Virus record (IMG/VR): IMGVR_UViG_3300033144_000519 | Coordinates: 1-26,784 of that record | Length of the DNA: 26,784 nucleotides | Strand: one strand, 5' to 3' | DNA from: a virus | Shown here: positions 1 to 26,784 of the stretch, in pieces | Layout: each line of letters begins with the position of its first letter | Position numbering within the stretch: the first letter of the stretch is position 1 | The notes under the pieces: generated by a model | What the model was told of the DNA's origin: nothing | The model's database searches: none | Seen by the model: only the letters and a program-made list of their open reading frames with translations | Position numbers and translations under genes: made by a program

Positions 1-794
1 TCAGCAGTGTTGTCCTTCTTCACCCTGCTGGTCGTTTTTTGCGTGGTCGAGTAAGAGCCTTTGGTGCCTTCGATTGCGGCGATCAAGCCAGCAAGATTGC
101 GAAAATCCCAGTCCCTGTTTTCCGTAAACTGCTGATAGTCAAAATCCATCAGCGCCTGCTGAATACCACGATTGGTAGCGCCGGTTGTCATCAGCGTAGA
201 GATGTCGGTCTCAGCCGCATTCATCCGCGCCTGACCAAGGTCTTGAAACCGACCAGCTGCCTGCATGTCTCTGGCGCGTTCATCTCCCCAGATGCCAACA
301 GCGCTTTCATATGCTCTTGCATACCCTTCGCCGTACAGGTCGCTGATGCCTTGGAGTGTCTTCTCGCGGTTCTCAGACTGCATGAGAGCCGCTCTGCTGC
401 CACCGAAAGCATTCATGGACGCTGACTTGGCATCAAGAGCACTAGCCTCTCTTGCTCCTTCCTGCCTGATCTCACGAGCAGCTGGGTCCAGTGCGCCCTT
501 GATGTACGGACTCATGTAGTCCTGCATATTGGCATCTGTGAATTGCTGGGTGCCGCGCTCAGTGTACTCACCGGCTTTCTTGAAATAAGGATCGCCAAGT
601 TCACTGGTATGTCCAGCCATCGCCGTGGCTCTTTTTTCGTTCTCTGACAACCCAGCTACGCGCTTCCCGCCATACGCCTCATACCGCTGACTCCCAATTT
701 TACGACCAAGACCTACTGCCTGCTTTGAGGCATCTTCCACCCAACTCGGTGGCTCATACGTTGTCTTGGTTTTCTTCTTGTCGCTGCCGCCCAC
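1..794 (-). CDS. Putative internal virion / DNA-ejection protein (partial, runs off left edge)
   Basis: The frame is open for 264 codons from a GTG at 794 to the left edge, so the C-terminus is missing. I chose this GTG because an AGGAG lies 8 nt upstream; it overlaps the end of the acetyltransferase gene by 41 nt. The N-terminus is Lys-rich (about residues 6-10). The rest is Ala/Gln/Arg/Glu-rich and looks helical. It contains YMSPYIKGALD at about 93-103 and FGGSRAAL at about 130-137, then helical segments ending near DFDYQQFTENRDWDF. This layout resembles structural proteins that I recall in many marine podoviruses between tail fibre and lysis genes, often thought to be internal or ejected proteins. 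The family match is from memory and the ejection role is inferred from position and composition. A generic minor structural protein is the alternative. Confidence 0.6.
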   Translation of the reverse strand, partial: MGGSDKKKTKTTYEPPSWVEDASKQAVGLGRKIGSQRYEAYGGKRVAGLSENEKRATAMAGHTSELGDPYFKKAGEYTERGTQQFTDANMQDYMSPYIKGALDPAAREIRQEGAREASALDAKSASMNAFGGSRAALMQSENREKTLQGISDLYGEGYARAYESAVGIWGDERARDMQAAGRFQDLGQARMNAAETDISTLMTTGATNRGIQQALMDFDYQQFTENRDWDFRNLAGLIAAIEGTKGSYSTTQKTTSRVKKDNTA

Positions 795-1245
795 TAGATT
801 CACTCCTGATGAAGTCGCCGCCTATGTACTGGTAGCCGTGCAGCTCAAACATCTTGTCTTTCAGAAAGACATCCTTGTCTGCTGCCGACACTCCAGCAAC
901 TATAGGTGCATCATTTTCGTCTGCGTAAGCGTGAGTGGCTTCAATGAGCGCCTCAAATGCCCCACCTTTCCGAAACTTCTTCTGCACATACAGCCACTCC
1001 AAGTACATGTACCACTTGGGTGACCACGGAAATTGGTAATTGGTGAGAGCGAGAGTCCCCACCAGCCTTCCAGACACGTCAGCTACGATGACAAAGCCAT
1101 CGATCAGGGTCTGTGTTATCCACTGAATTCCAGTGGCGTGATCGACTGGTGGGTAAGCGCTTCCTTCGTCGTGACACTCTATGAGCAAGCGAGCGATGTT
1201 CGACGCATCTAAGGGCTTAGCCGGTCTGATCTTTACGGTAGTCAT
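754..1245 (-). CDS. GNAT-family N-acetyltransferase
   Basis: This 163-aa protein has the length and layout of a single GNAT domain, which transfers an acetyl group from acetyl-CoA to an amine. It opens with an IRPAKPLD strand and helix (about 6-14). Beta strands follow at FVIVADVSGRLVGTLAL (about 51-67). The acetyl-CoA-binding motif A is LEWLYVQKKFRKGGAFEAL (about 82-100), with R92-K-G-G-A matching the pyrophosphate loop. A GYQYIGGDFIR strand closes the fold. The C-terminal 15 residues are polar and Gln-rich, and overlap the next gene. The start lies just after the stop of the 44-aa peptide gene (TAAAATG), which suggests coupled translation. The fold is fairly sure. The substrate is unknown: a virion protein, a host protein or a small molecule are all possible. 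Confidence 0.8.
   Translation of the reverse strand: MTTVKIRPAKPLDASNIARLLIECHDEGSAYPPVDHATGIQWITQTLIDGFVIVADVSGRLVGTLALTNYQFPWSPKWYMYLEWLYVQKKFRKGGAFEALIEATHAYADENDAPIVAGVSAADKDVFLKDKMFELHGYQYIGGDFIRSESSGRQRQEENQDNV
803..807 (-). promoter_or_regulatory. Ribosome binding site deciding a GTG start
   Basis: The minus strand reads AGGAG here, 8 nt before the GTG at 794. A second in-frame GTG three codons upstream sits too close to this site to use it, so the 794 start is preferred. Confidence 0.6.
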
Positions 1246-1246
1246 T

Positions 1247-1381
1247 TTACCCCTTCTTTGTCAGTTTATTCCATCCTGTGACGATCCAGCCTCTCAGCCA
1301 GTCTTCGTACTTTGGTGGGAGCAGCATGATAATTGCTGCGCCGATGATCATTCCTGTCGCGTTGTCCAGTAAAAATTCCAT
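1247..1381 (-). CDS. Small 44-aa single-span membrane peptide, possible holin-like
   Basis: This short gene fills the only gap between the large fibre gene and the acetyltransferase. It starts at ATG 1381 with an AGGAG 6 nt upstream, overlapping the end of the fibre-gene region, and stops at TAA 1247, one base before the next ATG. The product has a short acidic N-terminus, a hydrophobic segment (TGMIIGAAIIMLLPP, about 9-23), then a Trp- and Lys-rich amphipathic tail (WLRGWIVTGWNKLTKKG). It therefore looks like a single-pass membrane peptide. Its place beside tail and ejection genes would suit a holin, a lysis accessory or an ejection-channel peptide. That role is inference only, and no lysozyme is visible in the window to confirm a lysis cassette. 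Confidence 0.65.
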   Translation of the reverse strand: MEFLLDNATGMIIGAAIIMLLPPKYEDWLRGWIVTGWNKLTKKG

Positions 1382-1382
1382 C

Positions 1383-4300
1383 TTATTCTCCTATTTTCAT
1401 TACGGACATAGCAACGTCTTCAAAAGTCACGTCCCTATCCGTAGCAGAATCAGTTCCAGCCCATAGTTCAACAGTGTCAGCTGCCGTCAGAGCCACAAGA
1501 CCCATGAGGCTTATTGAGCCAGTATCACTACCAGAACTCAGCGACCTGTGAGCATGGACAGGAGAAAGTAAAGTGGCACCATCATTCTTTCTAGCGTCTA
1601 CATGAATCTCATGCCCAACTCCAGCGGCGTTTTTCACAGCAACGCTCGCCATGACAAAATAGACACCAGTATCAGCAATGACGATGTGATCATTAGCATT
1701 CTCTGGCGTCGTGTTGTTGGATGGATCGTCAGTGTCGAAATCTGTTACTTGTACGTCTGCTGAAACATTAAGGGTGAGTGCGTCGGTGTTCTCAGTTACA
1801 GAAATCCCGCCATAGGTTTTCGGCTTGAGCGCAATAAGCCCGGTGCCGTTGTTGTACGTCAGCACGTCGCCATCTTGCGATGCTCCAACCGTCTGGTCTA
1901 CGTCGAACAAATAATTGACGACATTGAACCCAGAAAGACCGGTGATGTTCCAATCGGTCGTGCCTGTGAAGGCTGTGTTGAAGTCCGTATCATCATGGTT
2001 AAATATCGCAGTGTCTGAGTTGGTCGAATCAAAAAACGTAAGGGCTTTACCAACCATGATCTCAATGTTGTTGTCTGGCTGAATTCGCATCGCGACCTGA
2101 CCGTTCACGCCCATGCCTACCGTGCCAGTGACGTATTCAGCATGAATCGCGATGCCGTTCTCCAGCATGTCGGTGAACGCATTGTTGCGCGAATCCTTGT
2201 CAGTGGAATTCATACCAATGCTGCCAAGGACTGCCCCGCCATCTTGCGAGAAGAAGATATATGGATTGTGAGTTTCCGTAGCGTTGTCGTCATCAGCAAT
2301 CAAGTGTATCGCTGTATCGCCATCGTTCCCGCTAATCTCAAAAATTACATCCATGCTGTCAGTCGCATCAAAGGTAATAGTATCAGCGGTTATGACAAAG
2401 CGACCGTTGGCGAGATCAAATTCTCCACCAGAGGTAAGGCGCAAGGTTGGAGATATTGAACTACCATAGTTGTTACCAAGGATGAACTCATTATTTTCAT
2501 CAATGAACTGGGCCATATCAATGAACCAGCCCTTATCGCTTGGACTTTCTATAAAACTAAACATGCGTCGTGATGTTGACGTGGGGATATTGTACTGGTC
2601 AAACAAAACGAGTGGCGTCGTCGCGTCACCCATGTCGCCACTAATGGTAAGCGGTGTATTGCCTGCGGTTGCATTGATTGTCGCTTGGTCATTGATGATA
2701 ACATCGGCGTTTAATGTAGTAAGACCATGAACAGTAGCCGCACCATCGACGTTCAGCGTGCTATCGAAGTCCACCGCTCCAAACACATTCAGGGTATCGC
2801 GCATGACTACAAAACCATCGACATCCAGAGTGCCATCGATGTCAGTTGCTGCTGACGCTATACGAGTCGTCAACCCATCGATGCGAGTCCCGTAACTCGG
2901 ATCACCAACGGTGAACTGCTCTTCTATTAGAGTCTTCATTCTGAGCAGCACCATGCCGTGATAGCGCCAACCATTTGAACCGAATGCGGCTGTGACATTT
3001 CGCGCCCTCATATTGATCACGACCTCATCGTCAGCGGAGTATGTTCGAGCGTCCGAAATCATCGACTGACCGACCGCAGGCGTATCGGAATCGACCACCG
3101 TACCCTTACGATGTACATATGCTATGTCCCAACCAATGGCTGATGACTCCGAACCACCATTGACTGTTTCAGTTAGCTCAAATCCACTCATGAGATTAGT
3201 GCCAGCCATTTCCTGAGTATTCCAGCCAAGGGCAAGAAAGTTAGAGCTGGCACCTACAGTCAGGGGCAATGTCTGGACAATCTCGGTATATTCACTCCCC
3301 GGAGATTCCTCCCATTGTTCTGCTACATAGACTGTCGTATCACTTGTATCTTGTACTCCAGCAGACTCTAAAAAATCGCTGAGCGGGATGGCGATTATTC
3401 TTCTGTGCGTAACATCAAGATCAGCAATAGCCCCACCAGACATTGCTCGAAGTGTAAAGGTGCCGCCTGCGTAGTCCTTAAAAAGATACATGCCCGCAAC
3501 AACAAGATCGTCACCGCTGCCGCCCGCAGCGCGATTACTAGCCACCAGCCAATCTCTAGTGCCATCATGAATAGCAAGTTGCGGGGAAACGAGACCATTA
3601 AACCCTTGGCATCTCATACCGACCATAACAAGCCAATCACCTGCACCCACGGCAACGTGAGTGTCAGATGTTTGGAAAGTCTCTGTGTGGTCGATCTCCC
3701 AAAGAACGGCAGAAGCAGCCCTTTGGTGATTCGGTATATGCGACGACAAGTTAAGGATGAGCGCCGTCTCTTTGGGAACTATGTTGCCAACTGATCCGCC
3801 AGCGACTACTGCTGACTTGTGTTGCGTTGTGATATTCCCCCCAGCAGTATCCGCTTGGAAAAAACCGAGATAACCGTATGGGCTGCCGTGCTTGTCGCCG
3901 GGACCAGCACCTGTCGGATTTGACTGCGAGTCTTGCGAGCCAACCACTTCAACGCCGCCGATTGCAACCCTGTACTGATTAAAGTCGGCAGCACTAGAAT
4001 CATTACTAGTATACAGGGCGCGAACATACATCATGTACCAGTCGCCATGTACCATCCCCGCCTGTGACTGATCCAACCCGTTCTCTGTATCTACGAAAAA
4101 ATCTTCTTCAGAAGTCAGCGACTCGACTGTGGACTCGAAGGTGTACCAGTCCATCGTTTCGCTGGATACTGCAGACTGGTTAAATATAAGCATCTCTATT
4201 GATGCGGCGGCAGCATCAAGCCAATTAACTGGCTGATCATTCTGCATGTTAAGACTGCCATCGAGATAAGTAGCAATAGACGTGATATTGGTTATCAGCC

Positions 4301-5693
4301 CATCAATAATTGTATCGTAGGATGGATCACCAATATTAAACTGCTCTGGGGTTTCTGGGGTTGGAGTAGCGAAGTCAGCATCTGGTATGGAGTACGAACT
4401 CATGCCGGTGTATCGAGCCGTGCCGATAGTCATGCGCACATCGTCTATCCAACCATCGTGTTCAGCTGTGCTTGCATCCAGAGCGCCAATACGGATCGGT
4501 CCCGTTGGTCCACCCATGTCAGCATCAGCTACACCGAAATCACTAACCTCAAAATTGCCATTGAAGTACGCATTGATAGTTCCACTCTCACGAGTTACAG
4601 CCCAGTGATACCAAACTCCAGTGGAGATGCCACCTGAAATTGTACCTACTTCAGCAAACCCAGTTCTGCCACTTTCAATTCTGACACGATAACCAAAAGC
4701 ATCCTGAATAATGGCGTAGGACAATAATTCATCTGGCGTTGTCGCTCCCCACATAGCGAACTGCACATAGCCCGGACCAATAGATGTCTCAAGCGGCGGC
4801 AGTGTATTGAAGCGCACGAAGCCTTCAACAGTCCAGTCGCTCGTGTCAAAATCATAGGCGGCAATGTCAGGGAACGTAACTGAATCACCTGTGCCATCGA
4901 GCAACAATGATGATGCACCAAAGTTAAACTGGTCAGTGTCAATCTGTGCGTTCGCAACAAAGGTAGCGACGGCTGCATTCGCAGACACTTCAGTATAATC
5001 GGTCGCTGCATCAGCACCCTCAAACTTCACCAGCAGCTCAACCCCTGCCGTATCAGCTGCGATCAAGGCAGTAAACTCAAGCAACTCTACAGTTGTACCA
5101 GCGCCATTCAGCCAGTTAATTGAATAACCGTTCGCCAGCTGCAGATGCTGAGCTGCTGGATGCCAACTCAGCTTGCCGTTGGTGTGCTGCCATTCGCCGC
5201 CAGTAGCATTGAACGCCAAGTCAAACTGTGCCTGACCAAACAGGTCAGTATCAGTCAAATCAACAAACGATGTGATGCCAGACGTGCCTGTTGCTTCCCA
5301 CCGGTTGGCAGAGGTCACCCACGTGAGAACTTCAGCATCACTGGGATTGGGTACAAACACATCTGTCAGTTGATCAAGCTCTATTGATGTGCCTGAAGAG
5401 CCGGGTTCAAAGCCGCTGCCATTCCAGACCAGCGTATCGTTTAATGACGGAGTGCCATCGACATCAGACAGGTCAAAGATGCTCTCCGCAGAGATGTTTG
5501 TAATGTAGTTACCAAGGTCGGTGATGTCAGACTCAGTGTGTGAATGAGCCTCGATGTCAGTTCCAGTGTCGAACAGTGAATCGTTGTCTGCTTCCAAAGC
5601 CTGAAAGCGCAGCTCAAGCGCAGAGACAAGCTGACGTATCTCATAGCCACTGAACTTTTCGGTGTTGAATGCTGGAAAGTGAATTTTTGGCAT
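1383..5693 (-). CDS. Large modular tail fibre / tailspike-like protein with LamG-like and C1q-like domains
   Basis: This 1436-aa protein is built from several modules. The N-terminus (1-60) has a helix that could trimerise, then HSHTESDITDLG, a motif common in phage fibres. Residues about 70-160 hold 'LxDLTDV...VLTW' repeats, also typical of fibres. Residues about 220-430 look like a LamG/concanavalin jelly roll (VELLVKFEG, SLLLDGTGDSVTFPD, WTVEGFVRF, GVWYHWAVTRESGTINAYFNG, GWIDDVRM). A block beginning QFNIGDPSY (about 451) recurs as QFTVGDPSY near 930, framing a central beta-rich region. A repetitive shaft with IDGTLDVDG follows. The last 142 residues resemble a C1q/TNF-like jelly roll (IVIADTGVYFVMASVAV, VDARKNDGATLL, DTVELWAG), as found at fibre tips. 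The gene overlaps the nozzle gene by one base (TGATG). Host recognition is the likely role. Which module binds the receptor cannot be told from sequence. Confidence 0.8.
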   Translation of the reverse strand: MPKIHFPAFNTEKFSGYEIRQLVSALELRFQALEADNDSLFDTGTDIEAHSHTESDITDLGNYITNISAESIFDLSDVDGTPSLNDTLVWNGSGFEPGSSGTSIELDQLTDVFVPNPSDAEVLTWVTSANRWEATGTSGITSFVDLTDTDLFGQAQFDLAFNATGGEWQHTNGKLSWHPAAQHLQLANGYSINWLNGAGTTVELLEFTALIAADTAGVELLVKFEGADAATDYTEVSANAAVATFVANAQIDTDQFNFGASSLLLDGTGDSVTFPDIAAYDFDTSDWTVEGFVRFNTLPPLETSIGPGYVQFAMWGATTPDELLSYAIIQDAFGYRVRIESGRTGFAEVGTISGGISTGVWYHWAVTRESGTINAYFNGNFEVSDFGVADADMGGPTGPIRIGALDASTAEHDGWIDDVRMTIGTARYTGMSSYSIPDADFATPTPETPEQFNIGDPSYDTIIDGLITNITSIATYLDGSLNMQNDQPVNWLDAAAASIEMLIFNQSAVSSETMDWYTFESTVESLTSEEDFFVDTENGLDQSQAGMVHGDWYMMYVRALYTSNDSSAADFNQYRVAIGGVEVVGSQDSQSNPTGAGPGDKHGSPYGYLGFFQADTAGGNITTQHKSAVVAGGSVGNIVPKETALILNLSSHIPNHQRAASAVLWEIDHTETFQTSDTHVAVGAGDWLVMVGMRCQGFNGLVSPQLAIHDGTRDWLVASNRAAGGSGDDLVVAGMYLFKDYAGGTFTLRAMSGGAIADLDVTHRRIIAIPLSDFLESAGVQDTSDTTVYVAEQWEESPGSEYTEIVQTLPLTVGASSNFLALGWNTQEMAGTNLMSGFELTETVNGGSESSAIGWDIAYVHRKGTVVDSDTPAVGQSMISDARTYSADDEVVINMRARNVTAAFGSNGWRYHGMVLLRMKTLIEEQFTVGDPSYGTRIDGLTTRIASAATDIDGTLDVDGFVVMRDTLNVFGAVDFDSTLNVDGAATVHGLTTLNADVIINDQATINATAGNTPLTISGDMGDATTPLVLFDQYNIPTSTSRRMFSFIESPSDKGWFIDMAQFIDENNEFILGNNYGSSISPTLRLTSGGEFDLANGRFVITADTITFDATDSMDVIFEISGNDGDTAIHLIADDDNATETHNPYIFFSQDGGAVLGSIGMNSTDKDSRNNAFTDMLENGIAIHAEYVTGTVGMGVNGQVAMRIQPDNNIEIMVGKALTFFDSTNSDTAIFNHDDTDFNTAFTGTTDWNITGLSGFNVVNYLFDVDQTVGASQDGDVLTYNNGTGLIALKPKTYGGISVTENTDALTLNVSADVQVTDFDTDDPSNNTTPENANDHIVIADTGVYFVMASVAVKNAAGVGHEIHVDARKNDGATLLSPVHAHRSLSSGSDTGSISLMGLVALTAADTVELWAGTDSATDRDVTFEDVAMSVMKIGE
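1388..1392 (-). promoter_or_regulatory. Ribosome binding site for the 44-aa gene
   Basis: AGGAG on the minus strand lies 6 nt before the ATG at 1381, inside the last codons of the fibre gene. It is the main support for the short gene being translated. Confidence 0.6.
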
Positions 5694-8182
5694 CAGCGCT
5701 TACCGTGTGCTCCGGCTCTTCCTCTCCAGTGTCCCATACGCCACTTGTCACCCGTACCAGTAGATTCAACCTTTAGCGAAATCTGACGTGCCCTCATGCG
5801 GGTTGACACCTTACGTGTACCCGCTGTAACCGTGTACGGTCCCTTCTCTATCCTGTTCAGGTCGCCCGGATATTTCTTGCCTGACAGGGACACATCGATA
5901 CTTCCTTCGAGCGTAAGGAAGTCTGGGATCAGTTGATCAACGTGCATCAGCTCTTCGCCAGCCGGTGGGATTTCCATATCGAATGATTCAATGTTTGCGA
6001 CCATTGCTGAGCCGTTATCGTCTGTGCCTGTCTCGTGCTGATACAGGTATCGGTCAACGCCTGCTGCATACGCTTTTTCCAACAATGGGGAGCGATCTGA
6101 CCATGCCGTTCTTGCCATTCGCCCTGTGGTCCACGATCCCTCTTCATAATTAAATGCCACGTATCGGTTGACTTCAATCGGACTGATATCGAAGTCTGTT
6201 GTTGTCAGTATCTCAAGCGGTCCTGCTGCCAGATTATAGAATTTGAATTCACCCTCAATGGTTGCTGTCGCCTCTGCATGGAGACCGAACGAGCCACCTG
6301 TGTAGAGAAGAGCCTCAGCAGCCGACAAGTCAAACTGCCACACCTGAATGCCATTCAAGTACACGGTTATCTCTAACAGGTTGACTGACACGGTGATGAT
6401 GTATTTTGTGTCCTGCGCCACTGCCTCGCCCAGCACTGACGTAAAAGTATCAGTGCCCGGATCATTAACAAGAACAGCCTTTGTGCCGCTCGCAACCTTC
6501 TTCCTGATGCGAATCGTGTCAGTAAAGAAGTCAGCCTCGACATAGATGCCCTGAGCATCATCAGAGCTTGTGTCTGGTGTGCCTGTGATCTCGGTACGCA
6601 GAAACACCATGCCACCCCAGTGAGTCGCAGCGCCACCATCTCCATTGAATGCAAACTCAACGGCATACTCGGCTTCAACGGGAGTGATCAGTGGTTCATC
6701 GTTGGTCAGGACATAATCAAATTCATAGCCGTTGTCTGCTGTGTTTTCGATCTCTGTCCAGCCACCTGAGTTGAATACGTAGCTGTAACCAATAGTTCCC
6801 CCACCAGATGCAGCAGCAAGCGAGTACCCCGGTGGAATTCCAAGTGAGAAGTCCTGTTGCGCCCAAGCCTCTGGATCGAAGCTCGGATAGAACCACCACA
6901 CTTCATTGAATTCTCGGTTGAGTCCACCGTAGACCTTTTCTTTCTGATCGTTGTTTAGATTGTCGTACACAAAGTTGCGCACGTCGCAGGGTATGATGCG
7001 CACGATGCCGTCATACATATAAAAATCAGCCTCAGCCATGAACAACACACGGTGATCAATCGGCACTGCACAATTCGCACCCAGTATCGAGACGTTCTCG
7101 CCAACGATGTTCAGACCGAATACAGCAAAGCCACCAACAAATGGCATCGTATGCACGCTCACGTCTGTGAAAATGACGGTCTCAAGACGCGACCTGACGC
7201 CTGCAATAATCTTTGAGCCTGAGTACAATCGTAGATCGCCTGATGTGTTTGTGCTGGTGGGAATCCAGTCGTTCAGGTCTTCAGTAGACGACCAACGAAT
7301 CAACAGTGGATCGAAAGCATCATTGAAAAAATCGTATGCTCCAAGAGCAATCACGTGTCGGTCGCGTTGTGAGACGACCATGTACTTGTTTTTTACAGGA
7401 GCATCACCACCAAGAGCTGCTGCGCGTGCGCCTGTGCCTTTAGATCGATCCCACCAATAAATAGAGCCATCAGTCGGAGATGCCAGCAGGTCTTCACCCC
7501 ACGTGTCCAGTGACCATGTTCTGATTCCCAGAACAAGCGTAGCGCCTGTGCGTGCGTTACCGTAGCCCTCACGACCGTATGGTCCTGTGCTATAGCCTGT
7601 TGCTGTTATCGCACTGGATTCTCCTGCGCTAATGTCGTACTCGTAGCTTGGACTGCCACCTTCGCCTGCACCACCAGTCCCTGCTGTTTCGTCGTCAGTG
7701 ATCTCGTAGTTATCGATATCGATGATCCTATCGACCTTGTACTCACCATCAACCGTAATGGCGCTCGCACCACCGATTATTGCACCGTCAAAGCGCACGT
7801 AGTCGCCAGCAGCAACACCATGGTTGCTATGCTCGACACGCACTCTGGTCTCGCCATCAAAGGTCGTGAACGGCGCTGTGAGCGTCCCTGAGTCCCTGAG
7901 AGGTGTAATGTCGTACAAGGTCTCGTTCTGCCATAGATACAACTTGGCTTCCGTGCCAATGGCTGTCCATCGCTTGGCGTCCAGTGACGACCAGTCCTTC
8001 AGGCGACGACAAGTACCAAGGAACTGTGGTTGCAGTTGAATCCAGCCACCAATTTTCTCAGCCAAGCCCTTACGAAAGCGTACCTTGTCAGCCTTGAACC
8101 ACTGTCCAACGGCACCACGCTCACTCTGTTCTGTGTAGAGACCGGGACCGATTGGCAGTGGAAAGATAACCTTCTGTGTCAT
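5693..8182 (-). CDS. P22 gp10-like tail nozzle / packaged-DNA stabilization protein with inserted lectin-like domain
   Basis: The 829-aa product fits the podovirus nozzle family, whose beta-propeller plugs the tail and holds packaged DNA. Family-like features include the start FPLPIGPGLYTEQSERGA (7-24), WFKADKVRFRKGLAEKIGGW (28-47), and blades with YLWQNETLYDITPLR, TWGEDLLASPTDGSIYWWD, WSSTEDLNDW and FMAEADFYMYDG. The usual run EVWWFYPS (about 428-434) does not lead directly into the next blade. It is interrupted by about 230 residues that look like a separate beta-sandwich, and the core resumes at VNRYVAFNYEEGSWTTGRMARTAW (about 671-694). The ATG overlaps the polyglycine protein stop as ATGA. 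Family assignment is fairly confident from motif order and neighbours. The insertion is discussed in the findings. Confidence 0.8.
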   Translation of the reverse strand: MTQKVIFPLPIGPGLYTEQSERGAVGQWFKADKVRFRKGLAEKIGGWIQLQPQFLGTCRRLKDWSSLDAKRWTAIGTEAKLYLWQNETLYDITPLRDSGTLTAPFTTFDGETRVRVEHSNHGVAAGDYVRFDGAIIGGASAITVDGEYKVDRIIDIDNYEITDDETAGTGGAGEGGSPSYEYDISAGESSAITATGYSTGPYGREGYGNARTGATLVLGIRTWSLDTWGEDLLASPTDGSIYWWDRSKGTGARAAALGGDAPVKNKYMVVSQRDRHVIALGAYDFFNDAFDPLLIRWSSTEDLNDWIPTSTNTSGDLRLYSGSKIIAGVRSRLETVIFTDVSVHTMPFVGGFAVFGLNIVGENVSILGANCAVPIDHRVLFMAEADFYMYDGIVRIIPCDVRNFVYDNLNNDQKEKVYGGLNREFNEVWWFYPSFDPEAWAQQDFSLGIPPGYSLAAASGGGTIGYSYVFNSGGWTEIENTADNGYEFDYVLTNDEPLITPVEAEYAVEFAFNGDGGAATHWGGMVFLRTEITGTPDTSSDDAQGIYVEADFFTDTIRIRKKVASGTKAVLVNDPGTDTFTSVLGEAVAQDTKYIITVSVNLLEITVYLNGIQVWQFDLSAAEALLYTGGSFGLHAEATATIEGEFKFYNLAAGPLEILTTTDFDISPIEVNRYVAFNYEEGSWTTGRMARTAWSDRSPLLEKAYAAGVDRYLYQHETGTDDNGSAMVANIESFDMEIPPAGEELMHVDQLIPDFLTLEGSIDVSLSGKKYPGDLNRIEKGPYTVTAGTRKVSTRMRARQISLKVESTGTGDKWRMGHWRGRAGAHGKR

Positions 8183-9339
8183 ACGCCATTCTCGTCGGTC
8201 GCAAACAGATACATAGAAGCGATAACTTCATCAGCGCCCATGTCGGTGCGCTGTATCTCGAACAGCTGACCAGCTGTCCAGAACTGATCCTTTGAAAACG
8301 TCCATGATCTGGTGCTGGTCAGTTGATACCATGTGCCATCCACCAAGCCTGTATCCCACGTTGAAAGTTTTTGCCCTAAAACACCTGAGCCACGAACCCA
8401 GTAATTATCACCATTGCCTGAAGCAAACGGTGGAAGCATCCAATCACTTGCAAAACCAGAGGGCGTGCCATCGTATATGGAACTCAGTTGACCGGTTGAT
8501 CCGAATTGCCAGCCGTGCGTTGACATTCCAGAGACAGAAGCATGGATAACGCGAAGCCTCACATTTAGTAAGAACTCGGTTTCACCTCTAAGCCTGCTCG
8601 CCAACCTGAGCACCGATTCAGTGCCGGTGCCATCGAATGAAATAGCAGCACCACCTGTTCCGCGAAAAGCATTGCCAGCCCTGCCGCCTTGTCCACCACG
8701 AAGACCGGTAGATAAGGCTACGGTCCCGCCTGTAATACCACCGAGACCAAAGTCACCACCTATGCCGCCGCCGTTGGTGGGACCGCTGCCACCGTTGCCG
8801 CTTGCGCCCGGACCAAGATTGTTGCCATCACCCCCTGCTGTTGCGGCTGGTGATCCAGTGCCAGCAATGCCACCGGTTGTCGGTAGAAAGCCTGCACCAC
8901 CACCACCGCCGCCGCCCGGTGTTTGAGCGCCGATCCACCAAGAACCACCACCACCACCACCGCCGCCGCCAAGCAGAAAGCCGTCATCTATGTCTATGGA
9001 TACGTCAAAGGTATTTGACTCAATAGCATGACCACCAACGACGCCGGGGGAACCAACAGTGCCTGAAATACCCAAGTCGTCGCCGCCGCCGCCGCCATCA
9101 CCACCAAGACCAATGAAACGTCCACCGTTTACCGCAATAAAGGTGAACGTGCTAAGTGCAGCAAAATCAAGGGTGATTATAATGTTGCCAACATCACAGC
9201 CATCAGCTGTAAAAAGCACATCAACAGCTGAGCTTGGGTTACCAATAAATGAGTACAGGTCTCCGACTAAAGTGTCAGAATCACAGACGATAGTGACTTC
9301 GCCACCTCCGGCAAACAACCCAAGGGAATTGTTCCACAT
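8179..9339 (-). CDS. Glycine-rich adhesin-like tail protein
   Basis: This 386-aa protein has three parts. Residues 1-75 are beta-rich. Residues about 78-225 are extremely glycine-rich, with poly-Gly tracts of seven to nine residues and GG-N/GG-I motifs around a SWWIGAQTPG core. The C-terminal 150 residues contain YWVRGSGVLG and TWYQLTSTRSWTFSKD, a beta-domain type often seen in phage structural proteins. Glycine-rich blocks of this kind in the T-even phage S16 gp38 adhesin form packed polyglycine-II helices with receptor-binding loops, so a tip adhesin is a sensible inference. It lies between a fibre-like protein and the nozzle. The start follows a GGGGGG-AG purine run, 3 nt after the preceding stop. 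It could instead be a structural spacer. Confidence 0.6.
   Translation of the reverse strand: MWNNSLGLFAGGGEVTIVCDSDTLVGDLYSFIGNPSSAVDVLFTADGCDVGNIIITLDFAALSTFTFIAVNGGRFIGLGGDGGGGGDDLGISGTVGSPGVVGGHAIESNTFDVSIDIDDGFLLGGGGGGGGGSWWIGAQTPGGGGGGGAGFLPTTGGIAGTGSPAATAGGDGNNLGPGASGNGGSGPTNGGGIGGDFGLGGITGGTVALSTGLRGGQGGRAGNAFRGTGGAAISFDGTGTESVLRLASRLRGETEFLLNVRLRVIHASVSGMSTHGWQFGSTGQLSSIYDGTPSGFASDWMLPPFASGNGDNYWVRGSGVLGQKLSTWDTGLVDGTWYQLTSTRSWTFSKDQFWTAGQLFEIQRTDMGADEVIASMYLFATDENGV
8895..9096. repeat. Trinucleotide tracts encoding poly-glycine
   Basis: Three runs of (CCA/CCG)n on the plus strand, at about 8895-8916, 8944-8970 and 9080-9096, encode poly-Gly on the minus strand. Such runs can gain or lose whole codons by slippage without breaking the frame. 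Confidence 0.8.
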
Positions 9340-9342
9340 TCG

Positions 9343-10209
9343 CTACCCCCCAAAGCCTTTCAGGACCGTCACCATCCATCGACCACCGCCAGTTATGTCG
9401 TCTACAAACTCGAACGCCAGATAATCAATTGCTCCTGACGCTGTTGACAAAGCAGGCACAGTCGCGCCCGGAAAAATAAACGTGTTGATCGCAAAGGTGA
9501 TCGTGAAGGGTGGGCTTCCTGCGGTGTCTTGCTCGGCAACAAGACTGAAGGTTGCTCCGTTGCTGCCACCGGTTGGCGCTGCCAGCGTGTAGTTGTCAGA
9601 CCACTTCACGTAAAAGGTGTTTGAGTCAGCAAGCGTTGGCGTGATGATGTTGCCAGCATCAGTCAGTGTGACCCTCTCAGTAGACTGACCAGCTGTGTAT
9701 TGGTTTTGTACACCTTTCTGCGCGTAGTCAGCAGCGTCAACACCACCCAACTGAGTCGCGTTCGTCGCCGTTGTCGCCAGCGTTGCGGTTGCTGCGTTTT
9801 TGACCTCGGCTGAAAGAACATCAGTGCCATCGCAATAACACCAGATAGCAACGGTAGCTACCAATTCCACTCCTGAGCCTGATGGTGTCTTCAGGGTAAG
9901 GGTATCGCCACCACCTGAGCCATCATAGGCAAGATAGATACCAGTGCGAGCAGGCACGATGATATTGGTATCGCCACCGGGCGAGCCGCTGATGTCAATG
10001 ATCATCTTGCGATAATGAGTTGCAGCATCCCCACCAATAGTAGTATCCAACACTTTGTCGTTGGCATCTGAGAGAACGACATCCGACATGCCTGCGATGG
10101 CATCCTCAAATAACTCCAGAGCGCTGTCATTGAGTACATCACCCCAAGTATCCGGGTTGTCGTCCAGATTTTGGAACGTGAGTTGAAGTTGGTCTGATGT
10201 GTATGACAT
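9343..10209 (-). CDS. Tail fibre-like structural protein
   Basis: The 288-aa product begins with DNPDTWGDVLNDSALELFEDAIAG (about 17-40). This resembles the 'WG..LN..f..lE.ai.G' start seen in many podovirus and siphovirus fibre or tail-spike attachment proteins. A mid-section reads ATNATQLGGVDAADYAQKG (about 147-165), matching the 'T...LGG..a.dYa' shaft repeats common in tail fibres. The C-terminal part is beta-rich, with FTITFAINTFIFPGATVP and GGGRWMVTVLKGFGG. It probably attaches to the tail and carries or accompanies the glycine-rich adhesin encoded 3 nt downstream. It follows the second adaptor gene by 3 nt with only a weak AGAGAT ribosome site, so coupled translation is likely. Confidence 0.65.
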   Translation of the reverse strand: MSYTSDQLQLTFQNLDDNPDTWGDVLNDSALELFEDAIAGMSDVVLSDANDKVLDTTIGGDAATHYRKMIIDISGSPGGDTNIIVPARTGIYLAYDGSGGGDTLTLKTPSGSGVELVATVAIWCYCDGTDVLSAEVKNAATATLATTATNATQLGGVDAADYAQKGVQNQYTAGQSTERVTLTDAGNIITPTLADSNTFYVKWSDNYTLAAPTGGSNGATFSLVAEQDTAGSPPFTITFAINTFIFPGATVPALSTASGAIDYLAFEFVDDITGGGRWMVTVLKGFGG

Positions 10210-10212
10210 TGC

Positions 10213-10872
10213 TTATCTCTGATTGGTTGGGGAAGCTGGCACTTCCATCGGCGTCAGGTTGTATCGTTCTTGCAGCATCGTGTACGTCTCGCGCTTCGCA
10301 AGCGGCAAGGCATCAACGTACTCTTGTTTCCACATCTCCACTCGATCATCAGCCTTTAAGAAGCCCTCAGCTTCAGCCAGACATGCCTTGAACAGCAGGT
10401 CGTCCTGATGTAGCGATAACCATGTGGTGGCATTGCCATCAGATAGCCGCGTCGGTCGTGTCGTGCCACGAGTGTTGACTGTGTAAATATCGTCAGGGAT
10501 CGGAGATAGAAGCCAATCAGTCTCAGTCTGTTCAGCATAGTATTTAGGTGGAGCTGTGGACCCTATCGTCTGATGATCCCTGACGAAATCGGTTGATCGC
10601 AGTTCGAGCCATACGCGCTCGCCTGCGTTGTCATAGTAAAGCGACTGCCACGTTACCAACTCGGTGTCTGTTACGGGTTTAGTTAAGGTTTCGGTGGACG
10701 CGACAGTCGGTGTAGTGTTTTCAGACGTGAATATGGACAGGTCAAGATCGCGCCACAAGCGCATCTCTCCAAGGTTGATCACATCATCGATTGATCCTAT
10801 GAACTCGTTGTCATCATCTTCCACCCATGCCTGAAGATTGGCGACAAGCTCTGTGTATGTTTTGTTGCTCAT
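10213..10872 (-). CDS. Head-tail adaptor (phage SU10-type adaptor family)
   Basis: This 219-aa protein starts with YTELVANLQAWVEDDDNEFI, then a helix GSIDDVINLGEMRLWRDLDL. It continues with a beta region (YYDNAGERVWLELRSTDFV, PPKYYAEQTETDWLLSPIPDDIYTVNTRGTTRP) and ends with helices WLSLHQDDLLFKACLAEAEGFL and VEMWKQEYVDALPLAK. From memory this layout fits adaptors of short-tailed phages such as SU10, which bind the portal and receive the nozzle. Its position between neck and tail genes agrees. The ATG overlaps the stop of the 201-aa gene (ATGA). The 237-aa gene at 11474-12187 looks like a related second adaptor, so the neck may have two adaptor rings or one of them may be a fibre connector. 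Confidence 0.7.
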   Translation of the reverse strand: MSNKTYTELVANLQAWVEDDDNEFIGSIDDVINLGEMRLWRDLDLSIFTSENTTPTVASTETLTKPVTDTELVTWQSLYYDNAGERVWLELRSTDFVRDHQTIGSTAPPKYYAEQTETDWLLSPIPDDIYTVNTRGTTRPTRLSDGNATTWLSLHQDDLLFKACLAEAEGFLKADDRVEMWKQEYVDALPLAKRETYTMLQERYNLTPMEVPASPTNQR

Positions 10873-11474
10873 GCAGCGACACCACTCGAAGTTGGCAGGA
10901 AGACTGATGGTGAGCCAGTAGCTGATCTCACTGCTTCTCCCAGATGAAAATCATTACCAACAGTTGCAGTACTGCCTGATGGAAACGCTGTGGTGAATGG
11001 GAGAAAGAACACTGGAGTGTTCCCATGGATTGACGCATAGCCTTCCACAATGCGCGATACATGAAAGCCGCCGCCATCAAGCTCAATGAACAGCCATTCG
11101 TTCCATGGTTCAAGTGGAACAGCATCTATAAATGCAATGCTGGTTTCTCCACCGGTCAAGGTGGTATTGATCGTGCCAGCAACCGCAGCAGTCGTTGTCG
11201 TCGGCGTTGTGCCACCATCCAGATTCTCTGGATCGCCGTACCCTTCAGGTATGGAAATCTCCGGGGCTGGACGAAAAAGAGCAATAGGATCAGTGACTTC
11301 GACAGGTATTTCTTGAGGGTGTTTGGGTTCCCACCAATCAGGATGCACCAACAAACCGGAGATGTGACCGTCTTCCACCAAGTCTCTGTAGCGCATCTTC
11401 TGACCAGAGCGCTGACACTCCGCTATGGCATGTGTGCCACGAGCGTATGATCTGTGCAGGCTTTTGGTACTCAT
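10869..11474 (-). CDS. Neck-region structural protein with a single 21-residue-family repeat at its C-terminus
   Basis: The N-terminal 70 residues read as a compact module. It contains AIAECQRSGQKMRYRDLVEDGHISGLLVHPDWWEPKHPQE (about 16-55), followed by a Pro-rich link. Similar short modules occur between the adaptor genes of other marine podoviruses, to my recollection. A Thr-rich linker (TTPTTTTAAV) leads into a beta-rich section (about 105-180). The last 18 residues are SATGSPSVFLPTSSGVAA, one almost complete copy of the repeat that fills the 1246-aa protein 10 kb away. Start and stop overlap both neighbours (TAATG before, ATGA after). Function is unknown beyond probable head-tail completion. 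The repeat tail is the odd part. Confidence 0.6.
   Translation of the reverse strand: MSTKSLHRSYARGTHAIAECQRSGQKMRYRDLVEDGHISGLLVHPDWWEPKHPQEIPVEVTDPIALFRPAPEISIPEGYGDPENLDGGTTPTTTTAAVAGTINTTLTGGETSIAFIDAVPLEPWNEWLFIELDGGGFHVSRIVEGYASIHGNTPVFFLPFTTAFPSGSTATVGNDFHLGEAVRSATGSPSVFLPTSSGVAA
10872..10925 (-). repeat. Isolated copy of the 'GxPSVFLPTSSGVA' repeat
   Basis: This is a single unit at the 3' end of the 201-aa gene. Over about 43 bp it differs at roughly 6 positions, by eye, from a unit near 22625-22670 in the main array, so the similarity extends to DNA. Confidence 0.85.
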
Positions 11475-12187
11475 TAGCGATACCTGCCTGCACTTCCGCG
11501 CCTGCGCCTGAACCCGGATTCAGGAACAATCCTTACTGAGCCACGTTCACGTGCTGCGTTAGTTCCTTTAGTGAATGCCATTCCCGCCTTAGCAAATAGA
11601 GCTTGCTCAAGTTCTGGCGGCGCATACTTCTCTGCCAGTCTGAATGCAAGTCCTGCCGCAAATGCGTCGGTCATGTACCACGAGATGTCGGCGTTGTCGG
11701 CTGCAGTGTCGGAGTCTTCATACTTGACCACTGCATCGAAGACAATGGTGTCAGTTGAGTTCTCAGGGACGGTCCAAAAGGTCATGTCAATGCCATCACG
11801 CTGTTTATCAATAAACACACGATCAGGTCGCCCCTCGATGTCCTTCTCAGGGATGTTCAGCCACTCGTGGCGGCTCATGAACTCGACCGGGGTATCAACA
11901 CCATTGCGGCGCAATACAACGCCGATGATGTCAACAAGGTTGACCGGGACATCCGTTGGTCCGGTATAGACCTGCTGAGACTCAACGGTGTTGAAGCTCA
12001 GCTGTTTAATCCGATAGTTCTGATAATCCTGAGTCGCCCAATCTATCAACATGAAGCGCATCGAACGGCGAGCAGAGAGGATGTGACGCACAGTTATGTG
12101 CGCCGGATCAACCCTGCACCGCTCGAAGGCTTCATCGACAATCTCGGCAAGATCGGGATTAAAGATGTACGTCCCAGATGTCGCCAT
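11474..12187 (-). CDS. Head-tail adaptor-like protein (P22 gp4-like position)
   Basis: The 237-aa protein opens with FNPDLAEIVDEAFERCRVDP (about 9-28). A helix HILSARRSMRFMLIDWATQDYQNYRIKQL follows, then a beta section including YTGPTDVPVNLVDIIGVVLRRNG and MTFWTVPENSTDTIVFDAVVKYED. It ends in WYMTDAFAAGLAFRLAEKYAPPELEQALFAKAGMAF and an Arg-rich tail. Several short-tailed phages encode a similarly built adaptor between capsid and nozzle genes, where it binds the portal ring. The assignment rests on this layout and gene order. An AAGGAT ribosome site lies 8 nt before the start, within the end of the preceding gene. Confidence 0.65.
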   Translation of the reverse strand: MATSGTYIFNPDLAEIVDEAFERCRVDPAHITVRHILSARRSMRFMLIDWATQDYQNYRIKQLSFNTVESQQVYTGPTDVPVNLVDIIGVVLRRNGVDTPVEFMSRHEWLNIPEKDIEGRPDRVFIDKQRDGIDMTFWTVPENSTDTIVFDAVVKYEDSDTAADNADISWYMTDAFAAGLAFRLAEKYAPPELEQALFAKAGMAFTKGTNAARERGSVRIVPESGFRRRRGSAGRYR

Positions 12188-12191
12188 GGTC

Positions 12192-12560
12192 TTATCCTTG
12201 CGTTATTGCGTAGGTTACTGAGCCAGCTGCACCTGCTGTGATATTGATGCGAAAAGCAAACACTGCGTTGTCGGTAAGCTGCGCTCTCGCGCTTATGCTT
12301 CCACTTGCGATCAGGTTCGTCCAGATCGCTGCTGTGGGATCAACATACCGACTTGGGTCAAGGCTCTGAAGGTTTGCTGCTTTCAAAGCTGCCGCGCTAT
12401 ACGTGATGTTTTGAAGAGTCGTGTCTACCGTGAAGGTGACCGTACCATTCGCAACAACCTGTATGTCAGTATCGCTAGGCGCTGTCTCAACAATAATGTA
12501 AGTGATGCCAACGCCAACGGGCGTCGTGCCTGTAAAGGGTCTTGTGCGGGTACGTCTCAT
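12192..12560 (-). CDS. Small beta-rich virion protein, function unknown
   Basis: This 122-aa protein has a basic N-terminus (RRTRTRP) and then alternating beta strands: VGITYIIVETA, VVANGTVTFTVD, FAFRINITAGAAGSVTYAITQ. There are no Cys residues and no obvious catalytic motif. I do not recognise a family. A strong AAGGGAGGG ribosome site precedes the ATG by about 6 nt, suggesting high expression. Its place right after the capsid module and next to the 156-aa gene fits a head-decoration or head-completion protein, which is inference from position only. Confidence 0.55.
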   Translation of the reverse strand: MRRTRTRPFTGTTPVGVGITYIIVETAPSDTDIQVVANGTVTFTVDTTLQNITYSAAALKAANLQSLDPSRYVDPTAAIWTNLIASGSISARAQLTDNAVFAFRINITAGAAGSVTYAITQG

Positions 12561-12573
12561 GACTTACCCTCCC

Positions 12574-13044
12574 TTAGTCGTTTCGCTTGCCGTCATCAGC
12601 CATCACGTATGAGACGTAAATGGAGATGACTCCAGCCGTGTTGTTCGTGCCAACGCCATCATCACCGTAGGTTAGCTCAGCTTCTTCGGTCATTTTCGTA
12701 CCGAGCAAAGTACCAGCAAGCCCACCCACGTCTTCAAATTGCGTATGACTGTTGGCTTCATAGTCAAGCCCATCACACAAGCCATTGTCATCCGGCGTAT
12801 CCAGTTCAAGACCGATGTCCAATATCGGTGATGTGCCGCCACTGATAGTGGTTGTTTCAACAACCCATACCTCCAGCGGGATGGCACCTATCGGCAAAAA
12901 CTTATTAGTTCCTGTGCCTGCATCAGCGGTAGCTGAAAGTCCTTCTGCAACTATAAACGATGGCACTACAGCGGGTGTTGATACGTTACTTCCAGAGTCA
13001 CCACCTTGTCGCCAGTAACCTTTAACTGTGCTTCGAGTTCCCAT
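12574..13044 (-). CDS. Hypothetical virion protein downstream of the capsid gene
   Basis: A 156-aa protein starting MGTRSTVKGYWRQGG, followed by beta-rich, Thr/Gly/Asp-rich sequence. Segments such as KFLPIGAIPLEVWVVETTTISGG (about 48-70), ILDIGLELD and AGVISIYVSYVMADDG resemble phage head proteins whose IPV/IPLE strands pack in trimers. I cannot name a family. A GGAG sits 8 nt before the ATG. It is the first gene after the largest gap in the operon (125 nt), and ends 13 nt before the 122-aa gene. These two small beta proteins may act together on the capsid surface or at the portal vertex. Confidence 0.55.
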   Translation of the reverse strand: MGTRSTVKGYWRQGGDSGSNVSTPAVVPSFIVAEGLSATADAGTGTNKFLPIGAIPLEVWVVETTTISGGTSPILDIGLELDTPDDNGLCDGLDYEANSHTQFEDVGGLAGTLLGTKMTEEAELTYGDDGVGTNNTAGVISIYVSYVMADDGKRND

Positions 13045-13082
13045 TTGTCTGTCTCCAGTCTACTTACGTAGTCGTCAGGGAT

Positions 13083-13140
13083 AAAAATTAAGAGCGGTGC
13101 CGGGTGGCTTCAGGTCGTCGCCACGACACGACTTGCCACC
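13083..13140 (-). terminator. Possible hairpin / attenuator after the capsid gene
   Basis: In the 125-nt gap after the capsid stop, the minus strand reads GGTGGC ... GCCACC (13135-13140 with 13103-13108), with an inner GTCGT/ACGAC stem (loop 13119-13122). A TAATTTTT run follows at about 13083-13090. The U-run is about 14 nt from the stem, too far for a textbook terminator. It may be a weak attenuator or a 3'-end stabiliser for capsid mRNA. Confidence 0.3.
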
Positions 13141-13169
13141 ATACCTTCCCAGCACCTACTCAGTCTTGC

Positions 13170-14084
13170 TTATGTGCTACCAGAGCTGCCAAAGGCACCA
13201 CGGTAGTCCGACCATCCGAACGAATAGCGTTCACGCGCTTTGTAACGCATGTTGCCGGTCTCGAAGTCGCCCTCAAGTCCACGTTGGATGTTCTTCCTGA
13301 CCATGTGCTTCAAGCCATCGGGGCAGTCAGTCAGCAACGTCCACTGATTTGCATCAGTAAGACGATGATTCTTATATGCCCCGCCCGGAACCATGCCCAT
13401 TTTCTTGAGAGCATTGACATCGTTATCAGCCGTACCCGGACGATAAGGCGACGCCAAAAGTCTCTCAGCAACGAACATGAGATCAGGTGGGATAACCAGC
13501 TTGGTTACACGGACAGCAATCGGAATGGACCGCTCGTCAACAAACTTACTGACTGCGATCAGGGCTTCCTCAAGGGAAGTTTCTGACAGATCAGCCTGTG
13601 TCGAGAACGTGTTCGACTGTACACCACCGCCGAAGAGCGGGTGTGAGGCATTAAACAACGTAACTCCATCACCACCCGGAAAGCCCGAGTCGTAACCGTT
13701 GTTCAAGATAGCCGCACCTTTAACTTCTTTGGTGTGCTGCATCGAACGTGCCAATGCCTTGCTGTACTTGTTGCCAATAGAACCGTAGAGATTGTCTTCC
13801 TCAGCTTCTTCCGTGAGGGAGAATGCCAAGGCAATCGTCTCATGCACGTAGCGCGACACGAATGCCTCACCACCCTGATCGTACACGACCGGCGCACCTT
13901 CTGGTTTAACAGGCGCACCTGCCAGACCAGCAAGCAGTACGTCTTCCTCATACGCTTTCTGAGAGTTTTCTACGTCGAAAATGGGTCTCCACTCCTGCTC
14001 GTAGCGTTTGTATTCCAAACCGAACACAGTGTTCAGACCCTCTTGCAGCTCCTTCCTAAAGCGAGCGCGATTCATGATAGCCAT
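13170..14084 (-). CDS. Major capsid protein (HK97-fold, Mu gpT-like)
   Basis: The 304-aa product carries features of the Mu-like major head subunit family. These are an N-terminal helix (MNRARFRKELQEGLNTVFG), an E-loop-like stretch VYDQGGEAFVSRYVHETIALAFSLTEEAEEDN (about 66-97), a long helix with KYSKALARSMQHTKEVKGAAILNNG, the conserved TLFNASHPLFGGGVQSN (about 141-157), and a P-domain with KLVIPPDLMFVAERLLASPYRPGT. The C-terminus contains GLKHMVRKNIQRGLEGDF and an aromatic-rich RYSFGWSDYRG. It follows scaffold and decoration-like genes, as expected. A GGGAG lies 8 nt before the ATG. Unlike most neighbours it is followed by a 125-nt gap with a possible hairpin, which could help set its high expression. 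Confidence 0.85.
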   Translation of the reverse strand: MAIMNRARFRKELQEGLNTVFGLEYKRYEQEWRPIFDVENSQKAYEEDVLLAGLAGAPVKPEGAPVVYDQGGEAFVSRYVHETIALAFSLTEEAEEDNLYGSIGNKYSKALARSMQHTKEVKGAAILNNGYDSGFPGGDGVTLFNASHPLFGGGVQSNTFSTQADLSETSLEEALIAVSKFVDERSIPIAVRVTKLVIPPDLMFVAERLLASPYRPGTADNDVNALKKMGMVPGGAYKNHRLTDANQWTLLTDCPDGLKHMVRKNIQRGLEGDFETGNMRYKARERYSFGWSDYRGAFGSSGST

Positions 14085-14098
14085 AATTCATTCTCCCT

Positions 14099-14698
14099 TT
14101 AAGAGACGCTGCGAAGCGTTCCGATCCTTTCGCCTTCAGCGATGATGCACTCCCAGCGCGACCAATCGTTAGCCGCATCGCTCGGTGTAATACCATCAAC
14201 CTTGTTCGTAAGACCAAGAACTTTCACTTGAAGAATATCGTTCGATATAGATGAGGCTTGAATTTCCTCACCAGAACGACCCGTAACTGCGCTTCCTGCA
14301 TGTGTCGAAACCATGTCAGCAAATTGACCAGCAGCCGTAACTGCCAAGGTGCCATCTGCTTGTGCTTCGTACACGATGCCGGGATCAGCATAAACAAATG
14401 CTTCTGCATCTGCTGATCCTAGTGTCGCCGTGCTTGCCACCCAGAAAGGACTCCACACAACACTGCCGTCAGCAGCGGTGTACTGACAGCCAGCGAAGAC
14501 ACCGATTATCTCGGCGGCTCCATCAGCAGTCAATGCGATGTCCTGATTTGCGCGGGTAGCGGCTAACGACACCAAATCACCGCTGTATATAGCGGTGTTA
14601 TACGCACTTGCAATGGTGAATCCACCTTCATAGCGGATCGTGCCACCGTGCAAGTGACGTACTGGGGAGAATCCCCTAGGTGCGTCGAGATTTGCCAT
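14099..14698 (-). CDS. Putative head decoration / capsid-associated protein
   Basis: This 199-aa protein begins NLDAPRGFSPVRHLHGGTIR (3-22). The 'APxGfxPvrhl.g' opening recurs, as I recall, in many environmental phages just upstream of the capsid gene. The rest is beta-rich with an YNTAIYSGDLVSL strand, IIGVFAGCQYTAADGSVVWSPFW, and ADPGIVYEAQADG. Its size and place between scaffold and major capsid genes suit a decoration or cement protein on the capsid surface. The alternative is a minor capsid protein. GAGGTAA precedes the ATG by 7 nt. The stop lies 14 nt before the capsid ATG, so the two are probably produced together. Confidence 0.6.
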   Translation of the reverse strand: MANLDAPRGFSPVRHLHGGTIRYEGGFTIASAYNTAIYSGDLVSLAATRANQDIALTADGAAEIIGVFAGCQYTAADGSVVWSPFWVASTATLGSADAEAFVYADPGIVYEAQADGTLAVTAAGQFADMVSTHAGSAVTGRSGEEIQASSISNDILQVKVLGLTNKVDGITPSDAANDWSRWECIIAEGERIGTLRSVS

Positions 14699-14709
14699 TG
14701 AACATTACC

Positions 14710-15267
14710 TCATTCATCATCAGCCACCTGTGCTGGTTGCACCCGTATTCCGGGGTGCGACACCGATGTTTGATGGTCCTTAACAATCGGATGTCCAGCT
14801 ATCTGGGATGTCTCAAGGTCATGTTCAACGGAACGCATCTGATTGGCTGTTACCAATTCAATTGCGCGTTTACGTTTTGCAAGAACACCGGAGTCGATCT
14901 CCATCAAGATAAGATCATCCACCACGATCATCCCCTCGTCCTTGTTCGCGAAGTTCGCATAGATGCGCCACTCTTCTGAGAGCGAATCAGGCGAGCGTGG
15001 TCGCCAACCTTCACGCCAACTTCGGTTCAAGTTCTTGGGATCAGCCTTACCCAAAAGCGACTGTCTTACCCAGCGCTGCGCCATGCCTTCTCGCGGCTCT
15101 GGTGCGTCCAAACTTGACGGACGTATGTAAGGTGCTGCCTCTAACGGGTAGGTGGCATCGTACTCCGAGGTCTCGTCCACACGAGATTCGTGTCCATGGT
15201 CTACGCCATGGGTGGTTACAGCTGGTTTCGGTGTAACCTTCTTGCTTCTTTTCTTCTTGGCAGTCAT
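14710..15267 (-). CDS. Hypothetical head-assembly region protein
   Basis: The 185-aa product has a Lys-rich start (TAKKKRSKKVTPKP), an acidic, His-containing linker, a Trp/Arg-rich patch (QRWVRQSLLGKADPKNLNRSWREGWRPR, about 65-92), and a segment EEWRIYANFANKDEGMIVVDDLILMEID (about 97-124). A helix follows that could contact scaffold or capsid. I do not recognise a named family. The ATG overlaps the scaffold stop (ATGA), implying translational coupling and a similar dose. A role in scaffold function or capsid size is possible but only inferred from position. Confidence 0.55.
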   Translation of the reverse strand: MTAKKKRSKKVTPKPAVTTHGVDHGHESRVDETSEYDATYPLEAAPYIRPSSLDAPEPREGMAQRWVRQSLLGKADPKNLNRSWREGWRPRSPDSLSEEWRIYANFANKDEGMIVVDDLILMEIDSGVLAKRKRAIELVTANQMRSVEHDLETSQIAGHPIVKDHQTSVSHPGIRVQPAQVADDE

Positions 15268-16292
15268 TGTCTTTGCTCCTGTAGGTCGGCTTCACGTTTA
15301 TTTCTGGCGTATTCTTTCAAAACTTCTGGATCACTTGGGTCCAGATTGAAACGCCTCATATTTGCGAAGTCGTCCTCCGTAAGCTCAACCTTACTGCCAC
15401 TGGTGCGCTGGCGACGAACTCCTGCTGTTTCAACTCCGGCGACAGGCGACGTTGGTCGCTTGCCCGGTGTATCATCAGCATCGTCGGCAGCTACATCATC
15501 AAATAAGTTCGGTTCCTTCTCCTTGATGCGCTTATCGAGTTCCTCGAAATAGTCATCAGAATCAGGGCGAAACCCATCTGCATAAACTTCCTTGTCAATG
15601 CGATTGGCAAGGCGCGTTTGGCGTTCAAAGCCTCTCGCGCCGTACCAGTCGCCGTGACCATCCATCCAATCATCAGCCTTCGACTGCTTCTCAGATGTGC
15701 TGTCATCAACTTTACCACTATATGGTTGTACATTGCCATCCGGTGATAAATTTTCCAGAGCGACCTCAGCTCGAACTCTTGCAGCTTTTTGATCAGTAAG
15801 CTCTGTCGTTAGTCTGACCTGATCTTTCGTTTGCCCATCTTCGATTGCTTTTTCGAGCTGGGACTGCGTTTTTTCAAGCTGAGTGTCGGCTCGTTCGATG
15901 ATATTCTCAGCAGTTGTCTTCTCGCTTTCATAGCTTTCCTTGGCTAACTGTCTGGCTTGACCTTCCCAGTAATTGCCACGCTCACGCTCCTTTTTAGTAG
16001 CGCGGGTTGCCCGTTGAATGCGAGCTTTCACCTTCTTTGAATAATCATCATCCTCACCAGCACTACTTGCGTCATCGTCATCGAGGGGCTTCCCCACAGC
16101 ATCATCAGCGGCGTGAAGCCCATCAATTTGGATGTCGTCGTCTTTTCCGGCATCAGCCGCTGCCGCTTGTTCAGCGGGAGTGCGCGTGATGCCAGCGTCT
16201 TTCGTGTCAGCGTCCAAGTCTATTGTAACTGGTTCGTCTTCGGTTGTACCGTGAAGGTTCTCAAAGACGATCTGATCTTCTGGTCTACTCAT
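15264..16292 (-). CDS. Putative capsid scaffolding protein
   Basis: This 342-aa protein has the composition of a phage scaffold: very acidic, without Cys, and mostly helix plus linker. Residues about 1-85 are Asp/Glu-rich and disordered-looking. Residues about 85-185 form a long charged coiled-coil candidate (KKVKARIQRATRATKKERERG through LEKTQSQLEKAIEDG). The C-terminal third contains a short folded patch (DGHGDWYGARGFERQTRLANRID). It ends with the helix LTEDDFANMRRFNLDPSDPEVLKEYA and a basic tail, as in scaffolds that bind the capsid through a C-terminal helix. It sits between portal and capsid genes, where scaffolds are usually encoded. AGGGG lies 6 nt before the ATG. No protease motif is visible. 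Confidence 0.7.
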   Translation of the reverse strand: MSRPEDQIVFENLHGTTEDEPVTIDLDADTKDAGITRTPAEQAAAADAGKDDDIQIDGLHAADDAVGKPLDDDDASSAGEDDDYSKKVKARIQRATRATKKERERGNYWEGQARQLAKESYESEKTTAENIIERADTQLEKTQSQLEKAIEDGQTKDQVRLTTELTDQKAARVRAEVALENLSPDGNVQPYSGKVDDSTSEKQSKADDWMDGHGDWYGARGFERQTRLANRIDKEVYADGFRPDSDDYFEELDKRIKEKEPNLFDDVAADDADDTPGKRPTSPVAGVETAGVRRQRTSGSKVELTEDDFANMRRFNLDPSDPEVLKEYARNKREADLQEQRQ

Positions 16293-16304
16293 TTTCTACC
16301 CCTG

Positions 16305-16700
16305 TTAAATGTACACTCGGAACGCATGAGGATCGCTAACAATGCCCATGATCCCATCGTCATTCATGATGAGATACTTTGCTCCGGTTTTGGTTTTGAT
16401 GGTCTGCCCACCATAGGTGCCATACATGATCCAGTCACCAACCTTCGGCTTAGGATCAATCTTCGACATGTCAATGCCTGATCGAGTGACTACCTTGTAA
16501 CACTCGCTGCCCATGGCAACGATCTGCCCAACGTAGGACAAGAGGTCTTCAGACTCTCTCACCTCTTCTGGAAGCTCGATGCCGCCCTCTGAGTAATTGG
16601 CTACCTCATACGGACGGATCAGGACGCGCCAACCGATTGGCTGAACTGGAAGCTCAGCTTCGATGTCGGTTTCAGGCGCTTTGAAGTCAACCTGCGTCAT
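16305..16700 (-). CDS. GroES/Cpn10-like co-chaperonin
   Basis: The 131-aa protein matches the Cpn10 layout. A strand GWRVLIRPYEV (about 23-33) leads to a mobile-loop-like segment NYSEGGIELPEEV (about 35-47) that keeps the GGI-x-L motif used by GroES to bind GroEL. Then come VGQIVAMGSECYK (57-69), KVGDWIMYGTYGGQTIKT (86-103) and AKYLIMNDDGIMGIVSD (107-123), parallel to the GroES run ending 'yLilresDIlaiv'. It has about 18 extra N-terminal residues. The start overlaps the preceding stop as ATGA. Phage co-chaperonins such as T4 gp31 replace host GroES to fold the capsid protein. The place between portal and scaffold genes supports that role here, which remains inferred. Confidence 0.8.
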   Translation of the reverse strand: MTQVDFKAPETDIEAELPVQPIGWRVLIRPYEVANYSEGGIELPEEVRESEDLLSYVGQIVAMGSECYKVVTRSGIDMSKIDPKPKVGDWIMYGTYGGQTIKTKTGAKYLIMNDDGIMGIVSDPHAFRVYI

Positions 16701-16972
16701 TTGCTTGCACCAGCTTTCCTGCGCGGCTTTCTGACCGGCGTCGTCGGCATCATCTCTGGTAGGTTGCCCTCATCCATAGCTGCTTCCATCTGCCCCAGCA
16801 TTTCACGTGCAATCTTGACGCACTCTTCCATGCCTTCCATGCGACCGACTGCACGGTGATACTTCTCCATGTCGGGTATCGATCCTCTCGCCATAGATAG
16901 CGCTTGATTGGTTTTTGTTTTCTGCACGACCTCGTTCAGGTCATTCAGAAAGCTCCTAAGTGTCGTTGCCAT
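16697..16972 (-). CDS. Small helical protein of the head module, function unknown
   Basis: A 91-aa protein, mostly predicted helix by eye: LRSFLNDLNEVVQKTKTNQAL, then MEKYHRAVGRMEGMEECVKIAREMLGQMEAAM. It ends in a basic tail (VRKPRRKAGASK) like those on nucleic-acid-binding or portal-associated phage proteins. AGGAG at 16981-16985 is 8 nt before the ATG. It overlaps the 62-aa gene by 17 nt upstream and the GroES-like gene by 4 nt downstream. Small helical genes at this place are common in podoviruses with P22-like portals. I recognise no specific family. Confidence 0.6.
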   Translation of the reverse strand: MATTLRSFLNDLNEVVQKTKTNQALSMARGSIPDMEKYHRAVGRMEGMEECVKIAREMLGQMEAAMDEGNLPEMMPTTPVRKPRRKAGASK

Positions 16973-17144
16973 TTATTTTTCTCCTTGCTGCCCCTGCCAG
17001 ACTATCCAGCAGTGCTTGGTACGTTGTGCCAGTTTCAACAGCGGAACGGGCAAATGATCGTGGGGATACACCGCGAACCCCTCGCTTGCGCAAGAACTCG
17101 CGTGCCGCACGCACGTCTTTTGGGCTTACATTTACTGCACTCAC
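16956..17144 (-). CDS. 62-aa GTG-start protein, function unknown
   Basis: The frame is open further upstream into the portal gene, but the sensible start is GTG 17144, one base after the portal stop (TAAGGTG). Upstream residues are a low-complexity Arg/Gln-rich shadow of the portal tail. The product reads VSPKDVRAAREFLRKRGVRG, then VSPRSFARSAVETGTTYQALLDSLAG and ends ARRKINGNDT. It is basic and helical, with a pattern like a small helix-turn-helix or DNA-contacting unit, though this is only suggestive. Ribosome binding is weak, so it probably relies on readthrough coupling from portal translation. Confidence in expression is moderate. Confidence 0.55.
   Translation of the reverse strand: MSAVNVSPKDVRAAREFLRKRGVRGVSPRSFARSAVETGTTYQALLDSLAGAARRKINGNDT
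16981..16985 (-). promoter_or_regulatory. Ribosome binding site for the 91-aa gene
   Basis: AGGAG on the minus strand lies 8 nt before the ATG at 16972, inside the 62-aa gene. It supports independent initiation of the 91-aa gene despite the 17-nt overlap. Confidence 0.55.
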
Positions 17145-17145
17145 C

Positions 17146-19578
17146 TTACTTGCTCGGTGCCTTTGGTTTCGGTTTTGCCGCCGCAGCCTTTGCGTCTCGT
17201 TTGATCTTGGCTTCGTTGGCCTTATCGTCTCTTTCTTCTTTGGCTGCTGCTGCACGATCTTCACGTGCCTGCTTCTGGTTGGCAAGGAAGTCTTCACGGT
17301 CTTCCTTGCTCAGTGCAGCCAAGTCATTACGGTTAATGTCTGCGAGAGCCGCTTCATCCTTCCTGCTTTGGTCTCTTTCATGCTCGTCGTCTTTTCGTGC
17401 CTCCTCTCTCTCGAATTGCTCTTCCTCTGGGTCCATCCCTTCACCGGGTTCCATGATCTGTATCTGTGGAATATCAGCTGCCCTCTGTGAAATTTGCAGC
17501 TCCATCTCTGGATCAAGTGGCTGTTCCGCGCTGTATGAACCCGGAGCTGGTAGCTGTCCACCCATTTGCCGCTGCATCTCAACGAAATACTTCATCGCAT
17601 AATGCTCAGCCATGTGTGCCTGCATGATCTGCCCCATCTGCTCCAGCGCTTCTGGTTGCAAACCATTGACAAAATTCATATGCACCGTGATGTGTGCATC
17701 GTGATCTTGGTCCATGAACGCCTTTGCGCCCTGACCCTGCAGCATCTTCATGTTCTCCTGCACTGGGTCTTCCCTGACGCTCTCTTCCTTCTGCAGCACG
17801 CCTTCAGGATCAGGAATGCGTATCGCCCGGAGAAAGCGCTGATGGCACTCCATCTGGTTATACAAAGCGGGATGCGCATCACTGAGTTCTATCAGCGCCT
17901 GTCCCTGTGCAATGCGCTGTGTTGAGCTGAAAATGTTTGGATCACTGATGGGAATGACATCAACACGACCGTCATAGTCATTACGCATGACAACCGCTTC
18001 TGCGTCTTCCACCTTGTACGGATACTGGTCCGGCAAGAATTCATAGTTGAGTTCAGCACGGAGCTTGAACTCTTCAGCCGCCGCCATATGCAAGCGACGA
18101 TGGATGGCTGAGAAAGGCTTGCTGCCCTGCTCTATGAGAGCGATGGTAGTACCCACCGGACCAGTGTTCTTTGCCTCGCCAGTCATCACTTCCGTGGTTG
18201 ACGAGAATGATTTACCTGCATCTCTAAGTATCTCAAACAGCTTGGCGAGCGCTTGAGACGGCTCTTTGAAGTTCGGCGTATAGAATGCACGGTTCAGCTC
18301 TTCAGCTGTCATGTTGACTTCTTTGTAAACGCCCGGAGCTATGTGCTCATCTCCGGGTGCCATCTTCGCATCGTTGGAGACGTAGCCGCCCTGCATGTTG
18401 GCGAACGCAGCCGCATCCAGCAGTGCGCGAATGGTTGCTGATGTTGCCTCAGATACGCTGCCAATCATGTGCAGCAGACCAAAGCCGTAGAAACCAATGC
18501 CCGGAAGATACTTGTAATGCGTGAACCAGATTCGCTTCTGCATCAGCGCGTCATCTTCTTTCCAGTTCCTGCGAATCGACAGCACTTCACGTGTCTCACG
18601 TTCTACCGTGGCGATATAGGGCAGCGGCGCTTTACGCTTATAGCGATCTTGGTCTGCTTCCAGCTCAAGGTCACAATGACATTCGTATACGGTGTACACG
18701 TTGTCGTCTGAATGCACATCAGCACTACGAGAATCTGCCTGATCCTGATGATACCGCTCTCTGTCGTCCAAGGTATCAGTGGCAAACGGAGTGACCAAAG
18801 GTAAATCAACTTCTTCCCAGAAGCCCGACTCAAACAGCTTCTTCATCTCTGATTCATTCTTGAACATGCGATGTGTATAGCGCGGTGCTGACGCAAGGTC
18901 GGTCGCGATGTACGGCACAATGAAATCAGGTGACTTGATGAAGCGGCTCACCACCATCTCGCTGGTGGGATCAAAGTAAGTCTTCTTGAAGGCTGACCCA
19001 CCAAGCGGTAGATAGAACAGCATCTGGTCCACCTGCCAGAAGTAGCTGCGATCCTGATCGAGAATCTGGTAGTTCATGTGATTCTTCACGCGATCAGCCT
19101 GCTCTTGCTTCTCTATGGTGGATTCACCAACAATCTTGGTCTTGACTGGTCCTTCAGAGGGGAACACCTCTTCAATGGCACGAGACTGGAACTGCACCAC
19201 AGCTTCCCCGATTAACGGGTAAGTGACCGCACTCGCACCATCAAAGGGTAATTCTTCCATGGGTATGTTGTTCAGACCCATCAGCTCCATGGCTTGCTCC
19301 ATGCGCTGTTCCCAGTCCTTGCGTGACTCAAGGTCAACGTCTACCCATTCAATGATTTTGTTTGCCAGCTCAGAAAGTTCCCGGCGATCAAGGTCGTGCA
19401 TGATATTCGCTGAGTGTTCGTCGCTGTCATCTTGAGACATGCGTGCTGCGCCCGGATTAAAATCTACCGTGGCACGGTTGCCGCGACGGACTATGCGAGT
19501 GCCACCGTAATCACCGGACAGCATCTCTTCATCCATCGGCATCTCTTGTGCGCGTGGTGCATCTACCAAAGCTGCCAT
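17146..19578 (-). CDS. Portal protein (P22-like)
   Basis: The 810-aa protein has the size of large podovirus portals. After a variable N-terminus, helices with IIEWVDVDLESRKDWEQRMEQAMELMG (about 75-101) lead to EELPFDGASAVTYPLIGEAVVQFQSRAIEEVFP (about 108-140). The core FWQVDQMLFYLPLGGSAFKKTYFD follows, then FTHYKYLPGIGFYGFGLLHMIGSVSEATSATIRALLDAA, and the stem/tunnel-loop region with STTEVMTGEAKNTGPVGTTIALIEQG. These match portal proteins of P22 and related marine phages. From about residue 700 the tail is a highly charged helical region (EEEQFEREEARKDDEHERD, then Ala/Lys-rich), comparable to the P22 portal barrel. It would form the dodecameric ring for DNA passage. The start overlaps the terminase stop (TAATG), the usual terminase-portal arrangement. 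Confidence 0.85.
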   Translation of the reverse strand: MAALVDAPRAQEMPMDEEMLSGDYGGTRIVRRGNRATVDFNPGAARMSQDDSDEHSANIMHDLDRRELSELANKIIEWVDVDLESRKDWEQRMEQAMELMGLNNIPMEELPFDGASAVTYPLIGEAVVQFQSRAIEEVFPSEGPVKTKIVGESTIEKQEQADRVKNHMNYQILDQDRSYFWQVDQMLFYLPLGGSAFKKTYFDPTSEMVVSRFIKSPDFIVPYIATDLASAPRYTHRMFKNESEMKKLFESGFWEEVDLPLVTPFATDTLDDRERYHQDQADSRSADVHSDDNVYTVYECHCDLELEADQDRYKRKAPLPYIATVERETREVLSIRRNWKEDDALMQKRIWFTHYKYLPGIGFYGFGLLHMIGSVSEATSATIRALLDAAAFANMQGGYVSNDAKMAPGDEHIAPGVYKEVNMTAEELNRAFYTPNFKEPSQALAKLFEILRDAGKSFSSTTEVMTGEAKNTGPVGTTIALIEQGSKPFSAIHRRLHMAAAEEFKLRAELNYEFLPDQYPYKVEDAEAVVMRNDYDGRVDVIPISDPNIFSSTQRIAQGQALIELSDAHPALYNQMECHQRFLRAIRIPDPEGVLQKEESVREDPVQENMKMLQGQGAKAFMDQDHDAHITVHMNFVNGLQPEALEQMGQIMQAHMAEHYAMKYFVEMQRQMGGQLPAPGSYSAEQPLDPEMELQISQRAADIPQIQIMEPGEGMDPEEEQFEREEARKDDEHERDQSRKDEAALADINRNDLAALSKEDREDFLANQKQAREDRAAAAKEERDDKANEAKIKRDAKAAAAKPKPKAPSK

Positions 19579-21242
19579 TACTTCATCCCTCTAATTCCGC
19601 CGTACATGCGAACAGGCTTGTTCACATAGTTCATCAAGTTGTCGTTATCGTCGTCGTCATCCAAGAAGTCAGCGCTCCACTTCTTGCGCAACCAAAGCAT
19701 TGCCATCGTGCATGAGTCAACCAAGTCATCATGGTCATCAGCCGGGAAATTACCGCACTGCTGTATCACCTCTGCCGACCAGTTACGCTTCACGTAGAAG
19801 ATGCAACCGCGCTCCAGTACCAGTGACGCAGCATGTGCCCGGACAAACTTGGAGTCCGTTACCTTGATACGTGCAATCGGCAAATTACCACGGCGCAGCT
19901 CTTGTGCCAGTGAGTGACCGCTTGCCTTCTTCTCAATCAATACCCGGTCAGGCTTCCACAGCTGTGCCGCCTCAATGGCGTTCTCACGCAGCTCTGGGAA
20001 CTCCATACGCTTGTTCATGCGCTCTAACAGAATCAGGCAAAGTCGCTTCTGACCTTTGTACTTGGCTGTCCATGGCAGCTTTGGATCGAGGTACTCTTCG
20101 TGCTCGAACACACCCCACGTGGTCCGGGCGCTGAAATCATGCTCTTCCTCTTCTTCAAAGGCTGTGTCGTAGCTCTGGATGACCATCTGAATCTGTGGCA
20201 ACTCAACATCAGTCCACTCGCGCCAGTGGTGCTCCTTCATGATGTTGCCGCCCTTCGCTGAAGGGTTCTGTTGAATCTGTGACTCGAAGCCACGCTCAGT
20301 CAGTTCGTAGGACAGCTTAGCCATCTCTGCCTGACCAAAGCGCTCCGGCGTAAGCAGATCATTCTCTTTCTTGCGTGGATCACGAAACAGAAGCTCACCC
20401 TTCACCAGCGGCTCAATGTCATCACCGAAGGTATAGACAGCCGGGTTTTCATTCGCTGGAATAGTTCTGACTGAGTTCTTCTTTGCTCTTGTTATGCAGC
20501 GCGTCTTCGGCACGTAGTATCCGGGCAGGTTCAAATGCACCCAGTTACCTGACGACAGCACATGTCCGGGCAGGTCTTGGTGGTGTCCACGTTGCGCGAT
20601 GATGACACGACCGAGCTTCTTCGGATCATTGCCACGTGTGGACATGACATCACGCCACCAGTCAATCACGCCTGCACGTATCGTGTCGCTGTTGATCTCC
20701 TTCATGTTGTGCGCGTCATCAACTACGATGCGGTCGCCACCTTCACCGGTTGCGGTTCCACCTACTGACGTTGCCAGCCTGTAACCGTTTGCGGTGTTGT
20801 CGAACCGTCCCTTCTGGTTCAGGTCGCTCGACAGTTGAAAGCAATCCCCGAAGTGGTCCTGATACCACGGTGACTGGATCAGCCGACGACACTTCACCGA
20901 ATCTCGGATTGTAAGGGAGCTTGCGTAGGTAGCGAATAACCACTGTGTTGAAGGTTGCCATGTCCACTCCCATGCAGGCCACATGACGGCGACCACGGTT
21001 GACTTGCTGTGTCGTGGTGGGATGTTGATCACCAGATCATCGATATCACCAAGCGACACATAGGTGAGGTGTTCACAGATCGCATCGATGTGCCAGCCAC
21101 CCTTGAACTCCTTCCCCGGCTCGACCACGTGCCATGCTTCAGAAAGAAACTGCTTCAGGTCGCGCTTCATACCGATAGCTTGTATCTGCGTCCAGCTGAT
21201 AGCAGGATCAAAACTGACGGCTTCTGCAGCGTTTATGTTCAT
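19578..21242 (-). CDS. terL: Terminase large subunit (packaging ATPase-nuclease)
   Basis: This 554-aa protein has both terminase domains. In the ATPase part, Walker A is PPRHSKST (75-82), Walker B is RIVVDDAHN (171-179) and a coupling-type motif is IIAQRGHHQDLPGHVL (214-229). In the nuclease part, acidic residues are SYDTAF (D359), VLIEKKASG (E437) and DDHDDLVDS (502-510), as in RNase H-fold terminase nucleases. The Walker B ends DD rather than the more usual DE. A GFESQIQQNP motif (318-327) is also typical of this family. The tail carries a DDDDDND run. Its ATG overlaps the stop of the repeat protein (ATGA). No small terminase subunit is recognisable in the window, so it may lie to the right. 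Confidence 0.92.
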   Translation of the reverse strand: MNINAAEAVSFDPAISWTQIQAIGMKRDLKQFLSEAWHVVEPGKEFKGGWHIDAICEHLTYVSLGDIDDLVINIPPRHSKSTVVAVMWPAWEWTWQPSTQWLFATYASSLTIRDSVKCRRLIQSPWYQDHFGDCFQLSSDLNQKGRFDNTANGYRLATSVGGTATGEGGDRIVVDDAHNMKEINSDTIRAGVIDWWRDVMSTRGNDPKKLGRVIIAQRGHHQDLPGHVLSSGNWVHLNLPGYYVPKTRCITRAKKNSVRTIPANENPAVYTFGDDIEPLVKGELLFRDPRKKENDLLTPERFGQAEMAKLSYELTERGFESQIQQNPSAKGGNIMKEHHWREWTDVELPQIQMVIQSYDTAFEEEEEHDFSARTTWGVFEHEEYLDPKLPWTAKYKGQKRLCLILLERMNKRMEFPELRENAIEAAQLWKPDRVLIEKKASGHSLAQELRRGNLPIARIKVTDSKFVRAHAASLVLERGCIFYVKRNWSAEVIQQCGNFPADDHDDLVDSCTMAMLWLRKKWSADFLDDDDDNDNLMNYVNKPVRMYGGIRGMK

Positions 21243-24200
21243 GTGCGTAGACTGAAGAACTTCGCGACCGTCAGCAGACGACGCACGACGAACTCTCCGA
21301 AGGAACCAGTGACATCATGGTCAGCGATGAGTGCATCCCAGACGGCATCAGCTTGGAACTCAGCCGTGGTCTGGGTAATGATGGTATCCAGTTTTGCAGA
21401 GTCAGCCGGATCAAACATAGCGATGATCCCACCAGAAGTCGTAATGCCATCTGTCATTGCATAGGCGAACTCTTGATAGCCAGTCAGCAGCGCTGGCTGA
21501 TCTGTTAGGTTGTCCGTGTCCCAAAGGAAGACTCCTGTCGCGGTTATCTCATCGCAGACGTTGTAATCGAGAGGTTCAACATCGCCGGTAACAGGATCAT
21601 ACAGCGTGATAGTCACGGTGCTTAGTGTGGGGAAAACCTCGGCTGCGTTGAAGATACCACCAAACGGGCTTGTTGCGACACCACTGGCTGTCGGCAGCGG
21701 TATCGACGGAGCGCCGCTCGCTACGTTTCCAACCTCTGCAACACCCGCAGCAATCGGCAAAAATACAGACGGTGAGCCGCTTGCTGTGTTCTCAATCTCA
21801 GCAGCACCGCTGGCTGTTGGTAAGAAAACAGAGACTGCGCCACTGGCTTGCTTCAGGGTGTTTGCGACACCGCTGGTTGTTATCAAAACTGTCGATGGTG
21901 CGCCAGTAGCCGCTCTTTCCATGACAACGGCACCACTGGACGTAGGCAGCAGTATGGACGGTGAGCCGAATGCCGTGTTGTTTACGAACGCTGTACCACT
22001 GGACGTGGGCAGGAACACTGTCGGTGCTCCTGTCGCCTTGTTCTCAACCTCAGCGGCACCGGTTGCAGTAGGCAAGAAGACCGAAGGAGCACCCGTAGCA
22101 GAGAAGGCTCCACCTGCATTACCGATGGCAGTTATGAGTATCGTTGCCGGAGCGCCAGTGGCTGTCTTTATAATCTCTGCGGCACCGGCTGATGTTGGTA
22201 GATGCGCCGATGGAGCGCCACTAGCAGCATTGATACCGCTGGTCGTAGCGGCACCACTGGATGTCGGTAGGAAGACTGAGGGCGAACCAGTAGCAGTATT
22301 GGTTACTTCTGCCACACCACTGGATGTTGGCAGGATGATCGAAGGCGCACCCGTTGCGGTGTTGCTGGTCTCGGCTACACCAGCCGCTGTCGGCAATATG
22401 ATCGACGGACTACCAGCAGCCGTGTTGGTGACTTCAGCAACACCCGCTGCTGTCGGCAGTATGGTCGAAGGCGCACCAGTCGCAGTAAAGACAATGCTTG
22501 CCGCACCGCTGGCAGTCGGCAAGAAGATTGATGGGCTACCAGTAGCTGCTCTGCTTACAGTGGCAGCGCCTGCCGATGTCGGCAAGAAGATCGATGGCGA
22601 ACCAGCTGCCGTGTTCTCAATTAAAGCTGCACCACTCGAAGTGGGCAGGAAGACCGATGGACTACCAGTAGCGGTGCTGATGACATCTGCAGCACCACTC
22701 GATGTGGGTAGGAAGACTGTCGGTGAACCACTGGCTGGTCTCTCTACTGTTGCCGCGCCGCTCGACGTTGGCAGGAATACTGAAGGCGCACCGTTTGCAT
22801 TGGATACCCCTTCGACCTCTCCAGTACCAGCAGCCGTCACCAATATGAGTGACGGCGCACCAGTGGCAGATCGTTCCATGACTGCCGCGCCACTGGATGT
22901 TGGTAAGGTGATCTCCGGCGCACCTGTAGCAATGTTCTCTACCGTGGCATCACCAGCTGACGTTGGTAGGATAATTGAAGGCGCACCGGATGCCGTATTG
23001 ATGACTTCAGCCGTACCAGCTGATGTGGGTAGCGTTATCTCCGGGGCACCAGTGGCGCTGTTGAGAACTTCAGCAACACCAGCCGATGCAGGCAAGAAGA
23101 CCGCAGGCGCACCATCGGCAGTCTTGATAACTTCCGCCGTGCCTGCCGAGGTAGGCAGGAAGACCGAAGGAGCACCAGTCGCTCCAAAGCTGATCTCTGC
23201 AACGCCAGCAGATGTCGGCAGGAATACCGATGGTGCTCCGGTGGCTGTCTTGATTGTTTCAGCCGTGCCAGCAGACGTGGGCAAAAAGACTGATGGTGAG
23301 CCACTGGCTTTATTAAGAACTTCTGCAACGCCAGCAGAGGTTGGTATCGCAATATCAGGAGCACCGGTAGCGCTTCGTTCGCTGTTCGCTACACCAGCCG
23401 ATGTAGGTAAGAGGATGCTCGGAGAACCAAATGCCGTGTTGCCTACGAAGCCACTGCCTGATGCTGTGATCAGGATGGTCGATGGAGCGCCGCTCGCGCT
23501 GCGTACCAACCCTGCCGTACCAGCCGCCGTTGGCAAGAATACTGAAGGTGCGCCGGTAGCCGCAAAGCCCAGCTTGGCAGCACCACTCGATGTCGGCAGG
23601 AAAACAGAAGGAGCACCATCAGCCGTGAAGCTGATCTCTGCAGCACCACTTGACGTTGGCAAGATAACTGAGGGAGCACCAGCCGCTGTGTTAATAACCT
23701 CTGCCACGCCAGCAGATGTCGGGAGAAATACTGAGGGAGCACCATCAGCCGTGTTCTCAATGACTGCCGCGCCAGCTGCTGTTGGTAAGAAGACCGAGAC
23801 TGCGCCTGTCGCAGTATTGATGACCTCGGCGGCACCAGCAGCTACTGGTAAAAATACCAGTGGTGCGCCGGTAGCTGTGTTCTCTACTTCAGCAACGCCA
23901 GCCGCAACTGGTAAAAATACTGACGGAGCACCGTTGGCAGACTCCCCGCCAAAGATGCCGACTACAACTGCAATCCACCCAACGTCGCCGCTGTTTCTGT
24001 TTTCGACTCCTAAGAATATGTTGCCTGTCGGTGGTCCAGCAGGATCATCGAATGTGATTGAGGTGCCATCTGCTGTCGCAGCAGTGACCGTCATCTCGGT
24101 CGCACCAATAAGGGTCTTGGTGGTGTTCAGATAAACTCTGGGCCAGATGAATGCAGCACCGTCAGCCGTGGGTAGGAATACATCTGGCGCACCCGTAGCA

Positions 24201-24979
24201 CTCTCATCCACCGCACCTGCGTCAGCGTTGGCTGTACCATCAGACGTGGGCAAGAAAACTGAAGGTGACCCGGCAGCGGTATTGATAACTTCTGCGACAC
24301 CCGCAGAGGTAGGCAAGAAGACTGAAGGAGCGCCTGTAGCACCGCTCTGTATTTCCGCCGCACCGGCTGAGCTAATAAAACCTATGGTGCTGTCGATGCC
24401 AGTATCGCCACCGACTTGAGCTGTATGGATAACCTCTGCGAGACCGCTTGATGTGGGCAGGAAAGCAGACGGTGAGCCTGCGGCACTCCTTTCGACGCCA
24501 GCCGCACCGGCAGAGGTGGGTAAGAACGTGGTTGGCGCACCATTGGCTGTGTTCTCAACGACAGCCGCACCACTCGACGTTGGCAGTATGATCGCTGGTG
24601 AGCCATCCGCTGTGTTCTCGATGACTGCAACACCAGCAGAGGTGGGAAGGAAGATGGACGGCGATCCACTCGCCGTGTTAATGACCTCAGCGGTGCCTGC
24701 TGACGTTGGTAAGAATGTCGTTGGAGCACCATCAGCCGTGTTGATGACGACCGCAGCACCGGCAGAGACGACAAGCGCAACGAGCGCCGCACCGGTAGCT
24801 GTGTTCAGTACCTCAGCGACACCTGATGATGTTGGTAAGAAAGCTGAAGGTGCGCCAGTAGCTGTTTCTCCACCAGCAGGTTCTTTCTCAGCCTCAGTAC
24901 GAAGCGCACCATCCTGCGGATCGCCAGTACCCTTCTGAACCTCAGTTCTTAGCGAGCCATTTTGGAACGGATCAGCCAT
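21239..24979 (-). CDS. Giant 21-residue-repeat surface protein, about 47 units
   Basis: The 1246-aa protein has a 41-residue N-terminus (with a small duplication, NGSLRTEVQK / DGALRTEAEK). About 47 tandem units follow with consensus G-A/S-P-S-V-F-L-P-T-S-A/S-G-V-A-E-V-I-N-T-A-T. A unique C-terminal domain of about 143 residues ends with AVWDALIADHDVTGSFGEF, a motif seen in various phage structural proteins. Each unit has two alternating hydrophobic stretches separated by Gly, which suggests two short beta strands per unit and a stacked beta-solenoid or fibre. A 72-residue non-repeat island interrupts the array (23936-24151). Codon third positions differ between units while the protein motif is kept, supporting this reading frame. 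It overlaps both neighbours (TAATG, ATGA). A head fibre, decoration or adhesion role is likely but unproven. Confidence 0.75.
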   Translation of the reverse strand: MADPFQNGSLRTEVQKGTGDPQDGALRTEAEKEPAGGETATGAPSAFLPTSSGVAEVLNTATGAALVALVVSAGAAVVINTADGAPTTFLPTSAGTAEVINTASGSPSIFLPTSAGVAVIENTADGSPAIILPTSSGAAVVENTANGAPTTFLPTSAGAAGVERSAAGSPSAFLPTSSGLAEVIHTAQVGGDTGIDSTIGFISSAGAAEIQSGATGAPSVFLPTSAGVAEVINTAAGSPSVFLPTSDGTANADAGAVDESATGAPDVFLPTADGAAFIWPRVYLNTTKTLIGATEMTVTAATADGTSITFDDPAGPPTGNIFLGVENRNSGDVGWIAVVVGIFGGESANGAPSVFLPVAAGVAEVENTATGAPLVFLPVAAGAAEVINTATGAVSVFLPTAAGAAVIENTADGAPSVFLPTSAGVAEVINTAAGAPSVILPTSSGAAEISFTADGAPSVFLPTSSGAAKLGFAATGAPSVFLPTAAGTAGLVRSASGAPSTILITASGSGFVGNTAFGSPSILLPTSAGVANSERSATGAPDIAIPTSAGVAEVLNKASGSPSVFLPTSAGTAETIKTATGAPSVFLPTSAGVAEISFGATGAPSVFLPTSAGTAEVIKTADGAPAVFLPASAGVAEVLNSATGAPEITLPTSAGTAEVINTASGAPSIILPTSAGDATVENIATGAPEITLPTSSGAAVMERSATGAPSLILVTAAGTGEVEGVSNANGAPSVFLPTSSGAATVERPASGSPTVFLPTSSGAADVISTATGSPSVFLPTSSGAALIENTAAGSPSIFLPTSAGAATVSRAATGSPSIFLPTASGAASIVFTATGAPSTILPTAAGVAEVTNTAAGSPSIILPTAAGVAETSNTATGAPSIILPTSSGVAEVTNTATGSPSVFLPTSSGAATTSGINAASGAPSAHLPTSAGAAEIIKTATGAPATILITAIGNAGGAFSATGAPSVFLPTATGAAEVENKATGAPTVFLPTSSGTAFVNNTAFGSPSILLPTSSGAVVMERAATGAPSTVLITTSGVANTLKQASGAVSVFLPTASGAAEIENTASGSPSVFLPIAAGVAEVGNVASGAPSIPLPTASGVATSPFGGIFNAAEVFPTLSTVTITLYDPVTGDVEPLDYNVCDEITATGVFLWDTDNLTDQPALLTGYQEFAYAMTDGITTSGGIIAMFDPADSAKLDTIITQTTAEFQADAVWDALIADHDVTGSFGEFVVRRLLTVAKFFSLRT
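21671..24856 (-). repeat. 63-bp tandem repeat array (21-residue units)
   Basis: About 47 copies at a 63-bp period encode the 'GAPSVFLPTSSGVAEVINTAT' unit. Most units are exactly 21 codons. A few carry insertions (for example near 24360-24420), and one 216-bp unique island lies at 23936-24151. Units diverge mainly at synonymous positions. Confidence 0.9.
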
Positions 24980-25797
24980 TATGCGTCTACTGAAGTCACC
25001 GGAACTGAGCCATCTGACAGATCAGCTGTGTCGTCTTTATAAAAGTGCAAGAAGTAGTCTTGGCCGCTCGCCAATCCACCAAGGGTGTACACCCCGGTAC
25101 TAACATGAGAGACAACCTGATCCACGATTGGGCCGGTTGGTTTAGGATCAGTGCCAGCACCATCGGAAATCCAGCAAGTAACCGTGACGCCACCAACAGC
25201 CGCTGAGCGATTAGCGTTCTTGGTGATGCCGTCAATCTTGCCAGCCGTGATGACTGTGATCGTTGCAGTAAACGTCTTGTATACCCCAGAGCCTCCACCT
25301 GACTCAGACACCCTAAACTCATACTCATCACCGTTGGCAGCATCAGCGCCGGACAGATCAACTGCCCATTGCGTATCGAAGACCAGCTTCGATGCGACGT
25401 TGGACATGGTGACTTCGTTTGCACCTTCACGTTCAACACCATCTGTATGGGTCACGCCCATAGTGGAGCAGTTCTCCGTGCCATTGCGTTCGCCAGTGAC
25501 CACGGCAGCGCCGTTAGACAAATCAGATACAGTCGCCCACGCCAGTTCGCCGGTAGAGGCTAAGTTATTCCAGCCATCGCTATGGGTGGCATTCTGCCAC
25601 TCAAGGTAAAAGTCACCGGAGATCGCATTCATGTCGTCTGAGTCGTAAGCAATGGCGACAATGATTGTCTGCGCATCGTTGAACTCAAAACCTGTATCAG
25701 CAGCAGCCACCCAGTTACGGTTACCTGCGCCAGCACCATCCAGAGCAAAACGGATGCCGTTGATGCACCCACCATTAGTAATCCACGGATTAGCCAT
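24979..25797 (-). CDS. Two-domain beta-rich virion protein with Ig-like C-terminal domain
   Basis: This 272-aa protein has an N-terminal beta-sandwich-like region with WVAAADTGFEFNDAQTIIVAIAYDSDD and FYLEWQNATHSDGWNNLAS. An ANEVTMSNVASKLVFDTQWAVDLSGADAANGDEYEFRVSESGG section follows, typical of phage surface proteins. From about residue 187 comes KIDGITKNANRSAAVGGVTVTCW and then VVSHVSTGVYTLGGLASGQDYFLHFYKD. This pattern resembles a carboxypeptidase-regulatory-like or SpaA-type Ig-fold domain, often used in adhesive or decorating proteins. It shares a TAATG overlap with the giant repeat gene and probably works with it on the particle surface. The assignment is from strand pattern only. Confidence 0.6.
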   Translation of the reverse strand: MANPWITNGGCINGIRFALDGAGAGNRNWVAAADTGFEFNDAQTIIVAIAYDSDDMNAISGDFYLEWQNATHSDGWNNLASTGELAWATVSDLSNGAAVVTGERNGTENCSTMGVTHTDGVEREGANEVTMSNVASKLVFDTQWAVDLSGADAANGDEYEFRVSESGGGSGVYKTFTATITVITAGKIDGITKNANRSAAVGGVTVTCWISDGAGTDPKPTGPIVDQVVSHVSTGVYTLGGLASGQDYFLHFYKDDTADLSDGSVPVTSVDA

Positions 25798-26134
25798 TCA
25801 CGTAGTCCTCTTCTTCGTACAGGTTGTTGTCGTCGTCAGTGATGTCCACCTTCTTGACAATCCTTGATAAAAACAAGGTTTGTCGCACCGGGGCATCAGG
25901 GTGAGTTGACACGTTCTCTCTGCGGTTGGTCTCGAACTCTTTGAGCCTTGCCAGTGCCTGCTTTTTGGTCGTCCCCGGTGGCAAGTCTTCAAACTGGTTC
26001 GGGTAGATAGAATAATCCCCTCCACAGTCGATGCACTTGTTTGGCTCTATCTGAATGCGCCACTCAGTGATAAACCACAGCACGTCATCACTATCGACAG
26101 CATCTGGAAAGTTCCTGTTATGAAAATCACCCAT
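25790..26134 (-). CDS. Hypothetical 114-aa protein with a CxxC pair
   Basis: A small soluble protein beginning MGDFHNRNFPDAVDSDDVLWFITEW. It has a CIDCGG motif (about 34-39) and a helix KKQALARLKEFETNRREN (about 57-74), and ends with an acidic tail (DITDDDNNLYEEEDYVNG). The CxxC could bind a metal, but only one pair is present. A ribosome site AGGAG lies 8 nt before the ATG, just after the repeat-gene stop. It overlaps the 272-aa gene by 8 nt. It could be a connector or minor structural protein; I do not recognise the family, and the size alone does not support calling it a small terminase. Confidence 0.55.
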   Translation of the reverse strand: MGDFHNRNFPDAVDSDDVLWFITEWRIQIEPNKCIDCGGDYSIYPNQFEDLPPGTTKKQALARLKEFETNRRENVSTHPDAPVRQTLFLSRIVKKVDITDDDNNLYEEEDYVNG

Positions 26135-26143
26135 CTCTTACTC

Positions 26144-26784
26144 CTATACAAATCCTGTTCCCACAATTGGGATGTCGGTGTCTTCATCATCCCATGTGTT
26201 ATCGCCACTTGCCGATGTGATCTTGACCGCTGTACGTAACGCCGCACCATCAGACGTTGGCAAGAACACAACCGGTGAGCCAGTAGCCGTGTTCTCGATC
26301 AGTGCTGCACCGGCTGACGTGATTGGAATGATGGATACAGCACCGGTCGCTGTCTTCTCGATCAGTGCTGCGCCAGCCGAGGTGATCAGTCCAATGACTG
26401 GGGCACCAGTGGCGACGTTCTCGATCAGTGCCACACCAGCCGCAGTGATCAGTATTGTTTCCGGGGCACCTGTCGCCGTGTTGATGACTTCTGCCGCACC
26501 AGCCGTGGTGGGCAAGAAGACGCTCGGAGCGCCATCAGAGGTATGGACTGCTTCACCGACTGCCACGCCCGCTGACGTAATGAGTATCGTTGATGGTGAG
26601 CCGACAGCAGTATTGATGACCTCGGCTGCACCGGATGCAGATGGCAAGAACACGCTTGGTGCGCCGACTGCTGTGTTCTCTATTTCGGCAACACCGGATG
26701 ACGTGGGTAAGAACACGCTGGGAGCACCAGTCGCTGTTTCATCAGCAGCTGCAACTGGCTCAACCAAGATGACTTGGAACGCCA
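26144..26784 (-). CDS. Second repeat protein, 5' end off the right edge (partial)
   Basis: The frame is open to the edge (residues AFQVILVEPVAAADE precede the array). A TTG within it is not a convincing start, so the N-terminus is missing. About eight units of the same 21-residue family follow (GAPSVFLPTSSGVAEIENTAV and variants such as GAPETILITAAGVALIENVAT). After the array, a 31-residue tail reads AVKITSASGDNTWDDEDTDIPIVGTGF. This resembles the first strands of an IPT/TIG Ig-like domain, but the stop falls right after GTGFV. The protein therefore either ends in a partial TIG-like domain or has a tail that only looks like one. It probably belongs to the same surface module as the giant repeat protein. 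Confidence 0.7.
   Translation of the reverse strand, partial: AFQVILVEPVAAADETATGAPSVFLPTSSGVAEIENTAVGAPSVFLPSASGAAEVINTAVGSPSTILITSAGVAVGEAVHTSDGAPSVFLPTTAGAAEVINTATGAPETILITAAGVALIENVATGAPVIGLITSAGAALIEKTATGAVSIIPITSAGAALIENTATGSPVVFLPTSDGAALRTAVKITSASGDNTWDDEDTDIPIVGTGFV
26240..26728 (-). repeat. Second 63-bp repeat array (about 8 units)
   Basis: About eight units of the FLPTSAG family, with several 'ILITSAG' variants, lie between the open 5' part and the 31-residue tail of the right-edge gene. This is the same period and consensus as the large array, 1.4 kb upstream of it in transcription order. Confidence 0.85.

Follow-up and report, generated by a model that had tools for sequence, protein, structure and literature searches.

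A predicted jelly-roll domain in a hairpin of a podophage nozzle protein, with insert-less and tandem forms among relatives

The predicted nozzle protein of a virus from the IMG/VR collection carries a 237-residue insert that is missing from most of its homologues. The main part of the insert, here called domain B, is predicted to fold as a concanavalin-type jelly roll. The hairpin site that holds it is modular: relatives, a group of uncultured short-tailed phages, carry no extra domain, one (B) or two (a further domain, A, together with B). Domain B occurs in two classes, and domain A has been exchanged between phages. We think it probable that the inserted domains are interchangeable glycan-binding cassettes that aid adsorption, an "evolved nozzle" comparable to the "evolved Dit" known from lactococcal phages.

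Results

Identity and genomic setting of the nozzle gene

The stretch of DNA analysed, hereafter the window, is an IMG/VR virus record of 26,784 bases. An 829-aa protein encoded on its minus strand (5693-8182) was assigned as a nozzle by its match to phrog_3287 ("virion structural protein", E 2.8e-64) and to solved nozzles. The profile of its core matched the nozzle of Pseudomonas phage Pa223 (9nwi, E 1.2e-28) and the nozzle gp16 of Vibrio phage VP1 (8zkk/8zkm; 8zkk with E 3.5e-12), the closest solved sequences to this core. The full-length structural model was poor (pTM 0.39). Its first five Foldseek rows were all nozzle chains (9nwi with E 5.1e-17, the SU10 tail and VP1), and VIA-align placed it on the SU10 nozzle with an rmsd of 11.4. 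The gene neighborhood is that of a nozzle, as the same window encodes an SU10-type head-to-tail adaptor (10213-10872, minus strand; PF24175, E 2e-22), a portal (17146-19578) and a large terminase (19578-21242). Judged from these sequence matches, the 829-aa protein is a podophage nozzle of the P22 gp10/SU10 gp17-like type.

In the available part of its description, the SU10 nozzle gp17 is a hexamer composed of a platform and a seven-bladed propeller, and it docks fibres (PMC9509320). Domain names were given to the window protein by analogy with SU10. The N-terminal core (aa 1-434; 6881-8182, minus strand), corresponding to the platform and most of the propeller, is 36-42% identical to insert-less homologues. 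The C-terminal core (aa 672-829; 5696-6169, minus strand) begins where the homologue matches resume. A first extra domain lies within the N-terminal core at aa 110-169 (7676-7855, minus strand) and was delimited by the alignment and by a weak match to End_beta_barrel (PF12195, E 0.0017, under the family cut-off). It is missing from the shorter distant nozzles that were aligned and kept in the closer insert-less ones. In the alignment, the named marine phages L101, L102 and L103 showed other, smaller insertions in or just past this region.

Two further observations concern the neighboring genes. Directly upstream of the nozzle gene, a 386-aa protein (8179-9339, minus strand) contains long glycine-rich runs and gave no Pfam or PHROG match; such runs recall polyglycine tail-fibre adhesins. 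An 842-aa open frame (21606-24134, plus strand) lies antisense to a 1246-aa gene (21239-24979) and is probably a codon-usage shadow.

Position of the insert and its absence from most homologues

The insert comprises aa 435-671 (6170-6880, minus strand). In the translation, the core breaks off after EVWWFYPS (aa 427-434) and restarts with NRYVAFNYEEGSW at aa 672. An earlier note on this DNA, made from the sequence alone, had placed the split at these two points with about 230 residues between them, and the three strand motifs that it quoted for the insert are all present in the translation. Its interval of 6179-6877, equivalent to aa 436-668, located the insert correctly and fell a few residues short of the exact bounds at both ends.

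The comparison with insert-less nozzles that the note had proposed started from 221 hit ORFs among the matches listed, of which 192 were at least 560 aa long and 104 were left after removal of identical or contained ones. The segment proved to be missing from most homologues: among the matches listed, 88 of the 104 distinct ORFs have 6-16 residues at the site and the other 16 have 140-486, the value of 140 coming from L011, in which the segment is ended by the contig end. The less related loci L019-L080 (n = 62, among the best 80 of 132) gave core matches that stop at aa 434-439, and in 59 of the 62 a C-terminal piece was found that resumes at aa 667-674 with few residues between. The solved nozzles 9nwi and 8zkk/8zkm are 513 and 521 aa long, compared to 829 aa in the window. 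They have a short turn at the site, and their hairpin aligns to the profile with a gap of 0 or 1 residue. The possibility that all homologues possess the segment as part of the propeller was rejected on account of these insert-less proteins. Insert-bearing L007, with a core 57.6% identical to that of the window, is as close to it as L198 (57.0%), which has only 16 residues at the site.

Core strands at aa 427-433 and 671-678 flank the insert in the full-length model (pTM 0.39), of which the strand pattern near the site was used. This prediction supports a split within the hairpin that joins two successive strands of the core. The insert begins with a linker (aa 435-463; 6794-6880, minus strand), as defined by the alignment and the ends of BLAST segments.

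Predicted fold of domain B

Domain B (aa 464-662; 6197-6793, minus strand) was modeled with AlphaFold2 from an alignment with ten relatives. The model consists mostly of strands and has a pTM of 0.75 and a mean pLDDT of 69; its first 37 residues are mostly below 50 pLDDT and its overall confidence is moderate. In the Foldseek search against the PDB, the first row was a CBM66 module (E 6.2e-06), and GH43 xylosidases, PL7 lyases and galectins were among the later ones. The closest fold in VIA-align 2 was CBM66 of Bacillus subtilis (4b1m, 4azz, 4b1l; Z 14.0-14.5, rmsd 2.8-3.0 over 142-144 residues), with 4b1m_C at the top (Z 14.5, rmsd 2.8, 142 of the 199 residues), and galectins reached Z 12-13.5. 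For comparison, models with no clear Foldseek match typically peak at 7-8. Identity between CBM66 and domain B is 16-17%, and the likeness is one of fold. The specificity of CBM66 is for fructan. Within the full-length model (pTM 0.39), aa 462-658 likewise matched CBM66 (4azz and 4b1m_B, Z 12.6, rmsd 3.0-3.3), galectins and the lectin domain of Emp46p (Z 12.1).

These models support the view that domain B is a separate concanavalin-type (LamG/CBM66/galectin-like) jelly roll inside the nozzle. The earlier note had read a concanavalin/LamG-like jelly roll from the strand pattern and had suggested a structure prediction with comparison to LamG and carbohydrate-binding folds; both the separate domain and the matches to such folds were obtained. 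The opposite possibility, that there is no separate domain, was rejected, because the segment forms a domain of its own in the model of B as well as in the full-length model.

At the sequence level, none of the 11 members of domain B reached any Pfam cut-off. Laminin_G_3 (PF13385) was the commonest sub-threshold match (three of the 11, best E 0.00046), the B of the window itself gave no Laminin_G_3 match at E ≤0.1, and the galectin family was absent from the Pfam matches of all 11 at the same threshold. The insert searched alone by sequence against the PDB found no match, nor did B match any of 50,697 phage records with an E threshold of 0.01, and for this reason B is left without a name by sequence. 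Domain B was found in 19 viral loci and in a single contig from a MAG labelled Desulfuromonadales, in every case within a nozzle ORF; queries with B against the loci searched matched no ORF other than nozzles.

Domain A and the modular site

Domain B stands alone in the window and in L001, L002, L084 and L085. In L003, L005, L006, L009, L012, L014, L018 and L098 it is preceded by domain A of about 240 residues, which enters in the linker after about aa 456 according to the alignment and the BLAST segment ends. Both architectures were seen among relatives with 71-82% core identity to the window. The earlier note had described one inserted domain and had not recognized this modularity.

Domain A of these relatives belongs to the Laminin_G_3 family known from phage tail fibres, of which B is only a sub-threshold match. 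Two of the five A sequences scanned passed the family cut-off of 27.6 bits, namely A of L005 (E 4.2e-15, 56.6 bits) and the LamG domain of L011 (E 6.3e-07, 30.1 bits; the contig ends inside the domain); A of L003, L006 and L012 gave no Pfam match. The others are connected through a fibre. Next to the nozzle gene, the window encodes a tail-fibre-like protein of 1436 aa (1383-5693, minus strand) with a Laminin_G_3 domain at aa 266-421 (4431-4898, minus strand; E 5.6e-11), and A of L003, L006, L009, L012 and L018 align to this fibre with E values of 6e-21 to 8e-05. The Laminin_G_3 domain of the fibre is 37% identical to A of L005 (E 4.5e-27) and 34% identical to A of L003 (E 6e-21). A of L005 also matched 96 of the 50,697 phage records, mostly those of Synechococcus phages and several of them annotated as tail or structural proteins; LamG_3-type relatives of A are thus common, and they occur in cultured phages of open-water hosts. 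A sequence search of the PDB with domain A returned two chance-level rows only.

Profile comparison of A with B (hhalign) gave a probability of 0.3%, that of unrelated sequences, and an origin of B as a duplicate of A was consequently rejected. The LamG_3 domain of L011 (5384-5938) is placed differently from A in the other A + B nozzles, since it follows a B-like start (IGYDYSFNSAGYTE) and does not sit in the linker ahead of B.

Exchange of domains between nozzles

Identities were compared region by region for 15 insert-bearing sequences, of which 13 (78 pairs) were used; L162 and L007 were left out as too divergent, and the N termini of L018 and L162 are truncated. Over the 78 pairs, mean identity was 79.6% for the N-terminal core, 78.9% for the C-terminal core, 59.9% for B and 43.9% for A. 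The identity of the N-terminal core showed a rank correlation of 0.76 with that of the C-terminal core and of 0.25 with that of B, both descriptive, as the 78 pairs are not independent; its correlation with A (0.21, p 0.29, again from non-independent pairs) was not detectable.

Domain B falls into two classes, with 64-83% identity inside that of the window, 62-91% inside the other and 42-55% between them. The cores that bear the two classes are 71-89% identical; for example, the N-terminal cores of the window and of L003, which has the other class of B, are 83% identical. The window and L001, which share a class, are 80, 79 and 77% identical in N-terminal core, C-terminal core and B, respectively. 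Within a class B thus accumulates differences at the same rate as the core, and it is therefore replacement, and not fast point change, that makes the difference; these identities give no hint of rapid adaptive evolution within a class.

In a comparison of DNA along the gene, L014 and L098 share 98-100% identity across some 200 codons of A, against 53-83% in all other parts. L003 and L009 reach 84-99% across both inserted domains, A and B, and 63-87% in the rest, whereas L084 and L009 are mostly 73-90% identical in the core and 45-55% in the middle of B. Such patterns are signatures of domain replacement by recombination. The near-identity of the A domains of L014 (5381-6115) and L098 marks a recent transfer of one LamG-type domain between phages.

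A core tree was built from 50 of the 104 nozzle ORFs, comprising all insert-bearing ones together with L198 and a sample of the others; L011 was labelled B in this tree, although its contig ends inside the LamG domain. Nozzles with B alone and with A + B alternate in the tree, and L084/L085 (B) group with L150 (A + B) with a support of 100. Because of this alternation, A must have been gained or lost repeatedly. Insert-less L198 sits within the insert-bearing group (nodes 84 and 88), and therefore either it has lost the domain or the domain was gained more than once.

Discussion

In phage tails, modules of concanavalin type often act as glycan binders, and folds of this type have structural and enzymatic roles as well. 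In the reading that we favor, one or two autonomous jelly-roll domains would be set into a propeller-blade hairpin with the flanking strands otherwise unchanged, and the hairpin would serve as an acceptor site for exchangeable domains. With a nozzle that is presumably hexameric as in SU10, there would be six inserted domains per tail and twelve in the A + B forms. They would be exposed on the virion surface around the tail outlet and may bind a surface glycan of the host, for example O-antigen, capsule or exopolysaccharide. This extra grip would add to that of the fibres and help to hold the tail against the envelope, so that the domains would act as an accessory adsorption module whose cassettes would be swapped as hosts change their surface sugars. 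The earlier note had already raised the possibility of a second host-contact site on the nozzle, and by analogy host contact is plausible, given the fold, the LamG_3 kinship with the fibre, the exchange of cassettes and the Dit precedent.

A structural role, in which the insert would be a dock or brace for the adjoining fibre or a spacer of the tail tip and not a sugar binder, is a rather unlikely explanation, though several observations agree with it. The SU10 nozzle possesses a loop that docks fibres, and its inserted Ig-like domains form an extended nozzle (PMC9509320). In the window, the fibre gene and the stop of the nozzle gene overlap by one base. Of 47 insert-bearing ORFs, 37 have a motif of the fibre N terminus downstream, against none of 145 insert-less ones, as counted by a regular expression in ORFs with at least 300 bases downstream, with duplicates kept and divergent N termini (e.g., that of L198) missed. 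However, in insert-less L198 a fibre homologue still comes next after the nozzle, with an N terminus that is related but divergent (32% over 102 aa, E 6e-13). Moreover, the exchange of A alone and the presence of two B classes on near-constant cores are unlike what would be expected of a fixed dock, and the fold matches sugar-binding modules.

An enzyme, or the descendant of one, with the same fold and cutting surface polysaccharide, as a PL7 alginate lyase would, appears very unlikely. Foldseek did list PL7 alginate lyases for B (AlyA1, E 1.2e-05, rmsd 7.1), Alginate_lyase2 (PF08787) matches one of the 11 B sequences with E 0.064, and LRT[ED], conserved in 10 of the 11, faintly resembles the PL7 motif R[ST]E[LV]R. 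Yet none of the 11 members reaches the Alginate_lyase2 cut-off, the PL7 motif QIH is absent from the B alignment, and CBM66 and galectins are closer to B than PL7 is. It is also improbable that the domains bind environmental glycans (mucus, algal or sediment polysaccharide) and so concentrate virions near their hosts, without touching the host cell. The same evidence of fold would serve this explanation, and the LamG_3-type relatives of A in cultured phages of open-water hosts, mostly Synechococcus phages, are in keeping with it; nothing in our data favors it over binding to the host, domains at the tail outlet would be better placed to touch a cell than the surroundings, and for the latter capsid decorations are usual. 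Two further readings of the segment, as a normal stretch of the propeller and as an error of assembly, can practically be dismissed: no evidence for either was found, the segment keeps its reading frame open in several contigs from metagenomes (L001, L002, L084, L085 and others) and in the contig of the bacterial MAG, most homologues do without it, and it is predicted as a domain of its own.

Interchangeable glycan-binding cassettes that aid adsorption would have a counterpart in the evolved Dit of lactococcal skunaviruses. In that work, recombinant phages demonstrated that Dit with inserted carbohydrate-binding domains restores full infection of exopolysaccharide-producing lactococci (PMC10688798). 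As in that system, an insert of carbohydrate-binding type is found in a conserved tail protein, forms with and without it occur naturally, and it is likely an aid to adsorption. The Dit case differs in that it concerns a distal tail protein of siphophages whose function was shown, whereas here zero, one or two domains occur in a podophage nozzle and a function in adsorption would follow from the comparison. The SU10 nozzle (PMC9509320, available part) resembles the present one in accepting inserted domains, and an SU10-type adaptor accompanies the gene in the window; its four Ig-like domains are located between blades 2 and 3, whereas the jelly roll of the window occupies a hairpin closer to the propeller's C-terminal end. 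Carbohydrate-binding inserts in Dit and inserted domains in nozzles are already known from these two sources. No published nozzle protein described with a lectin domain or a carbohydrate-binding domain was found in the literature searched, which was judged mostly at listing level and includes the available portions of PMC9509320, PMC13320782, PMC10688798 and PMC13299392. A nozzle hairpin with a lectin-type cassette that also occurs in tandem and is exchanged thus appears to be new with respect to that literature.

A bolder version, which we put forward tentatively and with some doubt, is that the nozzle hairpin is a site for receptor-binding cassettes. The tail outlet would then be a second determinant of host range, swapping its domains independently of the fibres and from a pool common to them.

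For short-tailed phages, fibres and tailspikes are the usual places to look for what sets host range. Should the nozzle carry sugar-binding modules that can be exchanged, predictions of host range from fibres alone would miss a determinant, and the Dit-type strategy of siphophages would have a counterpart in podophages. The natural series of nozzles with no insert, with B, with A + B, with two classes of B and with an A moved nearly unchanged between divergent cores makes this idea testable.

Follow-up and report, generated by a model that had tools for sequence, protein, structure and literature searches.

An adaptor-adjacent protein ends in one unit of the phage's own repeat family

The window analysed here is the whole of a 26,784-base virus record (IMG/VR record IMGVR_UViG_3300033144_000519), whose minus strand carries a structural gene cluster. 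In this cluster, a terminase, a portal, a major head protein, and a protein of the SU10_adaptor family were recognized by PHROG and Pfam matches (Table 1). The gene that ends at the adaptor gene encodes a 201-aa protein (P0001) that had been named a neck protein in the first-pass annotation. The name fits its position between adaptor-like genes, but because it derives from the place of the gene between those of the 237-aa protein and the SU10_adaptor protein, it is a positional label and not a demonstrated function. The counterpart of the 237-aa protein in the phage CRP-901 is gp54, the "tail adaptor," which has an SU10_adaptor Pfam match. The 201-aa protein consists of an N-terminal C-x-R-S-G...HPQE region (residues ~1 to 75), a beta-barrel (~95 to 181), and a lone repeat tail (181 to 201). 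The profile of phrog_28581, a family of unknown function, matches the N-terminal region at residues 10 to 89 (E = 3.8e-5). P0001 has no match in Pfam, including SU10_adaptor (PF24175), the family of its downstream neighbor; XM1_gp53_minor_capsid (PF23982) matched 1 of 22 members at E = 0.023, which is below the curated cut-off, and did not match P0001. Sequence searches of the PDB with the 201-aa protein, with its alignment, and with the array described below gave no meaningful match. In the AF2 monomer model, residues 95 to 181 form a confident small beta-barrel, and tail residues 183 to 196 have a pLDDT of <50 and pack on nothing. Comparison of the barrel fold gave Z values of up to 7.4 against barrels of tailspikes, tail tips, and two podovirus head/portal-tail structures, which may reflect only a common arrangement. 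Two further proteins of the window were observed in passing. A 131-aa protein (16305 to 16700) looks like a GroES-type co-chaperonin, and in CRP-901, a gene annotated as co-chaperonin GroES occupies a similar position. A 386-aa glycine-rich protein (8179 to 9339) has runs of G and a beta-rich C terminus, and we take it to be reminiscent of glycine-rich phage adhesins.

Table 1. Positions of the genes and repeat features in the window
Feature	Position	Strand	Basis or remark
SU10_adaptor-family protein, 219 aa	10213..10872	-	PF24175, E = 2e-22
201-aa adaptor-adjacent protein (putative neck protein)	10869..11474	-	ORF; phrog_28581; AF2 model; 43 IMG/VR homologues
Lone repeat unit AVRSATGSPSVFLPTSSGVAA	10872..10934	-	One 21-aa (63-nt) period
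237-aa protein upstream of the 201-aa gene	11474..12187	-	phrog_12985, E = 2.5e-15; CRP-901 synteny
P1246, 1246-aa array protein, ~46 units of 21 aa	21239..24979	-	ORF and repeat analysis
Nearest array unit to the tail in the 16-aa core	22625..22672	-	40/48 nt, 15/16 aa
272-aa array-module protein	24979..25797	-	Homologue (66%) beside two arrays in the unrelated phage L064
114-aa array-module protein	25790..26134	-	Homologue (59%) in L064
P212, second array protein, 212 aa visible, 8 units	26144..26782	-	Runs off the contig end

The window encodes two proteins with long repeat arrays, P1246 and P212. P1246 has one interior non-repeat domain of ~60 aa (...IWPRVYLNT...), and its C-terminal domain ends in VTGSFGEFVVRRLLTVAKFFSLRT. 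Among the units of the array, residues are well conserved and synonymous codons are nearly randomized: where two units share a residue, the codon is identical in a fraction of 0.345 (34.5%), compared to 0.313 (31.3%) expected from codon usage. Since the synonymous positions are nearly saturated, DNA similarity from unit to unit is only weakly informative. Such near-random synonymous codons in P1246 would limit recombination between its units. An open frame of 842 codons runs antisense to the array on the plus strand (21606 to 24134) and is probably a by-product of the codon composition of the repeat. Nine array units were modeled by AF2 as a solenoid with one coil per 21-aa unit, in one of five models only (best pLDDT, 78.5; other models, 50 to 65), and over-prediction of solenoids for repeats is a known bias of AlphaFold2 (PMC11795689). 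A Foldseek search with the array model gave no match at E <= 0.001. Kinship of the array with beta-helical proteins (VIA-align Z up to 15.6) was considered and not accepted, because repeats in general score high in this comparison.

The sole unit of this repeat family outside P1246 and P212 within the window is the tail of the 201-aa protein. Its last 18 residues, SATGSPSVFLPTSSGVAA, are encoded at 10872 to 10925 on the minus strand and are followed by the stop at 10869 to 10871; translation of the ORF confirmed the coordinates and the sequence that had been given for this tail. The identity of the 18 residues as a repeat unit also stood, but not their length, since the preceding AVR makes 21 residues, which is a full period with its linker. 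The 21 residues read AVRS...AA, and their linker is similar to the VERP and ERS linkers of the array. The tail has the core of the 21-aa family, ATG(A/S)PSxxLPTSxGxA, and its 21-residue period and is not in tandem, so that it is a lone family unit and no array. Its 16-aa core agrees with two array units (22625 to 22672 and 22247 to 22294), each at 40 of 48 nt and 15 of 16 aa, and the codon is the same as in the former unit at 11 of the 15 shared residues. Six differences in 43 bp had been counted by eye against this region, which is right for the first 42 nt, whereas the full 48-nt core has eight. The full 63 nt agree best with an array unit that has the linker VERP (47/63). At the protein level, the tail matches its nearest array units with E values of ~3e-7 to 4e-7; in the remainder of the window, no 48-nt stretch of this strand matches the core better than 25/48.

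The history of the tail was followed in 43 homologous IMG/VR loci and four homologues from cultured or deposited phages, and the tail is absent from all 43 and from all four. The first-pass annotation had suggested such an alignment, which found the tail neither present nor expanded anywhere; the pattern that it had named as contrary to its reading, a tail in every homologue from phages that lack the array, was not found, as the number of homologues with a tail is zero. The closest four (L022, 87%; L021, 85%; L023, 82%; and L024, 80% identity over the alignment) all end at FH(L/I)GE(S/T). In the window, the ATG of the adaptor gene and the stop codon of the 201-aa gene share bases (ATGA), and the junction DNA of L022 to L024 keeps the identical stop/ATG overlap; the junction sequences of these relatives read TCATGAGC and ACATGAGT, compared to GCATGAGC in the window. 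Compared with the ends of the closest homologues, the window has 60 nt more, one 21-codon period standing in place of one codon. Since the four closest homologues are plain-ended and three of them have kept the stop/start overlap, the tail represents a net insertion (~60 nt) on this lineage. The tree places the window in a group of seven (support, 99/97) of which the other members, like the outgroups, are all without the tail, and a gain on the window's lineage is the simplest history of these sequences. The insert has an imperfect GCAGTGAG/GCATGAG repeat around it, and a target duplication was weighed as its cause and rejected; the repeat comprises only 7 to 8 nt with a gap, and the array linkers explain the linker better.

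The codons of the tail bear on its origin. The fraction of identical codons is 0.40 between tail and array, compared to 0.345 within the array and 0.31 expected. When the tail peptide was given random synonymous codons, the best nucleotide match observed (40/48) was reached in 1.0 to 2.2% of the trials and the best codon agreement observed was reached in 0.6 to 0.9%. Hence, the codon choice of the tail is nearer to the array than chance predicts (P ~0.005 to 0.02), a modest statistic, as taking the best of many units partly selects for similarity, a rule that was applied in the same way to the simulation and to the observed comparison. These codons favor descent of the tail from the array over convergence, with no specific donor nameable. 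The exact donor unit is not visible in the contig, where the best candidate has only 83% over the core and P212 continues past the contig end; given this level of identity, either the copying took place long ago, or its source unit has disappeared or is encoded outside the contig.

The place where the unit is found is variable throughout the family. After the conserved N-terminal region, the C terminus differs among homologues, and some have nothing added. A LamG domain is present at the C terminus of L050 (E = 1.8e-20) and, more weakly, of L055; the C termini of L055 and L045 gave weak PKD/SprB- and BNR-like matches, the PKD/SprB-like ones being below the Pfam cut-offs; and long extensions without assignment are found in L044, L051 to L054, and L059 to L060. 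A short peptide of the FxSDFSxEFD type (e.g., FTSDFSEEFD) recurs in L033 to L042. Relatives with an FTSDFSEEFD-like end have an extra small gene between the 201-aa homologue and the adaptor gene. In gp53 of CRP-901/902, the C terminus is a repeat array with many copies of a different unit (GVAGTGAIG; 20-aa period). Near relatives also conserve the small beta-barrel, and the sequence beyond it changes lineage by lineage. The tail has the marks of an accessory module in that it is missing from close relatives and sits at a conserved junction.

The whole P1246 as the query found no relatives of the array, and the consensus of the units found L065 and L066; of 25 records searched for the repeat, only L064 and L066 gave a match. 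The array is present in L066, in L064, and in L065, which is a relative of 5.3 kb whose terminase and portal are 84 to 87% identical. L064 (8079 to 13294) shares with the window (21239 to 26782) a module of four genes (array, 114 aa, 272 aa, array) and is otherwise a different phage, with a tape-measure-like gene downstream. In the two modules, the non-repeat parts are conserved, including the interior array domain IWPRVYLNT..., whereas both arrays of each differ in their repeat dialect (ASGSPTLxxITSxG in L064 versus ATGAPSVFLPTSxG in the window). Thirteen records extend past the terminase gene on its upstream side; none of them showed the array gene among the matches listed, and in most of these, again among the matches listed, what the gene before the terminase retains of P1246 is the C-terminal motif alone (VTGSFGEFVVRRLLTVAKFF-like). 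Pre-terminase proteins that are otherwise unrelated (window 21239 to 21380; L095 to L107) share this C-terminal motif, ~WDALxxDHSVTGSFGEFVVRRLLTVAKFFSLRT. The pre-terminase region of L097 encodes, among others, a collagen-like protein resembling tail fiber families, and judged by its coding content, the region may be an appendage region. L065, which has the array, and L022, which lacks the tail, come from the same sample and end and begin 48 residues apart in the portal gene; that they are one genome, i.e., an array-bearing phage without the tail, is suggestive only.

The gain of the tail is real and specific to this virus, and a special docking role for it is unproven. Of the two origins offered in the first-pass annotation, recombination from the array is supported by the whole period, the clean gene junction, the absence of the tail from all homologues found, and the array-like codons. 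In our model, one array unit was probably captured in frame by ectopic recombination at an accessory slot, where it would be a near-neutral or incipient appendage and not a required dock. One complete 21-aa unit would have been added in frame, by copying or insertion, to the 3' end of the 201-aa gene, and its landing place would be the C terminus at which the 201-aa family accommodates accessory modules. As a mechanism, ectopic recombination is fairly likely from the comparison of the sequences. The unit then most likely projects from the virion neck as a short extension that is flexible or surface-exposed, either as a near-neutral passenger or as the start of an appendage. Its function is most likely slight, that of a short exposed extension or incipient appendage.

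It is imaginable that the tail serves as a docking or capping strand, as had been proposed, with the lone unit adding a rung at the end of the array and tethering or nucleating the array protein at the neck. The tail and the array of its own phage share one sequence dialect, the predicted solenoid has open ends that could in principle take an extra coil, and the 201-aa gene lies between adaptor-like genes, the adaptor being the site at which SU10 attaches its long tail fibers (PMC9509320). However, positive evidence for docking was not obtained: the tail is disordered and unpacked in the monomer model, and the solenoid comes from a single model of a type that AF2 predicts unreliably. Relatives without the array carry unrelated C-terminal modules, and L065 and L022 could form one array-bearing, tail-less genome, although this link is unproven. 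Furthermore, when the CRP-901 genome was searched with its own gp53 repeat, matches were found within gp53 only and no second copy was found, so that these repeats without a partner array weaken docking as a general reason for repeats at this C terminus. We therefore regard docking as unlikely. The wider idea, in which repeat units are portable docking tags between the virion proteins of one phage and the long protein attaches via an extra rung, is a little more doubtful still.

The other proposed origin, in which a longer array on the 201-aa protein was deleted down to one unit, finds some backing in the long C-terminal extensions of distant homologues and in the repeat array of CRP-901/902. 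However, the junction is clean in the closest homologues and shows the stop/start overlap of the window, and CRP-901 is a distant relative with a different repeat. A remnant is disfavored because the plain-junction sister lineages and the outgroups would each have lost the array independently, which makes several losses on the tree, and we consider it improbable. Convergence at the protein level, by which an independent accessory peptide came to be repeat-like, draws on the near-saturation of the synonymous positions, which leaves DNA similarity only modestly informative, but is very improbable given 15 of 16 residues identical to two units, a linker within the period, and a codon kinship above chance. 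An assembly artifact that fused array sequence to the neck gene is equally improbable: although repeats can confuse assemblers, this is a single metagenomic contig, and no second record of the tail-adaptor junction turned up in an exact search, the tail is identical to no unit in the contig, and conserved gene order continues on both flanks with the ATGA overlap to the adaptor gene kept.

The tail offers a dated, single-step case in which a phage virion protein was lengthened by a piece of the phage's own sequence, at the very terminus where relatives put many other add-ons. If the unit binds the array, repeats could act as portable docking tags and provide a simple route to the recruitment of new fibers; if it does not, the dispersal of repeats among structural genes can be incidental.

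In known systems, parts of this arrangement recur. The arrays of this phage, L065, L066, and L064 are like the tail in period and core (A-T/S-G-A/S-P...L-P-T-S/A-x-G-V/A-A), but they consist of long runs of tandem units, whereas the 201-aa protein of the window is otherwise unrelated to them and has just one unit at its end. In CRP-901, a cultured Roseobacter phage, gp53 lies between two SU10_adaptor-matching genes, the same gene position as that of the 201-aa gene, and gp53 of the Roseobacter phages CRP-901/902 is like the 201-aa protein in having a related N-terminal region and a repetitive C terminus; unlike it, gp53 is without the cysteine of C-x-R-S-G and carries a different repeat in many copies. 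In SU10 (Kuravirus), the small, beta-rich-type gp10 precedes the adaptor gp11 downstream of the major capsid gene (PMC9509320), an order that we liken, by gene position, to that of the 201-aa protein and the adaptor. For SU10 gp10, an Ig-like fold has been described; the domain of the 201-aa protein shows a modest resemblance to the small barrels of tailspikes and tail tips. A further parallel is the grafting of accessory domains such as Ig-like and LamG add-ons, in which a terminal module is likewise present in one lineage and missing from close relatives. There, the module is a whole domain; the module of the 201-aa protein is short and consists of one repeat unit of the phage itself.
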